Source: Rhodothermales bacterium
GTDB lineage: Bacteria > Bacteroidota > Rhodothermia > Rhodothermales > JANQRZ01
DNA: 64,000 nucleotides
Reading direction: 5' to 3'
NCBI GenBank assembly: GCA_039944855.1
Contig: JBDUXZ010000033.1
Span: forward strand, 1-64,000
Of the stretch, positions 1 through 64,000 are shown in pieces. The position numbers and the translations under genes were made by a program. The notes below the pieces were generated by a model, which did not search any database, had not been told where the DNA came from, and saw nothing but the letters and a program-made list of their open reading frames with translations. The number at the start of each line of letters is the position of its first letter. The stretch's first letter is position 1.

Positions 1-1
1 G

Positions 2-142
2 GCGCGGAGCCGGATCGAGGACGCCGACTTCGCCAAGGAGCAGATGGAGATCGTGAAGCTCCAGATCCTCCAGCAGACCGGGCTCGCCACGCTGGCCCAG
101 TCGAACTCGGCCTCGCAGTCGGTCCTCTCCCTCATCGGGTAA
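2..142 (+). CDS. fliC: flagellin, 3' end (partial)
   Basis: This is the last 46 codons of a gene cut by the left edge of the window, ending in TAA. The translated tail ([17 protein letters not shown], then a [15 protein letters not shown]-like stretch and a terminal LSLIG) matches the conserved C-terminal D0 helix of bacterial flagellin. That helix packs in the filament core and carries the export and assembly surfaces. The FliS chaperone and the filament cap FliD are encoded just downstream, which fits. The N-terminus and the variable surface domains are outside the window, so copy number and size cannot be judged. Confidence 0.9.
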
Positions 143-169
143 CCCCCCCGCCTGAGTCCGAGCGGATAG

Positions 170-198
170 CCGCCGCCCTCCCACTCGGGGGGCGGCGG
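170..198 (+). terminator. hairpin after the flagellin gene
   Basis: A 9-bp stem of CCGCCGCCC and GGGCGGCGG encloses an 11-nt loop about 30 nt after the flagellin stop codon. Only a short GTTT follows, so this is a plausible but not classical intrinsic terminator. Confidence 0.5.
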
Positions 199-243
199 TG
201 CGCGTTTAAGGCCGCGAGCTAGGTACGCGGCAAAACAGGGAAT

Positions 244-388
244 CGTCATCTCGACCGAGCGAAGACACGTGTGTCGAAGCGAGCGGAGAGATCTCCCACG
301 TCGAGCCAATTTGCGCGGTGGGAGATGGGCTTCGCCGACCCCGAAGGGACGCGTCCCTTCGGGGTTCCTCGACTTCGCTCGGGATGAC
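244..388. repeat. structured intergenic repeat with a 28-bp perfect palindrome
   Basis: The gap between the flagellin gene and fliS holds a nested inverted-repeat element. The outer arms (GTCATCTCGACCGAGCGAAG at 245-264 and its imperfect complement at 373-388) differ by a 4-nt indel. Inner arms ATCTCCCAC (291-299) and GTGGGAGAT (318-326) pair exactly. A separate perfect palindrome with half-site ACCCCGAAGGGACG occupies 338-365. The outer arms resemble the intergenic repeats built on 'CTTCGCTCGGGATGAC' that are common in several phyla. It is probably a non-coding dispersed repeat. An open frame that runs through it has no independent support. Confidence 0.6.
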
Positions 389-443
389 AAGATCGAGATT
401 TCGTCGTGTACTGAGGGCCGCGAGATAATCCGCGCTTGCTCGC

Positions 444-470
444 TTAGTGCCGAGCCCCCCGCCCCGATAA
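444..470 (+). promoter_or_regulatory. candidate sigma28 (FliA) promoter for fliS-fliD
   Basis: TTAGTGCC (444-451), an 11-nt spacer and CCCGATAA (463-470) match the FliA layout (TAAA-type -35, GCCGATAA -10). The same TTAGT...CCCGATAA pair with the same spacing precedes flgM at 2813-2839. The -10 is strong and the -35 weak. The 5' leader to the fliS ATG would be about 120 nt. Confidence 0.55.
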
Positions 471-596
471 CCGCCCTAACCCCGGCACCGGCCTCGCGGA
501 AAACGATGCCGACCGGAGGAAAGGGCTTCACCGCCCCGCCGCCCGATCCGCCGCTTTCCCCACCTCCGCTTCTTGGAACCAGACTTGCAGCGCGCC

Positions 597-917
597 ATGC
601 ATCCCAACGCCCACATGCGCCAGTACCAACACCAAGCCATCGCCACCGCCTCGCCCGAGCGGCTCGTGGTCAAGCTCTACGACCTCGGCATCGCGGCGTG
701 CTACCGCGACGACCGGCCGAAGGTGCGCGCCGTCCTCGTCGAGCTGATGGCCGCGCTCAACCACGACCGCGGCGGCGAGATCGCCGGCCGGCTCCAGGTC
801 CTCTACGAGTACTGCCTCAACGAGAGCGCGCTGGGCAACCTCGGCGTCGTCGCCGAACTCCTCGGCGGGCTCCGCGAGGCGTGGCAGGAAGGTGTCCTCT
901 GCCGCCCTGCCGCCTAG
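597..917 (+). CDS. fliS: flagellin export chaperone FliS
   Basis: The 106-residue protein begins MHPNAHMRQYQHQAIATASP and continues with the FliS signature PERLVVKLYDLGI, followed by the helical bundle that wraps the disordered flagellin C-terminus in the cytosol and prevents premature polymerisation. The length is slightly short for FliS (usually 120-130). The ATG at 597 was preferred over an in-frame TTG at 573 because FliS N-termini are short before the YxxxxxxTASPE block. It lies directly upstream of fliD, reversing the common fliD-fliS order, and behind a candidate FliA promoter. Confidence 0.88.
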   Translation: MHPNAHMRQYQHQAIATASPERLVVKLYDLGIAACYRDDRPKVRAVLVELMAALNHDRGGEIAGRLQVLYEYCLNESALGNLGVVAELLGGLREAWQEGVLCRPAA

Positions 918-946
918 CCCGCCCCCGCTAGCCCGATCCCGCGCCC

Positions 947-2422
947 ATGCCCATCGCCGCGTTCAACGCCAACGACCCCTACGAGCAGCTCATCGCGCAG
1001 ATCATCTCGATCGAGCGCCAGCCGCAGATCGCGATCCGGACGCGGCAAGAAAACCAGAAGGTCTTCAAGGCCGTCCTGACCGACTTCAACAGCACGCTCT
1101 CCGCGCTGAACGCCAGCATCGACCGGCTGAAGGACCCCATCTCCAACCCGTTCACCGCACGTGCGGCGACGGTCCCCGAGGGCGCCGGCTTCGGCGTCAC
1201 GGCCTCCGACCGCGCCGCGACCGGCTCCCACACCGTCCAGGTCGAGCGCCTCGCCGCCACCGACACCCGGCTCTCGCAGCGGTTCGAGCGCGACGGCACC
1301 GGGCTCCGCTCGTTCTTCGACGCGAGCGGTGCCCAGACCTTCACGATCGAGGTCGCGAGCCCGACCGACGAGGAGCCCGAGCGGCGCGTCGGCATCGACG
1401 TCACCGTCGAGCCCGAGGGGACGACCGACGCCGATATCCTCGCTGAAGTCCGCACGGCCATCAACGACGCGATGAGCGCGGCCGCCGCCGACGGCACGAT
1501 CCGGCCGGGCGATAAGGCCGGGGCATCGCTCGTCAACGAGACCTCCGACACCTCCCGGCTCACGCTCCGCAGCGGGGACACCGGCTTCGCGAGCCGCCTC
1601 ACCTTCACCGATTCCGGGGACGGCCTCCTCAGCCTCCTCCAGCTCGACCGCGCCGCGCTCGCCGGGGACATCGGCGCCGGCGGGCAGGTCACGGCCGTCG
1701 GGACGAGCGAGACCGACTCCGCGCTCAACAGCGTCTTCAAGCTCGACGGCCTCACGCTCTACCGCAGCACCAACGAGGTCACCGACGCGCTCGACGGCCT
1801 CACCCTCTCGCTCGGCGCCGTCGGCGAGGCCGCAACGTTCAGCGTCGGCCCCGACAGCGACGCGATCGTGAAAGACGTCGAGGCCTTCATCAAGAAGTAC
1901 AACGACGCCCACGCCTTCATCAAGCGGAAGTCGAACGTCGACCCCGACGCGGGTGCGCGCGGCGACTTCGCCGGCGACTCCGCCATCACGAGCCTCCGCT
2001 TCGGAATGCGGAACGACGCGCTCCGCACCGTCGGCAGCCAGCCCGAGGGTGCCCCCGCCCGCTTCGCCGACCTCGGCATCGAGATCAACGACGACGGGAC
2101 GCTCAAGCTCGCCGACCGCGAGAAGCTGCTCACCGCCGTCGAGGCCAGCCCCGACGCCGTGCAGTCGTTCTTCGGAGCCGACGACGGCGTAGCGACGCGG
2201 CTCTCGGAGCGGATCGGCACCTTCCTCGGCACCGACGGCATCCTCAAGCGCCGGACGAAGACGATCGAGGACAAGATCGGCCGCTACGACAAGCAGATCA
2301 CACGCTGGGAGGAGCGCCTCACGATGCGCGAGGACCAGCTCCGCATGCAGTACGCCCAGCTCCAGGAGTCGCTCGCTCTCCTCCAAGGCCAGCAGGATTC
2401 GCTCAACTCCTTCTTCTACTAA
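947..2422 (+). CDS. fliD: flagellar filament cap protein FliD
   Basis: A 491-residue protein with FliD architecture: an N-terminal D0 helix (YEQLIAQIISIERQP near residues 12-26) with the short conserved linker to D1, central beta-rich D2/D3 domains, and a C-terminal coiled coil (about residues 430-491) ending QQDSLNSFFY. FliD pentamers cap the growing filament and fold incoming flagellin. The start is 29 bp after the fliS stop. The weakly conserved middle is typical of the family's exposed face. Confidence 0.9.
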   Translation: MPIAAFNANDPYEQLIAQIISIERQPQIAIRTRQENQKVFKAVLTDFNSTLSALNASIDRLKDPISNPFTARAATVPEGAGFGVTASDRAATGSHTVQVERLAATDTRLSQRFERDGTGLRSFFDASGAQTFTIEVASPTDEEPERRVGIDVTVEPEGTTDADILAEVRTAINDAMSAAAADGTIRPGDKAGASLVNETSDTSRLTLRSGDTGFASRLTFTDSGDGLLSLLQLDRAALAGDIGAGGQVTAVGTSETDSALNSVFKLDGLTLYRSTNEVTDALDGLTLSLGAVGEAATFSVGPDSDAIVKDVEAFIKKYNDAHAFIKRKSNVDPDAGARGDFAGDSAITSLRFGMRNDALRTVGSQPEGAPARFADLGIEINDDGTLKLADREKLLTAVEASPDAVQSFFGADDGVATRLSERIGTFLGTDGILKRRTKTIEDKIGRYDKQITRWEERLTMREDQLRMQYAQLQESLALLQGQQDSLNSFFY

Positions 2423-2435
2423 GCCGCGCTGCTCG

Positions 2436-2774
2436 ATGCCTATCCCCGCCGTGCAAGCCATCCTCGCCTGCGGCGATGAGCTAGCCGCCGCCCTCGAAGC
2501 GAACGACTTCGACCGGGTCGCGGCCCTCGCAGCCGAGCGCGGTACGCTCGTCGCCACGCTCCTCGATGGCCCGCCGCTCGGGGCGCGCACCGAGGCGTCG
2601 GACGCCGTTGCCGCCGCGCTCGCAACGCAGCACCGCGCGCTTGCCGGGGCCCTCGCTGCCCACAGCGCCGAGGCCGCCGAGGCCCTGGGCTCCCTCGCCC
2701 AGCACCGCCGGGCGCAGACGACGTACGACGGCGGTGTGCCCGTCGCCCGCATCCTCGGGCCTGTCCACGGCTAA
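2436..2774 (+). CDS. FliT/FlgN-like flagellar chaperone (putative)
   Basis: A 112-residue, alanine- and leucine-rich, almost wholly helical protein without a membrane segment. Its position (13 bp after fliD, the usual slot of fliT in fliDST operons), size and heptad-like helices suggest the FliD chaperone FliT or a FlgN-type chaperone. Sequence identity to either is too low to be sure, so the function is inferred mainly from context. A short T-rich stretch (2791-2800) follows before the flgM promoter. Confidence 0.6.
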   Translation: MPIPAVQAILACGDELAAALEANDFDRVAALAAERGTLVATLLDGPPLGARTEASDAVAAALATQHRALAGALAAHSAEAAEALGSLAQHRRAQTTYDGGVPVARILGPVHG

Positions 2775-2812
2775 CACGCCGATCGGCCGTACTTTTTTCT
2801 TCGCCCGACCAC

Positions 2813-2839
2813 TTAGTACACTTCCGAACCTCCCGATAA
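2813..2839 (+). promoter_or_regulatory. candidate sigma28 (FliA) promoter for flgM
   Basis: TTAGTACA (2813-2820), an 11-nt spacer and CCCGATAA (2832-2839), 40 nt before the flgM ATG. It is nearly identical in sequence and spacing to the box upstream of fliS, which supports both. FliA-dependent flgM is a classical feedback arrangement. Confidence 0.65.
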
Positions 2840-2879
2840 AGAGACGGAGCCCCCTTTCCACCGTTCCGCCGTACAGGCC

Positions 2880-3230
2880 ATGAGCATCCAACCCCTCCGC
2901 TCCGGTACCGCCCGCCTCGACCCGAAAGCCTCCGACGCTGCCGGTGAGGCCCGCCCGACGCCGCCCGTCGCCAAGACCTCCGACGCCGGCTCGGCCGCGC
3001 AGGACCGCATCGAGCTGTCCGACGCTGCCCGCGCCCGGACCAACGAGCCCCAGGACCCGGCCCTCGAGAGCGCCCGCGAGACCCTCCGCAGCCTGCCCGG
3101 CCTCGACCCCGAGCGCAAAGCGATCATCCTCGGCAAGCTGGAGGAGAACGCCTACGGTCAGCCGGACACCATCAAGCGCCTCGCCGAGCGTCTCCGCTCC
3201 GACCTCAACGGCCAGCCCCCCACCGAGTAG
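2880..3230 (+). CDS. flgM: anti-sigma28 factor FlgM
   Basis: A 116-residue protein with the FlgM layout: a low-complexity N-terminal half, a DRIELSDAARAR segment near residues 42-53, and C-terminal helices with the 'kaiilgkleenaYgqPdtIkrLAerL' pattern that binds FliA. FlgM holds FliA inactive until the hook is complete and FlgM is exported. It sits alone behind a FliA-type promoter and is followed by a strong hairpin. Confidence 0.88.
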   Translation: MSIQPLRSGTARLDPKASDAAGEARPTPPVAKTSDAGSAAQDRIELSDAARARTNEPQDPALESARETLRSLPGLDPERKAIILGKLEENAYGQPDTIKRLAERLRSDLNGQPPTE

Positions 3231-3246
3231 CGCGCCCCCAAACGGA

Positions 3247-3277
3247 ACGGGGGCGGCCGGGTCGCGGCCGCCCCCGT
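3247..3277. terminator. bidirectional terminator between flgM and the response regulator
   Basis: A 12-bp perfect stem (ACGGGGGCGGCC with its complement) and a 7-nt loop lie between two convergent genes, 17 bp after flgM and 25 bp beyond the leftward regulator's stop codon. Confidence 0.75.
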
Positions 3278-3302
3278 AGGGCGTTTCCCGTAGAAGCTGA
3301 GC

Positions 3303-4748
3303 TCACATCGCGATGTTGAGCTCGGTGTGGCCTTCCTCGCGGTACTTCTTCAGCTTGTTGCGGATCGTACGGGCGCAGATCCCGAGCAGCTCGGCCGCCT
3401 CGCGCTGGTTGTTGTCCGTCTCCGCGAGCGCCTCGAGGATCATGTGGCGCTCCATCTCCTCGATCGTCAGGCGCGCCCCGTTGCTCCCCGTGAGCGAGAG
3501 GCCGACCGGCATCGCAGGGGTGGCCGCGTTCGAGAAGAACGTGTTCACCACGTCCTCCGGCTGAATGACCGTCGCGTCAGCGGCCATGACCACGCCGCGG
3601 TGGACCATGTTCTCCAGCTCGCGGACGTTGCCGGGCCAGTCGTAGCTCTCGAACCGGCGGAGGAGGCCCGCGTCGAGCGTCTTGAGCGGGAGCCCGTAGA
3701 GCGTGCAATACTTCTCGATGAACCGCTCGGCGAGGAGGGCCACGTCCGAGAGCCGCGCCCGCAGCGGGGGCAGCGTCAGCGGGAAGACGGCGAGGCGGTG
3801 GTAGAGGTCCTCGCGGAAGACGCCCTCGGCCACGGCCTCCTTCAGGTCCCGGTTGCTCGTCGCGATGATGCGGACGTCGGCCTTGCGCGGCTTCGGGTCG
3901 CCGACGCGCTGGAACTCCTGCTCCTGCAGCACGCGGAGGAGCTTGGCCTGGACCGCCGGATCGATCTCCGTCACCTCGTCCAGCAGCAGGGTGCCGCCCT
4001 GCGCCTGCTCGAACGCGCCGGTGACGTCTTCCACGGCCCCGGTGAACGACCCCTTCCGGTGCCCGAACAGGTGGCTCTCGACGAGCTCGCGCGGGAGGTT
4101 CGCGCAGTTCACTGCGACGAACGGGCCGTCGGCACGGTCGCTCTCCTCGTGGACGAGCCGGGAGATGACCTCCTTGCCCGTCCCGCTCTCGCCGTGGACG
4201 AAGACGGACGCTTTGCTCCGCGCCATCCGCGGGATCAGCCGGCGCAGCGCCTGGATGCTCTCGTGCTCGCCGACGAAGGGGACCCGCTTGCCCGATCCGG
4301 CGCGCCGTGCGCGCGTGGGGGCAGCGGAGGTGGCCGGCGTGGCCGTCGTCGACTCGGCGGGTGCCGCGGCGTCACGCCGGGCGAGGTGGTCGCGGACGCG
4401 CTCCAGCAGGGCCGAGGTCGAGAACGGTTTCGGGAGGTAGTCCACAGCGCCGTGCGCCATCGCCTGCACGGCGTGCTGGATGTTCGCATGCCCCGTGATC
4501 ATCACGACGGCCACGTCCGGGTACTCCTCGCGGACGTGAGCGAGAAGCTCGAACCCGTTCATCTCGGGCATCTGGATGTCCGTGATCACGAGGTCCACGG
4601 GTTCCGCGGCGAGAACGCCGATCGCCTCGGCCCCGCTGTGGCAACTCGTGACGCGCATCCCGTGGCGCGTCAGCAGTCGGTCGAGGACCCCGTGCAGCAG
4701 TTGTTCATCGTCGACGACCAGGATGTGCGGCTGCTCCTTGTTAATCAT
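3303..4748 (-). CDS. sigma54-dependent flagellar response regulator (FlrC/FleR/FlgR type)
   Basis: A 481-residue NtrC-class activator. The receiver domain (about 1-125) has acidic residues D13/D14, phosphorylatable D57 and K107. The AAA+ domain (about 157-395) has Walker A GESGTGK (186-192), the sigma54-contact loop GSFTGA (233-238) and Walker B LLLDEV (254-259). A Fis-type helix-turn-helix occupies the last 45 residues. The GSFTGA loop shows that it remodels sigma54 holoenzyme. The ATG at 4748 (MINKEQPHILVVDDE) places the receiver at the N-terminus; the frame stays open 22 codons further upstream. Its place inside the flagellar cluster beside a kinase gene, with sigma54-like boxes nearby, argues that it controls basal-body and hook genes. 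DNA targets are unproven. Confidence 0.92.
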   Translation of the reverse strand: MINKEQPHILVVDDEQLLHGVLDRLLTRHGMRVTSCHSGAEAIGVLAAEPVDLVITDIQMPEMNGFELLAHVREEYPDVAVVMITGHANIQHAVQAMAHGAVDYLPKPFSTSALLERVRDHLARRDAAAPAESTTATPATSAAPTRARRAGSGKRVPFVGEHESIQALRRLIPRMARSKASVFVHGESGTGKEVISRLVHEESDRADGPFVAVNCANLPRELVESHLFGHRKGSFTGAVEDVTGAFEQAQGGTLLLDEVTEIDPAVQAKLLRVLQEQEFQRVGDPKPRKADVRIIATSNRDLKEAVAEGVFREDLYHRLAVFPLTLPPLRARLSDVALLAERFIEKYCTLYGLPLKTLDAGLLRRFESYDWPGNVRELENMVHRGVVMAADATVIQPEDVVNTFFSNAATPAMPVGLSLTGSNGARLTIEEMERHMILEALAETDNNQREAAELLGICARTIRNKLKKYREEGHTELNIAM

Positions 4749-4806
4749 GGGCTTAGAGTATATGTGTGGCAAAATAATGGCAGGACACGAACGATGGGGG
4801 GCCAAC

Positions 4807-4844
4807 CCGAACATCTTCGACAGAGCACACCGAACATCTTCGAC
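4807..4844. promoter_or_regulatory. pair of CGAA-N4-TTCG dyads, possible activator sites
   Basis: CCGAACATCTTCGAC occurs at 4807-4821 and again at 4830-4844, about two helical turns apart, in the relatively AT-rich gap between the regulator and kinase genes. Each copy contains the dyad CGAA-CATC-TTCG. A third, different palindrome (GATTCGACGAATC) lies at 4870-4882. Two identical dyads in phase upstream of an NtrC-class gene look like activator-dimer sites, possibly autoregulatory. Confidence 0.45.
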
Positions 4845-4980
4845 CGATCACAACCGCCAGAAAAACTAAGATTCGACGAATCCAATTACATCTGTCTCAA
4901 TATAGGAATTCCGTTCCACTTGTGCCCGCCGCGCACCAAGCGTATCTCATGAAGGGGATAGCACCACTCGTCTCTATCCT

Positions 4981-5757
4981 TCACACATAACATGTAGTAA
5001 CGCCAGGGAGCAAAAGAGTAAAGGTGATCCCCGGTGTCCGACCGGCCGCGTCGGCGGCGAGGCTCAGGTGCCCTTCGTGCGCGACGGCGATCCGCCGGGC
5101 GATCGAGAGCCCGATGCCGAGGTTCTGCGACTTCGTCGTAAAGAAGGGGTCGAAGACGCGCGGGCCGTGCTCGCCCAGGGAGCCCGGATTCCACACGTCG
5201 AAGCACACGGCCCCGGCTCCCGTGCGGCGGATCGACAGGCGCACGGGAGCCGCGTCGTCGCCCGCCTCGCGCGCGGCGTCGAGCGCGTTGTGGAGGAGGA
5301 TGAGCAGGGCTTGCTGGAGCAGCACCGGATCGGCCGCCACCTCGCCCTCGTCCTCGACGACGAGCCGGACGCCGGCGCCTTGCTCGCCCAGCCCGAGGAG
5401 CACGCCCTCGGCCACGCGCCGCGCGTCCAGGCTGCGGAGCACCGGCGTGAGGCTGAAGCTGTAGCGCTGGAGATCGGCCAGCATTCCCTCGATGGCGGCG
5501 GCGCTCTCGATGATGCGCAGGGCCATCTCTCGTTCCTCGTACGTGCCGAGTTCGTCGGTCAGCATCTCGGTGTAGCACTGGATGCTGGTGAGCGGGCCGC
5601 GCAGGCGGTGGGCGAGGATGTGGGCGAGGTCGGCGACGGCCTGGTCCCGGTCGATGCCGGCTTCGAGCGCGGCGGGGAGGTGGGCGAGGGTCGGGGCAGG
5701 GGAGTGGTGGTCGGGCATAGTCGAGTCGAGGGGTGGCGCCACGGGCGGGGCGGTCAT
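4981..5757 (-). CDS. sensor histidine kinase, partner of the flagellar sigma54 regulator
   Basis: A 258-residue soluble kinase with no membrane segment. The H-box LAHRLRGPLTS (phospho-His near residue 50) is followed by an N-box (LLHNALDA), then VFDPFFTTKS and the G-box GIGLSIARRIA, as in FleS/FlrB and AtoS-type kinases. A sensory PAS domain is absent or reduced to the N-terminal 35 residues, so the input signal may come by protein contact. The ATG at 5757 was chosen; 5718 and 5790 are alternatives. The gene precedes the regulator on the same strand with a 232-bp gap. Confidence 0.85.
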   Translation of the reverse strand: MTAPPVAPPLDSTMPDHHSPAPTLAHLPAALEAGIDRDQAVADLAHILAHRLRGPLTSIQCYTEMLTDELGTYEEREMALRIIESAAAIEGMLADLQRYSFSLTPVLRSLDARRVAEGVLLGLGEQGAGVRLVVEDEGEVAADPVLLQQALLILLHNALDAAREAGDDAAPVRLSIRRTGAGAVCFDVWNPGSLGEHGPRVFDPFFTTKSQNLGIGLSIARRIAVAHEGHLSLAADAAGRTPGITFTLLLPGVTTCYV

Positions 5758-5979
5758 GTTTTTCCGGGGAGCGAGCGAGCGCGGCGGCAACTTTTTCCGG
5801 GGGCGGCCGGCGGCTCTTTCCTGAAACAGCCCTGACGTTCGCTACGGCTGTTTCCGCCCCCCGTGCAGGCGCACACGCGGTTGGTACGGGCACAGAGGGC
5901 ATAAACCAGGCCCGAACCGGCCACGCCCGACATCGGGACCGGGCGCTCGTTCGCCCCGCCCGAGGCGGCATCGGCGGGG

Positions 5980-5995
5980 CGGCACGGTGGTTGAC
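5980..5995 (+). promoter_or_regulatory. candidate sigma54 promoter for the flgB operon
   Basis: CGGCACGGTGGTTGAC gives the -24 GGCACG block, a 10-bp GG-to-GA spacing and a -12 TTGA (consensus TTGC). The predicted start of transcription is about 22 nt before the flgB ATG. The flhB box at 24057-24072 shows the same -12 variant. Confidence 0.55.
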
Positions 5996-6027
5996 AGAGA
6001 GCCGATATCACTACGCGCCCTCCCCCT

Positions 6028-6366
6028 ATGGATACGCCCAAGCTCTCCGTCCTCCGCCACGCCATGCAAGCGTACGCGATGCGGGCCCAGACGCTCGCCG
6101 ACAACATCGCGAACCTCGAGACGCCCGGCTACCAGCGGGAGGCCGTCCGGTTCGAGGACGAGCTGCAGGCGCGGCGCCGGAGCACTCCCGCCCTCCGCAG
6201 CCCCGAGGACGTGCAGGCGCGGATCGACGTGGAGGAGGGGCCCGCCATGCTCGAAGACGAGCTGATGAGCCTCGCCGACACGCAGATGCGGACGCAGCTC
6301 ACCGCGCGCGCCCTCCGCGAGCACTTCGACCTCCTCCGCACCGGCATCACCGGCCGCGCCGGCTAA
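6028..6366 (+). CDS. flgB: flagellar proximal rod protein FlgB
   Basis: A 112-residue axial protein with the rod signature ADNIANLETPGYQRE near residues 25-39 and a C-terminal amphipathic helix. FlgB is the first rod subunit on the MS ring and is exported by the flagellar type III apparatus. It is the first gene of the long flgB-to-fliI run behind a sigma54-like box. The length is close to the usual 115-140. Confidence 0.92.
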   Translation: MDTPKLSVLRHAMQAYAMRAQTLADNIANLETPGYQREAVRFEDELQARRRSTPALRSPEDVQARIDVEEGPAMLEDELMSLADTQMRTQLTARALREHFDLLRTGITGRAG

Positions 6367-6377
6367 CCCCTGTCCCC

Positions 6378-6881
6378 ATGCCGATCATCCGCAACACCCC
6401 ATCCCTCTCCATCTTCCGCACCGCCGCCCGCGGGCTCGAAGCGCAGCGCCTCGCCCTCGGCGCGGCCACGGACAACATCGCGAATGCGACGTCGTCGCGC
6501 GCCGAGGACGGCGAGCCCTACGCCATCAAACGCGCCGTCCAGACCGCCGACTCCGCGCGCTCCCGCTTCGGCCGCACGCTCACCGAGGCCCAGACCCGCC
6601 TCCGCACGACGGACGAGCGCCACCTCCCCAACGGCCGCCTCACCGGCCGCTTCGGCGACGACGACCTCGGCCTCACGACGGACATCGCCGAGATCGACGC
6701 CGAGCGGCTCGAGTACGACCCCAACCACCCCCACGCCGACGCCGAGGGCTACGTCCACTACCCCGACGTGAACGTGGTCGAGGAGATGGCCCACATGATC
6801 TCGGCCAACCGCGTCTACGAAGCCAACCTCACGACCGTCCAGGCCGCGAAGGAGATGATCAAACGCACGCTCGAAATCTGA
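6378..6881 (+). CDS. flgC: flagellar proximal rod protein FlgC
   Basis: A 167-residue rod protein. The N-terminal axial motif (ATDNIANATSSR near residues 32-43) and the C-terminal block (YPDVNVVEEMAHMISANRVYEAN, given here as its key residues V-N-V-x-E-E-M and R-x-Y-E-A-N) identify FlgC. The ATG at 6378 is 11 bp after flgB. The frame is open further upstream, but that part lies in the flgB coding region. Confidence 0.92.
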   Translation: MPIIRNTPSLSIFRTAARGLEAQRLALGAATDNIANATSSRAEDGEPYAIKRAVQTADSARSRFGRTLTEAQTRLRTTDERHLPNGRLTGRFGDDDLGLTTDIAEIDAERLEYDPNHPHADAEGYVHYPDVNVVEEMAHMISANRVYEANLTTVQAAKEMIKRTLEI

Positions 6882-6886
6882 TCCCG

Positions 6887-7165
6887 ATGAAGATCCCGCA
6901 CCACCGTCTCTCCGCCGCCGCGGCCTACGAGCGCGTCCAGACGCCGCCGGCCCCGTCGCCCGCCCGCCCCGCGGCGCCGCCCGCCGACGCCGCCCCGGCG
7001 AACGCGGCCGCCGCGACGAGCGCGCTCTCGGCCGACGAGCAGCAGATGATCGACCGCTACTTCCCGCCGCAGCCGAAGCTCGAGCTCCGCCTCTACGGCC
7101 CCGGCCGCGAGGCGCAAACCGTGAGCCCCGGCGCCGTCGGCGGCCGCCTCGACCTCAGCGCCTGA
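6887..7165 (+). CDS. hypothetical protein of the flagellar rod operon
   Basis: A 92-residue protein not recognised from any named family. The first half is an Ala/Pro-rich low-complexity linker (about 20-48). The second half has LSADEQQMIDRYFPPQP and a KLELRLYGPGRE-like segment that looks conserved rather than random. There is no signal peptide or membrane segment. It lies 5 bp after flgC and 14 bp before fliE, so it is surely co-transcribed with rod genes. It could be an export-related or rod-associated accessory protein; that is inference from position alone. Confidence 0.65.
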   Translation: MKIPHHRLSAAAAYERVQTPPAPSPARPAAPPADAAPANAAAATSALSADEQQMIDRYFPPQPKLELRLYGPGREAQTVSPGAVGGRLDLSA

Positions 7166-7179
7166 CCGCCCCCCGCATC

Positions 7180-7494
7180 ATGAACGTCTCCGAACTCCAG
7201 CGCCTCCAACGCCTCGCCCCCGCCGGCACCGACGGCTTCGCCCGCACGCCCTTCGGCGGCGGCGCGGCCGAGGGCACCGGCTTCGGCGACACCCTCGCGG
7301 GCGCCATCGACAAAGTGGACGCCTCGCAGAAGGTGGCCGACGAGCAGGTCGAGGCGTTCGTCGCGGGCGAGCAGGAGAACGTCCACGAAGTGATGATCTC
7401 GATGAACGAGGCCAAGCTCCACTTCCAGCTGATGACCGAGGTGCGCAACCGCATGCTCGAGACCTACCAGGAACTCATGCGGATGCAGGTCTGA
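7180..7494 (+). CDS. fliE: flagellar hook-basal body junction protein FliE
   Basis: A 104-residue protein with the FliE C-terminal signature: ENVHEVMISMNEAKLHFQL, then a VRNRMLETYQELMRMQV tail. FliE joins the MS ring to the rod and is needed for export of later rod proteins. The gene order flgB-flgC-x-fliE-fliF is the widespread arrangement apart from the extra small gene. Confidence 0.93.
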   Translation: MNVSELQRLQRLAPAGTDGFARTPFGGGAAEGTGFGDTLAGAIDKVDASQKVADEQVEAFVAGEQENVHEVMISMNEAKLHFQLMTEVRNRMLETYQELMRMQV

Positions 7495-7544
7495 CGCTTG
7501 CCAGCCTGACGCCTCCGTAGCCCGCCCCGCCGCCGACCCCGCCC

Positions 7545-9158
7545 ATGCCCTTCGTCCAGAACGCCCGCCAGTTCCTCGCCCGGCTCGCGCCGGGGCAGCA
7601 GGCTCTCCTCGCTCTCGTCCTCGTCGGCGGAATCGCCGTGCTCGGCGGCATCGCCTACTGGGCGAACCAGCCCGACTACGCCCTCCTCTTCGGTCGGCTC
7701 GAAGCGACTGATGCCAGCCGCGTCGTCGAGACGCTCCGCTCGGAGAACATCCCGTACAAGCTGGAGGAGAGCGGGACGGCCGTCTACGTCCCCCGCCAGC
7801 AGGTCTACGACCTCCGCCTCCGCTTCACCGGCGAGGGCCTCGTCTCCGACGGGCCCGTGGGCTACGAGCTCTTCGACGGCAACATGCTCGGGATGACGGA
7901 CTTCATGCAGAAGCTGAACTACAAGCGCGCGCTCGAAGGCGAGCTCGCGCGGACGATCGCGGAGATGCGGCAGGTGGCCCAGGCCCGCGTCCACCTCGTC
8001 CTCCCCGAGCGCAGCCCCTTCCGCGACCAGCAGACGAAGCCGAGCGCGAGCGTCGTCCTCCAGCTCGGCGGCAGCGGCTCGCTCGACCGAGGCCAGGTCG
8101 AGGGCGTCGCCTCGCTCGTCGCCGGCGCCATCGAGGGCATGGCCGTCGCCGACGTGACCGTCCTCGACACGCGCGGCACGCTCCTCTCCAACCCCGACGC
8201 CGGCAACGCCGACCTCACGCTCACCTCGAACCAGCTCCGCACGCAGCGCGCCGTCGAGGGCCACCTCACCGAGAGCGGGCAGTCCATGCTCGACCGGGTG
8301 CTCGGGCCGGGCAAGGCCGTCGTCCGCATCGCCGCATCGCTCGACTTCAGCCGGAACGTGCAGGAGACCGAGGCCATCGACCCCGAGAGCGCCACGGTCA
8401 TCAGCGAGGAGCGGCTCGAAGAGAACGCCGAGTTCGACAACTCGAACTCCACCGTCCGCAACTACGAGCTGTCACGGACGCGGGCGCGCTCGGAGAAGAG
8501 CGTCGGCGACATTCGCACCCTCACCATCTCCGTCATCCTCGACCACAAGCGGAACCCGATCCAGCCCGCCGCCGACACCGACGAGCCCGCGGCCGAGCCC
8601 GTCCCGTATACCGATCAAGAGCTGCGCGAGATCGAGGCCCTCGTCAAGAACGCCGTCGGGTTCAACCCCGAGCGCGGCGACCGCTTCGCCATCCACCAGG
8701 CCCAGTTCGACACGTCGATCGACGACCAGATCGTCGAGGAGCTGCGCGGGCACGAGAACGCCGAGCGGCTCCAGCTCTACCTCCGCTACGGGCTGATGGT
8801 GCTCGCGCTCCTCCTCGCGGCGTGGCTCATCCGCTCCGCCGTCCACCGCGTCTCCGACGCCGCCGCCTCCGACGACCCGCTCCAGCTCAAGCGGACCGAC
8901 GCCGCGCCCGTCCTCGGCCGCCACACGGCCGGTGCCCTCGCCGCCCAGTCGGCCCCTGCCCTGCCCGCCCCCGCCGAGCCCACCTTCGACGCCGACGACT
9001 TCTACACGAGCAAGCTCTCCGGCGAGGCGAAGGCCCGCCTGAAGGCGAAGGAGAAGATGTACGAGGAGACCAAGCAGCAGGTCATCAGCCAGCCCGAGGA
9101 GACGGCTGAGCTCCTCCGCGCCTGGCTCGTGCAGGACCAACCCGTCGCCGCCAACTAG
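7545..9158 (+). CDS. fliF: flagellar MS-ring protein FliF
   Basis: A 537-residue inner-membrane protein with two membrane spans (about residues 18-38 and 411-430) enclosing the periplasmic ring-building motifs, including a segment like YKRALEGELARTI near residue 125 and an RARVHLVLPERS-like block. The cytoplasmic C-terminal tail (about 480-537) is the FliG-binding region. FliF forms the base on which rod, switch and export gate assemble. Length is normal for the family. Confidence 0.95.
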   Translation: MPFVQNARQFLARLAPGQQALLALVLVGGIAVLGGIAYWANQPDYALLFGRLEATDASRVVETLRSENIPYKLEESGTAVYVPRQQVYDLRLRFTGEGLVSDGPVGYELFDGNMLGMTDFMQKLNYKRALEGELARTIAEMRQVAQARVHLVLPERSPFRDQQTKPSASVVLQLGGSGSLDRGQVEGVASLVAGAIEGMAVADVTVLDTRGTLLSNPDAGNADLTLTSNQLRTQRAVEGHLTESGQSMLDRVLGPGKAVVRIAASLDFSRNVQETEAIDPESATVISEERLEENAEFDNSNSTVRNYELSRTRARSEKSVGDIRTLTISVILDHKRNPIQPAADTDEPAAEPVPYTDQELREIEALVKNAVGFNPERGDRFAIHQAQFDTSIDDQIVEELRGHENAERLQLYLRYGLMVLALLLAAWLIRSAVHRVSDAAASDDPLQLKRTDAAPVLGRHTAGALAAQSAPALPAPAEPTFDADDFYTSKLSGEAKARLKAKEKMYEETKQQVISQPEETAELLRAWLVQDQPVAAN

Positions 9159-9166
9159 CCCCCGCC

Positions 9167-10228
9167 ATGACGCCGCCCCCCGCCCCGCCCGCTGCCCCGC
9201 CGCCCGCGCTCGAACCGGCGCAGCTCGATCCTGCCTCGCTGAGCGGTGCCCAGCGCTCCGCCGTCCTCCTCATCGCCCTCGGCGTGGAGGCCGCCAGCAA
9301 AGTGCTCCCCCTCCTCCCCGACGCCGACGTCGAGCGGATCTCCGTCGAGATCGCTCGCTTCCGCAACGTCTCCAGCGAGGTCGTGGAAGCCGTGCTGATG
9401 ACGTACCGCGACGCCACGTTCGGCTCGAACCACCTCGTGCAGGGCGGGAAGACCGTCGCCCGCGAGATGCTCCTCAACGCGCTCGGGACCGAGCGGGCCG
9501 ACCAAGTGATGATGAAGGTGCAGGCCGCCACGGCGATGTCCGCCTTCCAGCTCCTCCAGACCGTCACGACCGAGCAGATCGTCCGCTTCATCCGGAACGA
9601 GCACCCGCAGACGGCCGCCCTCATCCTCGACCGGATGACGCCGCGCCGCGCCAGCGAGGTCCTCGCCGTGCTCGACCACGACTTTCAGAGCGAGGTGGTC
9701 TACCGGCTCGCCACGATGAGCGAGGCCGCGCCCGAGTTGCTGCAAGAGGTCGAGGACGTGATCCGGCAGGAGCTCGGGCCCGTCTTCGGCGGAGCCACGG
9801 CGCAGGGCGGCGTCGAGAAGGTGGCCGCCATCCTCAACAGCGCGGGGCGCTCCACCGGCACCACGATCATGGAGAGCCTCCGCGAGCGCTCGCCCGACCT
9901 CGCCGGCAGCATCAAGAGCTTCATGTTCGTCTTCGACGACCTCATCACGGTCTCGGGCCGCGACCTCCAGCGCCTCCTCACGGGCGTCGACCAGAAGGAC
10001 CTCGCGCTCGCGCTCAAGGGCGCCTCGGACGAGCTCAAAGCCAAAGTCCTCGAGAACGTCAGCGACCGCGTCCGCGAGTCGATCGTCGAGGAAATCGAGC
10101 TGCTCGGGCCCGTCCGCGTCACGGACGTGGAAGAGGCGCAGCAGCGCATCGTCGAGGTCGCACAGGACCTCGAGGAACGCGAGGAGATCGCCCTCTCCGC
10201 GCAGCCGGCCGAGGAGGTGCTGCTCTAA
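9167..10228 (+). CDS. fliG: flagellar motor switch protein FliG
   Basis: A 353-residue cytoplasmic switch protein. The N-terminal FliF-binding domain, the middle EHPQTAALIL motif near residue 145 and the C-terminal charged torque helix region (DLQRLLTGVDQKDLALALK) are all present. FliG meets the MotA stator and sets rotation direction with FliM and FliN. It is 8 bp after fliF and 3 bp before fliH. Confidence 0.95.
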   Translation: MTPPPAPPAAPPPALEPAQLDPASLSGAQRSAVLLIALGVEAASKVLPLLPDADVERISVEIARFRNVSSEVVEAVLMTYRDATFGSNHLVQGGKTVAREMLLNALGTERADQVMMKVQAATAMSAFQLLQTVTTEQIVRFIRNEHPQTAALILDRMTPRRASEVLAVLDHDFQSEVVYRLATMSEAAPELLQEVEDVIRQELGPVFGGATAQGGVEKVAAILNSAGRSTGTTIMESLRERSPDLAGSIKSFMFVFDDLITVSGRDLQRLLTGVDQKDLALALKGASDELKAKVLENVSDRVRESIVEEIELLGPVRVTDVEEAQQRIVEVAQDLEEREEIALSAQPAEEVLL

Positions 10229-10231
10229 CCG

Positions 10232-11014
10232 ATGACCGTCCTCAAACACCTCGCTCCCCCCGCCGCGCCTGCGTCCGAGCCCGCGGCCGAGCCGCTCCGC
10301 CACCGCGGCGTGCTGCGGAGCGCCCACGCCCGCCGCGCCTCCCGCCCGTTCGAGGTCCAGGCGAACTGGGCGCCGGACTTCCCCGTCGCGCCCGACGCCG
10401 AAGCGGAGCCCGAGCCCGAGCCCGGTCTCGACGACCTCCGCGCCGCGTGGGAGACCGAGGCCCAGCAGCGGCTCGACGCGGCCGTGGCAGCCGCCCGCGA
10501 AGCCGCCTTCGCCGAGGGCCACGCCGTCGGCCGCGAAGCCGTCCTCGCGGAGACCGCCGCCGCCGCCGAAGCCGCGTACGCCACGGCCGCCGCCGGCCTC
10601 GACCAACTCCACGCCGACTGGTCCGACCACCTCCACCGCATCGAGCCCCTGCTCGTCCAACTCGCGCTGGACGCGACCGAGTTGCTGCTCGGCTCCGGTC
10701 TCCCCGACGCCGTCCGCGACGCGACGACCGAGGCCCTCACGGCCGCCGTCGAGCAGCTCGCCGCCGACGCCCCCCTCACCGTCGCGACGCACCCCGTCGA
10801 CTACCTCCACCTGCAGGAGGGCGGCTTCGTGGAGCACCTCGCCGCGAGCCACCCCGGCCTCCGCTGGACGCCGAACCCCGCGCTCGCCGAAGGCGACTGG
10901 GTCGTCGAGTCGCCGAAGGCGGCCGTCCGCCGGATCCGGTCCGAGATGCTGCGCCACCTCCACGACCGCCTCGGTCTCCACGCCGACGACGGCACCGACG
11001 AGGAGGACGTGTAA
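10232..11014 (+). CDS. fliH: flagellar assembly protein FliH
   Basis: A 260-residue helical protein with an Ala/Glu-rich coiled-coil region (about 70-140) and a C-terminal domain similar to the peripheral-stalk-like part of FliH/YscL. FliH binds and restrains the FliI ATPase and links it to FliN at the C-ring. Assignment rests on this composition and on strict placement between fliG and fliI. Confidence 0.85.
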   Translation: MTVLKHLAPPAAPASEPAAEPLRHRGVLRSAHARRASRPFEVQANWAPDFPVAPDAEAEPEPEPGLDDLRAAWETEAQQRLDAAVAAAREAAFAEGHAVGREAVLAETAAAAEAAYATAAAGLDQLHADWSDHLHRIEPLLVQLALDATELLLGSGLPDAVRDATTEALTAAVEQLAADAPLTVATHPVDYLHLQEGGFVEHLAASHPGLRWTPNPALAEGDWVVESPKAAVRRIRSEMLRHLHDRLGLHADDGTDEEDV

Positions 11015-11017
11015 CCC

Positions 11018-12349
11018 ATGTCCTTCGTCGCCCACACCCTCCAGCAGCTCCACGCCATCCCCACCGGGCCGGTCGTCTACGGGAAAGTGCAGGCCGTCGT
11101 CGGTCTCCTCATCGAGGCGAGCGGGCTCGACGCCGCCGTCGGCGAGCTGTGCTACATCCACGAGCGCGTGGGCGGGCGCCGGCTCAAGGCCGAGGTCGTC
11201 GGCGTGCGCAGCGGGACGACGGTCCTGATGCCGCTCGAAGAGACGCACGGGCTCCGGGCCGGCTGCCTCATCGAGTGCTCACGCCTGCCGCTGACGGTCC
11301 GCGTCGGCCAGGCCCTCCTCGGCCGCGTGATCGACGCGAACGGCCGCCCGCTCGACGGGAAGGGTCCGCTCGCGCTCATGGCTGAGCAGCCCGTCCACCG
11401 CGAGCCGCCGTCCCCGCTCGACCGGCAGACCATCCACGAGCCACTCGCGACCGGCGTCCGCGCGATCGACGCCTTCCTCACGATCGGGAAGGGGCAGCGG
11501 ATCGGGATCTTCGCCGGCTCCGGCGTCGGCAAAAGCACGCTCCTCGGGATGATCGCCCGCGAGGCCAAGGCCGACGTCAACGTGATCGCCCTCATCGGCG
11601 AGCGCGGGCGCGAGGTGCGCGAGTTCATCGACGACAACCTCGGCGAGGAGGACCTCGCCCGCTCCGTCGTCATCGCCGTCACCGGCGACCAGGCGGCGAT
11701 GAGCCGCGTGAAGGGCGCGAGCGTCGCCCTCGCCGTGGCCGAACACTTCCGCGACGAGGGGAAAGACGTGCTCCTCATGATGGACTCCGTGACGCGCGTG
11801 GCGATGGCGCAGCGCGAGATCGGCCTCGCCGTGGGCGAGCCGCCGACGACGCGCGGCTACACCCCGAGTGTGTTCGCCCTCCTCCCGCGCCTGCTCGAAC
11901 GGGCCGGGCCGGGCGCCACCGGCACCATCACCGGCATCTTCACCGTGCTCGTCGACGGCGACGACATGAACGAGCCCATCGGCGACGCCGCGCGCGGCAT
12001 CCTCGACGGCCACATCGTCCTCTCGCGCAAGCTCGCCCACGCCAACCACTTCCCGGCCATCGATGTGCCCGGCAGCGTGAGCCGCGTGATGAACCGCGTG
12101 GCCTCGGCCGAGGCGCTCGCCGCCGCCGACGAGGCGCGCCGCCTGCTCGGCGCCCACCGCAAGGTCGAGGACCTCCTGCGGATCGGGGCCTACGAGCGCG
12201 GGCAGGACCCGCTCACCGACCGCGCCCTCGCCGCCCACGGCGCCCTCACCGAGTTCCTCCAGCAGGGCGTCCACGAGCCCATCGATCCCGACCCTGTCGG
12301 CACGCTCCGCGCGCTCCTCGCCACGATTCCGACGCCGCCCACCCGCTAG
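11018..12349 (+). CDS. fliI: flagellum-specific ATPase FliI
   Basis: A 443-residue F1-beta-like ATPase with Walker A GSGVGKST near residue 167, an IALIGERGREV block, Walker B LLMMDSVTR and an RGYTPSVFALLPRLLERAG-type segment that is diagnostic of FliI/SctN. It powers unfolding and docking of substrates at the flagellar export gate. It ends the flgB-fliI run, and a sigma54-like box begins 9 bp later for fliJ. Confidence 0.95.
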   Translation: MSFVAHTLQQLHAIPTGPVVYGKVQAVVGLLIEASGLDAAVGELCYIHERVGGRRLKAEVVGVRSGTTVLMPLEETHGLRAGCLIECSRLPLTVRVGQALLGRVIDANGRPLDGKGPLALMAEQPVHREPPSPLDRQTIHEPLATGVRAIDAFLTIGKGQRIGIFAGSGVGKSTLLGMIAREAKADVNVIALIGERGREVREFIDDNLGEEDLARSVVIAVTGDQAAMSRVKGASVALAVAEHFRDEGKDVLLMMDSVTRVAMAQREIGLAVGEPPTTRGYTPSVFALLPRLLERAGPGATGTITGIFTVLVDGDDMNEPIGDAARGILDGHIVLSRKLAHANHFPAIDVPGSVSRVMNRVASAEALAAADEARRLLGAHRKVEDLLRIGAYERGQDPLTDRALAAHGALTEFLQQGVHEPIDPDPVGTLRALLATIPTPPTR

Positions 12350-12358
12350 CGCGCGGTT

Positions 12359-12374
12359 TGGCCGACTCCTTGCA
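12359..12374 (+). promoter_or_regulatory. candidate sigma54 promoter for the fliJ operon
   Basis: TGGCCGACTCCTTGCA has the invariant GG (12360-12361) and GC (12372-12373) separated by exactly 10 bp, and a perfect TTGCA -12. It lies in the 75-bp gap between fliI and fliJ, about 50 nt before the fliJ ATG. It is the best sigma54 match in the window at the -12 element. Confidence 0.6.
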
Positions 12375-12424
12375 TTCCTCCCGACACGCCTCCTTCCCCC
12401 ACGTATTCGCCCGCTAGAGCCCGC

Positions 12425-12880
12425 ATGTCTGGAAAGAAATTCCGATTCTCCTTGCACGATGTGTTAGAACTGCGCCGCCACCAGGCCGAGCGCGCCGAGC
12501 AGGACCTCGCGCGCGCCTATCGGGACCGGCAGGCGCAGGAATCCGCGCTCGAAGCCGCCGAGCGTCGCCTCCACGAACTCGCCCACCGCACGCCGACCTC
12601 CGGCGTCGCCGACCTCGTCTCGCTGCGCCAGCTTGCCGCCTACCGGCTCGACGCGCAGCGGGCCGCGCAGGCCGAGGCCCAGACGCTGGAGCGGCTCCGC
12701 CGCGAGGAGGCGCAGGCGAAGCGCGCGCTCGTCCTCAAGCGCCGGCCTGAGGAAGCGCTCGCCATCCTCCGCGACGACGAGCACTCCGCCCACCGCAAAG
12801 CAGCCGACGACGCCGAGTCGGCGTTCCTCGACGAGCAGGCCGTGGTCGCCCACTGCCGTAAGCAGCGCGAGGCGGCCTGA
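12425..12880 (+). CDS. fliJ: flagellar export chaperone-escort FliJ
   Basis: A 151-residue, almost entirely coiled-coil protein (FRFSLHDVLELRRHQAERAE start, then continuous Arg/Glu/Ala heptads) of the FliJ/YscO type. FliJ forms the stalk-like shaft of the FliI hexamer and recycles export chaperones. It begins 75 bp after fliI behind its own candidate sigma54 promoter, and its stop overlaps the next ATG by one base. Confidence 0.88.
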   Translation: MSGKKFRFSLHDVLELRRHQAERAEQDLARAYRDRQAQESALEAAERRLHELAHRTPTSGVADLVSLRQLAAYRLDAQRAAQAEAQTLERLRREEAQAKRALVLKRRPEEALAILRDDEHSAHRKAADDAESAFLDEQAVVAHCRKQREAA

Positions 12881-13440
12881 TGAAGCAGGTGATTCTCCCC
12901 GCCGTACTCGCCCTCGTCTGCTTCGCCGCGAGCCTCGTCGGCACCTACGCCGTCGTGCCGAAGCCCGCGCCGGAAGATGCCGCCGCCGACAGCCTCGCCG
13001 TGGCGGAGGCCGAGGCCAAGCCCCGCTCGACGATCAGGAATGCCGACGCGCCGGCCGTGTTCGACGCCGCGCTTCAGGACTCCCTCAGCGTCCTCCGCCG
13101 CGAGCTCGACGACGCCCGCCGCGAGCTCGAGACCGCTGGCACACCGCCCGTCGACCGGCAGGCCGAGGCGCAGGCGCTGAGCGGCACGCTGAGCAAGCTC
13201 GAAGACGCCGAGCTCCGCGCCATCCTCACCCGGCTCGATCTCGAAGTCGTCGAGATGCTCTACGCCGCCTCGTCGGCGCGGAACCGGACGCGGCTGCTCC
13301 AGGCCCTCCCGTCGGACCGCGCCGCGCGCTTCGTCCGCTACCTCACGACGGGGTCCGCCGGGGACGACGCGCCCGCACCCGTCGCCGAGAGCCCCGTTTC
13401 GGAAGCCGCTCCCGCGACGCCGACAGAGACCCAGGGCTGA
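12880..13440 (+). CDS. motE: MotE-like membrane protein (MgtE N-domain-like)
   Basis: A 186-residue protein with one N-terminal membrane anchor (about 5-27), a coiled-coil region (about 68-105) and a C-terminal helical MgtE-N-like domain (about 107-157, LEDAELRAILTRLDLEVVEML). This is the architecture of MotE, the periplasmic chaperone that sits after fliJ in many non-enteric operons and helps MotC and stator assembly. It may serve the motA/motB stator encoded 4 kb downstream. Name given by architecture and position. Confidence 0.7.
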   Translation: MKQVILPAVLALVCFAASLVGTYAVVPKPAPEDAAADSLAVAEAEAKPRSTIRNADAPAVFDAALQDSLSVLRRELDDARRELETAGTPPVDRQAEAQALSGTLSKLEDAELRAILTRLDLEVVEMLYAASSARNRTRLLQALPSDRAARFVRYLTTGSAGDDAPAPVAESPVSEAAPATPTETQG

Positions 13441-13441
13441 C

Positions 13442-14977
13442 ATGACGCCATTCCTCGCCACCCTCACGCCGCTCGTTCCGGCCCCCGACGTCGACCTCCG
13501 CCCCGGCGGCGGTATGCCCGAATTGGACGGAGCGGCGTTCGCGACGCTGCTGAATGGAGCGCTGCTGCATTCGGCTGCCGCCGAGGGCGCGGTTGCAGCC
13601 GAGGGTGAGGGGGACGTGCCCGTCGGGGCCGCGCTCACCCAAGAGGTGGCTGCCGAGACCGAGCATGCCGCAGAGGAGAGCGAGAGCACGGAAACAGAGG
13701 AGGCCGAGCACAGCACGCAGACCGCCGATCGGGCGTCCGCTGCGGTTTCCATCCCCCTCGCGCCCACCGTAGCGACGCCTCTGGTTTCCGCTTCCGAAAC
13801 CGGCGAAATGGCTCCGCCCGCGATGTCCCCTCCGAGTCGTCCTGCGCCAGCGCTGCCGGTCCCTTCGGCCGACGCCCCGCCGTCCACGCCTTCGGCTTCG
13901 GCCGCCACATCGGGCGCATCGGAACAGACCCTCGCTCCTCCCTCCTCTCCCGATGCCCCCGCCGAAGCGCCGGTGCGTACGACCGGCAGCGGGGAAGCTG
14001 TAGAACCCGCCGCGAGCGACTTGACGGCCGAAGGCTCCTCGCCCCCGGTCGATGCTTCGATGGTGGACCCCGCACATCCGGTCAAGGCAGCGTCCTCGCC
14101 CCTACCGCCGACGACGTTCGCGCCGATGCCCGACGCCACGGCGCCTTCGCTCGACGCTGAGGCCCAGCCCTTCGAGTCGACGCCGCCGACGGATCTGTCT
14201 GAGCCCGCGAGCCCGCTCGACTCGACGGCGCTCGACCCGATCGCACCCGACCCGACGGCGCTTCCGGCTGACTCCGTCGAGGTGGCTCCCGAACCCGTTG
14301 GGGACGATGCCTCCACCGAGCCCACGGCTCCGTCTGCGGACGACGCGGAGCCGGCGGCGGCCCAGCAGCAGGAAGGGTCGTTCGAGGGCGACGGCCAGAG
14401 CCCGCAGGATCAGCCGACGGACGAACGGTTGCTATCCGTCGACCGCACGGCCACGACCCCTGATCAGGTCGAGGGCGACCCATCGATCCCACCGATGAGC
14501 GAGGCGGCCGACGGTCCCGCAGCGTCGGCGCGCGCCGAGACGCCGCCGTCGCTCCAGCGCACGCTTCCCGTGGCGTGGCTCCGCGCCGTGCTCGACCAGC
14601 CGCTCCGCGGCCTCCCACCCGGCGCAGCAGCGCAGTCGCTCCAAATCCGACTCGACGACGGCGAAGGCACCCTCACGATCGAGACGCACCGGGACAACGA
14701 CCGCGTCAGCGTGTCCGTCGCCTTCAGTGACGGGCACCTCCGCAGCCTCGCCTCCGCCAGCGCCGACCGCATCCACGCCGTGCTACAAGAGCACTTCGGC
14801 GCGAGCGTCGACCTCTCGCTCACGAGCGACGGCTCCGACGATGCCCCGTCTGACGGCCGCAATGACCGGGGCTTCTCCCGTTCCGTGCCCCGCGCCGACC
14901 TCGCGGCTCCCGCCCGCACCACCGCTTCTCCCTCACGCGCCCGCCTCAGCGGGGGCCGACACGAATGGGTCGGCTAG
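13442..14977 (+). CDS. fliK: flagellar hook-length control protein FliK
   Basis: A 511-residue protein with a very long Pro/Ala/Ser/Glu-rich disordered N-terminal ruler (about 20-370) and a compact C-terminal hook domain (about 377-470, [15 protein letters not shown] start, [16 protein letters not shown] core). FliK measures hook length during secretion and switches export specificity at FlhB. The unusual composition is normal for FliK. flgD and flgE follow. Confidence 0.88.
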
Positions 14978-15000
14978 CCCCGCCCTCAACCCGCACGCCC

Positions 15001-15738
15001 ATGGAGATCACCTCGCTCACACCCGCCGCCGACACCCCGGCCGGCCCGACCACGCCGCCGACCACGTTCGGCGACCCGTCGCTCGGGAAGGACGAGTTCC
15101 TCAACCTGCTCGTCGCCCAGCTTCGAAACCAAGACCCGCTGAACCCGCAGGAGGGGCACGAATTCGTCGCCCAGCTCGCGCAGTTCTCGTCCGTCGAGCA
15201 GCTCGCCAACATCAGCTCGACGCTCAACACGCACTCCGGCCAGCTCGCCGCGCTCGCCGAGGGGATGTCCGCTTCGGCCGCGCAGCAGGCCGCGCTCGCG
15301 GGCACGCTCACGAGCGGGATGAACCTCAGCACGGCCTCCGCGCTGATCGGGCAGACCGTCGAGGTCGCCGGCAACGAGCTCGGGTGGAACGGGTCGGACC
15401 CGGCCGCCTTCGGGTTCGAGCTCGCAGACTCCGCCGCCGACGTCGAAGTCACCGTCCGCGATGCCGAGGGCAACGTCGTCCGCACGTTCGCGCTCGGCGG
15501 GCAGGGCGAGGGCGCGCACAACCTGACGTGGGACGGCCGCGACGGCGACGGCGCCCCGCTCCCCGAAGGCGACTACACCTTCGAGGTCAGCGCCCAGAAC
15601 GCGGACGGCGACGACGTGGCCGCGACGAGCTACATCCGTGGCACCGTGGACCGCATCACCATCGAGAGCGGCGGCGTGTCGCTCTGGTTCGGCGGCCGGT
15701 CCGTCCCGCTCAGCGACCTCCGCAGCATCGTTTCCTGA
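15001..15738 (+). CDS. flgD: flagellar hook scaffolding protein FlgD
   Basis: A 245-residue protein with the FlgD N-terminal block ([19 protein letters not shown] near residues 28-46, then [14 protein letters not shown]) and a C-terminal Fn3/tudor-like pair of beta domains (FlgD Ig-like, [14 protein letters not shown]). FlgD caps the growing hook. The ATG at 15001 is preferred over an upstream in-frame start at 14965 that would overlap fliK. Confidence 0.93.
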
Positions 15739-15769
15739 TTCTCACTCCATCCACCCAACGCTTACGCCC

Positions 15770-16165
15770 ATGAACGTTCGCCAGCTCGCGGCTCGCGTGG
15801 AAGGCCCCGGCAACGCCGGGCTCGCTCCGCCTGCCTCGCGGGCGCCCGACGCGCCGGGATCCGCCTTCGCCGACGCGCTCCGGCACGCCGAGCGGGGCGC
15901 GCCCCCCGACGACGGGATCACGCTCTCCGCGCATGCCGAGCGCCGCATCGAAGCCCGCGGCATCTCGCTCGACGCGGCCGAGCGCCAGTCCCTCGCCGAC
16001 GCCGTCCGGCTCCTCGACGCGAAGGGCGCCCGCGAGGCGCTCCTCCTCCGCGCCGACGCCGCCTTCGTCGTCAGCGTCCCCTCGCGCACCGTCGTCACGG
16101 CGGTCAGCACCGACGAGATGCGCGACCGCGCCTTCACCCAGATCGACAGCGCCTTCGTGCTCTAG
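15770..16165 (+). CDS. flagellar operon protein, TIGR02530-like
   Basis: A 131-residue protein encoded between flgD and flgE, exactly where the small 'flagellar operon protein' of the TIGR02530 family is found. The core ITLSAHAERRIEARGISLD, the following ADAVRLLDAKGAREALLL region and the TVVTAVSTDEM segment match that family as I recall it. The role is not established; it may act in hook assembly. The start at 15770 is the first ATG after flgD. Confidence 0.75.
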   Translation: MNVRQLAARVEGPGNAGLAPPASRAPDAPGSAFADALRHAERGAPPDDGITLSAHAERRIEARGISLDAAERQSLADAVRLLDAKGAREALLLRADAAFVVSVPSRTVVTAVSTDEMRDRAFTQIDSAFVL

Positions 16166-16312
16166 CTCCACCCAGTTCACGCTCCACCCCTTCACGCTCG
16201 ACCCTTACCTCCCAACCACCCCGGCAGGACCCGCCCTCCGACGCTTCCGCGCGGAACAGGGACGCCGGACCGCGACCGACCGACGGACGTCGCGGACCAC
16301 CCCCCACACACC

Positions 16313-17560
16313 ATGATTCGCTCCCTCCGCACCGGCGTCCTCGGCCTTCGCAGCCATCAGTTCCGCATGGACGTCATCGGTAACAACATCGCCAACGTCA
16401 ACACCGTCGGCTTCCGGCGCAGCCGCGTCGCCTTCCACGACATGCTCGGGCAGAAGATGCTCGGCATCGGGCAGACGATCGGCGGCGCGAGCATCGGCAA
16501 CGGCGCGACGGTCGGCTCGATTGACCAGGCCTGGAGCCAGGGCTCGTTCGAGTACACCAACCTCGCCACCGACCTCGCCCTCGGCGGCGACGGCTTCTTC
16601 GTTGTCCGCGGCGCCGAAGGCAACGCGCTCACCCGCAGCGGCAACTTCCAGTTCAACGCCGACGGCCAGCTCGTCACCTCGAACGGGATGAACGTGCAGG
16701 GCTGGGCCTACAACCCCGACGGCACCATCAACACCGGCGCCCTCCAGGACGTCCAGATCGCGCTCGACGCGACGGCCCCGCCGGAGGAGACGGGGAACGT
16801 CACGCTCGGCGGCAACCTCTCGGCCGACCTCGTCCCGAACGAGGACGGCAGCGAGGCCACGATGTCGACCGTCGTCTACGACGCCCAGGGCCAGCCGCAC
16901 ACGCTCGTGCTCACCTTCGGCATGACCGACGCCGACACGTGGACGCTGACCACGGCCCAGATCGCCGGCGACCCCGACGCCGAGCCGCCCGTCCCCGCCA
17001 CCGACCTCACCGGCTCGGGCATCGAGCTCGACTTCGACATCGACGGCAACATCATCGGGCCCGACCCGGCGACGATCGACCTCAGCGGCGTCTTCCCCGG
17101 CAGCAACGGCGACGACCTCGCGATCACGCTCGACATCGGCAACCTCACGCAGTACGGCGGCTCCTCCACGGCGAACGTGAACGCCCAGGACGGGCAGGCC
17201 GCCGGCCGGCTCATCGGCTACGGCATCGACCCCTCGGGCTCGCTCGTGCTCAGCTTCTCGAACGGGGAGCAGCGCGCGATTGCCCAGCTCGCGATCGGAA
17301 CCGTGGCGAACCCGAACGGGCTGGAGCAGCTCGGCGACAACTTCTACGGGCTCACGGCCGGCGCCGGCGACCTCGTCCTCGGCCGCGCCGGGGAGGAGAT
17401 CAACACGGCGGTGATCTCGGGCGCGCTCGAGACGAGCAACGTGGACCTCGCCGCCGAGTTCACGGACATGATCGTGACGCAGCGGGGCTACCAGGCCTCG
17501 GCCCGCGTCATCACCACGTCGGACGAGATGCTGCAGGAGGTGGTGCAGCTGAAGCGGTAG
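16313..17560 (+). CDS. flgE: flagellar hook protein FlgE
   Basis: A 415-residue hook protein with the N-terminal rod/hook signature (NNIANVNTVGFRRSR near 23-37), FlgE D1/D2 beta domains in the middle and the C-terminal axial helix (ETSNVDLAAEFTDMI, then QRGYQASARV). It polymerises into the hook outside the outer membrane under the FlgD cap. A 147-bp spacer of Pro/Arg-codon-like low-information sequence separates it from the preceding gene. A strong hairpin follows. Confidence 0.95.
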   Translation: MIRSLRTGVLGLRSHQFRMDVIGNNIANVNTVGFRRSRVAFHDMLGQKMLGIGQTIGGASIGNGATVGSIDQAWSQGSFEYTNLATDLALGGDGFFVVRGAEGNALTRSGNFQFNADGQLVTSNGMNVQGWAYNPDGTINTGALQDVQIALDATAPPEETGNVTLGGNLSADLVPNEDGSEATMSTVVYDAQGQPHTLVLTFGMTDADTWTLTTAQIAGDPDAEPPVPATDLTGSGIELDFDIDGNIIGPDPATIDLSGVFPGSNGDDLAITLDIGNLTQYGGSSTANVNAQDGQAAGRLIGYGIDPSGSLVLSFSNGEQRAIAQLAIGTVANPNGLEQLGDNFYGLTAGAGDLVLGRAGEEINTAVISGALETSNVDLAAEFTDMIVTQRGYQASARVITTSDEMLQEVVQLKR

Positions 17561-17612
17561 GCTCGGCGGCCCTCCGCTGACGCCCGCCCCTCCCGCCTCG
17601 TCCGGCGGTTTC

Positions 17613-17647
17613 CGAAGCCCCGCGCCGCTCGCCGGCGCGGGGCTTCG
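17613..17647 (+). terminator. terminator after flgE
   Basis: A 14-bp stem (CGAAGCCCCGCGCC with its exact complement) and a 7-nt loop, 52 bp after the flgE stop. It closes the fliJ-flgE transcription unit before the motA promoter. There is no long T-run. Confidence 0.7.
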
Positions 17648-17674
17648 TGCGTCGGGGAAAATCCGCCGGCCCGC

Positions 17675-17701
17675 CTTAAGCCGGGCGCGGATCTCCGATA
17701 A
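17675..17701 (+). promoter_or_regulatory. candidate sigma28 (FliA) promoter for motA
   Basis: CTTAAG (17675-17680) and TCCGATAA (17694-17701) resemble the fliS and flgM boxes, with a spacing one base shorter. The leader to the motA ATG would be about 100 nt. Stator genes are typical FliA targets. Confidence 0.5.
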
Positions 17702-17806
17702 CCGGAGCACGTCCCCGGCAGCCCCCCTGCCGGGCGAGCGGCAACATGTTCCGCCCGCCGCCGCCAATCCTTTCCGCCCTCCCCGGTCCGCTGCCCCCGA
17801 CGTCGG

Positions 17807-18598
17807 ATGAATAAGACCACGCTCCTCGGCCTCGTCACCGGCCTCGTTCTCATCTTCGGCACGATCGTCACAGGCGATGGGTGGATCACGTTCCTCGACC
17901 CGAAATCGCTCATGATCGTGTTCGGGGGGACGGGCGCGGCGCTCGCCATCGCGTTCTCCTTCCCCGAGTTGAAGACGATCCCCGGCGGCGTCAAGGCCTT
18001 CTTCGCCTTCCAGGACCCCATCTATCCCCGGTTCGTGGGGGAGTTCACCGACCTCGCCCGCCTCGTCCGCCGCGACGGGCTGCTGGCCCTCGACCGGAAG
18101 ATCGGCGAGATCGACCACGACCTCATGAAGTTCGGGCTGGAGATGGCCGTGGACGGCGTGGAGGCCGACGAGGTCGACGAGCTGATGAAGAGCCGGATCG
18201 GCGAGGAGCTGCAGGGGCGTGCGCTCACCGGCCGCTTTTTCAACACGGCGGGCACCTACGCCCCCGCCTTCGGGATGGTTGGCACGCTGATTGGGTTGAT
18301 CCAGATGCTCCAGAACCTCAACGACCCCAGCGCCATCGGCCCCGCCATGGCCGTCGCCATGATCACCACGTTCTACGGCGCCCTCGTCGCCAACCTCATC
18401 TGCCTGCCGTTCGCGGCCAAGCTGAAGGCGCAGACCAGCGCCGTCGCGAAGGAGTACGAGATGGTGCGGACGGGCGTGCTCGCGATCGTCCGCGGCGAGA
18501 GCCCGATCATGGTCGAGAAGCGCCTCGCGCTCTACGTCGGGGGCGACGCCCCGGAGGCGACCGCTGAGGAGCCCACCCCCCTTAAACGCGCTGCCTGA
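17807..18598 (+). CDS. motA: flagellar stator protein MotA
   Basis: A 263-residue MotA with four membrane spans (about 5-25, 33-52, 149-170, 181-203). The third holds PAFGMVGTLIGLIQML, the channel-lining block. The large cytoplasmic loop between spans 2 and 3 contains the charged residues that meet FliG. It forms the proton- or sodium-conducting stator with MotB, encoded 14 bp downstream. The ion used cannot be told from this protein alone. Confidence 0.95.
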   Translation: MNKTTLLGLVTGLVLIFGTIVTGDGWITFLDPKSLMIVFGGTGAALAIAFSFPELKTIPGGVKAFFAFQDPIYPRFVGEFTDLARLVRRDGLLALDRKIGEIDHDLMKFGLEMAVDGVEADEVDELMKSRIGEELQGRALTGRFFNTAGTYAPAFGMVGTLIGLIQMLQNLNDPSAIGPAMAVAMITTFYGALVANLICLPFAAKLKAQTSAVAKEYEMVRTGVLAIVRGESPIMVEKRLALYVGGDAPEATAEEPTPLKRAA

Positions 18599-18612
18599 CC
18601 CACTGACCGCCC

Positions 18613-19323
18613 GTGGCCGACGACTTCAACCTTGAGGAGGACGACGAACCCACCGCCCCGTTCTGGATGGCGACGTTCAGCGACATGATGACGCTGCTGC
18701 TCACGTTCTTCGTGATGCTCGTCGCCATGTCGGAGGTGGAGGTGAAGAAGTTCGAGGAGGCCCTCAGCTATTTCCAGGGCGGCACCGGCATGCTCACCTA
18801 CGAGTCCGTCACGCCCACGCTCCGCCGCCACTCCAGCGTCGAGTACTCCCAGCGCGAGCACGCCATGCGCTTCGAGGAGGTGGAGCGCTACCTCCAGGAG
18901 CAGGGGCTCACCGACATGGTCGAGGTGAACCTGACCGAGACCGGGCTCAGCGTGTCCGTCACGGACTCCGTGATGTTCCGCTCCGGCGCCGCCGAGCTGA
19001 TCGAGCCGTCGCAGCACCTGCTCGTCACCCTCACCGAGCTCCTCGGCGGCGCCGTCGCCGCCGTCCGCGTGGAGGGCCACACCGACGACCGCCCGATCCA
19101 GACCGCCCGCTACCCCTCGAACTGGGAGCTCTCCACGGCCCGGGCCGCCTCCGTGGTCCGGTTCCTGCTGGAGACGCCCGACGCCCTCTCCCCCGACCGC
19201 TACACGGCGCTCGGTCACGGCGAGCACCGCCCCATCGCCTCCAACGAGACGGGCGAAGGCCGGGCTCGCAACCGCCGCGTAGACATCTTTTTCGAATGGA
19301 TCCAGACATGGCCGACCCCATAG
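18613..19323 (+). CDS. motB: flagellar stator protein MotB
   Basis: A 236-residue protein with a GTG start, one membrane span (about 18-40, FWMATFSDMMTLLLTFFVML) carrying the ion-binding Asp at residue 24, a plug/linker, and a C-terminal OmpA-like peptidoglycan-binding domain (VEGHTDDRPI, then NWELSTARAASV). It anchors the stator to the wall. The end overlaps the start of fliL. Confidence 0.95.
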   Translation: MADDFNLEEDDEPTAPFWMATFSDMMTLLLTFFVMLVAMSEVEVKKFEEALSYFQGGTGMLTYESVTPTLRRHSSVEYSQREHAMRFEEVERYLQEQGLTDMVEVNLTETGLSVSVTDSVMFRSGAAELIEPSQHLLVTLTELLGGAVAAVRVEGHTDDRPIQTARYPSNWELSTARAASVVRFLLETPDALSPDRYTALGHGEHRPIASNETGEGRARNRRVDIFFEWIQTWPTP

Positions 19324-19811
19324 TACCCGACCCCGCAGCCCCCCCCAAGCGTCGCTGGATCCCCATCGTCGCAGCGATCGTGGTGCCGGCCGTGCTCGGC
19401 GCGTGGGTCGCCGTGAGCCAGCAGGCCTCCCTCGCCGCCGTCCTCGGCGGCCCGGCCGAGGAGGTCGCACTGCCCGTGGAGGAAGAGCCCAAAGCGGAGC
19501 CCACGGAGTACGGCGAGTTCCTCGAGTTGCAGGGCCTCATCGTGAACCCCGCCGGCACGGAGGGCCTCCGCTACCTCATGGTGCACGTGGGGTTCGAGAG
19601 CGAGCAGGCGAAAGCGCTCGAAGAGCTGACGATGAAGGAGATCGCCGTGCGCGACGCCGTCATCAAGATCCTCAGCGCGAAGACCGTCCCCCAGCTCTCC
19701 GACATCGGCCGGCGCGACAGCCTCAAGGTGGAGATCCGCGACACCGTCAACGGGATGCTCCGCGAGGGGCAGATCGACCGCCTCTACTTCACGCAGTACG
19801 TCCTCCAATGA
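19296..19811 (+). CDS. fliL: flagellar basal body-associated protein FliL
   Basis: A 171-residue protein with a short cytoplasmic N-terminus, one membrane span (about 21-42), an acidic linker and the periplasmic FliL domain (GLIVNPAGTEGLRYLMVHVG). FliL forms a ring around MotB and raises stator function. Two ATGs (19296 and 19308) are possible, both overlapping motB, and the fliM start overlaps its stop by four bases. Confidence 0.88.
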   Translation: MDPDMADPIVPDPAAPPKRRWIPIVAAIVVPAVLGAWVAVSQQASLAAVLGGPAEEVALPVEEEPKAEPTEYGEFLELQGLIVNPAGTEGLRYLMVHVGFESEQAKALEELTMKEIAVRDAVIKILSAKTVPQLSDIGRRDSLKVEIRDTVNGMLREGQIDRLYFTQYVLQ

Positions 19812-20776
19812 CCCTGACGGCTTCCCCTCCTGCTCCTCCCGAAGGCCGGTCCGCCGGCGGCGCGCAGCCGTACGACTTCCGCCGACCCCGGCTGCTGTCG
19901 CACGACCGGCTCCGCGCCCTCCACGCCGTGCACGAGGTGTTCGGCCGGCGGCTCGCCGTCTACCTCTCGGCCCAGCTCCGCACGCTCGTCGAACTCTCCG
20001 TCACATCCGTCGAGCAGCGGACCTACGCCGACTACGTCGTGGCGAGCCGGGAGCCGGCCGCGTTCTTCGTCGGCACGGCGCGGGGGACGGACCACGCCCT
20101 GCTGCTGCAGATCGACACGCGGCTCGCGCTCTTCGTCGCGGAGAAGCTGTTCGGCGGGACCGGCGCGTTCGTGGACGAGCCGCGGTCGCTCTCGCAGATC
20201 GAACAGCGCGTCGCGCATCGCCTCGCCGACCGCGCCCTCGACGACCTCGGGGCGAGCTGGCGCGACGTCGCCCCGCTCTCGCTCACGAAAGGGGACTACG
20301 AGGCCGACGTCCAGTTCGTCCAGCTCCTGCCGGACGCCGAGCCCGTCGTCATCGTCACGTTCGAGGCGTGCGTCCGCGAGCGCTGCGCGCCGCTCACGCT
20401 CTGCTACCCCTTCGCCCTCGTCCAGCAGTTGATGGGCGCCACCCCCGCCAAAGAGAAGGTGACGCGCCCCGCCGCCGCCGAGCCGCCGCCGGTGCGTGCG
20501 CAGTACGCCGAAGCCGTGGGGACGACCGCCATCGAGCTCCGCGCCGAGCTCGGCCGGACCCGCCTCTCCCTCGGCGAGATCCTCAGCCTCGCCGTCGGCG
20601 ACGTGGTCCCGCTCCAGCGCCGGCCCTCCGAGCCGCTCCCCGTCTACGTCGGCACACAGCCCCGCTTCAAAGCGCAGGCCGGGCGCTCCGGCTCGCGGTG
20701 CGCGCTCCAGATCGTCGAGGTTGTCGGTGCCGCTCCCTCCCCCGAACCCAACCCTCCGCACGCCGATGTCCGCTGA
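19808..20776 (+). CDS. fliM: flagellar motor switch protein FliM
   Basis: A 322-residue protein. The N-terminal region has the 'DFRRPRLLSHDRLRALHAVHE' FliM block (key residues D-F-x-R-P near 24). The CheC-like middle domain contains EKLFGGTGAF, and a C-terminal SpoA domain (about 235-305) contacts FliN. The short N-terminal CheY-binding segment is not obvious. The ATG at 19808 overlaps the fliL stop; open frame upstream belongs to fliL. Confidence 0.92.
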   Translation: MTLTASPPAPPEGRSAGGAQPYDFRRPRLLSHDRLRALHAVHEVFGRRLAVYLSAQLRTLVELSVTSVEQRTYADYVVASREPAAFFVGTARGTDHALLLQIDTRLALFVAEKLFGGTGAFVDEPRSLSQIEQRVAHRLADRALDDLGASWRDVAPLSLTKGDYEADVQFVQLLPDAEPVVIVTFEACVRERCAPLTLCYPFALVQQLMGATPAKEKVTRPAAAEPPPVRAQYAEAVGTTAIELRAELGRTRLSLGEILSLAVGDVVPLQRRPSEPLPVYVGTQPRFKAQAGRSGSRCALQIVEVVGAAPSPEPNPPHADVR

Positions 20777-21200
20777 TCAGCCCATGCCCGACGCCCCGCT
20801 CACCGAATCCCTCGCCGACACCGCGCCGTCCGAGCCCGCGTCGTCCGCCCCTGCGCCGTCCGCCACGCCCACCGTCGAAGTCGCCGCTGCCACGTTCCCC
20901 GACGTGGGCAGCGAACACCTCGGCGACGGCCCCGCGCGGGCGGCCGACCTCGGCGTGCTCCACGACGTCGAGCTCGACGTGACGGTCGAACTCGGCCGAC
21001 GGCACCTCCCCCTCTCGGACGTGCTCCGCCTCGGCGCGGGGAGTGTAATCGAGCTGGAGAAGATGGTCGGCGAGCCGCTCGCGGTCTACGCCAACGGGCG
21101 GCTCATCGCCGAGGGCGAGGCCGTAGTCGTAGACGAGCAGTTCGGCGTCCGCATCACCCGGCTCGCCACGCCGAGCGCGGCCGGCAACGCTTTCCACTGA
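20766..21200 (+). CDS. fliN: flagellar motor switch protein FliN
   Basis: A 144-residue protein with an Ala/Pro/Ser-rich N-terminal extension (about 1-60) and a C-terminal SpoA domain (about 65-135: VELDVTVELGRRHLPLSDVL, GSVIELEKMVGEPL, VVDEQFGVRITRL). FliN forms the bottom of the C-ring and docks FliH. The start overlaps fliM by 11 bases. A strong terminator follows. Confidence 0.93.
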   Translation: MSADQPMPDAPLTESLADTAPSEPASSAPAPSATPTVEVAAATFPDVGSEHLGDGPARAADLGVLHDVELDVTVELGRRHLPLSDVLRLGAGSVIELEKMVGEPLAVYANGRLIAEGEAVVVDEQFGVRITRLATPSAAGNAFH

Positions 21201-21254
21201 GCGGGCGCACTCGCGCGCGCGAGGACACACAATTCGGCCCCTGCGGCCCGTATG

Positions 21255-21294
21255 GCCAGCCGCCCCGGATGACCGGGGCGGCTGGCATCGTTTT
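21255..21294 (+). terminator. intrinsic terminator after fliN
   Basis: A 14-bp perfect stem (GCCAGCCGCCCCGG and complement) with the 4-nt loop ATGA, followed by ATCGTTTT. It ends the motA-fliN unit 54 bp after fliN. Confidence 0.8.
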
Positions 21295-21298
21295 CGCA
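21283..21298 (+). promoter_or_regulatory. possible sigma54 promoter for fliO (overlaps the terminator)
   Basis: TGGCATCGTTTTCGCA has GG (21284-21285) and GC (21296-21297) exactly 10 bp apart and a good -24 block. It uses the right arm of the terminator hairpin, so the match could be accidental. The start of transcription would be about 50 nt before the fliO ATG. Confidence 0.35.
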
Positions 21299-21359
21299 GA
21301 GACCGGAATCACGTCGGCTCGTTTGCCGCCGCGCTCCGTCCCCGCCTCCGCCCGCCGCC

Positions 21360-21887
21360 ATGCTCGCCCGTTTCTCCACCGCCGCCATCCCCCCGCCGTT
21401 GCTCCGCCGGATCGGCCTCTTCGCCGCCGGCCTGCTCGTGCTCTTCCTCGCCGTCCAGCTCATGCCGTCGGCCCCGCCCGACGCGGCGGCCGGGCAGGAG
21501 ATTCGCGAGGCCGAAGCGCTCCGCGGCGGGCGGAGCGAGCGCGGCGGGCCCCGCCTGTTCAGCGTCGGCAACCTGATCGCGTTCGCGCTCCTCGCGGGCG
21601 GCGGCGCGTTTGCCCTCCACCTCCGCAAGCAGACCGGCGACCCCGCGACCGCTGCCCACCTTCACTCGGTCGGCCAGCTCCAGCTCGCGCAGGGCCAGCA
21701 GCTCCGGCTCGTCCGCTGCGGCGGCGACGTGCTCCTGCTAGGCGTCACGAGCGGGCAGATCACGCTGCTCCAGCGCTACCCCGCCGGCACGTTCGTCGGG
21801 CCCGAGCCTGAGCCCGAGCCCGACGCGCTCCCGCCCGGCTTCGCCGACCTCCTCCGCAGCAGCCTCGGCCGCCCGACCCATGCGTAA
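21360..21887 (+). CDS. fliO: flagellar biosynthetic protein FliO
   Basis: A 175-residue protein with two hydrophobic segments (about 17-35 and 68-86) and then the cytoplasmic FliO domain (LQLAQGQQLRLVRCGGDVLL, GVTSGQITLL). FliO helps assemble the FliP-FliQ-FliR export gate. The second segment is the family's usual anchor; the first could be an extra span or a signal sequence. It overlaps fliP by 8 bases. Confidence 0.85.
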   Translation: MLARFSTAAIPPPLLRRIGLFAAGLLVLFLAVQLMPSAPPDAAAGQEIREAEALRGGRSERGGPRLFSVGNLIAFALLAGGGAFALHLRKQTGDPATAAHLHSVGQLQLAQGQQLRLVRCGGDVLLLGVTSGQITLLQRYPAGTFVGPEPEPEPDALPPGFADLLRSSLGRPTHA

Positions 21888-22725
21888 CCCCGTGCCCCGC
21901 CTGCTGCTCCTCGCCGCTCTCCTCGCGTTCGCGCCCGCCGCGCTCGCGCCTGCCGTACTCGCGCAGGAAGCCTCGGCCGACCTCGCCGCTGAAACCGCCG
22001 CGCCCGCCCCTGCGCCCGATGCCCCGTCGAGTGGGTCGTCGGTCGGGTCCGTGCTCTCGCCGCTCCCCGGCGTGTCGCTGACGAAGGGGGACGAGGACCT
22101 TGCCCTCCCGATCCAGCTCCTCCTGCTCCTGACGGTGCTCACGCTCGCGCCGTCGGTCATCATCCTGATGACGAGCTTCACGCGGCTCATCGTCATCTTC
22201 AGCATCCTCCGCACGGCGCTCGGGATGCAGCAGTCGCCGCCGACGCAGATCATCATCGGGCTTGCGCTCTTCCTGACGTTCTTCATCATGGCGCCGGTCA
22301 TCGAGGAGGTCAACACGAACGCGCTGGAGCCCTACCTCGCGGAGAAGATCACGCAGTCCGAAGCGCTCGCCCTCGCCGCCGCGCCGACGAAGGCGTTCAT
22401 GCTGGAGCAGACGCGCGACAAGGACCTCATGCTGTTCATGGACATGGGCGGCCTCGACGCCGTAGCGACGCCGGAGGAGGTCCCGCTCCACGTGCTCGTC
22501 CCGGCGTTCGTGATCTCCGAGCTGCGGATCGCCTTCCAGATCGGGTTCATGCTGTTCCTCCCGTTCCTCATCGTGGACCTCATCGTGGCGAGCGTGCTGA
22601 TGTCGATGGGCATGATGATGCTCCCGCCGGTGATGATCTCGCTCCCCATCAAGCTCCTCCTCTTCGTCCTCACGGACGGCTGGTACCTCATCGTCGAGTC
22701 CGTCGTGCGCGGCTACTTAGGGTAA
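21880..22725 (+). CDS. fliP: flagellar export gate protein FliP
   Basis: A 281-residue protein with an N-terminal signal peptide (cleavage near AxA-QE, residue 28), a linker, and the FliP core: LLLLTVLTLAPSVIILMTSF, FSILRTALGMQQSPP, and C-terminal spans ending VMSMGMMMLPP-like and YLIVESVVRGYLG. FliP pentamers form the export gate with FliQ and FliR. Confidence 0.95.
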   Translation: MRNPVPRLLLLAALLAFAPAALAPAVLAQEASADLAAETAAPAPAPDAPSSGSSVGSVLSPLPGVSLTKGDEDLALPIQLLLLLTVLTLAPSVIILMTSFTRLIVIFSILRTALGMQQSPPTQIIIGLALFLTFFIMAPVIEEVNTNALEPYLAEKITQSEALALAAAPTKAFMLEQTRDKDLMLFMDMGGLDAVATPEEVPLHVLVPAFVISELRIAFQIGFMLFLPFLIVDLIVASVLMSMGMMMLPPVMISLPIKLLLFVLTDGWYLIVESVVRGYLG

Positions 22726-22807
22726 GAGGTCGGGGGTTCGGGGTAGGATGTTCTCCCGGCTCAGCCCCTCATCGACCCTCGAACTCACAACCCCAAACTC
22801 TAAACCT

Positions 22808-23077
22808 GTGAATGCTGACGTTGCTCTTTTCTGGATGCGCGAGGCGATGGTGCTCGCCGTGACCGTCACCGCCCCGCTCCTCGGCGTGGCCCTCGCCGTC
22901 GGCCTCCTCGTGAGCCTGATCCAGGCCGTGACCTCGATCCAGGAGATGACGCTGAGCTACATCCCGAAAATCCTCGCGATCGCCGCCATGCTCCTCCTCC
23001 TCGCGCCGTGGATGCTGGAGCTGCTGACGGACTTCACCGCACACGCCTTCACGTTCATCCCGAACGTCTCGCGCTGA
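22808..23077 (+). CDS. fliQ: flagellar export gate protein FliQ
   Basis: An 89-residue protein with two membrane helices (about 15-38 and 50-75) and the FliQ core LIQAVTSIQEMTLSYIPKI. The GTG at 22808 is chosen because it gives the family's usual 89 residues. An ATG 60 bp upstream would add 20 residues translated from repeat-like intergenic sequence (22726-22807, 'AACCCCAAACTCTAAACC'). Confidence 0.92.
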   Translation: MNADVALFWMREAMVLAVTVTAPLLGVALAVGLLVSLIQAVTSIQEMTLSYIPKILAIAAMLLLLAPWMLELLTDFTAHAFTFIPNVSR

Positions 23078-23082
23078 GCTGG

Positions 23083-23156
23083 GTGTGGACGTAAGGGGGT
23101 GAGGGCGTATGGGAGTAACGACTTGATCGCCTCCACCTGCTCCCACACGTCCACAC
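23083..23156. repeat. GTGTGGACGT inverted repeat between fliQ and fliR
   Basis: GTGTGGACGT (23083-23092) and ACGTCCACAC (23147-23156) are exact inverted arms about 54 bp apart, with further CTCCCACAC-type phrases nearby. The same vocabulary (GTGTGGAGGT, GTGGGAGTATGGACGT) recurs at 47921-47954. It looks like a dispersed intergenic repeat inserted in the gap of an otherwise compact operon. Confidence 0.45.
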
Positions 23157-23181
23157 TCACGCTCCCCCACACGCCCCCGCC

Positions 23182-23952
23182 GTGCTCCTCGACCCCGAGT
23201 ACATCCTCCGCGTCTTGCTGGTCTTTGTGCGGATCGGGGGGCTGCTCGTGGCGGCGCCGTTCTTCAGCCAGAAGTTTATCCCGGTGCAGGTGAAGGTGAT
23301 GCTGGCGGCGGTCCTCGCGTTCAGCCTCGCCGGGCTCGCAGGCGGCGCGCTCCCGCCGACCATCACGCACCCCGTCGGGTTCGTCGTCGCCGTCATCATC
23401 GAGGCGCTGACGGGGGTGATGCTCGGGTTCGCCGCGCAGTTCGTGTTCTACGCCGTGCAGTTCGCCGGCGACGTGATCGGGTTCCAGATGAGCCTGAGCC
23501 TCGCGCAGATCTACAACCCCATCAGCGGCGAGCCCTCGAACCCCATCGGGCGCTTCCTGACGCTGCTGTTCATGCTGCTCTTCGTCCTGCTCGACGGGCC
23601 GCAGCAGATCGTCATCGCGCTCGTGACGTCGTTCCAGATCGTCCCGCTCGCCGGGGCGAACCTCGCGGCGGGCGGCCCCCTCCTGCTCCAGTGGACGGGC
23701 GCGTTCTTCACGACGGCCCTCCGCCTCTCCGCCCCGTTCATGGTGACGCTCTTCCTCGTCGACGTCGCCCTCGGCGTGTTCGCGCGGATGGTCCCGCAGG
23801 CCGACCTCTTCTCGCTCAGCCTCCCGCTCAAGCTGCTCGTCGGGCTGAGCCTGTTCGCCCTCTTCCTCCAGGGCTTCGGCCCCGTCGTGCCCGACCTCGT
23901 CGCACAAATGGTAGGCGACATGGCTCGGCTCCTCGACGTGTTCGCGGGCTGA
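23182..23952 (+). CDS. fliR: flagellar export gate protein FliR
   Basis: A 256-residue membrane protein of the FliR/SctT family with about six spans. Conserved parts include FVRIGGLLVAAPFFSQKFIP, FAAQFVFYAVQFAGDVIGFQ, SLAQIYNPISG and the late PLKLLVGLSL segment. It completes the fliOPQR gate set. The start is GTG. The 105-bp fliQ-fliR gap holds a repeat. Confidence 0.94.
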   Translation: MLLDPEYILRVLLVFVRIGGLLVAAPFFSQKFIPVQVKVMLAAVLAFSLAGLAGGALPPTITHPVGFVVAVIIEALTGVMLGFAAQFVFYAVQFAGDVIGFQMSLSLAQIYNPISGEPSNPIGRFLTLLFMLLFVLLDGPQQIVIALVTSFQIVPLAGANLAAGGPLLLQWTGAFFTTALRLSAPFMVTLFLVDVALGVFARMVPQADLFSLSLPLKLLVGLSLFALFLQGFGPVVPDLVAQMVGDMARLLDVFAG

Positions 23953-24056
23953 GGCGGTCCGGCTCGGGCGGAAAACCTTTCCCCGTCCGGCGGCGCGAGC
24001 TTCCGGAATCGGCCGGGATGCGGCGCTAGCGGCCGAATCAGCCCGTGCGGGCAGGC

Positions 24057-24072
24057 TGGCACACTCGTTGAC
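24057..24072 (+). promoter_or_regulatory. candidate sigma54 promoter for flhB
   Basis: TGGCACACTCGTTGAC has a near-perfect -24 block (TGGCAC), GG and GA separated by 10 bp and the -12 variant TTGA, as in the flgB box. It is 30 nt before the GTG start in a 149-bp gap after fliR. Confidence 0.6.
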
Positions 24073-24101
24073 TTAGGCTCCGCACACCCTAGCCTCGTCC
24101 C

Positions 24102-25175
24102 GTGAGCGACCAGCCCGACCGCCAAGAGAAGGTCCACGACCCAACCCCGCAGCGCCTGAAGAAGGCGCGCGAGGACGGCAACGTCTTTCGCTCGAAAGAG
24201 ATGTCGTCGGTGGGGATGGTCGGCGTCGGCAGCGCGGTGCTCATCTTTGGGATGCCGCCCGCGTTCGGCGTGCTGCAGTCGATGATGACGCGGCTCTTCC
24301 TCGGCGCGCCGACGATGACGTTCAGCCCCGCGAGCATGCAGGCGCTCCTCGCCGACCTCGGCCTGCAAGTGGCGCTCGTGCTCGCCCCGTTCTTCGGCGT
24401 GCTCATGATCGCCGGCGTCGCGCTGAGCCTCGCGCAGACGGGGTGGAACGTGTCCGCGAAACCCCTCATGCCGAAGGCGAACCGGATCTCGCCGCTGCAA
24501 GGCATCAAGCGGCTGTTCTCGTCGAAGGGCCTGTTCGAGACGGGGAAGTCGCTCGCGAAGATCCTCGTCGTCGGCCCGCTCGCGTACATCGTCATCAAGG
24601 GCCACCTCCCCGAGATCCTCGTCCTCCACACCGTCCCGTTCGAGGGGATTTTCACGACGGCCGCCGGGTGGATCGCCGGGCTCCTCCTGCAAATGCTCCT
24701 CGCCCTCGCCCTCCTCTCGGCCGTGGACTTCGCGTTCGAGAAGTGGAAGTACAAGGAGGACCTGAAGATGACCGACCGCGAGGTGAAGGACGAGTCGAAG
24801 GATCAGGAGGGCGACCCCCACATCAAAGGCAAGCGGCGGCAGGTGGCGCGCGAGATGGCCCGCCGCCCGAGGCTCGACCACGCCGTGATGCAGGCCGACG
24901 TCGTGATCACGAACCCGACGCACTACGCCATCGCCCTCCGCTACGACCCCCTCGAGGGCGGCGCCCCGCGCGTGCTCGCCAAGGGCATCCGCAAGCGCGC
25001 CCTCCGCATCAAAGCCCTCGCCGCCGAGCTCGGCACGCCGACCGTCGAGAACCGCCCGCTCGCCCGTGCGCTCTACGCCGCCGTGCCCGAGGGGCACGAG
25101 ATCGCCGAGGACCTCTACCCCGCCGTCGCCGCCGTCCTCGCCGAGGTCTACCGGGCGCGCGAGCGCGCCGCCTAA
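24102..25175 (+). CDS. flhB: flagellar export switch protein FlhB
   Basis: A 357-residue protein: N-terminal DPTPQRLKKAREDGNVFRS, four membrane spans (about 32-215), and the cytoplasmic domain with the self-cleavage motif NPTH at residues 271-274 followed by YAIALRYDP. Cleavage lets FliK change export specificity from hook to filament substrates. GTG start. It leads the flhB-flhA-flhF-flhG-orf-fliA unit behind a sigma54-like box. Confidence 0.96.
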   Translation: MSDQPDRQEKVHDPTPQRLKKAREDGNVFRSKEMSSVGMVGVGSAVLIFGMPPAFGVLQSMMTRLFLGAPTMTFSPASMQALLADLGLQVALVLAPFFGVLMIAGVALSLAQTGWNVSAKPLMPKANRISPLQGIKRLFSSKGLFETGKSLAKILVVGPLAYIVIKGHLPEILVLHTVPFEGIFTTAAGWIAGLLLQMLLALALLSAVDFAFEKWKYKEDLKMTDREVKDESKDQEGDPHIKGKRRQVAREMARRPRLDHAVMQADVVITNPTHYAIALRYDPLEGGAPRVLAKGIRKRALRIKALAAELGTPTVENRPLARALYAAVPEGHEIAEDLYPAVAAVLAEVYRARERAA

Positions 25176-25184
25176 TCCGCCCCC

Positions 25185-27275
25185 GTGTCCAGCCTCCCCG
25201 CCGCCGCCCCGCCCGCCGCCCCGCCCGCCTTCCGCGTGGGCGGCGAGGTCGTCGTCGCCTCCAGCGTCGTCTTCATCCTGCTGATGCTGGTGGTGCCGCT
25301 CCCCGGCTTCCTCCTAGACCTCCTGCTGGCGACGAACATCGCCATCAGCCTCGCCGTCCTCCTCACGGCGTTCTACGCGAACCGGCCGCTGGAATTCGCG
25401 ATCTTCCCCGGCCTCCTCCTCATGACGACGCTGTTCCGCCTCTCGCTCAACGTGGCGAGCACGCGGCTGATCCTGAGCGAGGGGAAGGCGGGCGCGCTCA
25501 TCGCCGCCTTCGGCGACTTCGTCGTGGCCGGGAATTACGTCGTCGGCGGGATCGTCTTCCTCGTCCTCGTCCTCATCAACTTCATCGTCATCACGAAGGG
25601 CTCGGGCCGCATCGCCGAGGTCGGCGCGCGGTTCACGCTCGACGCCCTCCCCGGCAAGCAGATGGCGATCGACGCCGACCTCAACGCCGGGCTCATCGGC
25701 GAGGCCGAGGCGAAGCAGCGCCGCGCCGACGTCTCGCGCGAGGCCGACTTCTACGGCGCGATGGACGGCGCCTCGAAGTTCGTCCGCGGCGACGCCATGG
25801 CCGGCCTCATCATCACGGCGATCAACATCGTCGGCGGCCTCCTCATCGGCGCGACGCAGCAGGGGATGTCGATCTCGGAGGCGGCGGCGACGTTCACGCT
25901 CCTCTCGATCGGCGACGGCCTCGTCAGCCAGATCCCCGCCCTCCTCATCTCGACGGCGGCCGGCATCATCGTCAGCCGCGCCTCGGGCGAGGGAAACATC
26001 GCGGGCGAGCTGGCGGGCCAGCTCTTCACGAAGTCGCAGCCGATCCTGCTGACCGGCGGCTTCCTCGTCCTCCTCGGTCTGATGCCAGGCCTCCCGATCC
26101 TCCCGTTCTGGATGCTCGCGGGCGGGACGCTCTTCCTCGGGCGCAAGCGGAGCCGGAGCGAGCACGCCGCCGCCGTCGAGGTCTACGAGACCGGCCTCCG
26201 CGATACGGCCGCGGCCGACGCCGAAGAAGAGACCACGCCTGCCGACCTCCTCCTCGTGGACCCGCTCGAACTCGAGATCGGCTACTCCCTCATCTCGATC
26301 GTGGACCCGAGCCAGAACGGCGACCTGCTGGAGCGGGTGAAGCTGCTCCGGCAGCAGCTCGCCGTCGAGCTCGGCGTCGTGATCCCGCCCGTCCGCATCC
26401 GCGACAACGTCGGAATCGGAGCGAACAAATACATCATCAAGCTGCGCGGGAACGCCGTGGCCGAGGGCGAGGTGATGCCCGGCTACCACCTCGCCCTCCT
26501 GCCCGACGACTCGGCCGACGCCCCGCCCGGCGTCCGCTGCGAGGACCCGACGTTCGGCCTCCCCGCGGTGTGGGTCGCCGAGCGGAACATGGGCGAGGCC
26601 GAGCGGCTCGGGCTCACCGTCGTCGAAGCCCCGGCTGTCGTCACGACGCACCTCCTCGAAGTTCTCCGCAAGCACGCCCACAAGCTGCTCGACCGGCAGG
26701 AGACGAAGAAGCTGATCGACAAGGTGAAGGAGGCGGCGCCGACGCTCGTCGAGGAGCTCGTGCCGGGGATGCTGACCGTGGGCTCGGTGCAGAAAGTCCT
26801 CAAGCGGCTGCTGATGGAGCGCGTCCCCATCCGCGACCTCGTGACGATCCTCGAAGCCCTCGCCGACCACGCCCCGACGACGAAGAACCTCGACGTGCTG
26901 ACCGAATACGTCCGCGCCTCGCTCGCCCCGACGATTACGCGGCAGCTCATGGCCGGCGGCCCGAGCGTCCACTGCGTCGTGCTCGACCCCGTGCTGGAAC
27001 AGCACTTGCTTGAGCAGGCCGAAGCCGGCAAGCTCAACCCGAACACGCTTGGCCTCGACCCCGCCCGCGCCGAGAAGTTCGTCGCCGAGGCGGACCGGCT
27101 CGCGAAGCGGCTGCTCAGCCAGGGCCACGCGCCCGTGCTCCTGACCTCGCCGGTCCTCCGTGCCGCCCTCTTCGGCTTCCTCTCGCCCATGCTCTCCGAC
27201 ATCACCGTGGTCTCGTACAACGACCTCGTCCCCGAAGCCGCCGTCGACGTCGACGCCCAGCTCAAGCTCGTCTAA
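25185..27275 (+). CDS. flhA: flagellar export protein FlhA
   Basis: A 696-residue protein with eight N-terminal spans (about 20-320) containing the FHIPEP block region (ANRPLEFAIFPGLLLMTTLFR, given as key residues F-x-x-F-P-x-L-L-L; GDAMAGLIITAINIVGG; GDGLVSQIPALLISTAAG) and a large cytoplasmic domain that forms the nonameric ring receiving chaperone-substrate complexes. GTG start, 9 bp after flhB. Length is typical. Confidence 0.96.
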   Translation: MSSLPAAAPPAAPPAFRVGGEVVVASSVVFILLMLVVPLPGFLLDLLLATNIAISLAVLLTAFYANRPLEFAIFPGLLLMTTLFRLSLNVASTRLILSEGKAGALIAAFGDFVVAGNYVVGGIVFLVLVLINFIVITKGSGRIAEVGARFTLDALPGKQMAIDADLNAGLIGEAEAKQRRADVSREADFYGAMDGASKFVRGDAMAGLIITAINIVGGLLIGATQQGMSISEAAATFTLLSIGDGLVSQIPALLISTAAGIIVSRASGEGNIAGELAGQLFTKSQPILLTGGFLVLLGLMPGLPILPFWMLAGGTLFLGRKRSRSEHAAAVEVYETGLRDTAAADAEEETTPADLLLVDPLELEIGYSLISIVDPSQNGDLLERVKLLRQQLAVELGVVIPPVRIRDNVGIGANKYIIKLRGNAVAEGEVMPGYHLALLPDDSADAPPGVRCEDPTFGLPAVWVAERNMGEAERLGLTVVEAPAVVTTHLLEVLRKHAHKLLDRQETKKLIDKVKEAAPTLVEELVPGMLTVGSVQKVLKRLLMERVPIRDLVTILEALADHAPTTKNLDVLTEYVRASLAPTITRQLMAGGPSVHCVVLDPVLEQHLLEQAEAGKLNPNTLGLDPARAEKFVAEADRLAKRLLSQGHAPVLLTSPVLRAALFGFLSPMLSDITVVSYNDLVPEAAVDVDAQLKLV

Positions 27276-27287
27276 CGCCCCGTTTTC

Positions 27288-28631
27288 ATGGATATCAAGA
27301 CCCTGACAGGCCCCAGCATCCAGGCCGCGCTCGCCGAAGCGCGCCAACTCCTGGGCGACGACGTGATGCTGCTGGAGTCCGTCGCCGCGCGTGACGGCGA
27401 GCCCGCCCGGATCACGGTGATGGTGGACGCCGCGCTCGACCGGAAGCCCACCGCGCCGGCGGCCGTCCCCGTTGCCGAGCCGGCGTTTGTCGCGGCAGCT
27501 CCGGCGGCGTACGGCTACGCCGCGCAACGCGCCCGCCCCGTCGCCGCGATGCCGGAAGAACCTGCCGCGCCGCCCGCATTTTCTTCCCCTCGATCCGCTG
27601 CCGGCTCCGCCCCCACGCGGCCCCGCCTCTTCACCCCCGAGCCCGCCTCGGCTCCGGCCTCGGCCCCGGCTCCGGCCGTTGACCTCTCGGCCATCGAAGC
27701 CTTGCTCGACGCCCGACTCGGTCAACTCCACGACCGGATCGCCTCGCTCGAAGCCGGGCTCGGCGCGAGCGGCACCGTGCTCGGCGCAGCGAAGCAGTGG
27801 CTCTCGCACCCGCTCTACGGCGACCTCCTCACGCGCGGCCTCCGGCCCGAAACGGCCGACCGCCTCTTCCACGCCGTCGTCGAGCGCGGCTTCCGCGCCG
27901 ACGACCGCAGCCCCGAGACCCTCGGCGAGATCCGCTGGGCCATCGCCCAGGAACTGCGCGGCCTCCTCCACCGCCCGACGACGCCGCACGACGCGACGGG
28001 CACGCTCGTCCTCGTCGGGCCGAGCGGGGCGGGCAAGACGTCGCTCCTGCTCAAGCTCGCCCTCCACCCCAGCTTTTACGGACGGCGGCGGACGGCCGCG
28101 CTCGTCCTCGTCCCCGAAGACGCCGACGCCCACCCGCACCAGAGCCCGGCCGACCTCTACCGCCGCCACGGCCTCCCGGTCATGGTCGCCAGCACGCCCG
28201 CCGAGGTCCGCCAGGCCCTCGCCCGCACCTCCGACTTCGACCAGCTCCTCATCGACACGCCGCCGCTTCACCCGCGCTCGGGCGAAGCCCGCAAGATGAT
28301 GGAGTGGCTGCAAGGCCTCCTCGCCGAGGTCGGCGCGTTCGACGTCCACCTCGTGCTCGACGCGACGCGTGCGCTCGAAGGCTTCGGCGCCGACTACCTC
28401 CGCAGCCTCCCGCTCCGCCCGACGGCCGCCTCCCTCACCCGCCTCGACGAGACCGACGGATGGGGCCGCGTGGCCGAGTGGATGCTCGCGCTCGACCTCC
28501 CCGTCCAGTTCGTCTCCACGAGCCCTCGCGTGCCGGACGGCCTCCGCAAGTTCACGCCGGGCTGGTTCGTCGAGCAGGTCACACACGCCGCCGCCGACGC
28601 CGAGGCCGGAGACCTCTCGCCATGGAGCTAA
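27288..28631 (+). CDS. flhF: flagellar SRP-type GTPase FlhF
   Basis: A 447-residue protein: N-terminal basic/linker region rich in Ala and Pro (about 45-130), a helical N domain, and an SRP GTPase domain (about 235-430) with G1 loop GPSGAGKT near 244, LIDTPPLH in place of the usual DTAGR, and TRLDETD. FlhF marks the cell pole for flagellum assembly. The DTPP variant at the G3 site is somewhat unusual and may affect hydrolysis. It overlaps flhG by 10 bases. Confidence 0.9.
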   Translation: MDIKTLTGPSIQAALAEARQLLGDDVMLLESVAARDGEPARITVMVDAALDRKPTAPAAVPVAEPAFVAAAPAAYGYAAQRARPVAAMPEEPAAPPAFSSPRSAAGSAPTRPRLFTPEPASAPASAPAPAVDLSAIEALLDARLGQLHDRIASLEAGLGASGTVLGAAKQWLSHPLYGDLLTRGLRPETADRLFHAVVERGFRADDRSPETLGEIRWAIAQELRGLLHRPTTPHDATGTLVLVGPSGAGKTSLLLKLALHPSFYGRRRTAALVLVPEDADAHPHQSPADLYRRHGLPVMVASTPAEVRQALARTSDFDQLLIDTPPLHPRSGEARKMMEWLQGLLAEVGAFDVHLVLDATRALEGFGADYLRSLPLRPTAASLTRLDETDGWGRVAEWMLALDLPVQFVSTSPRVPDGLRKFTPGWFVEQVTHAAADAEAGDLSPWS

Positions 28632-29392
28632 CACGATCCCACGGCCCGACGACGCTCGCCGTCGTCAGCGGCAAAGGCGGCGTCGGTAAAAGCGTCGTCG
28701 CCGTCAACCTCGCCGAATCACTCGCCCACGGCGGCGCCCGCGTCGCACTCGTCGACGTCGACTTCGGGCAGAGCGCGTGCGCGGTGCTCGTGAACGAGGC
28801 GCCGCCGTACACCGCACACGACTGGATGCGGGGCCGCGCCGATCTCACCGATCTCCGCTGGCAGACCGAGGCCGGCGTGACGCTCGTGCAGGGCGCCGCC
28901 GACCCGCTCGCCCCGGCCGAGACGACCGCCCTCCTCGCGAACCTCGGCCGCGTCGTAGACGCACTTCGCGCCGACCACGACTACGTCCTCCTCGACACGC
29001 CCGCCGGCGTCGACGGCCCCGTCCGCTGGGCGCTCGACCACGCCGACCTCGGCCTGCTCGTGCTCGTCGGCGAGCCGACGGCCGTGGCTGACGCGTACCG
29101 CCTCGCGCGGCTCGTGTGGGAGGCCGATGCCGGCTACCCGCTCGGCGCCGTCGTCAACCTCGCCGACACCGAAGCCGAGGCGACGAGCGTGAGCGAGCGG
29201 TTCGGCGCCATCACCGAGCGGTTCACCGGGCGTGCGCCCGACCTGCTCGGGTGGATTCCGTACGCCGCGCAGATGCGCCGCGCCGTCGCCACGCAGACGC
29301 CCGCCGTCCGCTCGCCCGGCTCGATGCGGCAAGCCTTCGCCGACCTCGCCGACGCCGTCGCCGCCCGCCGCCCCGCGCCCTTCTACCTCTAG
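28622..29392 (+). CDS. flhG: MinD-like flagellar number regulator FlhG (FleN/YlxH)
   Basis: A 256-residue ParA/MinD ATPase with the deviant Walker A SGKGGVGKS (16-24), switch I DVDFGQSA and Walker B LLDTPAG. FlhG activates FlhF and limits the number of flagella, in several species by acting on the sigma54 activator. There is no clear C-terminal membrane-targeting helix. Its pairing with flhF and fliA is standard for polar flagellates. Confidence 0.93.
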   Translation: MELTRSHGPTTLAVVSGKGGVGKSVVAVNLAESLAHGGARVALVDVDFGQSACAVLVNEAPPYTAHDWMRGRADLTDLRWQTEAGVTLVQGAADPLAPAETTALLANLGRVVDALRADHDYVLLDTPAGVDGPVRWALDHADLGLLVLVGEPTAVADAYRLARLVWEADAGYPLGAVVNLADTEAEATSVSERFGAITERFTGRAPDLLGWIPYAAQMRRAVATQTPAVRSPGSMRQAFADLADAVAARRPAPFYL

Positions 29393-29413
29393 CCCTACCC
29401 CGCACCGCCCGCC

Positions 29414-29674
29414 ATGCAGTCCCTCACGCTCCAGATCAGCGGCATTGCCGCGCTCCTCATGCTGCTCAACCAGCTCTGGGGCTACGCGCCCCTCGAGCGG
29501 TCGCTCGTGGTGACGATCGGAGCGGGGACGGTGGTCTATAGCGTACTACTCGTGGGGCAGGCCGTCGTCCGCTACGTCATCACCGCTGCGGCGGCACCCG
29601 ATATCGCAACGGATGATGCCCCAGCCGAGCCGCCGCCCGCCGATGCCTCCCCGCCCTCTCCACCCGTTTCGTAA
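29414..29674 (+). CDS. small two-span membrane protein of the flhF-flhG-fliA operon
   Basis: An 86-residue protein with two hydrophobic helices (about 7-24 and 33-57) and a Pro/Ala/Asp-rich cytoplasmic-looking tail. No family recognised. It lies 21 bp after flhG and 9 bp before fliA, the slot where several genomes carry a small uncharacterised membrane gene. It may be a regulatory or assembly accessory; this is inferred from position only. Confidence 0.65.
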   Translation: MQSLTLQISGIAALLMLLNQLWGYAPLERSLVVTIGAGTVVYSVLLVGQAVVRYVITAAAAPDIATDDAPAEPPPADASPPSPPVS

Positions 29675-29683
29675 CGCGCTCCC

Positions 29684-30472
29684 ATGAAGGAGGACGATCT
29701 CCAGACCCACGCCCTGCGCTACGCCGCCGACCCGACGCCTCGCCACCGCGAGGCCGTCGCCGTGGCCGCCGTCCCGCTCGTCCGCTCGCTCGTCGGCAAG
29801 CTGACGCTCCCGAACAACCCGCTTGCGACGTGGGAGGACCTCGAAGGGGCCGGCCTCCTCGGGCTCATGCAGGCGCTCGACACCTACGACCCCGGGCGCG
29901 GCGCGCAGTTCGTGACGCACGCCTACCGCCGCATCCAGGGCGCCCTCATCGACTACCTCCGCTCGATCGACGTGCTCTCGCGCGACAAGCGGCAGCTCAT
30001 GGCCGCGGCCCAGAGCGCCATCGACACGCTCTACCAGATGCTCGGTGAGGAGCCGCAGGACGAGGACGTGGCGGACTACCTCGGCATCTCGCTTGACGAG
30101 TACCACAGCCTGCTCTCCGAAGCCCAGCACCGCTTCACCCTCTCCGTCGATCAGCCGATCGGAGACGAGGACGGGGCGCGGATGCTGGAGACCCTCGCGC
30201 ACGACGACGGCGAGGACGGGTTCGATGCCGTCGAGGCGCGGTTCGAGCTAGACGTGCTGGAGAAAGTCATCCCCAACCTGCCCGAGCGCGAGCGCAACAT
30301 CCTCGCGCTCTACTACATCGAGGACCTAACGCTGCGCGAAGTCGGCGAAGTGCTCGGCGTGAGCGACGCGCGCATTTCGCAGATCCTCGGCAAGACGCTC
30401 CTCAAGCTCCGCCACACGCTGTCGGCCACGCAGCCGCCCCGCTCGGCGGCGGAGATCCGCTCGGCGGCATAG
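29684..30472 (+). CDS. fliA: flagellar RNA polymerase sigma28 factor FliA
   Basis: A 262-residue sigma70-family protein with region 2 (WEDLEGAGLLGLMQALDTYDP, key residues D-L-x-x-x-G-x-x-G-L), region 3 and region 4 (LPERERNILALYYIEDLTLREVGE, then VSDARISQILGK). These features match the FliA/WhiG group. It should read the CCGATAA boxes found upstream of fliS, flgM and motA and be held by FlgM. Last gene of its operon, followed by a strong terminator. Confidence 0.93.
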   Translation: MKEDDLQTHALRYAADPTPRHREAVAVAAVPLVRSLVGKLTLPNNPLATWEDLEGAGLLGLMQALDTYDPGRGAQFVTHAYRRIQGALIDYLRSIDVLSRDKRQLMAAAQSAIDTLYQMLGEEPQDEDVADYLGISLDEYHSLLSEAQHRFTLSVDQPIGDEDGARMLETLAHDDGEDGFDAVEARFELDVLEKVIPNLPERERNILALYYIEDLTLREVGEVLGVSDARISQILGKTLLKLRHTLSATQPPRSAAEIRSAA

Positions 30473-30486
30473 CGGCTGAACACACG

Positions 30487-30520
30487 GAGGGGCGGGCGTC
30501 CAGCCAGACGCCCGCCCCTC
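30487..30520. terminator. bidirectional terminator after fliA
   Basis: A 14-bp perfect stem (GAGGGGCGGGCGTC and complement) with a 6-nt loop between fliA and the convergent Rad52-like gene. Confidence 0.8.
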
Positions 30521-30542
30521 GCTTCGCACCGCACGGCGTCAC

Positions 30543-31118
30543 TCAGCGCATCACCTCCCCCGTGGGGAACGGGCTCTGCGGGGGGACGCGCTCGCCGTTG
30601 CGGGCGGTACCGTTGGGCCGTCCGCCCGTCGACCGGCGCGGGCCGCTCGGGCGCTGCGCCGGCGGCGAGGACGGGGCCGAAGGCTGCGGGACGTACTTCG
30701 CCGGGATGCGCGGGACCTCGGCGAAGCGGCCCTTGTCGTTGAGCGGCACCCACTGCGACGGCATCTCGTAGAGGTAGCGGCCGATGCCGAGCGCCGCGCC
30801 CGCGCGCTTCATCGCGTTCGAGAGCCCGCCCTTGACGGCTTCCACGTCGGTGTTGTCGGCGCCGTCCTCGCGCCAGACCCACTCGCCGTCGTCGTTCTTG
30901 AAGTAGATGCGGCAGAGGACGCCGCCCTCGGGGCCGGCGCGGAACTCGTTCTTCCAGTTGCCGGGGCCGAACACCTCGTCGAGCCGCTCCTGCACGGCGC
31001 GGGCGGTGATGTACGCCATCGCGAGGCCCTTGCTCTTGTCGCGTGTCGTCGCGCCGGGCTTCCACTCGATGTCGTGCGCCGGGAAGGGGTCGGTCAGTCG
31101 TTGCCAGTTGATGCTCAT
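30543..31118 (-). CDS. Rad52/Rad22-family single-strand annealing protein
   Basis: A 191-residue protein. The N-terminal two thirds (residues about 10-125) match the Rad52_Rad22 fold: YITARAVQERLDEVFGPGNW, the ss-DNA-groove-like VLCRIYF strand, and DGADNTDVEAVKGGLSNAMK then RAGAALGIGRYLYEM, which is the conserved core. The C-terminal 60 residues are a Pro/Ser/Arg-rich disordered tail. It probably anneals or protects single-stranded DNA in recombination repair. Chromosomal and phage versions exist; no phage genes adjoin it. A shared 18-bp motif lies 100 bp upstream. Confidence 0.82.
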   Translation of the reverse strand: MSINWQRLTDPFPAHDIEWKPGATTRDKSKGLAMAYITARAVQERLDEVFGPGNWKNEFRAGPEGGVLCRIYFKNDDGEWVWREDGADNTDVEAVKGGLSNAMKRAGAALGIGRYLYEMPSQWVPLNDKGRFAEVPRIPAKYVPQPSAPSSPPAQRPSGPRRSTGGRPNGTARNGERVPPQSPFPTGEVMR

Positions 31119-31217
31119 GGCGAGTCCTCGTGTGGTTTCGTTTCGCAGTAGCGACGGCGGGGCGCTGCGGAGCGCGGGGCCGCCAAGTCGCGGTAGCCCA
31201 GAGTACGGCGTCTCGCT

Positions 31218-31235
31218 GCCACCTCTTTGTCACAC
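31218..31235 (-). promoter_or_regulatory. 18-bp motif upstream of the Rad52-like gene
   Basis: On the minus strand TGTGACAAAGAGGTGGCA lies 100 bp before the start codon. A copy with 16 of 18 identical bases (TGTGACAAACCGGTGGCA) sits 82 bp before the nuclease-like gene at 31396-32112, in the same orientation. It could be a promoter element or a regulator site. Confidence 0.45.
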
Positions 31236-31293
31236 GAAGGGGGAGAAAGAATTCCTCCGAGGAACGAGGGCGCCGAGGTCCCGAAAACCGACA

Positions 31294-31324
31294 GGGCCGC
31301 TCCCCCATTCCGGGAGAGCGGCCC
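31294..31324. terminator. hairpin downstream of the nuclease-like gene
   Basis: A 9-bp stem GGGCCGCTC/GAGCGGCCC with an inner CCC/GGG pair, about 70 bp beyond the leftward gene's stop codon. Confidence 0.5.
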
Positions 31325-31395
31325 CTCGTGACGCTGAGGGGACACCCCTGCCCCTACAGCGGCCTCCTCACGAGGCTATGATTATGCGGCATCGG

Positions 31396-32112
31396 TTACG
31401 AGCCCGTCGGACGCAGACGGTGCGGCCGGGTGACGGCCTCGTCGACGTGCACCTCCCACGCCTCGCTGAACCGGCGGTCGAACCGGCGGAGGAGGATGAA
31501 CGGGTTCGTGCCGTTGGCGGCGTGCCACAGCCCGCGCTCCGAGAAGTACTCCTCCTGCTCGGGATCGATTTCGTACGTCACCATCGCGGCGGCCTGTTCC
31601 GGGCGAAGCCGGAGGTTCTTCGCCTCGCGCGTGGCGAGCGTGGTCAGGTTGATACGCCCGCGTTCGGAGAAGAGGTCCGGCTGACCCGGGGCAGAAATCT
31701 CCCACTGCGCGACGAGGTAGAGGCAGTCGTCCATGTGATCGAGGAGGTCGGAGCCGCGGAGACGATAGAGGGCGTCCACGGCGGGCTGCCCGTCGGGCCG
31801 GTTCGAGGCGATGAGCGTGGCGTCGCGGCGGAGACGACGCTGGTGATCGCGGAGGTTCCGTCCCCCGCCGCACTCGATGGCGATGCGCCGCGGCCGGATC
31901 GGACCCGGCACCTCGGCGACGAAATCGACGGTGAAGAACGCGCCGGCCGTTTCGAGTTCGACCTCGCTGCGGAGCACGGCGTCTTCGCGGAGGTACTTCA
32001 CGATGTGCCACGCGAACTCGTCCTGCACCGCCCCGTCATAGGGCGGCTCGTAGGCGGGGCCGGAGAGGAGGCCTTTCGGCTCGACGGCGTCGGGCTTAGA
32101 GAGACGGATCAT
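31396..32112 (-). CDS. putative PD-(D/E)XK/DUF559-like nuclease-fold protein
   Basis: A 238-residue protein. The central part (about 30-110) has VLRSEVELET, a FTVDFVAEV strand and RRIAIECGGG followed by DHQRRLRRDATLIAS, which resembles the DUF559/Vsr-type nuclease fold (acidic residue on one strand, E-x-C/D-G on the next, then an H/R-rich helix). A lysine in the usual ExK position is not evident, so catalysis is uncertain. The rest is unknown. The ATG at 32112 was chosen; upstream frame is low-information. It shares an upstream motif with the Rad52-like gene. Confidence 0.6.
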   Translation of the reverse strand: MIRLSKPDAVEPKGLLSGPAYEPPYDGAVQDEFAWHIVKYLREDAVLRSEVELETAGAFFTVDFVAEVPGPIRPRRIAIECGGGRNLRDHQRRLRRDATLIASNRPDGQPAVDALYRLRGSDLLDHMDDCLYLVAQWEISAPGQPDLFSERGRINLTTLATREAKNLRLRPEQAAAMVTYEIDPEQEEYFSERGLWHAANGTNPFILLRRFDRRFSEAWEVHVDEAVTRPHRLRPTGS

Positions 32113-32193
32113 CGGAGGAGGGGTCTGAGTCAGGGTTGAAGCGGCGGGACAGGCATCATCGCGCGCGCGTACGTGTAATATCCCTCGCCCGGG

Positions 32194-32211
32194 TGCCACC
32201 GGTTTGTCACA
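32194..32211 (-). promoter_or_regulatory. 18-bp motif upstream of the nuclease-like gene
   Basis: TGTGACAAACCGGTGGCA on the minus strand, 82 bp before the start codon; 16 of 18 bases match the copy at 31218-31235. The divergent gene at 32303 starts 92 bp to the right and could share control. A TAATTTTC box (32223-32230), like the Bacteroidota -7 element, faces that gene. Confidence 0.45.
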
Positions 32212-32302
32212 GCTCCTGGCACTAATTTTCGCCGCCCGAAGCAATGATTCCGCAGCGTACGGCGTGATACCCGTCCGCCCCTCCTTCTCCCTCCCCGACC
32301 GC

Positions 32303-35300
32303 ATGCGACTCCTCGCGCTCGCCGCGCTTCTCCTCGTCCCCCACGCCGCCGAAGCGCAGGGCTTCCGCACGTTCAACGACCGCAACCACCCTGAAATCGA
32401 CTGGCAGGTCGCCGAGACCGAGCACTTCGAGATCGTCTACCCCGAGCGGCTCGCCGGCATCGAGGCCGAGGCGGCAGCCGTCGCCGAGGAGACGTACGCG
32501 GCGCTCGCCGAGAACCTCGGCGTGACGTTCGACAAGCCGATCCGGGTCTATCTCTCGGACGAGGACGAGATCGCGAATGGCGTCGCGTTCAGCGTCGGCG
32601 CGGGATTCACGAACATCTGGGTCCACGTCAACGAGACGGCGGACATCTGGACGGGCGACGTGAAGTGGCTGCGGAAGGTGATGGCGCACGAGATCGCCCA
32701 CATCTTCCACTACCGCGCGATCCGCTCGCCCATTGGCCTGCTCCAGAACATCTTCGCGAACCCGATCCCGAGCTTCTGGGCCGAGGGCTTCGCGCAGTAC
32801 CAAACGGAGGAGTGGGACGCGCAGCGCGGCGACCGCTGGCTCCGCACGGCCGTCTTCGAGGATCGGCTGAGCTACGCCGACGGCACCTCGTCGTGGAACG
32901 GCCGGCTGAAGTACGCCGTCGGGAACGCGCAGGTGCGCTACCTCGCCGACACCTACGGCGACACGACGCTCGTGAACATTCTGGAGCACCGGAAGCGGCT
33001 GCTGCCCGGCGTCCGCGTCCACGACTTTTACAGCGCCTTCGAGGCTGAGGTCGGCACGCCGTACCGGGAGTTTTACGACGAGTGGCGCAAGCACGTCAAC
33101 GTCTACTACAACACGCTCGCCGGGCAGATGGAGCGGACGGACTCGCTCGGGACGGCGCTGAAGATCCCCGGCGCGTACCTCTACGACGTGCGCTACAGCC
33201 CGGACACGTCGAAGGTGGCGGCGCTCGTGCTCTCGTCCGTGGCGCGGCCCGTCCGCCGCCTCGCCGTGATCGAGGGCCTCGCGGACACGACGCAGGCGCG
33301 GAAGGTCCGCGTGCTCGCCGAGGGCTCGATTGAGGCACCGTTCGCGTGGAGCCGCGACGGCGAGCGGATCGCGTACGCCCGGACCGTGCGCGGGCGCTAC
33401 GGCTCGCTCGTGAACGACCTCTTCGTCGTGGACGTGGCGACGGGCTACACCGAGCGGCTCACGTACGACCGCCGCGCCTCGTCGCCGGCGTTCGGACCGG
33501 ACGGGAGCGTCGCGTTCATCGGCAGCGCGGGCGGGACGGCGAACGTGTTCGTGCGCGCCGCCGACGGGGCCGAAACCCGCCTCACCGACTTCACCGGCGA
33601 CGTGCAGCTCACGACGCTCCGCGCGAGCCCCGACGGCCGCCGCCTCGCCTTCGCCCGCTTCGGCCCGACCGGCGAGCGCGACCTCGTCGTGTTTGACTTC
33701 GACACGGGCGATCTCATCTCCGTCTCCGCCGGCGACGCCGACGACCGGATTCCGGTGTGGAGCTACGACGGCACGCGCCTCGCCTTCACCTCGCTCCGCG
33801 ACGACGCGCCGAACGTGTTCGTGGTGGACCTCGCCCCCCCGCTTCTCTCGCATCGGGCTCCGGGACACGTCCCTGTGCCCTCAGGCGTCGAGAAGCTGTC
33901 CCCCTTCAAGGAGGACAGCCCGGTGAAGCCGGGAGCAAGCCTTGCGAGCGACCGCGAACCGGGCGGGGGGTCCGAACGCCGCGTCACCCACCTCTTCGGC
34001 GGGGCGACGGCCCACGACTGGCTCCCGCCCGACTCGCTCCACCCCGACGGCCGGATCGTGCTCGTGACGAGCGAGAGTAAGCGGCGCGAGCAGGCCTTCG
34101 CCGTCGACGCCCGCCGGACCGTCGAGGTCGAAGCTCCGGCGACGGCACCCGATGCGTACGCGACGTGGACCGCGCACCGGCCGCCGCGTACGATCCCGAA
34201 CGCCATCGCCCCGGACGCCGCCCTCGTCCGGGATCGCTACAGCTACAACTCGTGGGCGAACATCACGCACGCCGGCTCCTTCGCCCTCCCCTACGCCGAG
34301 CTCGACGGGAGCGATTACGGCGTGTTCGGGACGACGCTCTGGCTCGAACCGCTCGGCAAGCACGTCTTCGTCGGGCTCGTCTCCGTGTCGATCCCGAAGT
34401 TCGCGGAGCAAACGCTCGGCTTCCTCTCGTACACCAACAACCAGTTCCTGCCGTCGCTCACGCTCAACGCGTACCGCTACCCGAGCCCGGCGCGGTGGTA
34501 CGGCGCGGGACTCCTCGTCGAAGACCTCGTCGGCGGCGACCTCACGGCGACGCTCCCGCTCGACCTCACGACGGCCCCGTTCACGAGCACGTCCGTCGAC
34601 GCCCGCGTCCGCTACGCCTACGCCGACCCGTTCGACGACAGCGCGTTCGACGACATCGAGACGACAGGGCTCGTGCGGCCGGAGGCGGGGTATCGGTCGG
34701 AGCTGCGGCTCGGGTTTACGGCGAAGCGGCAGCGACCGTACCGCTACAACGACGTCTACCCGCTCGACGGCATCGGGCTGCGCGCGCGCGTGACGGCGGG
34801 CCTGCCCGTGCTCGGCAGCGACGCCGAGTTTGTGCGCCCGGACCTCGCCGCGTACTGGGTGTCGCCGCAGCTCGGGATCGGCCGGTTCTACGCTTACGGC
34901 CGCGCGCAGGCGCGATTCGGCGACGCGCTCGCGCAGGACTTCGTCGGCCTCTCGCGCTACGACGACATCGACCTCCAGCTCCCGTTCGTCGAGCCGATCA
35001 CGCTCTCGGAGTCAGAGCGCGTGCGCGGCTACCGGCGCTACGCCGTCGGCGACCGGCTCGTCTTCGGGACGCTCGAATACCGCCTCCCACCCGTGTTCGA
35101 CCTCGGGACGCGGCTGCTCGGCTTCCTCGAACTCGGCCGCGTCTCGCCTGCCTTCTTCGTCGATGCCGCCGCCGTATGGACCGGAAATGACATCGACGAC
35201 GCGGTTCGGCGCACGGGCGTCGGGTTCGAGCTGAAGAACCGGGTGAGCCTCGGCGGCTTCCCGCTCGTCCATGCGCTCGGCGTCGCGCAGGAGTGGGACG

Positions 35301-35371
35301 ACCTCGGCCGGACCGTCGAATGGGACGCGATCGATCTCTACTACCGTATCCAGGCCACGCTGCCCTTTTAG
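32303..35371 (+). CDS. secreted metallopeptidase - beta-propeller - outer-membrane barrel fusion
   Basis: A 1,022-residue protein with a signal peptide (about 1-19). Residues 30-280 form a gluzincin-type peptidase (peptidase MA-like) with zinc motif HEIAH at 129-133 and a downstream FWAEGFAQY glutamate. Residues about 290-640 hold TolB/WD40-like blades (repeated YSPDTSKVA, WSRDGERIAYA, FGPDGSVAF, ASPDGRRLAF and WSYDGTRLAFTS elements). Residues about 690-1,022 are an aromatic-rich BamA/Omp85-like barrel ending YRIQATLPF with the usual terminal Phe. It is probably an outer-membrane protein with a periplasmic protease and propeller. About 27 residues (531-557) are encoded by an intergenic-type repeat inserted in frame. 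The ATG at 32303 directly precedes the signal peptide. Confidence 0.82.
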   Translation: MRLLALAALLLVPHAAEAQGFRTFNDRNHPEIDWQVAETEHFEIVYPERLAGIEAEAAAVAEETYAALAENLGVTFDKPIRVYLSDEDEIANGVAFSVGAGFTNIWVHVNETADIWTGDVKWLRKVMAHEIAHIFHYRAIRSPIGLLQNIFANPIPSFWAEGFAQYQTEEWDAQRGDRWLRTAVFEDRLSYADGTSSWNGRLKYAVGNAQVRYLADTYGDTTLVNILEHRKRLLPGVRVHDFYSAFEAEVGTPYREFYDEWRKHVNVYYNTLAGQMERTDSLGTALKIPGAYLYDVRYSPDTSKVAALVLSSVARPVRRLAVIEGLADTTQARKVRVLAEGSIEAPFAWSRDGERIAYARTVRGRYGSLVNDLFVVDVATGYTERLTYDRRASSPAFGPDGSVAFIGSAGGTANVFVRAADGAETRLTDFTGDVQLTTLRASPDGRRLAFARFGPTGERDLVVFDFDTGDLISVSAGDADDRIPVWSYDGTRLAFTSLRDDAPNVFVVDLAPPLLSHRAPGHVPVPSGVEKLSPFKEDSPVKPGASLASDREPGGGSERRVTHLFGGATAHDWLPPDSLHPDGRIVLVTSESKRREQAFAVDARRTVEVEAPATAPDAYATWTAHRPPRTIPNAIAPDAALVRDRYSYNSWANITHAGSFALPYAELDGSDYGVFGTTLWLEPLGKHVFVGLVSVSIPKFAEQTLGFLSYTNNQFLPSLTLNAYRYPSPARWYGAGLLVEDLVGGDLTATLPLDLTTAPFTSTSVDARVRYAYADPFDDSAFDDIETTGLVRPEAGYRSELRLGFTAKRQRPYRYNDVYPLDGIGLRARVTAGLPVLGSDAEFVRPDLAAYWVSPQLGIGRFYAYGRAQARFGDALAQDFVGLSRYDDIDLQLPFVEPITLSESERVRGYRRYAVGDRLVFGTLEYRLPPVFDLGTRLLGFLELGRVSPAFFVDAAAVWTGNDIDDAVRRTGVGFELKNRVSLGGFPLVHALGVAQEWDDLGRTVEWDAIDLYYRIQATLPF
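33894..33974 (+). repeat. dispersed repeat copy inside the peptidase-barrel gene
   Basis: This 81-bp segment matches the reverse complement of 59029-59117 almost throughout: shared blocks include AGCTGTCCCCCTTCAAGG, GGACAGCCCG, CGACCGCGAA and CGGGCGGGGGGTCCG, with one central indel. At 59 kb the sequence is intergenic. Here it is read in frame as SPFKEDSPVKPGASLASD and following residues, between propeller blades. Confidence 0.8.
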
Positions 35372-35428
35372 CCAAACCTACGCGGCGACCGGGCGTTGAC
35401 GGGGCTCCCCTCACCCAGCCCCTCTCCG

Positions 35429-36253
35429 ATGATTCAGATCGACTTCCCCGGCGGGACGATGCCCGCCCTCGGCCTCGGCACGTGGCAACTCAAGGACGAC
35501 GAGGCGACCGAAGCCGTCGCGCACGCCCTCGACCTCGGCTACCGGCACATCGACACGGCGCAGGTCTACGACAACGAGCGCGCCGTCGGCGTCGGGCTCC
35601 GCACCGCGGACGTGGACCGCGACGCCGTCTTCCTCACGACGAAGGTGTGGCGCGACAAGCTGAAGCGCCGCGCCCTCATCGCCTCGACCGACGACAGCCT
35701 CCGACGGCTCGACACCGACTACGTGGACCTCCTGCTCATCCACTGGCCGAATGAGGACGTGGAGCTTGCAGAGACGCTCGACGCGCTCCAGGAGGTGCAG
35801 CACCGGCAGCGGACGCGCCACATCGGCGTCTCCAACTTCCCGCCCGCGCTCTTCCGCGAGGCGCTGGCCATCGCCCCTGACCTCGTCTGCGATCAGGTCG
35901 AATATCACCCCTACCTCGCGCAAGAACCGCTGCTCGATGTTCTCCGCGCGCACGAGATGATCCTCACGGCGTACAGCCCGCTCGCGCGCGGCGAGGTCTT
36001 CGACGAGAGTGTCGTGCGCGAGATTGCCGAGACACACGGCAAGAGCCCGGCGCAGGTCGTGCTCCGCTGGCACCTGCAGCAGGACCGCGTCGCCGCGATT
36101 CCCAAGGCCGCCTCGGCCGCCCACCGCGCGAGCAACTTCGACGTGTTCGACTTCGCCCTCTCCGACGACGAGATGGCGCAGATTCACAGCCTCGCCCGCG
36201 AGGACGGTCGGATGATCGATCCCGATTTTGCCCCGGATTGGGATGCCGCCTGA
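35429..36253 (+). CDS. aldo/keto reductase
   Basis: A 274-residue NADPH-dependent TIM-barrel oxidoreductase. The catalytic tetrad is visible as DTAQVYDNE (Asp and Tyr), LTTKVW (Lys) and LLIHWP (His). GVSNF and the C-terminal IPKAASAAH (cofactor phosphate loop) also match. It resembles the 2,5-diketo-gluconate reductase/DkgA-DkgB group, but the substrate cannot be set from sequence. The start at 35429 (MIQIDFPGG) lies next to the first barrel strand. A palindromic repeat follows the stop. Confidence 0.9.
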   Translation: MIQIDFPGGTMPALGLGTWQLKDDEATEAVAHALDLGYRHIDTAQVYDNERAVGVGLRTADVDRDAVFLTTKVWRDKLKRRALIASTDDSLRRLDTDYVDLLLIHWPNEDVELAETLDALQEVQHRQRTRHIGVSNFPPALFREALAIAPDLVCDQVEYHPYLAQEPLLDVLRAHEMILTAYSPLARGEVFDESVVREIAETHGKSPAQVVLRWHLQQDRVAAIPKAASAAHRASNFDVFDFALSDDEMAQIHSLAREDGRMIDPDFAPDWDAA

Positions 36254-36271
36254 ACGCAGCGAAATGGTGTC

Positions 36272-36297
36272 GTAGAGACGCAGCATGCTGCGTCTAC
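36272..36297. repeat. GTAGAGACGCAGCA palindromic repeat
   Basis: An imperfect palindrome, GTAGAGACGCAGCA then TGCTGCGTCTAC, between two convergent genes. The perfect 28-bp version is at 57252-57279. It probably also acts as a terminator stem. Confidence 0.65.
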
Positions 36298-36308
36298 ATG
36301 CCGTGCGT

Positions 36309-37148
36309 CTACCCCACGTGCATCTGCAGCTCTTCGCGGCGGTGCTTCTGGCGGAGCTTGCGGAGCGCCTTCTCCTTGATCTGGCGGACGCGCTCGCGCG
36401 TCAGGTTGAACCGCTGCCCGATCTCTTCGAGCGTCAGCGGGTGCTCGCGGCCGATACCGAAGTAGAGCCGCGTGATCTCGGCCTCGCGGGCGTGCAGCGT
36501 CGAGAGCGCCCGCTCGATGTCGATCTTCAACGACTCGTCCATGAGGTAGTCGTCGGGCGAGACCTCCTCCTCGTTCGGCAGCACGTCGAGGAGCGAGTTG
36601 TCGTCGTCCTCGTTGAACGGCGCGTCCATCGAGAGGTGGCGGCTCGTGTGCTTGAGCGCGTCGCGGACCTTCTCGGGGTCGATCTCGAGCTCGGCGGCAA
36701 GCTCGTCGATGTTCGGGTTGCGCTCGTGGACCTGGGAGAGCTTGGCGCTGGTCTTGCGGATCTTCGAGATCGTGCCGATCCGGTTGAGCGGGAGGCGGAC
36801 GACGCGGCTCTGCTCGGCGAGGGCCTGGAGGATAGCCTGGCGGATCCACCAGACGGCGTACGAGATGAACTTGAACCCGCGCGTCTCGTCGAAGCGCTGC
36901 GCCGCCTTGATCAGCCCGTAGTTCCCCTCGTTGATGAGGTCGGAGAGCGTGAGCCCCTGCCCCTGGTACTTCTTCGCCACCGAGACGACGAAGCGGAGGT
37001 TCGCGCGGACCAGTTTGTGGAGCGCTTCGGCCTCGCCCTGCTTGATGCGCTGGGCGAGGTCCACCTCCTCCTCGGGCTTCAGCAGAGGAATCTGCCCGAT
37101 CTCCTGGAGGTACTGGTCCAGCATGCGCTGCTGGCGGGGGACGTACAT
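36309..37148 (-). CDS. rpoD: primary RNA polymerase sigma factor RpoD (SigA)
   Basis: A 279-residue sigma70. It has region 1.2 ([20 protein letters not shown]), region 2 ([38 protein letters not shown]-type block, [10 protein letters not shown]), region 3 and region 4.2 ([20 protein letters not shown]). It lacks region 1.1, as do the short primary sigma factors of Bacteroidota and relatives. The ATG at 37148 ([12 protein letters not shown]) is chosen; in-frame sequence upstream is not conserved in composition. Confidence 0.93.
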
Positions 37149-37447
37149 AGGGCTACGGGTTAGGGTTAAATCGGCACGAGGCGCGTCCACGGTCAGGCAC
37201 CGCACCTACCGGGCGTAGCGTCGTCACGACGCCCGAGCGGGATACCGGTTCCTAGCCGCACACGGCCCGAATAATACAGGCGAAAAGACGGTGCCGCCCG
37301 GTTACACGGAACAGGCGCGGCCTCAGTTTCCCCGCCGCCCCCCTCGCCTACGAGCGGGACCATAAATTTCAACGCCTCCCGCCCGACCCTGCCCCCGCCC
37401 CGGCGGCCGGTCCTCTTCGTAGATTCCGGCTCTCCCGTCCGCCCCCC

Positions 37448-38398
37448 ATGTCCCCTCTCCCCGCCGACCCCTTCCTCCTCGACTGCCGCGGCCGGCGGCT
37501 CGACGCGCGGCCGGGCCGGGCGCACGTGATGGGGATCCTCAACGTAACGCCGGACTCGTTCTCCGACGGCGGGCAGTTCTTCGGACACGGTCTCGACGTT
37601 GCGCTCCGCCGGGCCGAAACGATGCTCGGCGAGGGCGCCGTGCTGATCGACGTCGGCGGCGAGTCGACGCGGCCACGGGGGACGGTGTATGGCGAGGGGG
37701 CCGCGCCGGTCGGCGAGGACGAGGAGAAGCGGCGCGTGCTGCCCGTGATCGAGGCCGTGGCGGCACGGTTTCCCGAAGCGCTGATTTCGGTGGATACGTA
37801 CAAACCCGGCGTGGCGGCGGCGGCGCTGGAGGCGGGCGCGCACCTCGTCAACGACGTCACCGGCCTCCGCGGCGGCGACGGCACGGCGCGAGCCGCGGCA
37901 CGCTTCGGCGCTCCGCTCGTGGTGATGCACGCGCTCGGCGAGCCCGGCGCGATGCCGCACGCCCACGCCTACGGCGACGTCGTCGAAGAGGTCAAAGCCT
38001 CCCTCGCCGCCTCCGTCCGCGCGGCCGAAGCGGCGGGCGTGCACGACGTGATCGTGGACCCCGGCTTCGGCTTCGGGAAGTCGGCCGAGGAGAACCTCCG
38101 GCTCGTCGGACGGGCCGACGCTTTTCTCGCGCTTGGCCGGCCCGTGCTCGTCGGCATCTCGCGTAAGAGCACGATCGGCGCCGTCCTCGGGCAGCCGGGC
38201 ACGCCGGTGCCCGTGGAGGACCGGCTCTTCGGAACGCTCGGCGCGACGGCCGTGGCCGTGCTGCGCGGCGCCTCCATCGTCCGCACCCACGACGTGCGCG
38301 CGACGGCGGAGATGCTCCGCGTGCTGATGGCGACGGTGACCGCCGCGGCCGACACCCCGGCGACCGAATCGGCCGCATTCGCGGAGGACGGCCGGTGA
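37448..38398 (+). CDS. folP: dihydropteroate synthase
   Basis: A 316-residue TIM-barrel enzyme with the folate-pathway signatures ILNVTPDSFSDGG, DVGGESTRPR, LVNDVTGLRG, DPGFGFGKS and GISRKS, and a final VRTHDV. It joins p-aminobenzoate to the pterin pyrophosphate and is the sulfonamide target. The stop overlaps the cdaA GTG by four bases, a folP-cdaA pairing seen in other genomes. The 299-bp upstream gap holds only promoter-like A/T patches (TAAATTTC near 37362). Confidence 0.95.
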   Translation: MSPLPADPFLLDCRGRRLDARPGRAHVMGILNVTPDSFSDGGQFFGHGLDVALRRAETMLGEGAVLIDVGGESTRPRGTVYGEGAAPVGEDEEKRRVLPVIEAVAARFPEALISVDTYKPGVAAAALEAGAHLVNDVTGLRGGDGTARAAARFGAPLVVMHALGEPGAMPHAHAYGDVVEEVKASLAASVRAAEAAGVHDVIVDPGFGFGKSAEENLRLVGRADAFLALGRPVLVGISRKSTIGAVLGQPGTPVPVEDRLFGTLGATAVAVLRGASIVRTHDVRATAEMLRVLMATVTAAADTPATESAAFAEDGR

Positions 38399-39213
38399 CC
38401 CTCGCCATCAACATCGGCTTCATCCCGTTCGACTGGCAGGACCTCCTCGACGTCCTCATCGTCGCGTTCCTCGTCTACCAGCTCTACCGGCTGATCCGCG
38501 GGACGATCGCGGTGCAGGTCTCGTTCATCCTGCTCGGCATCTACATCGTGGACGTGCTCGTGCGCGCCGCCGGGCTGACCACGCTGCGGGCGCTCTTCGG
38601 TGCGATCAGCGAGGTGTTCGTCCTCGCCGTCATCATCCTCTTCCAGCCCGAGATCCGGCGGCTCCTCTTCATGCTCGGCCGCAACCCGCTCGTCCGCCGC
38701 TTCGTGGCGACGCCGGCGCGCGAGAAGGCCGTCAACGAGTTCGTCGCCGCCGCCACCGAGATGTCGGAGAACCGGATCGGCTCGCTGACGGCGTTCGCGC
38801 GGTCGTCCGGCCTGCGGAACTACGCCGAGAGCGGGACGCCGATCAACGCCGACGTCGAGCGCGACCTCCTCACGAGCGTGTTCTTCCCGAACTCCCCGCT
38901 CCACGACGGCGCCGTGATCATCGAGGACCAGAAGATCGCGGCGGCGCGGTGCATCCTCCCCGTCTCCGAAGCGCGCCGGCTCGACCCCCACCTCGGCCTC
39001 CGCCACCGCGCCGCCGTCGGGCTGACGGAGCGGACGGATGCGTTCGTCGTGGTGACGAGCGAGGAGACCGGGAGGATATCGGTCGCGGAGAACGGCATCA
39101 TCCACACCGGGCTCACGCCGCAGGAGCTCCGCACCCGCCTCACCGAAGCCCTCGTCCAGCGCAACCCCGACGAGCCCCCGCCGCCCGCCACGGACGATCT
39201 CGACGGGGCCTGA
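38395..39213 (+). CDS. cdaA: diadenylate cyclase CdaA
   Basis: A 272-residue membrane cyclase that makes c-di-AMP. It has three N-terminal membrane helices (about 18-38, 40-60, 65-85) and a DAC domain (about 100-250) with the catalytic pair LHDGAVII and LGLRHRAAVGLTE (DGA and RHR motifs). GTG start inside the folP stop. c-di-AMP usually controls potassium and osmolyte balance and wall stress. No cdaR-like partner adjoins it. Confidence 0.94.
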   Translation: MTLAINIGFIPFDWQDLLDVLIVAFLVYQLYRLIRGTIAVQVSFILLGIYIVDVLVRAAGLTTLRALFGAISEVFVLAVIILFQPEIRRLLFMLGRNPLVRRFVATPAREKAVNEFVAAATEMSENRIGSLTAFARSSGLRNYAESGTPINADVERDLLTSVFFPNSPLHDGAVIIEDQKIAAARCILPVSEARRLDPHLGLRHRAAVGLTERTDAFVVVTSEETGRISVAENGIIHTGLTPQELRTRLTEALVQRNPDEPPPPATDDLDGA

Positions 39214-39321
39214 CGCCCAGCGCGGCCGGGCCTGCGCTATTCACGGAGGGTGCGCCGCCGCCCGGTCCGGGTCGCGCAAACGCCGTCGTACCTTCAGCCC
39301 CCTCGTCCTCGCCTCCCTGCT

Positions 39322-39984
39322 ATGCCGCCCCGCACGTACGACCGCCAGCGCAACGCCCTCGTCGCCCTCCTCCGCGAGAAGGGGATCACGGACGAGCGCG
39401 TGCTCCGCGCCATCGCGGCCGTGCCCCGCCACGAGTTCGTCGAGGCCGCGCTGCAGCACCGGGCCTACAAGGACGAAGCCCTGCCGATCGGGCTGAAGCA
39501 GACGATCTCGCAGCCGTTCACCGTGGCGTATCAGTCCGCCCTCCTCGGCGTCGGCTCGGGCGACAAGGTGCTGGAGATCGGGACGGGCAGCGGCTACCAG
39601 GCCGCCGTCCTCTGCGAGCTCGGCGCGCGCGTGTTCTCGATCGAGCGCCACGGCCCGCTCCTCGAACGGACCCAGACCGTGCTCGACCGCCTCGGCTACC
39701 GCGCCCTCACCCGCCACGGCGACGGCACGCTCGGCTGGTCCGCCCCCGCCCCGTACGACGGCATCGTGGTGACGGCAGGCGGCACCGAAGTCCCCGACGC
39801 CCTCCTCGAGCAGCTCCGTCCCGGCACGCCCGGCACCCCTGGCGGTCGGCTCGTCATCCCCGTCGGCGACGCCGACAAGCAGACGATGCTGCGCATCACG
39901 CGCACCGGCCCCGAGCACTTCCACCGCGAGGAGTTCCTCGACTTCCGCTTCGTCCCGCTCGTCGCCGAAGACGGCGGCCGCTGA
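39322..39984 (+). CDS. pcm: protein-L-isoaspartate O-methyltransferase
   Basis: A 220-residue SAM-dependent enzyme with motif I VLEIGTGSGYQAAVL, the upstream TISQPFTVAYQSALL block and GGRLVIPVGD; these are the PCMT signatures. It repairs isoaspartyl damage in aged proteins. The ATG at 39322 gives a normal family N-terminus. An in-frame start 72 bp upstream adds an implausible Arg-rich stretch. Confidence 0.92.
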   Translation: MPPRTYDRQRNALVALLREKGITDERVLRAIAAVPRHEFVEAALQHRAYKDEALPIGLKQTISQPFTVAYQSALLGVGSGDKVLEIGTGSGYQAAVLCELGARVFSIERHGPLLERTQTVLDRLGYRALTRHGDGTLGWSAPAPYDGIVVTAGGTEVPDALLEQLRPGTPGTPGGRLVIPVGDADKQTMLRITRTGPEHFHREEFLDFRFVPLVAEDGGR

Positions 39985-40005
39985 CGCCCCTCTCTCCTCT
40001 CCCGT

Positions 40006-40983
40006 ATGGCTTCCCCGACCTCGCGCCCCCGCGCGCTCTTCACCCACTTCACGCAGGGCCTGCTGATGGGCTCGGCGGACATCATCCCCGGAGTCAGCGG
40101 CGGGACGATGGCGCTCATCGTCGGGATCTACAAAAACCTCATCGCCGCGATCGGCGATGCCGTCACGGTGGTGCTGCTGCTCGTGCGCGGCCGGGGGCGC
40201 GAGGCGATGCGCCAGTTCGCGGCGCTCGAATGGTCGCTCCTGCTGCCCGTCGTCGGCGGGATCCTGCTCGCGATCGCGCTCGGGTCGCTCTTCATCCCCG
40301 AACTGCTGGACCGCTACCCGGTCGAGTGCCGGGCGCTGTTCTTCGGGCTCGTCGCGGCCTCGCTCGTGATCCCGTGGCGCGAGCGGCGAGAGCACCGCGC
40401 CTCGCATTACGCGATCGCCCTCGCCGGGGCCGTCATCGCGTTCGTGCTCGTCGGCCTCCCGCGCAGCGCCGACGCGGCCGACCCGTCGCTCCTACGCATC
40501 GGGCTGACGGCGGCCGTCGCCATCAACGCGATGATCCTGCCGGGTGTGAGCGGGGCGTTCCTGCTCGAAGTGCTCGGGCTTTACCGGACGACGCTGGAGG
40601 CGCTGCGCGCGCTCGACGTGGTCTACGTCGCCGCGTTCGCCCTCGGCGCGGCCGTCGGCCTCGGCGCCGCCGCGAAAGCGCTCTCGTGGCTGCTCGACCG
40701 CCACCACGACCTCACAATGGCCGTGCTCGTCGGCCTCCTCGCGGGCTCGCTGCGGGCGCTCTGGCCGTGGGTCGGCCGCATCGCCCACGTCCACTCGGAC
40801 GGGACGACGACGTACGTCCCGGACCCGTCGGTCCTCCTCGCGCCGGGCGAGGGCTGGCCGCTCGCGCTCGGCCTCGCGCTCCTCGGCTTCGCGTTCGTGA
40901 CGGCCCTGGCGTGGATCGGCCGCCGCCGCATCGCCACCGGCGACGAGACCCTCGCCCGCGAGCACGACGACGTGCACGCCTGA
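40006..40983 (+). CDS. DUF368 undecaprenyl-phosphate transporter (PopT-like)
   Basis: A 325-residue membrane protein with about eight spans. The family-defining repeats GSADIIPGVSGGTMALIVGIY (key residues D-I-I-P-G-V-S-G-G-T) and AMILPGVSGAFLLEVLGLY (P-G-V-S-G) are clear. DUF368 proteins have been identified as polyprenyl-phosphate transporters that return the lipid carrier to the cytoplasmic face. A hydrophilic insertion (about 262-283) separates the last spans. Starts 21 bp after pcm. Confidence 0.9.
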   Translation: MASPTSRPRALFTHFTQGLLMGSADIIPGVSGGTMALIVGIYKNLIAAIGDAVTVVLLLVRGRGREAMRQFAALEWSLLLPVVGGILLAIALGSLFIPELLDRYPVECRALFFGLVAASLVIPWRERREHRASHYAIALAGAVIAFVLVGLPRSADAADPSLLRIGLTAAVAINAMILPGVSGAFLLEVLGLYRTTLEALRALDVVYVAAFALGAAVGLGAAAKALSWLLDRHHDLTMAVLVGLLAGSLRALWPWVGRIAHVHSDGTTTYVPDPSVLLAPGEGWPLALGLALLGFAFVTALAWIGRRRIATGDETLAREHDDVHA

Positions 40984-41004
40984 GCCTTGAATGTCCCGCC
41001 GCGC

Positions 41005-41526
41005 TCAGTCGTCGCGCGGGACGGCGGGCGTGCCGTAGACCGTCCGGCTCCCCTGATCGAGCCCCGCGAGCCCGCCGATGACGGCCCCGGCCGCCCCGAA
41101 GAGCACGCTGCCGACGAGCGCGCCACCGACCGGGCTGAATTGAATAATCTCGCCGTCGTCGTTTGCTCCCCCCACGGCACCGACGACCACGCCGAGGCCT
41201 GCGCCGTAGACCGCTCCGAGCCCGAGCCCTTCGAGGACGCCGCGCCCCCGGTCGGTGAAGCGCACCGACGCGAGTTCGCTTGTAGGGACGGAGCGCATCT
41301 CGCCCGTGCTCGGGTCGATCCACGTCGTCGCGTCGGGGGCGATGTGGAGGCCACGCGCGCGGACCTGCTCGCCACCGTCGAGCGTCACGAGCGCGGACTC
41401 GGATTCGGCGCGGGTGTTGACGCCGGCGCGGGAATCAGGCGACGTAGCATCGAACGGGCGGCTGTGCGTGCAGCCGGTGATCGTGAGCGCGGCGAGCACG
41501 AGGAGGCGGGAGCGAAGCGAACTCAT
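41005..41526 (-). CDS. putative lipoprotein with glycine-rich hydrophobic segments
   Basis: A 173-residue protein with a type II signal peptide and lipobox (TITGC, Cys at about residue 19), a beta-rich middle (ALVTLDGGEQVRARGLHI) and two Gly/Ala-rich hydrophobic stretches (about 104-120 and 133-155) like glycine-zipper segments. No enzyme motif. It is likely anchored in the envelope. The ATG at 41526 is chosen since it places the signal peptide correctly. Confidence 0.7.
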   Translation of the reverse strand: MSSLRSRLLVLAALTITGCTHSRPFDATSPDSRAGVNTRAESESALVTLDGGEQVRARGLHIAPDATTWIDPSTGEMRSVPTSELASVRFTDRGRGVLEGLGLGAVYGAGLGVVVGAVGGANDDGEIIQFSPVGGALVGSVLFGAAGAVIGGLAGLDQGSRTVYGTPAVPRDD

Positions 41527-41559
41527 AGCAGACAACCGTCAGTTGATCGATAGCCCAAG

Positions 41560-41841
41560 CTAACGCATCGACGGCCGGTTCACCTCGTCTACGACACCGA
41601 CGATCGTCGCGTCCGTCGCGGTGAGGTCGTTCTTCGGCTTGAACGGGATCGCCGCCTCGGCGCTCGTCACGAAGATCACGGTATCGCCGACGCCCGCGTC
41701 CACGGTGTCGAGCGAGACAATCGGGCCGCCCTTGAGCGAGCCGTCGAAGTGGAGCGGCTGCACGAGCAGCATCCGCTTGCCCTCGAGCGACGGATCCTTC
41801 TGCGTCGCCCACACGCTGCCGATGACGTGGCCGAGGTTCAT
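41560..41841 (-). CDS. EutN/CcmL-type microcompartment vertex protein 2
   Basis: A 93-residue protein of the BMC-P (EutN/CcmL) family: it starts MNLGHVIGSVWATQKDPSLE and has VDAGVGDTVIFVTSAEA. BMC-P pentamers cap the vertices of bacterial microcompartment shells. The upstream paralogue overlaps it (ATGA). No hexameric shell protein or encapsulated enzyme is in the window, so its partner shell is unknown. Confidence 0.9.
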   Translation of the reverse strand: MNLGHVIGSVWATQKDPSLEGKRMLLVQPLHFDGSLKGGPIVSLDTVDAGVGDTVIFVTSAEAAIPFKPKNDLTATDATIVGVVDEVNRPSMR

Positions 41842-42152
41842 CGGCTCGTGACCGCGGCGCGGCGCTTCACCTCTTCGACCTCGCCCTCGTCCACGTCGAG
41901 CCGGTCCACGATCGCCATGATGACGGCGTCGACGGGCTTGCCCTGCGTGAGCGCCGTCTGCCGCCCGCTCGACCCCTGCGCCACGAGCACGATCTCGCCG
42001 ACGCCCGCGCCGACCGAATCGACGGCGACGACGAACGCCTCTTTCGGCGCGTAGTCGAGCCCGACTTCGCGGACGATCTGGAACGTCATCCCGACGGTCT
42101 GCTCGTCCTTGCGCGTGGCCCAGACGGTGCCGATGACTCTGCCTAAAATCAT
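41838..42152 (-). CDS. EutN/CcmL-type microcompartment vertex protein 1
   Basis: A 104-residue BMC-P protein: MILGRVIGTVWATRKDEQTV start, then VDSVGAGVGEIVLVAQGSSG, PVDAVIMAIVD and a charged C-terminal tail. It is about 40-45% identical by eye to the downstream copy, with a stop-start overlap, so the pair arose by tandem duplication and is co-expressed. Confidence 0.9.
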   Translation of the reverse strand: MILGRVIGTVWATRKDEQTVGMTFQIVREVGLDYAPKEAFVVAVDSVGAGVGEIVLVAQGSSGRQTALTQGKPVDAVIMAIVDRLDVDEGEVEEVKRRAAVTSR

Positions 42153-42193
42153 GAGGGTGCGGAAGCGGTGGAGAGGGAGAATACGGCGGCGCG

Positions 42194-42601
42194 CTACCGT
42201 TCGCCAGCGTCGACGAGCGCGATCGTGCAGCGGCTGACGCAGACGAGCCGGTCGTCGTCGTCGGTGATGCGGATCTGCCAGACCTGCGTGGTGCGGCCCG
42301 CGTGGAGCCGCTCACCGACGGCGCGGAGCGTGCCCGATTGCACGGGGCGAACGTGGTTCGCGTTGATCTCCAGCCCGAACGACACCTTCTCGGGGAGCAC
42401 GCCGACGGCCGCCCCGATGCTCGCCACGCTCTCGGCAAGGACGACGCTCGCGCCGCCGTGGAGGTAGCCGAGCGGCTGGTGATGGTCCGGCGTCACCGGC
42501 ATCGTTGCGACCACGCGCTCGGGCTCGATCTCTTCGAAGACGATGCCGAGGAGGTCACCGAGACCGCCGGTGGCGGAGAACGGGAGGTCGGGGAGGGCCA
42601 T
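42194..42601 (-). CDS. hot-dog fold thioesterase (PaaI/MenI-like)
   Basis: A 135-residue 4-hydroxybenzoyl-CoA-thioesterase-type protein with the signature HHQPLGYLHGGASVVLAES (catalytic Glu) and FGLEINANHVRPVQSG. This pattern is closest to the YdiI/MenI group that hydrolyses DHNA-CoA in menaquinone synthesis, or to PaaI. Substrate not set by sequence. It is 41 bp upstream of the shell protein pair on the same strand. Confidence 0.87.
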   Translation of the reverse strand: MALPDLPFSATGGLGDLLGIVFEEIEPERVVATMPVTPDHHQPLGYLHGGASVVLAESVASIGAAVGVLPEKVSFGLEINANHVRPVQSGTLRAVGERLHAGRTTQVWQIRITDDDDRLVCVSRCTIALVDAGER

Positions 42602-42641
42602 GCGGGGAGAGGCGGCGAGTGGAGGCGTAAAGGTACGCCCG

Positions 42642-44588
<1,947 letters not shown>

Positions 44589-44769
44589 CGGTCGTGCGGT
44601 GTTTCCGCGTGCTAGTGACGGCGATACCGGAACAGGATACCCATCCAGTTTAGGCATCCTCGTATGACACGGTACGCGCGCAAAGGGAAACGCCTCGTGC
44701 CCGACCAAGAGGTAAGAACGTGCCTACGCCGGGTGCTTTCTACCCCCGGCAGGTCGGGGACAGTCCGGA

Positions 44770-44988
44770 CTAGTCGTCCAATTGCTCTCCCCACCACGCC
44801 ATCATTCCCTCTTCCGTCCGACCGAGGGGAGCGCCCACCGCGCAGTACTCGCCCCACATCATCTCGCGAATCTGAGCGGCAAAGACCGGATCTCCGTCGG
44901 CGAGACGCAGGATCCGGGGGGCGAGGGCGAGACGGCCTGCGGCAGCAGCCGCGGGGCTGGGAGCGACGGTGTAGGCGGAGTACGACAT
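44770..44988 (-). CDS. small hypothetical protein
   Basis: A 72-residue frame whose third codon positions are strongly G/C, like the real genes around it. Ala-rich N-terminus, then RILRLADGDPVFAAQIREMM and WGEYCAVGAPLGRTEEGMM; ends AWWGEQLDD. No family recognised. It is isolated between a kinase gene and an AT-rich gap. Confidence 0.5.
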   Translation of the reverse strand: MSYSAYTVAPSPAAAAAGRLALAPRILRLADGDPVFAAQIREMMWGEYCAVGAPLGRTEEGMMAWWGEQLDD

Positions 44989-45299
44989 GGCTGAGGAATC
45001 GAGTAAGAGAGGACTCCTGCCCCCAGGCTAATTCTGTGCCTCCGCGCTTCCGCCGCGTTCCCAACGACCCTCGTAACCGTGTGGCGGCAGCGCCGAGATA
45101 CTAACCTTACTATTAATTTTTCGCTATTCTAATTACCGTAAGCCGTTGGCTATCCGGCCATTAACCCTAAGGCCGTTCGGAGGATTTTACAACTACTCTT
45201 TTTACACATGACAAAATACAGTATGCTACACCGTAGGTAAACACTGTTTTCAGGGTTTCCCCCACCCCCTGCGTGTGCCCACCACCTTAACACTCCGCC
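44989..45299 (+). promoter_or_regulatory. AT-rich intergenic region upstream of the oxoamine synthase gene
   Basis: About 310 bp without a gene. From 45,100 to 45,250 the sequence is unusually AT-rich for this genome (TTACTATTAATTTTTCGC; ACAACTACTCTTTTTACACA; GACAAAATACAGTATGC). The last of these holds a TTTACA...TATGCT pair with a 15-bp spacer, too short for a classical promoter. No clear operator or riboswitch is seen. Confidence 0.4.
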
Positions 45300-46700
45300 A
45301 TGCTTCCTAAGGAAATCGCGGCCCGGACCAGCCGCCCTTCCACAACGACCGTCACGGATTCGGACATCGACCCCGGCCCACTCGGCCTTCGCGAAGTGAT
45401 CGTGCGCTCGCGCCGGATGAGCCTCCGCGAACGCACTCGCTTTTTCACGACGTGGGTGCAGGGCATGCGGCGGCGCGAGGACAGCCTCCACCTCCGCCCC
45501 ATCGCCTCCCCGACCGACCGCGTCACCCTCGTCGGTGATCACACGACGGAGGGCGACCGCGAGATGCTGATGTTCGGGGCGAACTCGTACCTCGGGCTGA
45601 TGACGCACCCGTACGTCAAGCAGCGGATGAAGGAGGCCATCGACACCTACGGCGTCGGCCTCAGCGGGTCGCCCCTGCTGAACGGGCGGAGCCGGCTCCA
45701 CATGGCGCTCGAAGAGCGGATCGCCGCGATGAAGGGGAAGGAGGAGGCGGTCATCTTCCAGAGCGGCTACGGCGCGAACGTCGGCCTGCTCTCGACGCTC
45801 ACCGGCCGCGCCGACCACATTCTCTGCGACCGGCTCAGCCACGCCTCGTTCATGGACGGGACGAAGATGAGCGCGGCGCGGACCCTCACCTTCGGCCACA
45901 ACGACATGGCCGAGCTTGCCGCCCTCCTCGAAGGGCTCGACGACGACCCCGGCGACACGTTCGTCGGCGTCGAGGGCGTTTACTCGATGGACGGCGACCT
46001 CGCCCCGCTCGACGAAGTGGCCGCGCTCTGCCGCCGCCACGACGCCTTCCTCATCGTCGACGACGCGCACGGCACGGGTGTAACCGGCCCCGGCGGCCGG
46101 GGCTCGGCCTCGCACTTCGGCGTGACGAGTGAGGTAGACCTCATCCTCGCCACGTTCTCGAAGGCGTTCGGCGTCACCGGCGCCGCCGTCGCCACCTCGC
46201 GCGAGATCGCGGAGTACCTCCGCTACAACGCCCGGAGCTACGTCTTCTCGACCTCGATCCCCCCGGCGTCCGTCGCCGCCGTGATGGCGAGCCTCGACCT
46301 CATGGAACAGGAGCCGGGCATCCACGAGCGGCTCCGCCACCTCATGGCGTACACGGCGCGCGGCCTCCGCACCCTCGGCTTCGACCTGCCCGAGCCGGAG
46401 TCCGCCATCATCGCGATCATGGCGCCGGAAGGACTGGACGTCCGCTCCTCGATCCGTGACCTCCACCGGCGCGGCATCTTCCTCAACACCATCGAATACC
46501 CCGCCGTGCCGGTCAACCAGCAGCGGTTCCGCATCAGCCTGATGGCGACGCACACGGAGGAGGACGTGGACCGGATGCTCGACACGTTCGCCGACGTGTG
46601 GGACGCCTATGCACCCCCGGAGCACCGCCTCAGCCGCTCCGGCCCGGCCAACGTGACACACTTCGGTGACGGCCTCGCCGGCCCTCCGCCGTCGCTGTAA
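45300..46700 (+). CDS. alpha-oxoamine synthase (serine palmitoyltransferase / BioF family)
   Basis: A 466-residue PLP enzyme of fold type I. It shows NSYLGLMTHPYVKQ, GVGLSGSPLLNGRS, the DDAHGTGVTG cofactor block and the Schiff-base lysine in LATFSKAFGVTG. It condenses an amino acid with an acyl-CoA or acyl-ACP. The 60-residue N-terminal extension and the Bacteroidota-like context favour serine palmitoyltransferase for sphingolipid synthesis over 8-amino-7-oxononanoate synthase or KBL, but this is inference. No other biotin gene adjoins it. Confidence 0.85.
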   Translation: MLPKEIAARTSRPSTTTVTDSDIDPGPLGLREVIVRSRRMSLRERTRFFTTWVQGMRRREDSLHLRPIASPTDRVTLVGDHTTEGDREMLMFGANSYLGLMTHPYVKQRMKEAIDTYGVGLSGSPLLNGRSRLHMALEERIAAMKGKEEAVIFQSGYGANVGLLSTLTGRADHILCDRLSHASFMDGTKMSAARTLTFGHNDMAELAALLEGLDDDPGDTFVGVEGVYSMDGDLAPLDEVAALCRRHDAFLIVDDAHGTGVTGPGGRGSASHFGVTSEVDLILATFSKAFGVTGAAVATSREIAEYLRYNARSYVFSTSIPPASVAAVMASLDLMEQEPGIHERLRHLMAYTARGLRTLGFDLPEPESAIIAIMAPEGLDVRSSIRDLHRRGIFLNTIEYPAVPVNQQRFRISLMATHTEEDVDRMLDTFADVWDAYAPPEHRLSRSGPANVTHFGDGLAGPPPSL

Positions 46701-46724
46701 CCCCGGACCGCGTATCCTCACGCC

Positions 46725-46759
46725 GTAGGGGCGACCGGCCGGTCGCCCCTACTTTTTTT
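46725..46759. terminator. 28-bp perfect palindrome with T-run, convergent terminator
   Basis: GTAGGGGCGACCGG followed at once by its exact complement (46725-46752) and seven T residues. It lies between the converging oxoamine synthase and deoB genes. It belongs to the GTAGGGGCG repeat family seen at 51069 and 62610-62675. Confidence 0.8.
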
Positions 46760-46762
46760 GCT

Positions 46763-47911
46763 TCAACGGAACGAACGGCCGCCGCTCTCGAACGCCACGC
46801 CGAAGTGTGCCGCGACCGTCGCCGCGTGATCGGCGAAGGTGGTGCAGGTGCCGAGATCACGCGGCTCGCCGCCGACGAGGAGGATGGGGACGTGCTCGCG
46901 CGTGTGGTCCGTGCCGGGGAAGCACGGGTCGTTGCCGTGGTCGGCGGTGAGGAGGAGCCGGCCGCCGTCGGGCAGCGCGGCGAGAATCTCGGGCAGCGCG
47001 CGGTCGAAGGCTTCGAGTGCGCGGGCGAAGCCAGGCGCGTCGTTGCGGTGCCCGTAGAGCTGGTCGAAGTCGACGAGGTTGGTCCAGATGAACGTCCGGT
47101 CATCGCCGCTGCGCATCGCGTCGAGCGTCCGCGCGACGCCCTCTTCGTTGCTCGTCGTCTTGAGGATCTCGTCGAAGCCGACGTTCCCGAACAGGTCGCC
47201 GATCTTGCCGACGGCGACGGTGCGGACGCCCGCCGCCTGCAACGCCTCTTGCAGCGTCGTCCCGGACGGCTTCAGCGAGTAGTCCTTCCGTTTCGCTGCG
47301 ATGCGCTCGTACGCCCCCGCCGTGCCGGTGAAAGGCCGCGCGATCACCCGTCCCACGGCGTGCTCGCCGACGCAGACCTCTTCCCGTGCGATCCGGCACA
47401 GTTCGTAGAGCCGTTCGAGCGGGATCACGTCGGTGTGGACCGCGATCTGGAAAACGCTGTCGCCGGAGGTGTAAACGATGGGGTGACCCGTCCGCTCGTG
47501 CTCCGGCCCGAACGCCTCGATCACGGCCGTGCCTGAGGCCGGCTCGTTCGCGAGAATCCCGCCACCGCCCGTCGCGTCGAGGAACCGCTCGACGACCTCG
47601 GGCGGGAAGCCGTCGGGGTACGTCGGGAACGGCGTGGCGACGTGGAGGCCGGCCAGCTCCCAGTGCCCCGTCGTGGAATCCTTGCCAGCGGAGATTTCAG
47701 TCATCCGTCCGAACGACGCAGTGGGCGCGTTCGTCGCGGGCACGCCGTCGAGCGGGGCGATGCAGCCGAGCCCGAGCCGGGCGAGGTTGGGGAGCGCGGG
47801 GCGCTCGGCGGCACAGACGTGGCCGAGCGTGTGGCTGCCGGCATCGCCGTAGGCCTCGGCGTCGGGCTGCGCACCGGTGCCGACGCCATCGAGCACGATC
47901 GTGACGAACAT
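46763..47911 (-). CDS. deoB: phosphopentomutase
   Basis: A 382-residue alkaline-phosphatase-superfamily mutase with the DeoB N-terminus (MFVTIVLDGVGTGAQPD), the STTGHWELAG active-site block, GKIGDLF and metal ligands in LLLTADHGNDPCFPGTDHTRE. It interconverts ribose-1-P and ribose-5-P and their deoxy forms in nucleoside salvage. Length is typical (about 390). Confidence 0.95.
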   Translation of the reverse strand: MFVTIVLDGVGTGAQPDAEAYGDAGSHTLGHVCAAERPALPNLARLGLGCIAPLDGVPATNAPTASFGRMTEISAGKDSTTGHWELAGLHVATPFPTYPDGFPPEVVERFLDATGGGGILANEPASGTAVIEAFGPEHERTGHPIVYTSGDSVFQIAVHTDVIPLERLYELCRIAREEVCVGEHAVGRVIARPFTGTAGAYERIAAKRKDYSLKPSGTTLQEALQAAGVRTVAVGKIGDLFGNVGFDEILKTTSNEEGVARTLDAMRSGDDRTFIWTNLVDFDQLYGHRNDAPGFARALEAFDRALPEILAALPDGGRLLLTADHGNDPCFPGTDHTREHVPILLVGGEPRDLGTCTTFADHAATVAAHFGVAFESGGRSFR

Positions 47912-47920
47912 GAGGCTTAC

Positions 47921-47954
47921 GTGTGGAGGTGTGGGAGTATGGACGTGTGGACGT
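47921..47954. repeat. GTGTGGAGGT/GTGTGGACGT phrase repeat
   Basis: Short phrases GTGTGGAGGT, GTGGGAGTAT and GGACGTGTGGACGT follow one another just upstream of deoB. The same words appear inverted at 23083-23156. The following bases (47975-48027) hold a second phrase, CAATCACCCAATC / CAATCACTCAATCACCC. Confidence 0.45.
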
Positions 47955-48027
47955 CTCCCTATCCCGCCCGCTCTCGTTCAATCACCCAATCGGCGACCGC
48001 GAAGCAGCGGCGCAGCCAATCACTCAA

Positions 48028-49476
48028 TCACCCGATAACGACCGGTTCCTGCGCGGCGACGGCCTCTTGCAGCGCGTTCGCGGCGTCGGCGCGGAGCGCG
48101 TCGGCGTCGGCGTGGCGGGCGCCGAGTTGGGCGACGCCAATCGCGAGCGGGAGGCCTTTCTCGGCCGCGCGGTCGCGCACGTCGTCGGCCCACGCTTCGA
48201 GGGCGTCGAGCTCTTCGTGGAGGAACACGCCGTACATCTGCTCGCCGAAGCGCTCGATGCGGCCGTGGTGCGGGTGGTCTTCGAGGTGGAGCCGGAGCTC
48301 GCGCTCGGCGGCGGCGACGGCGTCGGCCCCGTCCTCGGCGACCTCTTCGGCGTCGGCGCGGTAGACGAGCGCGAGGGCGAGGGCGTGCTCCTGCGCGCGG
48401 GCGCGGCTCATCTCCTCGGCGATGATGGAGCGGCGCGTCGGGACCGAGCGGAGGTTGGCCTCGGCGTCCTCGGGCTGCGCGAGCATCGTCCCGAGCAGGC
48501 CGGCATAGCTGAGCAGGAGCGTGCGCTGGCGCTCAGTGAAGCCGACCTGGTCGGGCGCGAGGTCGACGACGAGGAAGACGGGCTGGTTCTGCTCGTCGCG
48601 GACGGGGAGCACGGCGACGCCGCCGACGTGGACCGGCTGCCGGTAGTAGGGCAGCGCGCGGATGAGCGGGTCGTTCTCCTCGAGCACGGTGATCGAGCGG
48701 TCGAGCGAGACGTGGCTGGCGAGGTGGTCGGCGGCGGCGAAGCGGCCTTCGCGGCGCACGGCCGGGCTGTGCGAGAGCGCGGCCTCGAGGGTGTACGCGT
48801 TGCCCGAGCGGTCAGACGAGAAGAGGGCGACGGTCTGGACTTCGGTCGCGGCCCACAGCGCGCGGAGGTAGGAGTTAATCGCTGTCGGCGAGTGGACGCG
48901 CCAGAACGGGGAGTCGTCGCGGGACTGGAGCACGGGGACGGGCTCGACGCGGCGGCCCGTGGACGCGGCGCGCGGGGCATAGACCTCGTCTTCGTGGACG
49001 GCATCCTCGTCTGCCTCTTCGGCATCCGGCAGTTCGTCATCCGATGGGTCAGCCTCGGATGCGGCGACGTACGCCACCTCGTCCCGGTCCTCGTCGCCCC
49101 ACGCCTCGTCGACGGCGGTCGTCTCGGCCTCGGGGTCGAGCTCGGCTTCGAAGTCGTCGGCGACGGCGAGATTCCACCCGTCCTCCTCGACGTCGTGGTG
49201 GGCCGGCGGCGCGTCGTACTCGGACGACGCGGCCTGCTTGGGCCGGATGCCGGAGATGCCGAGCGAGCGGAGTTCGGACTCGCGCGACGGGATGGCCTCG
49301 TCGCGCTGCCGTTCCGACGCGGCGCGGCGGCGGCGGCGCTTGAAGGCCAGGGCGAGGAGGGTGAGCAGGGCGAGGAGGAGGAAGGCCCCGGCGATGACGA
49401 GGAGGAGCGTGTTTTCCATCAGGTATCCAAGGACGGCCGCGATGACGGCTAGCGCAGGGAGGATCACTCGGGCCAT
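48028..49476 (-). CDS. membrane-anchored GAF protein with degenerate GGDEF-like domain
   Basis: A 482-residue protein. Two N-terminal hydrophobic helices (about 4-20 and 24-44) end in an RRRRR patch, then a long acidic linker (about 85-165), a GAF-like domain (about 180-325) and a C-terminal alpha/beta domain (about 330-480) with the RRSIIAEEMSRARA helix and IERFGEQMYGVFL strand-turn-strand laid out like GGDEF. The GGDEF catalytic motif itself is replaced by GEQMY, so it should not make c-di-GMP. A sensory or scaffold role is inferred. Confidence 0.7.
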   Translation of the reverse strand: MARVILPALAVIAAVLGYLMENTLLLVIAGAFLLLALLTLLALAFKRRRRRAASERQRDEAIPSRESELRSLGISGIRPKQAASSEYDAPPAHHDVEEDGWNLAVADDFEAELDPEAETTAVDEAWGDEDRDEVAYVAASEADPSDDELPDAEEADEDAVHEDEVYAPRAASTGRRVEPVPVLQSRDDSPFWRVHSPTAINSYLRALWAATEVQTVALFSSDRSGNAYTLEAALSHSPAVRREGRFAAADHLASHVSLDRSITVLEENDPLIRALPYYRQPVHVGGVAVLPVRDEQNQPVFLVVDLAPDQVGFTERQRTLLLSYAGLLGTMLAQPEDAEANLRSVPTRRSIIAEEMSRARAQEHALALALVYRADAEEVAEDGADAVAAAERELRLHLEDHPHHGRIERFGEQMYGVFLHEELDALEAWADDVRDRAAEKGLPLAIGVAQLGARHADADALRADAANALQEAVAAQEPVVIG

Positions 49477-49782
49477 AGTGCTGTGCGCTAGCCGCGCATT
49501 TCAGAGGGGAGATGCCGCGTCGAATCTACCCGCGCACGGCCCCGATGTCAACAGATTGACGCGGGTTTGGGCAGACCGTCTCACGATGAGAAGTAACGCG
49601 CGACCCGGTCACCACCCCGCCCTTCCTGTCTCGATCTCGTGCCGCACCGAGCGACGTAATACGCTCTGGAACACGAACTGCATAGCTTCCCGTACGACCC
49701 CGAGCTAACGTGTCGTACCGATAGCTCCGATCGCCCCCGATTTTCTTCGCGCTGAGTCCGGCTGCTGACCCGACCCGAGCGC
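49477..49782. other. gene-free gap of about 300 bp
   Basis: No convincing coding frame: the open frames here have unlike codon use and low-complexity products. The sequence is less GC-rich than the flanks in places (for example CAACAGATTGACGCGGG, GATTTTCTTCGCGC). It ends at a strong hairpin whose T-run faces right, although the flanking genes are both leftward. Confidence 0.4.
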
Positions 49783-49828
49783 GCGCGCCCGGCCCCTCAG
49801 GAGTGAGGGGGCCGGGCGCGCTCTTTTT
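49783..49828 (+). terminator. long hairpin with T-run facing right
   Basis: Left arm GCGCGCCCGGCCCCTCA (49783-49799) pairs with TGAGGGGGCCGGGCGCGC (49804-49821) with one bulged base, then CTCTTTTT. It would end leftward kamA transcripts only as a hairpin without T-run. The T-run fits a rightward transcript from the gene-free gap. Confidence 0.7.
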
Positions 49829-49849
49829 ACCACCGGCGCCGACCGGCAC

Positions 49850-51055
49850 CTACCCCACCTCGGCGTAGCCCTCCGGCACGGGCACGAACGTCGGCGCGCC
49901 CGTCGGGATCGTGGCGATGCCGGCGGGGAGGTCGACGCTCGGCAGCGTGAGCGCGGGCGTCTCGCCATCGAGCGGGTTCGGTTCGGCCCAGAGGTCGCCG
50001 CGCGTGCTCTCCATCACGACGTGGTCGCCGGCGCGGCCGAGGACGTAGTCGCGCGTGAGCGGGACTTTGCCGAACGGGGTGTCGAGGACGTACGTCGGCA
50101 CGGCGAAGCCGGAGGTGTGGCCGCGCAGCCCGCGCATGATCGCCATGCCCGTCTCGATGGGCGTGCGGAACGCCGCCGTCCCGCCGATGAGCTGGGCTTG
50201 GTAGATGTAGTACGGCCGCACCCGCATCGCCACAAGCCCCTCGACGAGCGCCTTCATCGTCGCCACGTCGTCGTTGATCCCGCGCATGAGCACGGTCTGG
50301 TTGCCGACGGGCACGCCCGCCTCGGCGAGCTTCGCGCATGCGGCGGCGGCCTCGGGCGTCAGCTCTTTCGGGTGGTTGAAGTGGGTGTTGAGCCACACCG
50401 GATGGTGCGCCCGCAGGAGGTCGCAGAGATCGTCGGTGATGCGGTACGGCAGCGTCACCGGCAGCCGCGAGCCGATGCGGATGACCTCGACGTGGGGGAT
50501 CGCACGGAGCCGGCCGAGCAGCCAGCCGAGATTCGCCTTGTTGAAGACGAGCGGGTCGCCGCCGGTGAGGAGCACGTCGCGGATTGCCGGGTGCGCCGCG
50601 ATGTAGTCGATCGCCTCGCCGAGCTCGTCCTTCCGCATCATGAAATCGGCGTCGCCGACCATCCGCTTGCGGAGGCAGTAGCGGCAGTAGATCGCGCACT
50701 CGGCCGTGACGCAGAAGGCGACGCGGTCGGGGTAGTTGTGGATGAGGTTCTTCACCGGCGAGTGGCCGACCTCGTCGAGCGGGTCCACGACGCCGACGAT
50801 GTCGGGCGCGAGCTCGCTCATCCGGGGGACGACCTGCCGCCGCACGGGGCAGTCCGGCCCGCCCATCAGGCTCGCGTAGTACGGCGTGATGTTCCAGCGG
50901 AAGATGTCCGCCGTCGCCTCGATGGCCGCCAGTTCGTCGGCCGTCGGCTCGATGTAATCGCGGAGCGCGGCCTCGTCGTGGACGCGGTGGCGCATCTGCC
51001 AGCGCCAATCGGCCCACTGCGGATTTGGAATTTCGGATTTGGGGTGGGCTTCCAT
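49850..51055 (-). CDS. kamA: KamA-family radical SAM protein (lysine 2,3-aminomutase-like)
   Basis: A 401-residue radical SAM enzyme with a PLP-type KamA fold. The Fe-S motif CxxxCxxC is C120-C124-C127 (AECAIYCRYCLRKR). TGGDPL, GSRLPVTLPYRIT, HFNHPKELTPE and the late SGFAVPTYVLDTP block (PLP-binding region) match lysine or glutamate 2,3-aminomutases. Product (beta-lysine, beta-glutamate, or EF-P modification) is not settled. The first ten residues (PKSEIPNPQ) are read from a repeat-like phrase, but PQWADWRWQ directly after is the conserved start of the family, so the ATG at 51055 was kept. Confidence 0.87.
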   Translation of the reverse strand: MEAHPKSEIPNPQWADWRWQMRHRVHDEAALRDYIEPTADELAAIEATADIFRWNITPYYASLMGGPDCPVRRQVVPRMSELAPDIVGVVDPLDEVGHSPVKNLIHNYPDRVAFCVTAECAIYCRYCLRKRMVGDADFMMRKDELGEAIDYIAAHPAIRDVLLTGGDPLVFNKANLGWLLGRLRAIPHVEVIRIGSRLPVTLPYRITDDLCDLLRAHHPVWLNTHFNHPKELTPEAAAACAKLAEAGVPVGNQTVLMRGINDDVATMKALVEGLVAMRVRPYYIYQAQLIGGTAAFRTPIETGMAIMRGLRGHTSGFAVPTYVLDTPFGKVPLTRDYVLGRAGDHVVMESTRGDLWAEPNPLDGETPALTLPSVDLPAGIATIPTGAPTFVPVPEGYAEVG

Positions 51056-51068
51056 CGGTGCCTGGAAT

Positions 51069-51093
51069 CGTAGGGGCGAACGGCGTTCGCCCG
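51069..51093. repeat. GTAGGGGCG-family hairpin repeat
   Basis: CGTAGGGGCGAACGGCGTTCGCCCG has stem GGGCGAAC/GTTCGCCC with a 3-nt loop. It lies between kamA and the upstream small gene. Related to 46725-46752 and 62610-62675. Confidence 0.6.
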
Positions 51094-51114
51094 CTTCGGG
51101 ATGGGCGCGCTGCC

Positions 51115-51357
51115 TCACGGGCGGCCGTCCATGTTGGGGTAGCGGCGGAATGCCTTCATCACGGCGGGGTCGCGCGTCGTCTCGAACGCCTCGCCGCACT
51201 TGCCGCAGCGGAACGTGATCTCGCGGGGCTGCGCGGAGATGCCGTTGAAGAAGTTGAGCCAGCCGCCGACGCCGTAGCGCATGTCGGGGCGGGCGAAGTG
51301 GTGGTAGCGGTCGTGCCCGCACGAGCAGGTGGGGCGCGGGGAATCGGGCGTGCTCAT
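51115..51357 (-). CDS. small zinc-ribbon-like protein
   Basis: An 80-residue protein with CSCGH near the N-terminus and FRCGKCGEAFET in the second half, so four Cys in two pairs could bind one zinc. Between them is RYGVGGWLNFFNGI. No family recognised. It is 59 bp upstream of kamA on the same strand with a hairpin repeat between, so co-transcription is possible. Confidence 0.65.
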   Translation of the reverse strand: MSTPDSPRPTCSCGHDRYHHFARPDMRYGVGGWLNFFNGISAQPREITFRCGKCGEAFETTRDPAVMKAFRRYPNMDGRP

Positions 51358-51652
51358 GGGTCCACCCTACGCCGCGACCGCAGAGCGGATTCCGAACGCC
51401 GTGTGGATTCAGCGCCCGCCCGGGATGCGCATGCGGAACCGTTCCGCCACGCCTCGCCCGCACCCGACCCCGCCGACGGGGACGCCTCGGGATGGCGTAG
51501 GACATGCGCGCCGAGCCACCTATCTTGGCCGGCGGCGGTTAGCACGGCGCCCGCCACCGTTCATGTTATGTAGGGACGATTTCAGTTTAGCCCCGTGTGG
51601 TTATATGGTTTGCATCCTCCCCAATTCGACTGATCAGAGGTAGTCCTGTCTT

Positions 51653-52618
51653 ATGGATCTCCTAGAAGACATCAGGAGCAAGCTCCCCGCAATACAGTCC
51701 CACCCTTCTGAGGAGGGGATCAAGGCCGCCCTGCGCCATGTGGAGGTAGCAGAGCGCTGGTTGCTGCGGGGACGTGACGAAAAAGACGAGGACCTATTTA
51801 ATGATGTCATATACCGGACAAACCAGGCGTTCGAAGGAATGCTAAAAGAGGCCTTCACCGTCTTGGCGAGCCAAGACGGATCTAGTTTGTCAACTTACAA
51901 AATCGAAAACCATCTTGTTAGTAGCAACATTTTATCAGATAGAGTGATGGCCCTTTTTACCAACTATAGACAAGAGTGGCGCAACAAATCAACACATGAT
52001 CACAAGCTATTCTTTAGTGAACAGGAAGCACTTCTTGCAATTGTGAGCGTGTCTGCATTTGCCACTATTTTAATAGACCAGATAATCGAATTCACCAGTG
52101 CCCAAGCAGAAAAAGAAAAAGTTGAGAACAGGAAAGCCGAGCTGACCGCTGAGATCGATAGCGCCAAGAAGTCCTCTTTCCGGGAAGAGGTGATCTCCCT
52201 CCTTATGCTATTTGGAAACGAATTATCTAATGAAATTGACGGTCAAACTGAAATGAGAGAAGTGGAATTAATAGGAAGAATGGTTGGTTTCATCCAGACT
52301 GTAGACCCATCTATTAACATAATGAGGGAGCCTATTTTGTCGGATGGAAGATCAAGAGCTGATTTAATACTAAGCAGAGGTAAGACCAATATTGTTGTGG
52401 AAGTAAAACGAGGTTCTCCCAGATGGTTTAAGAGCTTTCAAGAGAGAGGGCTGTCCCAGGTCATGAACTACATGGACATGTCGGCCACCAGGCACGGGAT
52501 TCTATATATATCCCCTTACTTGAAAGGTCAAGACATGCGTCACGATGAGGTTTTTTCAGCGAAAGGGCCACAAAAAACCACAATTGATATGTTGGTACCT
52601 GTGAAGCCGGACGCATAA
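51653..52618 (+). CDS. orphan HEPN-like + PD-(D/E)XK nuclease protein, AT-rich
   Basis: A 321-residue protein on DNA of strikingly lower GC than its neighbours, with A/T-ending codons, so probably recently acquired. The N-terminal helical part (about 20-148) ends in EWRNKSTHDHK, where R110-N-K-S-T-H115 fits the HEPN RNase motif (R-X4-6-H) and is followed by a hydrophobic helix, as in HEPN/DUF4145-type folds. A charged coiled segment (about 150-175) leads to a C-terminal PD-(D/E)XK core: RADLIL (D237), then NIVVEVKRG (E250, K252), then GLSQVMNYM. No partner gene is on the same strand. A stand-alone defence nuclease is a reasonable guess; no function is proven. Confidence 0.75.
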   Translation: MDLLEDIRSKLPAIQSHPSEEGIKAALRHVEVAERWLLRGRDEKDEDLFNDVIYRTNQAFEGMLKEAFTVLASQDGSSLSTYKIENHLVSSNILSDRVMALFTNYRQEWRNKSTHDHKLFFSEQEALLAIVSVSAFATILIDQIIEFTSAQAEKEKVENRKAELTAEIDSAKKSSFREEVISLLMLFGNELSNEIDGQTEMREVELIGRMVGFIQTVDPSINIMREPILSDGRSRADLILSRGKTNIVVEVKRGSPRWFKSFQERGLSQVMNYMDMSATRHGILYISPYLKGQDMRHDEVFSAKGPQKTTIDMLVPVKPDA

Positions 52619-52730
52619 CCAGCGTTCGCAGGCCCACCGGCCACTTCACCGCCTTTGCTGCCTTACCGACAGCGGCTACTTTGCTCGTTTCACCGTATCG
52701 CCGCGTGCGACGGGTAAAGTGCCATCCATT

Positions 52731-52835
52731 CTACCCCACGCCGAGGCGGCGCAGCCCGCGCGCGAGGAGGTCGGCGAGGAGGTCGGGGTAGGGCCGGTTC
52801 ATCAGCTCGGCGATGATGGCGAACGTGCCGTCGGG
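52731..52835 (-). pseudogene. detached 3' end of the ddl-like gene (105 bp)
   Basis: This matches 53535-53639, the last 34 codons and stop of the ligase gene, over the full 105 bp with five differences. All five are synonymous in the ligase frame (Arg, Gly, Arg, Ala and Leu codons). Similarity begins exactly at the stop codon and ends where the inserted sequence starts at 52836. It appears to be the original gene end, cut off when an 804-bp segment carrying a replacement end was inserted. Confidence 0.85.
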
Positions 52836-52858
52836 TACTACTCCGTACCTTCAGCGGG

Positions 52859-53188
52859 ATGAAGATCCCGAATGCTGCCGCCGCCTTCGTTCCCCCGGAC
52901 AAGCTGACCGGCTATCTCCTCGCGCTTGCACACCCTGTCGGCGGCCCGAAGGCACGGTTCTTCCGAGCGCATGGGTTCGACGAGACCAACACAGCGGAGC
53001 TAGAAGGGGGCTTGCTCGCTATCGTTCGCCGCGCGGACGCCGAAGCCAGCGAGAGCCCGCACGGCACGAAGTACGTCGCAGACGGCCGGCTCCCAACCCC
53101 GAGCGGTCGTCGCGTGCGGGTGCGGACGGTCTGGGTCGTGGACCCAACGGACCCTCGCCCGCGTCTCATTACCGCCTACCCTGCGTGA
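52859..53188 (+). CDS. DUF6883-like protein
   Basis: A 109-residue protein: KIPNAAAAFVPPDKLTGYLL, HPVGGPKARFFRAHGFDE, KYVADGRLPTPSGRRVRVRTVW and a PRLITAYPA end. This pattern is that of the DUF6883 family as I remember it, small proteins often found as toxin-domain or toxin-antitoxin-like partners. No catalytic residue is known to me. It is the first gene of the 804-bp insertion at the ligase gene end and lies 17 bp before a DUF4926-like gene. Confidence 0.72.
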   Translation: MKIPNAAAAFVPPDKLTGYLLALAHPVGGPKARFFRAHGFDETNTAELEGGLLAIVRRADAEASESPHGTKYVADGRLPTPSGRRVRVRTVWVVDPTDPRPRLITAYPA

Positions 53189-53205
53189 CCTACCGAGAAC
53201 ATCTC

Positions 53206-53433
53206 ATGATCCGAGAACATGATACCGTAGTGCTAAGGCGCGACCTCCCGACTCTGGGCCTGAAGCGAGGGGATGTCGGAGCGGTGGTTCACGTCTACGG
53301 CGATGGGGCGGCTGTGGAGGTGGAGTTCGTCGCTGGAGCCGGGACGACGGTTGGGGTGGAAACGCTGGAACTGGAGGATGTACGTCCGCTCGGCCGGGAC
53401 GAGATTCTACACGCACGCCCCATAGCTGCTTGA
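53206..53433 (+). CDS. DUF4926-like protein
   Basis: A 75-residue all-beta protein: REHDTVVLRRDLPTLGLKRG, DVGAVVHVYGDGAAVEVEFV, TLELEDVRPL. It matches the DUF4926 family pattern (D-x-V-V-L, L-x-x-G-D-x-G-x-V-V, E-V-E-F), which is often encoded next to DUF6883. The two may form a toxin-antitoxin- or immunity-like pair. The ATG at 53206 gives the normal family start. Confidence 0.78.
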   Translation: MIREHDTVVLRRDLPTLGLKRGDVGAVVHVYGDGAAVEVEFVAGAGTTVGVETLELEDVRPLGRDEILHARPIAA

Positions 53434-53534
53434 CCCTTCGCTGTACGCCGCCGGGCTTCCCCGCCTTACACGTCGGGTCCACGTTGCTATCACCGGAGGC
53501 CGGGTCGCCCAGCGAGAGGGAGCGGCCATGCGCT

Positions 53535-54536
53535 CTACCCCACGCCGAGACGGCGCAGTCCACGCGCGAGGAGGTCAGCGAGGAGGTCGGGGTAGGGCCG
53601 GTTCATCAACTCGGCGATGATGGCGAACGTGCCGTCGGGCGCGAACGTCGGGAGCGGGTTGATCTCCAGAAACCACGGCTTCCCGCGCTCGTCCACGCGG
53701 AAGTCCACGCGCGCGAAGTCCCGGCACTCCAGCTTGGCGTAGATGCGGAGCGCGAGGTCGCACAGCCGCGCCTCCAGCACGCGGTCGAGCGCGCCGTGGA
53801 TGACGTAGTCGAACGGGGCGGCGGGGTCCTCGTGGCGGTCGAGCGCGTGGAGGCCGATGCCGGAGTTCCGCTCCGTCGCCCGCTGCAGCACGGGCAGCGC
53901 CTCGGCCGGGTCGTTCCCGACGACGGCCACGGTAAACTCGCCCCCGACGACGAAGCGCTCCACGAGCACGTCCTGCCCGTAGAGCCGCGTCTGCCGCTCG
54001 ACCTCGCGGCGCACGCCGTCCGGCGTCTCGGCCCGGCTCGACGGCGCGATCCCCTTCGCGGTCCCCTCGTAGCGCGGCTTCACGAAGAGTGGAAACGGCG
54101 GGAGATCCGTCTCGTCCACCGCGTCGGCCGAGGCCAGCACGCGCCAGTCCGGCGTGGCAATTCCGGCGGCGCGGGCGAGGTCCTTCGTCCACGCTTTGTC
54201 GAGCGAGAGCGACAGCGTGAGCGCGTCCGACCCGAGGCACGGCACGCCCGCGAGTTCGAGGAGCGTCGGCGCGTGGCCTTCGCGGTTGCGGCTCCCGTAG
54301 CTCTCGGCGATGTTCACCGCCGCGTCGAGGCCGAGGGAAGGCTCCTCCTGCATCCAGGCCAGGAGCGCCTGCGCCGAGCCGATGCGGACGGGCTCGTGCC
54401 CGAGCGCGCGGACCGCCGCTTCGAGCACGGCGACGGTCTCCTCCGGCTCGAACTCGGCGTCCCAGTCCGGCGGGGCGTCGGGCGGCGGCGGCGTGTCGCC
54501 GAAGCGGTCGTAGACGAGGCCGATGCGCAGGCTCAC
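53535..54536 (-). CDS. D-alanine-D-alanine ligase-like ATP-grasp protein
   Basis: A 333-residue ATP-grasp ligase. It has the N-terminal RIGLVYDRFG, AAVNIAESYGSRNREGHAP (serine-loop region), PLFVKPRYEGTAKGI (ATP-binding Lys), VLVERFVVGGEFTVAVVG and the metal-binding block ARVDFRVDERGKPWFLEINP. It could join D-Ala-D-Ala for peptidoglycan or be a related amino-acid ligase; the wide sequence distance from standard Ddl leaves this open. GTG start overlapping the upstream gene's TGA by four bases. Its final 105 bp is a replaced end, with the older copy at 52731-52835. Confidence 0.83.
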   Translation of the reverse strand: MSLRIGLVYDRFGDTPPPPDAPPDWDAEFEPEETVAVLEAAVRALGHEPVRIGSAQALLAWMQEEPSLGLDAAVNIAESYGSRNREGHAPTLLELAGVPCLGSDALTLSLSLDKAWTKDLARAAGIATPDWRVLASADAVDETDLPPFPLFVKPRYEGTAKGIAPSSRAETPDGVRREVERQTRLYGQDVLVERFVVGGEFTVAVVGNDPAEALPVLQRATERNSGIGLHALDRHEDPAAPFDYVIHGALDRVLEARLCDLALRIYAKLECRDFARVDFRVDERGKPWFLEINPLPTFAPDGTFAIIAELMNRPYPDLLADLLARGLRRLGVG

Positions 54537-55366
54537 GAGTGCGTGCGGCTACGCCCGGGCCTAGACGACTCCGCATCGGCCTCCGGCAGATCGTCGAGGC
54601 CGAGGCGCGGTGCGCGTTCCGGTTCGGCCTCCGTCGGCACTGCGGACCGCTCGGCAGCAGGCGCGGCGTCCCGGGCGATGAGGTCGATCCGGTCGAGGGC
54701 GTGCTCGAAGCGCTCGGCCTGCCGGTTGGCGTAGGTCCCGAAGCCGAAGCGGCTGCCGCCGAACATCAGCAGAGCGAACGCCGCGAACATCGCCGGAAGG
54801 AGCATCACGCCGGGCTCGAAATCACCGACGGCGAAGAGCACGCCGAACAGCAGCGCGACGAGGGCGAACGTCGCCGACGCCGCCGTGAGCCCGAGCGCCG
54901 AAGACCGCATCGACTGCTCGATCGTGACGTGGGCGCCGCCGTCCTCGGGCGTGACGCTCACGCGGACCGGCATCCGGTTCTCCTCCGTCGTCGTCGCCCA
55001 CTCGCGCACGCGCCCGACGCGGCCCGCAACGCCCGGCTGCTTGAACGTCTTCCGCAGGTCCGTCACCATCTGCTCCCACGCCTCATCGGTGACGGGCGCC
55101 GCCACCGCGCGCGCCCGTCGCACCTCGACCGGCATGCCCAGCATCTTCCCCGCCGGGCGCGTCGGCCCAGCGGCGGCGAGTTCCACCGCGGCCTCGGCGA
55201 TGTGCTCCGGCGCGATCCCCGTCTCCCGGCCGATGCGCTGCAACTCGTCGAGCGTCAGCCCGCCTTCGCTCGCGGCCTCGGCGCGGCGGGCCTGCTCCTG
55301 TCGCTCGGCCGCGCGCTCGAAGAGGGCGTGGATCTCGTGCTCGGTGTAGCGACGGCCGGTGCTCAT
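54533..55366 (-). CDS. uncharacterised two-span membrane protein, paralogue 3
   Basis: A 277-residue protein. Residues 1-75 form a helical N-terminal module (YTEHEIHALFERAAERQEQA, LTLDELQRIGRETGIAPEHI), 85-155 a mixed domain (DEAWEQMVTDLRKTF), then two hydrophobic helices (about 165-185 and 190-210) and a charged tail ending RLGLDDLPE...RSRTHS. It belongs with the next two genes to one family. No function known. It overlaps ddl-like, so the four genes form one leftward operon. Confidence 0.75.
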   Translation of the reverse strand: MSTGRRYTEHEIHALFERAAERQEQARRAEAASEGGLTLDELQRIGRETGIAPEHIAEAAVELAAAGPTRPAGKMLGMPVEVRRARAVAAPVTDEAWEQMVTDLRKTFKQPGVAGRVGRVREWATTTEENRMPVRVSVTPEDGGAHVTIEQSMRSSALGLTAASATFALVALLFGVLFAVGDFEPGVMLLPAMFAAFALLMFGGSRFGFGTYANRQAERFEHALDRIDLIARDAAPAAERSAVPTEAEPERAPRLGLDDLPEADAESSRPGRSRTHS

Positions 55367-55418
55367 AGCGGGGATGACGGGAGGAGCGAGGAAGGTACGG
55401 CGGCGGACGGCCCGTGCC

Positions 55419-56306
55419 TCACGACCGCGTGCGGCTCCGCTCCGTCGCCCCGGCATCGCCCTCCTCTTCCGACAGCGCGTCCAGGTCGATGCGCGGCGTG
55501 GCGGCCGGCGCGGATTCGCTCGGCGCGGACGCTTCGGCCTGCGGCGTGGCCTCGGCGGCGCGCGGAGCGACGGCCTCGAACGTCTGCTCGATGTCGGCGG
55601 CGAGCTCCGTCAGGCCGCGCTGCTTCTTCTCGCGCCAGCGCCGGTCGAGCCGGGTGATGATGGGCCCGGCGACGAGCGTCGTCACGAGTGCGATCGCCAC
55701 GAGTGCGACGAGATAGACCCAGAAGCTGTCGAATGCATCGGCGATGGGGATCGCCCCGATCACACCCGCGATGAGTCCGAGGAAGGCGCCGTACATCATC
55801 CCCTCGGCCTTCGGCGCGGCGTGGCCGACGCGCTGCGAGAGGATCACCCGCGTCCGCCCCTCCCGCTCGCTCGCCGAGATGCGCGTCTCGACGCCGAGTT
55901 GGCTCATGTGCACCCACTCGTGCGCCCGCCCGACGCGCTCGACGCGGCCCTCGCCGCCGCGCCCGTACCACATCCCCATGTCCACGCCGAACCGGCTGCG
56001 GAGCAGGGCCACCGTGTCCTCCCATGCCTCGTCCGAGAACGGCCGGTCGACCCAGTGCTCGACGATGACGTGCGTGGCCGTCTGGGTCTCGGCCTGCACC
56101 GCCGCCCGCCGTCCTGTCTGCACCTCGTCGGCGGCGGCGCGGAGGTGCTTCGGGTCGAGCCCGACTTCGGCGCCGAGGGCTTCGAGGTCGGCGAGCGTGA
56201 GGCCGTGGTCGCGCGCCTCCTGCCGCTCGGCCTCCTCCTCCTGCCGCGCCGAGGCCCGGCGGATGATGGCCTTGACTTCTTCCTCTGAAAAGACGCGGTC
56301 GAGCAT
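55419..56306 (-). CDS. uncharacterised two-span membrane protein, paralogue 2
   Basis: A 295-residue protein with the same plan: FSEEEVKAIIRRASARQEEE, LTLADLEALGAEVGLDPKHL, DEAWEDTVALLRSRFG, two spans (about 176-196 and 205-225) and a tail with RIDLDALSEEEG...RSRTRS. The N-terminal module resembles the 'E-E-V-x-x-I-x-R-R-A' helices common in membrane or regulatory proteins of Gemmatimonadota and Bacteroidota. The middle domain differs most between copies, so ligands may differ. Confidence 0.75.
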   Translation of the reverse strand: MLDRVFSEEEVKAIIRRASARQEEEAERQEARDHGLTLADLEALGAEVGLDPKHLRAAADEVQTGRRAAVQAETQTATHVIVEHWVDRPFSDEAWEDTVALLRSRFGVDMGMWYGRGGEGRVERVGRAHEWVHMSQLGVETRISASEREGRTRVILSQRVGHAAPKAEGMMYGAFLGLIAGVIGAIPIADAFDSFWVYLVALVAIALVTTLVAGPIITRLDRRWREKKQRGLTELAADIEQTFEAVAPRAAEATPQAEASAPSESAPAATPRIDLDALSEEEGDAGATERSRTRS

Positions 56307-56333
56307 AGGGCGAGCGGTTCGTTGCGCGGAGCG

Positions 56334-57194
56334 TTACGAGCGGGTGCGCGTGCGATCGGGCGCGGCCTGCTCTTCTTCGATGTCCGGCAGCGCGTCGAGA
56401 TCGAGGCGCCGCTCCGTGTCGGGCTGCGCCGTCGCGGGAGCCTCCTTCTCGGCCGGACGGGCCGCGCGGGCAGGCTCCGGCGTCTGGTCCCGAGCGAGGA
56501 GTTCGAGCCGGTCGAGCACGGCGTCGAACTTCTCCTCCTGCTTCGGCCGCCAGTGCTTCAGCCAGCCCCACGTGCCGCCGGAGAAGCCGAGCGCCATCGT
56601 GCCCATCATCACGGCCGCGATCAGCACGTCGGGCTCGGCCTCGATGAGGGCGAGGGCGACGAACAAGACGGTCATCACCGCGCCGATCGCCGCCGCAATC
56701 GTGAACCCGCGTGTCGTCTCGCGGACGGACTGCCGGAGCGTCGCCCGCGTCCGCCCGTCGCCGAGCGGTTCGAGCGCGAGGCGCATCGCAGAGCCGCTGT
56801 TGTTCGTGACGCGCTTGACGGCGGTCCACTCGCGCATCTGCCCGATCTGCCCGACGCTTCCGTCCTCGTCGAACGTCCGGCGGACCTCGGCGACCATCCG
56901 CGCCCATACCTCGTCGGAGACCGCGCCGGGAAACACCCGCGTCCGCTCGACCTCGGTGGGCGCGCCGAGGAACGTGTGCGCCGGCTTGGCAGGCGCGGCG
57001 ACGGCCAGCTCCGCCGCCGCGGCGGCGATGTGCGCCGGGTCGATACCCGACGCGCCGCCGATCTCCTGCAGCTCGCGGAGGGTGAGGTGCCCGTGGCTCG
57101 CAGCCTCGGCGCGGCTCGCCTCCTCCTGCCGCTTCGCGGCACGCTCGAAGATGGCGCGGAGTTCGGCTTCGGAGTAGCGGCGCTCGTCGTTCAT
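56334..57194 (-). CDS. uncharacterised two-span membrane protein, paralogue 1
   Basis: A 286-residue protein: YSEAELRAIFERAAKRQEEA, LTLRELQEIGGASGIDPAHI, DEVWARMVAEVRRTFDEDG, two spans (about 165-185 and 190-212), then WLKHWRPKQEEKFDAVLDRL and the tail RLDLDALPDIEEE...RTRTRS. First gene of the operon. The ATG at 57194 (MNDERRYSEAE) is chosen. In-frame extension upstream runs into the 57252 palindrome. Confidence 0.75.
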   Translation of the reverse strand: MNDERRYSEAELRAIFERAAKRQEEASRAEAASHGHLTLRELQEIGGASGIDPAHIAAAAAELAVAAPAKPAHTFLGAPTEVERTRVFPGAVSDEVWARMVAEVRRTFDEDGSVGQIGQMREWTAVKRVTNNSGSAMRLALEPLGDGRTRATLRQSVRETTRGFTIAAAIGAVMTVLFVALALIEAEPDVLIAAVMMGTMALGFSGGTWGWLKHWRPKQEEKFDAVLDRLELLARDQTPEPARAARPAEKEAPATAQPDTERRLDLDALPDIEEEQAAPDRTRTRS

Positions 57195-57251
57195 GGGTCG
57201 TCGGAGATGGAGAGGAGAATATAGCCGCCGGACCGAACGGGGCGCCATCCC

Positions 57252-57279
57252 GTAGAGACGCAGCATGCTGCGTCTCTAC
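57252..57279. repeat. 28-bp perfect palindrome (GTAGAGACGCAGCA family)
   Basis: GTAGAGACGCAGCA followed by its exact complement TGCTGCGTCTCTAC, in the gap between two divergent genes. A degenerate copy lies at 36272-36297. It is not coding, though open frames on both strands begin inside it. Confidence 0.75.
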
Positions 57280-57396
57280 CGTCGGATCGGGCGTCGCGCC
57301 TGCCCGAAGGAAACGCGGTGCGCCGTCCCGTCGGCACCCGAGCCGCCGCCGCCCGTATCACCCCACATCGCCCCCGACTTTCCCACCCCGCGCTCC

Positions 57397-59022
57397 ATGC
57401 TCCCGCCCGACTCCGCCGACGACTTCGAAGGCCTGCTCCGCGTCCGCCCGCTCACCGAGGACGACTACGACGCCGTCGTCCGGCTCCAGCAAGCCGGCTT
57501 CCCCGGCATGCCGCCGTGGACGCCGCGCGAGTTCGCCAGCCACCTCGCCGTGTTTCCCGAGGGCCAGCTCGGCGTCGAGTACCAAGGCCAGATCGTCGGC
57601 TCGTCGAGCAGCCTCGTCGTGGACTTCGACGAGTACGGCGAGCGGCACGACTGGGACGCGATCACGGCGAACGGCCTCATCACGAACCACGACGGCGCGG
57701 GCGACACGCTCTACGGCATCGAGGTCGTCGTGGACCCCACCTACCGCGGGCTCCGCATCGGGCGGCGGCTCTACGAGGCGCGGAAGGCGCTCGCGCGGCA
57801 GATGAACCTCCGCCGGATCATCGTCGGCGGCCGGCTGCCGGGCTACGCCGCGCACGCCGGCGCGATGCGCGTGCCCGAGTACGTCGAGGCCGTGATCCGG
57901 GCCGACCTCCGCGACCCCGTCCTCACGTTCCAGCTCGCCAACGGCTTCGTCGTCAAACGGATCGTGCGGGACTACCTCCCGGAAGACGACGCCTCGTACG
58001 GTCACGCCGTGATCCTCGAGTGGGTGAACCTCCACTACTCCCCCCACCCGAAGCGGCGCAACCGCGCCACCTTCCCCGTCCGCGTCTGCACGGTCCAGTA
58101 TCAGATGCGCGCCGTCGCCGACTTCGACGACTTCGCGCGGCAGGTCGAGTTCTTCGTCGACGTCGCGGCCGGGTACGAGGCCGACTTCGTGCTCTTCCCG
58201 GAGATGTTCACGCTCCAGCTCCTCTCGTTCCTCCCGCCGCAGTCGCCGGGCGCGGGCGTGCGGCAGCTCACGCAGTTCACGCCGGAGCTGGTCGAGATGG
58301 GGCAGCGCCTCGCGCTGAAGTACAACGTCAACATCGTCGCGGGCAGCCACTACACCGAGCGCGAGGACGGGCTCTACAACGTCGCCACCCTCTTCCACCG
58401 CGACGGGCGGACGGACGAGCAGGCGAAGCTCCACATCACCCCGAGCGAGCAGCGGTTCTGGGGCACGCGCGCGGGCCGCGCCATCCACGTCTTCGACACC
58501 GACCGGGGCAAAGTCGCCATCTCGATCTGCTACGATACCGAGTTCCCCGAGGTCGCCCGGATCGCGACGCAGAAGGGGGCGCAGATCCTGTTCGTCCCGT
58601 TCTGCACGGACAACCGGCAGGGCCACCTCCGCGTGATGCGCTGCGCCCAGGCCCGCGCGATCGAGAACCAGCTCTACGTCGTGACGAGCGGCTGCGTGGG
58701 CAACATCCCGTCGGTGGAGAACATGGACGTGCACTACGCGCAGTCCGGCATCTTCACCCCGAGCGACTTCCCGTTCCCGCCCGACGGCGTGGCCGGGCTC
58801 TGCGAGCCGAACGTCGAGACCGTCGTCGTGGCGGACCTCGACCTCGAAACGCTCCGCCGCAACCGCGTCGACGGAACGGTGCGCCCGTGGCGAGACCGCC
58901 GGCTCGACCTCTACGAAGTCGTCGAGAAAGAGCCGCCGCCCACGCCCGCCCCGCCGCGCGTCGTCGATGCGGTCTCCTTGGGCTTCGAGACCACGCCGCC
59001 GAGGGAACCCACGCACGGGTGA
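57397..59022 (+). CDS. GNAT acetyltransferase - nitrilase fusion
   Basis: A 541-residue two-domain protein. Residues about 15-200 form a GNAT acyltransferase (VVDPTYRGLRIGRRLYEAR is the acetyl-CoA loop). Residues about 230-490 form a carbon-nitrogen hydrolase with catalytic triad E269 (LFPEMF), K344 (AKLHITPSE) and C378 (ISICYDTEFPE). This GNAT-nitrilase fusion is known in several phyla; its substrate is not established to my knowledge. The ATG at 57397 is chosen over a frame opening inside the 57252 palindrome. Confidence 0.9.
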   Translation: MLPPDSADDFEGLLRVRPLTEDDYDAVVRLQQAGFPGMPPWTPREFASHLAVFPEGQLGVEYQGQIVGSSSSLVVDFDEYGERHDWDAITANGLITNHDGAGDTLYGIEVVVDPTYRGLRIGRRLYEARKALARQMNLRRIIVGGRLPGYAAHAGAMRVPEYVEAVIRADLRDPVLTFQLANGFVVKRIVRDYLPEDDASYGHAVILEWVNLHYSPHPKRRNRATFPVRVCTVQYQMRAVADFDDFARQVEFFVDVAAGYEADFVLFPEMFTLQLLSFLPPQSPGAGVRQLTQFTPELVEMGQRLALKYNVNIVAGSHYTEREDGLYNVATLFHRDGRTDEQAKLHITPSEQRFWGTRAGRAIHVFDTDRGKVAISICYDTEFPEVARIATQKGAQILFVPFCTDNRQGHLRVMRCAQARAIENQLYVVTSGCVGNIPSVENMDVHYAQSGIFTPSDFPFPPDGVAGLCEPNVETVVVADLDLETLRRNRVDGTVRPWRDRRLDLYEVVEKEPPPTPAPPRVVDAVSLGFETTPPREPTHG

Positions 59023-59025
59023 GCG

Positions 59026-59166
59026 GAGCGGACCCCCCGCCCGTTTCGCGGTCGCTCCGACTCTGCGAGTCTGCGCTCCCAGCTTTAACGGGCTGTCCCC
59101 CTTGAAGGGGGACAGCTTTTTCGTTCCTGAGCGGGAGCGGTGAACGGGAAAGCGGGGGGTCCGCTC
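59026..59166. repeat. 141-bp intergenic element with 15-bp terminal inverted repeats
   Basis: GAGCGGACCCCCCGC (59026-59040) and GCGGGGGGTCCGCTC (59152-59166) are perfect terminal inverted repeats. Inside is a 12+1+12 hairpin, GCTGTCCCCCTT-G-AAGGGGGACAGC (59092-59116), followed by T5. It fills the entire gap between two convergent genes, even overlapping the stop codon of the second, and can serve as a two-way terminator. A related 81-bp copy is inside the gene at 32303-35371. Confidence 0.8.
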
Positions 59167-59983
59167 ACGCCTCCGCCGCCTCGCCCCGCTCCAGCGCCGC
59201 CTGCCGCTTGCCGAGCTGCGACGACGCGAACGTCAACATCTCCGTCGCCGTGAGCCCGAACGGGTTCTGCTCGCCGCCGTACGGCGCGAAGTAATCCTGC
59301 AGCGTGCCGACGACGAGCGGGAAGAGCGTCTCAGCCTCGTCCTCCATCACATCGCGAAGCCCAGCGTCGCGCTCGAACGCCTCGCGGAGTAGGTCGATGC
59401 CGAAGGCGACGTGGCGGGCCTCGTCGCGCTGCACGAGCCGGATGCCTTCGACGAGGCCGGGCATGATCCCGCGGCTCTCGAAAATCGAGTAGAACCCGTG
59501 GTAGCCCGTCTCGGCGAGCGTCCCCTCGATGAAGAGGTGGTACGTCGTCACGGCGCGGACGAGCGCCTCATCGGAATCGTCGGTGAGGAGGGTGTCGAGC
59601 GCGCGCGGGAGGTGGTCGTCGAAAAGAGCCGTGCTCGACGGGCCGTCGTAGGCCCCGGCATCCACATCGCCGGCGACGGTGCCGAGCCAGCGGCGGAAGA
59701 ACTCGGCGTGCTTCGTCTCCTCCCAGATCTGCGAGGCGAGGAACGCGCACGCGGCCTCCTGCCCCGGCCGCTTCCGCAGCGCGATCAGCATGGGCGCGAG
59801 GTCGGAGGCGACGGCCTCTTCGCCGCCGAGGAACATGGCGCAGGCGCGGATCGTGGCGTCGCGGTGCTCGTCGTCGAGCGCGTCCCAGTCGCGGAGGTCT
59901 TGGTCGAGGTCGATGTTCTGCGGGTCCCACGCGAGCTTCTTCGCTTTGTGGTACCGCGTCCAGTGCGGGCTTCGGGCTTCCAT
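59165..59983 (-). CDS. R2-like ligand-binding oxidase (R2lox-like)
   Basis: A 272-residue ferritin-like di-metal protein. Metal ligands are seen in MFLGGEEAVASDL, QIWEETKHAEFF (E-x-x-H), IEGTLAETGYHGF and QRDEARHVAFG (E-x-x-H). It resembles the R2lox group, which binds a Mn/Fe pair and a fatty-acid-like ligand, more than class I ribonucleotide reductase R2, and there is no nrdA nearby. The physiological substrate is unknown. The stop codon overlaps the terminal repeat at 59152-59166. Confidence 0.85.
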   Translation of the reverse strand: MEARSPHWTRYHKAKKLAWDPQNIDLDQDLRDWDALDDEHRDATIRACAMFLGGEEAVASDLAPMLIALRKRPGQEAACAFLASQIWEETKHAEFFRRWLGTVAGDVDAGAYDGPSSTALFDDHLPRALDTLLTDDSDEALVRAVTTYHLFIEGTLAETGYHGFYSIFESRGIMPGLVEGIRLVQRDEARHVAFGIDLLREAFERDAGLRDVMEDEAETLFPLVVGTLQDYFAPYGGEQNPFGLTATEMLTFASSQLGKRQAALERGEAAEA

Positions 59984-60031
59984 CGGCAGAGCGGTTGGTG
60001 AGCGCCCAACATACTCACGCGGGCTCCTCCG

Positions 60032-60796
60032 TCAATGCACGTAGCTGCCCGCGTTGAGGTCGATAGTCGCGCCGGTCGCGTGGTCCATCTGCCCGCTCGC
60101 GAGGAAGACGATGGTCGGCGCGATGTCGGCCGGCTCGGTCATCCGGTCGAGGGCGAGATCGCTCGTGGCGTAGTCCACGCCGTAGGTGTCGATGAACGGC
60201 TGAGCCATGTCGGTCCGGGTGAAGCCGGGGGCGAGGGTAAACGCGACAATGCCCTGCTTGCCAAGCCCGCGGGCGAGCGACCGCGTGAGCGCCACGACGC
60301 CGCCTTTGCTCGCGGCGTAGGCCACGTACTCCGGCGTGTCGCCCCGGAAGGCGGCCCGGCTCGCAACGTTGATGATCCGCCCGCCGCCGTGCTCCGCGAA
60401 GTGCGTCGTCGCCGCCCGGCAGAGCACGCCGACGGCCGTGAGGTTGACGGCCATCGTCCGCTCCCACACCGCCAGCCAGTCGCCGTCCGGTGCGTCGAGC
60501 GCGACGCCCTCGGCCACGCCCGCGTTGTTGACGAGCACGTCCACCCGCCCGAACGCTTCGACCGCCTCGGCGAACAGTCCCGCCGCCGCGTCGGCGTCGG
60601 CGAGGTCGGCGCCGAACGCCTGCGCGCCGTTCCCGAGCGACTCAGCCAGTTCACGCGCGGCAGTTGCGTTCCGGTGGTAGTGCACGCCGACGGTCGCCCC
60701 GGCGGCGGCGAGGGCTTCGGCGGCGGCGCGGCCGATCCCCCGGCTCGCGCCCGTGACGAGGACGTGCAAACCCGAAAGGTCGAGGACGTGCGCCAT
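60032..60796 (-). CDS. short-chain dehydrogenase/reductase (FabG-like)
   Basis: A 254-residue SDR with the cofactor loop TGASRGIG (about 15-22), NNAG, catalytic Ser (INVASRAAF) and YAASKG (Y-x-x-x-K). The basic residue after the glycine loop and HYHRN suggest NADPH. The overall pattern is 3-oxoacyl-ACP reductase-like, but SDR specificity is hard to call. It starts at the base next to the DUF2480 stop, so the genes are translationally close. Confidence 0.87.
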   Translation of the reverse strand: MAHVLDLSGLHVLVTGASRGIGRAAAEALAAAGATVGVHYHRNATAARELAESLGNGAQAFGADLADADAAAGLFAEAVEAFGRVDVLVNNAGVAEGVALDAPDGDWLAVWERTMAVNLTAVGVLCRAATTHFAEHGGGRIINVASRAAFRGDTPEYVAYAASKGGVVALTRSLARGLGKQGIVAFTLAPGFTRTDMAQPFIDTYGVDYATSDLALDRMTEPADIAPTIVFLASGQMDHATGATIDLNAGSYVH

Positions 60797-61390
60797 CTAC
60801 TTCCTCGTCGGCAAGCCCGCGGGCCGGATGCCGACCGGCTTCGCCACGCCGACGGGCTTCGCCGCACCGGCCGGCGCGCTCGCGGCCTTCGGCTTGCGCC
60901 AGAGCGGGACGGACGAGCACGGCTCGCCGTACATCAGCTTCCGCGCCACGCCCTGCAATCGCTGCGTCGCGATGAGGTACGCATTCGCCGGGACGACTTT
61001 GCTACCACAGCCCTTGATGACGACCGGCGTATCCGCAAAGCGGCTCCAGTCCTCGGCGTCGAGAGCGCGCGTGAAGTGGTCGCGGATGAGGTCAGCGGCG
61101 CGGCCCGAGGCGACGGACGCCGCCCGGCCGACGAGCTTCGACGCGACGAGCATCGCGGCCCACGTCGGGATGATGGCATCGGTCGAGCAGAACACCGCGA
61201 CGTGCTGGCCGGCGTACTGATCCCAGTCATGCGTCTTCATTGCCTCGCGGAACGGCTTCTCGCGCAGGACCAGCCCTTCGACAAGGTGCGGCGCGAGGTC
61301 GAACTCGACGACGGGCTTGCCGTCCCAGAGGTCTTCGAGGTTGTAGACGACGATGTCGCTCTCGGCGACGCGGTTGACGATCGGTTCCAT
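60797..61390 (-). CDS. DUF2480 family protein
   Basis: A 197-residue protein matching DUF2480, a family I know mainly from Bacteroidota: VNRVAESDIVVYNLEDLWDG (key residues), FDLAPHLVEGLVLREKPFRE, FCSTDAIIPTWAAMLVASKL and a Cys in VVIKGCGSKVVP. A C-terminal Ala/Pro/Lys-rich tail (about 170-197) with repeated KPVG is extra. Function unknown; position after iscS has led to guesses of Fe-S-related roles. Confidence 0.88.
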   Translation of the reverse strand: MEPIVNRVAESDIVVYNLEDLWDGKPVVEFDLAPHLVEGLVLREKPFREAMKTHDWDQYAGQHVAVFCSTDAIIPTWAAMLVASKLVGRAASVASGRAADLIRDHFTRALDAEDWSRFADTPVVIKGCGSKVVPANAYLIATQRLQGVARKLMYGEPCSSVPLWRKPKAASAPAGAAKPVGVAKPVGIRPAGLPTRK

Positions 61391-61400
61391 CGGCTTGGGG

Positions 61401-62552
61401 TTACGCGGGAATAGGTTCAGCACGGAGGCGGGCGACGGCGGTCACGATCTCGTCGGCGGCGCGGCCGATCTCGTCTTCCGTCGTGAAGCGGCCGAGCGAG
61501 AGGCGGAGCGTGTCGAAGGCGTCGTCGTCGCTCAGTCCGAGCGCGGTGAGGACGTGGCTCGGGCGGGCGGACTTCGTGCGGCACGAACTGCCGACGGACG
61601 CGGCGACGCCCCGGATCGCAGGCAGCAGCTTGCCGTGCGTGCCGGGGAAAACGAGGTTGGCCGTGTTCGGCAGCCGGTGCTCCGTCGATCCGTTGACGCG
61701 GACGCCGTCGATGCGGTCGAGGAGGGCGGCTTCGAGCCGGTCGCGGAGCGCGGCGAGGCGGGCCGCGTCTTCGTCGAGCCGTGCGCCCGCGACCTCCGCC
61801 GCTTTCCCGAGCCCGACGATGCCGGGCACGTTGAGCGTGCCGCTCCGCAACCCGTCCTCCTGCCCGCCACCCGTGATCTCGGGTTCGAGCCGGACGCGCG
61901 GTTGCCGCCGGCTCCGATACAGCGCGCCGACGCCTTTCGGCCCGTAGACCTTGTGCCCCGAGCAGATCAGCAGGTCCGCGTGCGCCACGTCGACGGGGAT
62001 TTTGCCGACGGCCTGCGTCGCGTCGGTCATAAACAGCGCGCCCCGTTCGCGCACGATTTCGGCGATTTCCGGGACGGGCTGGATCACGCCCGTCTCGTTG
62101 TTCGCCCACATCACGGCGACGAGGAGCGTCGTGTCGGTGAGTGCGTCGCGGAGCACGTCGAGGTCGATCCGCCCGTCCGGCTGCACGCCGAGTACGGTGA
62201 CGCGGTAGCCCTCGGCTTCGAGCGACCTCACGGGGTCGAGCACCGCTTTGTGCTCGGTGGCGACGGTGACGACATGGTCTTTCTTCCCGCGATACGCAGC
62301 GGCGGTCCCACGAATCGCGAGGTTCGCTGCCTCCGTCGCGCCGCTCGTGAACGTCAGCGCATCGGGCCGCGCGCCGAGGAGCGCGCCGAGTTGCTCGCGC
62401 GCCTGTTTCACCGCCTCGTCGGCCGCCCAGCCGTAGGCGTGCGCGCTCGACGGGTTGCCGAACTGCTCCGTGAAATACGGCAGCATCGCGTCCAGCACCG
62501 CCGGGTCGACGGGCGTGGTGGCATTGTAATCGAGGTAAATCGGTCGGCTCAT
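61401..62552 (-). CDS. iscS: cysteine desulfurase (IscS/NifS)
   Basis: A 383-residue PLP enzyme: YLDYNATTPVDPAVL start, TSGATEAANLAIRG, VTVATEHKAV, MWANNETGVIQPV, Schiff-base Lys in LICSGHKVYGPKG and the mobile-loop catalytic Cys in SVGSSCRTKS. The SSCR-loop and length fit group I IscS. It gives sulfur for Fe-S clusters and thiolation. First gene of the iscS-DUF2480-SDR operon, with no iscU or sufE next to it. Confidence 0.94.
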   Translation of the reverse strand: MSRPIYLDYNATTPVDPAVLDAMLPYFTEQFGNPSSAHAYGWAADEAVKQAREQLGALLGARPDALTFTSGATEAANLAIRGTAAAYRGKKDHVVTVATEHKAVLDPVRSLEAEGYRVTVLGVQPDGRIDLDVLRDALTDTTLLVAVMWANNETGVIQPVPEIAEIVRERGALFMTDATQAVGKIPVDVAHADLLICSGHKVYGPKGVGALYRSRRQPRVRLEPEITGGGQEDGLRSGTLNVPGIVGLGKAAEVAGARLDEDAARLAALRDRLEAALLDRIDGVRVNGSTEHRLPNTANLVFPGTHGKLLPAIRGVAASVGSSCRTKSARPSHVLTALGLSDDDAFDTLRLSLGRFTTEDEIGRAADEIVTAVARLRAEPIPA

Positions 62553-62609
62553 AGCCCCTGTGCTACGCGGCGAGCGGGCGGTCGATCCGTACAAACCTAT
62601 TCGACCACC

Positions 62610-62675
62610 GGGCGGACACGCGGGTCCGCCCCTACGACCGATTCGACCGTAGGGGCAGACCCCTTGTGTCTGCTC
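62610..62675. repeat. two inverted GTAGGGGC-family hairpins
   Basis: GGGCGGACACGCGGGTCCGC with following CCCTACG (62610-62636) and CGTAGGGGCAGACCCCTTGT with following GTCTGCTC (62648-62675) are head-to-head copies of one family, each with a short hairpin (GGCGGAC/GTCCGCC; GCAGAC/GTCTGC). They lie upstream of iscS and downstream of the receptor gene. Confidence 0.6.
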
Positions 62676-62695
62676 TCGCCGAGGCCGCTGCTGCC

Positions 62696-64000
62696 TCAGA
62701 ACGAGGTCCGCACGCCGAGGAGGAACGTGCGCGGGAGGCCGGGGCGGAGGCCCGCCGGGCGCTGCGCGACCACGTACACCTCGTCGGCGAGGTTGCGGAC
62801 GCTGCCGAACACGGCCGTCCGGCTGTCCACCTTCACCTCTCCAGCGAGGTCGAGCACGAAGCGCGCATCGGTGTGACCCACGGTCTCTACCGGCGCCGAG
62901 CCCGCTGCCGTCCGCATCGCGCCGACGTAGTTGCCGCGGAGGTCGAAGCTGTAGCGGTCCCACTCCGTGCCGAGGCTCACCGCGAGCTGGTGGTGCGCGA
63001 CGTACGGCAGCTCGTCGCCCGCCTCCACGTCGCCCCACCCCTCGAACTCACTCGCGAACGACGTCTGGAAGGCGGCGTCGGTGTAGGTGTACGCGAGGCG
63101 CACCGGGAGCGCGAACGACGGCCCGAGAGCGCGCAGCCCGAGGCCGCGCGCTAGGTCGGCGCTCGCGGCGACTTCGAGCCCGCCGACGTGGACGCTGCCG
63201 CCGTTGAAGAGGTCGGTCGTGCCGCCGCCGCCGGCCGCGGCGAGGTCGGCGCCGAGGAGGTTGCTGTAGTCGTTGAAGAAGCCGGCGACCTGGGCGCTCA
63301 TCACGTCGCTCTCGTAGCGCGCGCCGAGTTCGTAGTTCACGCTCGCCTCGGGCTCGACGCCCTCCGTCGAGTTCGGTGGTGCGAAGCCGCGGTGGACGCC
63401 AGCGAACACGTTCAGCGCGGGCGTGAACTGATAGCCCGCCGCGATGCCCGGAATCCACACGTCGACGGTGTTCGCGCGCGTCTCGGGCGCGGCCGTGCGC
63501 TCGGGGTCGCTCTTGCCCCAGTCCTCGCGGCTGAGCGTGACGTGCTCGTAGCGGAGGCCCGGCGTGAGCGTCAGCCGCCCGATCGCGACCTCGGCCTGCG
63601 CGAACGTCGCCACGGCCTCGCCCGTCTCGATCCGGTTCGAGTCCGTGCCCGGCATGCCCGCGACGGTCCGGTTCATCAGCCCGTTCTCCATCGCGTACTC
63701 GTCCACCCACTGGAAGCGGTCCATCTCGTCGCGGTGGATCCGCAGGCCGACTTCGAGCTCCGTCGCGGCCGGGCCGAGGTCGAACCGCAGGCCCGCGATC
63801 GACTGCACGCCGGTCGAGAGGTAGTCGCGGTTGTTGTTCTTGACGTAGAGCACGCCGTCGGCGAGCCGGCCTTCGTCGGCGAAGGCGCCGCGCACGAGGG
63901 CGAGCTCGTCGGCGAAGGCGTCGGGGCTGTCGAGGATCGAGGCGATGCCGACTTTGGCGTCGGTCATCTCTCCGTCGTTCTCGTCGTCGGCGAGGCCGTC
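62696..64000 (-). CDS. TonB-dependent receptor, C-terminal part (partial)
   Basis: The last 434 codons of a gene that runs off the right edge. It is a beta-barrel with alternating aromatic strands, VFAGVHRGFAPPN (the R-G-F/Y-x-x-P motif typical of TonB-dependent receptors), NYELGARYES and a terminal LLGVRTSF with the C-terminal Phe needed for barrel insertion. It resembles FecA-type iron-complex receptors, but the plug domain and TonB box are outside the window. Confidence 0.9.
   Translation of the reverse strand, partial: DGLADDENDGEMTDAKVGIASILDSPDAFADELALVRGAFADEGRLADGVLYVKNNNRDYLSTGVQSIAGLRFDLGPAATELEVGLRIHRDEMDRFQWVDEYAMENGLMNRTVAGMPGTDSNRIETGEAVATFAQAEVAIGRLTLTPGLRYEHVTLSREDWGKSDPERTAAPETRANTVDVWIPGIAAGYQFTPALNVFAGVHRGFAPPNSTEGVEPEASVNYELGARYESDVMSAQVAGFFNDYSNLLGADLAAAGGGGTTDLFNGGSVHVGGLEVAASADLARGLGLRALGPSFALPVRLAYTYTDAAFQTSFASEFEGWGDVEAGDELPYVAHHQLAVSLGTEWDRYSFDLRGNYVGAMRTAAGSAPVETVGHTDARFVLDLAGEVKVDSRTAVFGSVRNLADEVYVVAQRPAGLRPGLPRTFLLGVRTSF

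What the first reader, a model, noticed from the sequence alone, without database searches (positions are those of the whole stretch)
52731..53639. 804-bp insertion at the 3' end of a ligase gene leaves two synonymous copies of the gene end
Seen: 52731-52835 and 53535-53639 are 105-bp copies of the last 34 codons plus stop of the ddl-like gene; all five differences are synonymous; similarity starts exactly at the stop codon, and removing 52836-53639 rejoins the gene perfectly. Known: integrative elements such as e14 in icd integrate in a gene end and bring a replacement end with silent changes. Inference: the ligase gene 3' end is an attachment site, and the inserted piece is a tiny non-autonomous or decayed element carrying two cargo genes.
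Basis: partly seen in the sequence, partly recalled or inferred. Interest (0 to 1): 0.82.

Follow-up and report, generated by a model that had tools for sequence, protein, structure and literature searches.

The report
Toxin-like gene pair inserted, gene end duplicated
A tiny two-gene unit that looks like a toxin and its antidote was slipped in behind a host gene together with a spare copy of that gene's end, and the same kind of scar recurs behind different genes in many bacteria, which suggests a way for the smallest mobile genes to move without carrying a recombinase.

Summary
Two 105-bp copies of the ddl-like gene end lie 804 bp apart; their 5 differences are all synonymous. Same-family relatives have an empty site. 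The copy away from the gene (A) is the resident end: its downstream bases match the empty sites. The copy on the working gene (B) came with the insert.

The cargo is DUF6883 plus DUF4926. AlphaFold/Foldseek place DUF6883 on the BECR RNase fold (closest: CdiA-CT Kp342, PDB 6cp9, TM 0.75), with a matching Lys-Tyr-His-Arg-Thr residue series. The pair is a predicted toxin-antitoxin module.

Across many phyla, 28 of 108 such modules have flanking direct repeats, against 10 of 932 control positions. Some repeats are ends of ddl, enoyl-CoA hydratase, arginase, inositol phosphatase or alaS (5' end); others are tRNA, attC-like or dispersed. ParE, VapC and HicA modules and solitary GIY-YIG genes behave alike; glyoxalase and DUF1801 genes do not.

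An integrase attachment site is not supported: no recombinase in the insert, variable junctions, 3' and 5' ends both used. Best fit: foreign DNA sharing only the gene end with the host integrated by homologous single crossover, as shown experimentally for lacZ in E. coli.

The parts
53535..54536 (-). ddl-like ATP-grasp ligase gene (333 aa), the target gene, intact
   Evidence: Pfam PF07478 E 9e-26; orthologues in most of the relatives
53535..53639 (-). copy B: last 34 codons + stop, attached to the working gene; incoming (replacement) end
   Evidence: all 5 differences synonymous, B states differ from G001/G002 at most sites; sequence after its stop does not resemble the empty sites
52731..52835 (-). 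copy A: orphan resident gene end left behind, non-coding
   Evidence: its downstream AATGGATGGCACTTTACC aligns with the ddl-zr spacer of G001 (AATCCCGAGGGACTTTGCC)
52859..53188 (+). DUF6883 gene, 109 aa, predicted BECR-fold RNase-type toxin
   Evidence: PF21814 E 3e-26; AF2 pLDDT 97.7; Foldseek 6cp9 E 3e-5, TM up to 0.75; K15, Y19, H25, R102, T105 conserved
53206..53433 (+). DUF4926 gene, 75 aa, SH3/KOW-like barrel, predicted antitoxin/immunity protein
   Evidence: PF16277 E 3e-19; AF2 pLDDT 87; weak NusG/SH3-like matches; sometimes found without DUF6883
52836..52858 (.). 23-bp junction between orphan copy A and the DUF6883 start codon
   Evidence: sequence; similarly short (13-57 bp) in many other loci
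53434..53534 (.). spacer between DUF4926 stop and ddl stop; homology to the nearest related module (G002) ends at the DUF4926 stop
51358..52730 (.). original ddl-zr spacer, split by a second, older-looking insertion
   Evidence: ddl-side half next to copy A, zr-side half (GCGGCGTAGGGTGGACCC) next to 51357
51653..52618 (+). ORF1, 321 aa, low G+C (0.45 against 0.70); possible PD-(D/E)XK-type protein
   Evidence: GC; weak PF13366 E 0.08
51115..51357 (-). 80-aa cysteine-containing ORF (here 'zr') that directly follows ddl at empty sites
   Evidence: tblastn to G001, G002, G009
49850..51505 (-). KamA-family radical SAM gene (ORF as listed, start uncertain)
   Evidence: PF04055 and PF12544; TIGR00238 E 1e-99

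Best explanation
The feature is the scar of a recombinase-free insertion anchored in a gene end. A DNA fragment from a related strain, carrying the 3' end of its own ddl-like gene followed by a DUF6883-DUF4926 toxin-antitoxin-like pair, entered the cell. Its only homology to the chromosome was the ddl end. It recombined there by homologous exchange, most simply after its ends were trimmed and joined to a circle, followed by a single crossover within the first 30 bp of the 105-bp repeat. The ddl gene stays intact because it receives the donor's end (copy B). The resident end (copy A) is left behind the cargo as an orphan. Shown: the structure, the empty site, which copy is resident, the silent differences, the recurrence at other genes and in other phyla, and the toxin-like fold prediction. 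Inferred: the donor, the circle or one-sided exchange, RecA dependence, and toxicity with neutralisation.
For: Empty sites in G001 and G002. Copy A keeps the resident downstream bases and B does not; 5/5 differences are synonymous, mostly with B differing from the states in relatives. With substitutions free in the orphan and only silent ones in the gene, 5/5 silent has probability about 0.43^5 = 0.015, and all five falling in the gene copy about 0.21^5 = 0.0004 (own calculation from the 0.276 synonymous fraction). Similarity ends within 1 bp of the stop in the ECH, arginase, MoCoBD, inositol phosphatase and SDR cases, as expected if donor and resident share only the coding sequence; in the window it fades within 10 bp. 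Recurrence: 28/108 modules have flanking repeats against 10/932 control positions (Fisher p 2e-21). Targets differ: ddl in G009 (99% identical copies), ECH/menB-like in Fodinibius roseus, arginase, IMPase, MoCoBD, alaS 5' end twice. The same ECH gene end is duplicated around different cargo in sister species G112, and not in nine other species. Experimental precedent: in E. coli, linear DNA with only lacZ-3'-end homology gave duplications of the lacZ end in 56 of 60 clones (109-950 bp in those sequenced), explained by trimming, recircularisation and single crossover (PMC3240628).
Against: No donor strain carrying B plus the module was found. Pooled over ten gene-end pairs the silent excess is moderate (42 of 75), and part of it follows from selection on the working copy. 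Several flanking repeats are dispersed, tRNA or attC-like rather than gene ends, so more than one route is at work. G009's repeat stops about 10 codons before the gene's stop. The ddl site in G021 has a module and no duplication. No microhomology was seen at the junction (context).
Confidence: 0.6

Rival explanations
1. The ddl 3' end is an attachment site of a site-specific integrase. The 804-bp piece is a non-autonomous or decayed element (CIME-like) mobilised in trans that brings a replacement gene end, as e14 does in icd.
For: Replacement end with silent changes, empty site, two cargo genes. The ddl site was hit at least twice by different module subfamilies. One related module sits between tRNA-Leu copies near a recombinase-like C-terminus (G040).
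Against: No recombinase in the insert. Repeat start points vary between loci with no common core. Two alaS cases use the 5' end. The same cargo uses many unrelated genes. Two independent hits at one gene among about 45 modules in the class is not improbable.
Confidence: 0.15
2. True target duplication: an unknown process inserted the pair and copied about 100 bp of the resident gene. The copies then diverged, with the working copy under selection.
For: Duplication length fits the 'long and variable (about 100 bp) target duplications' described for restriction-modification genes (PMC3874152). G009 copies are 99% identical.
Against: In the window all changes appear to lie in the working copy and none in the free orphan. 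Similarity ends at the stop codon in most 3' cases. The 10 bp beyond the stop are far more diverged than the coding part.
Confidence: 0.17
3. The pair is a defence or regulatory unit, not a toxin-antitoxin module, and its placement is incidental.
For: Function untested; DUF4926 resembles SH3/KOW barrels only weakly.
Against: BECR-fold match with E 3e-5 and the ordered K-Y-H-R-T residues. DUF6883 as C-terminal part of a phage minor capsid protein. DUF4926 occurs alone, whereas DUF6883 is nearly always paired. No PADLOC family matched.
Confidence: 0.15
4. Metagenome assembly artefact joining two strains.
For: The window lies in a 41-contig assembly and the copies differ by 5%.
Against: The same arrangement at the same gene occurs in the single-contig genome G009 and at another gene in the cultured Fodinibius roseus DSM 21986.
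Confidence: 0.03

Closest known systems
Insertion with long target duplication of restriction-modification genes (Nobusato 2000, Furuta 2010; summarised in PMC3874152)
   Same: Small gene pair, no transposase, direct duplications of about 100 bp and variable length, target left intact
   Different: Cargo here is a toxin-antitoxin-like pair; repeats are often host gene ends that stop at the stop codon; here the gene-attached copy appears to be foreign
One-sided homologous integration / lacZ-end duplications in E. coli conjugation (PMC3240628) and HFIR
   Same: Homology only at a gene 3' end, non-homologous cargo, duplication of the gene end
   Different: Laboratory event with long homology; natural cases here have 32-230 bp copies; classical HFIR gives deletions
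T6SS effector-immunity module displacement arrays in Vibrio cholerae (PMC5361080)
   Same: Toxin-immunity pairs added next to a conserved anchor, leaving orphan remnants
   Different: There the anchor is the toxin gene cluster itself; here unrelated housekeeping genes
e14 in icd and other gene-end-targeting integrative elements (from own knowledge)
   Same: Replacement gene end with silent changes
   Different: No integrase, no common crossover core, 5' ends used too
CdiA-CT Kp342 (PDB 6cp9), a BECR-fold tRNA nuclease (PMC9086364)
   Same: Fold (TM up to 0.75) and order of the K, Y, H, R, T residues, including R-x-x-T near the end
   Different: 16-17% identity; DUF6883 is mostly a stand-alone intracellular protein; activity untested
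WHO elements of yeasts at FBA1 (from memory)
   Same: Insert brings a replacement gene end and leaves fragments
   Different: WHO elements carry a homing nuclease; none here

Membership tests
Integrase-driven integrative element / CIME | recombinase gene in the element | tested here: not met
   insert fully occupied by DUF6883 and DUF4926
Integrase-driven integrative element / CIME | common crossover core and fixed boundary across insertions | tested here: not met
   repeat starts from 32 to about 170 bp before the stop; alaS cases at the 5' end
Integrase-driven integrative element / CIME | empty site in relatives | tested here: met
   G001, G002
Integrase-driven integrative element / CIME | mobilisation in trans by an integrase elsewhere in the genome | not tested
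Insertion with long target duplication | direct duplications of order 100 bp, variable length, around a small gene unit | tested here: met
Insertion with long target duplication | both copies derive from the resident target | tested here: not met
   polarity and silent changes point to B as foreign; moderate strength
Type II toxin-antitoxin module | two small adjacent co-directional genes | tested here: met
   the pair recurs in most DUF6883 loci
Type II toxin-antitoxin module | toxin fold | tested here: met
   AF2 and Foldseek prediction
Type II toxin-antitoxin module | toxicity and neutralisation | not testable with these tools
   needs expression assay
BECR-fold tRNase | catalytic residues equivalent to K157, Y160, H170, R252, T255 of CdiA-CT Kp342 | tested here: inconclusive
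   same order, and K15, Y19, H25, R102, T/S105 conserved in 41-45 of 46; no residue-level superposition available
Insertion sequence / transposon | transposase, terminal inverted repeats, short target duplication | tested here: not met
Integron cassette | attC site | tested here: not met
   the window repeat is ddl coding sequence; attC-like repeats seen only at other loci

The most novel reading that the evidence does not exclude
The smallest mobile genes (toxin-antitoxin pairs, solitary GIY-YIG genes) spread as recombinase-free cassettes that use a piece of a conserved host gene end as their homology arm. They can leave by recombination between the two copies and re-enter the same gene in another strain, so orphan gene ends are a readable record of such transfers across bacteria.
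Probability: 0.25. Interest if true: 0.78.

Novelty: new variant of a known kind. Interest (0 to 1): 0.56.

Why it matters
How toxin-antitoxin and other tiny gene units move between genomes without carrying any recombinase is an open question. Orphan gene ends next to such units give a sequence signature that can be counted, dated and tested. The work also gives a first structural prediction for DUF6883 (BECR-fold toxin) and DUF4926 (its partner); a full-text search for both names found only one paper, naming DUF4926 once.

Tried and rejected
Addiction-only explanation (repeats persist because loop-out kills the cell): at first favoured because ParE 7/27, PIN 5/25, HicA 5/27 and DUF6883 9/40 have repeats, against glyoxalase 0/29 and DUF1801 2/30. 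Weakened because solitary GIY-YIG genes, not known as addictive, show 11/30 and a beta-barrel-like cargo sits behind a duplicated gene end in G112. Site preference for ddl: the G000 module is a different subfamily from those of G009 and G021, but two independent hits among about 45 modules is not statistically strong. Integron cassette reading: rejected for the window. The first alignment for a collection scan was too diverse; a narrower one worked. PADLOC, PHROGs and NCBIfam gave nothing for the pair; phage records gave no match with a related DUF6883 protein. Rfam gave no match near the insert.

Full report
Observation. The two 105-bp copies at 52731-52835 and 53535-53639 are real, in direct orientation, 804 bp apart, with five differences that are all synonymous. 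They are the strongest repeat of the window (E 4e-43) and have no further full copy in the genome. Similarity runs 10 bp beyond the stop with three mismatches.

What is inserted. The piece carries DUF6883 (52859-53188, +) and DUF4926 (53206-53433, +), convergent with the ddl-like gene. DUF6883 has a confident AlphaFold model (pLDDT 97.7) whose closest solved structures are the toxin chains of PDB 6cp9, CdiA-CT of Klebsiella pneumoniae 342 (E 3e-5, TM up to 0.75; weaker RelE and HigB matches). That toxin is a BECR-fold tRNA nuclease with active-site residues K157, Y160, H170, R252, T255 (PMC9086364). DUF6883 conserves K15, Y19, H25, R102 and T/S105 in the same order in 41-45 of 46 sequences, and the window copy has all five. 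DUF4926 models as a small beta barrel. DUF4926 can occur alone, while DUF6883 nearly always has it next door. One DUF6883 is the C-terminal part of a phage minor capsid protein. The pair is therefore most likely a toxin-antitoxin or toxin-immunity unit; toxicity is not shown.

Which copy is which. In same-family relatives G001 and G002 the ddl-like gene is followed after 34 nt by the 80-aa ORF and kamA. The bases after copy A (AATGGATGGCACTTTACC) match the ddl-side half of that spacer, and the bases before the 80-aa ORF match the other half. So A is the resident end, and ORF1 (51653-52618, G+C 0.45) is a second insertion into the same spacer. The bases after B match neither. At most of the informative sites A agrees with relatives and B differs. 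If B were a copy of A diverging in place, the orphan should have collected most changes, and it has none visible.

Recurrence. G009, in another family, has the ddl end duplicated (124 bp, 99%) around a module with a truncated DUF6883; G021 has a module behind ddl without duplication. A scan of species genomes gave 80 named loci in many phyla. Of 108 usable modules, 28 have direct repeats within 350 bp on both sides, against 10 of 932 control positions (p 2e-21). Identified repeats include the 3' ends of enoyl-CoA hydratase, arginase, a molybdopterin enzyme and inositol monophosphatase, and the 5' end of alaS in two Chloroflexota-type genomes. Others are tRNA-Leu, attC-like or dispersed repeats. 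In the clean 3' cases similarity ends within 1 bp of the stop codon.

Not one cargo only. ParE (7/27), VapC-type PIN (5/25) and HicA (5/27) modules of the class show the same rate as DUF6883 (9/40), one of them with an SDR gene end. Glyoxalase (0/29) and DUF1801 (2/30) do not. Solitary GIY-YIG genes show 11/30, with tRNA ends, terminators and one gene end. In Fodinibius, the enoyl-CoA hydratase end is duplicated around DUF6883-DUF4926 in F. roseus and around a different, beta-barrel-like gene in sister species G112; nine other species lack a second copy. So gene-end duplication is a general scar of small insertions, enriched around small mobile genes.

Mechanism. The pattern (variable start inside the gene, end at the stop codon, donor-type end on the working gene, resident end orphaned, no recombinase) is what one-sided homologous integration predicts. 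In E. coli, linear DNA with homology only to the lacZ 3' end gave partial lacZ-end duplications in 56 of 60 clones (109-950 bp in the 14 sequenced), attributed to trimming, recircularisation and single crossover (PMC3240628). Related ideas were proposed for T6SS effector-immunity arrays (PMC5361080). Restriction-modification genes are known to insert with long variable target duplications (PMC3874152). An integrase attachment site is possible but has no positive evidence here.

Verdict. The new points are the toxin-like assignment of DUF6883, the resident/incoming polarity, and the quantified recurrence across genes, cargo types and phyla.

Noticed in passing
window 51653-52618: Low-G+C ORF (0.45 in a 0.70 background) inserted into the old ddl-kamA spacer; weak PD-(D/E)XK similarity.
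   Followed up: partly
window 54998-55354 and 56826-57182: 70% identical repeat between neighbouring, apparently paralogous ORFs (54533-55456, 55419-56306, 56334-57266).
   Followed up: no
window 33893-33989 and 59017-59118: Inverted copies (81%) of a dispersed repeat of about 100 bp.
   Followed up: no
L118 5592-6230 (G002): The C-terminal half of DUF6883 is fused to an unrelated N-terminal domain, with a DUF4926 that is 91% identical to the window's; DNA similarity to the window ends at the DUF4926 stop.
   Followed up: partly
G119:C37:205203-206214: Three solitary GIY-YIG genes in tandem with an exact 398-bp period; similar pairs in G134, G164 and G190.
   Followed up: no
L124 1886-3794 (G087): Methyltransferase-like gene end present three times, separated first by DUF6883-DUF4926 and then by a GIY-YIG gene: a small accretion array.
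   Followed up: partly
L119 5372-8331 (G040): DUF6883-DUF4926 lies between tRNA-Leu copies, with a third copy and a tyrosine-recombinase-like C-terminus nearby.
   Followed up: no
L351 1939-3375 (Anoxybacillus plasmid NZ_CP015439.1): DUF6883 forms the C-terminus of a phage minor capsid protein, a polymorphic-toxin-like arrangement.
   Followed up: no
L173 and L224: In two Anaerolineae/Chloroflexi genomes the module sits upstream of alaS with the 5' end of alaS duplicated.
   Followed up: partly
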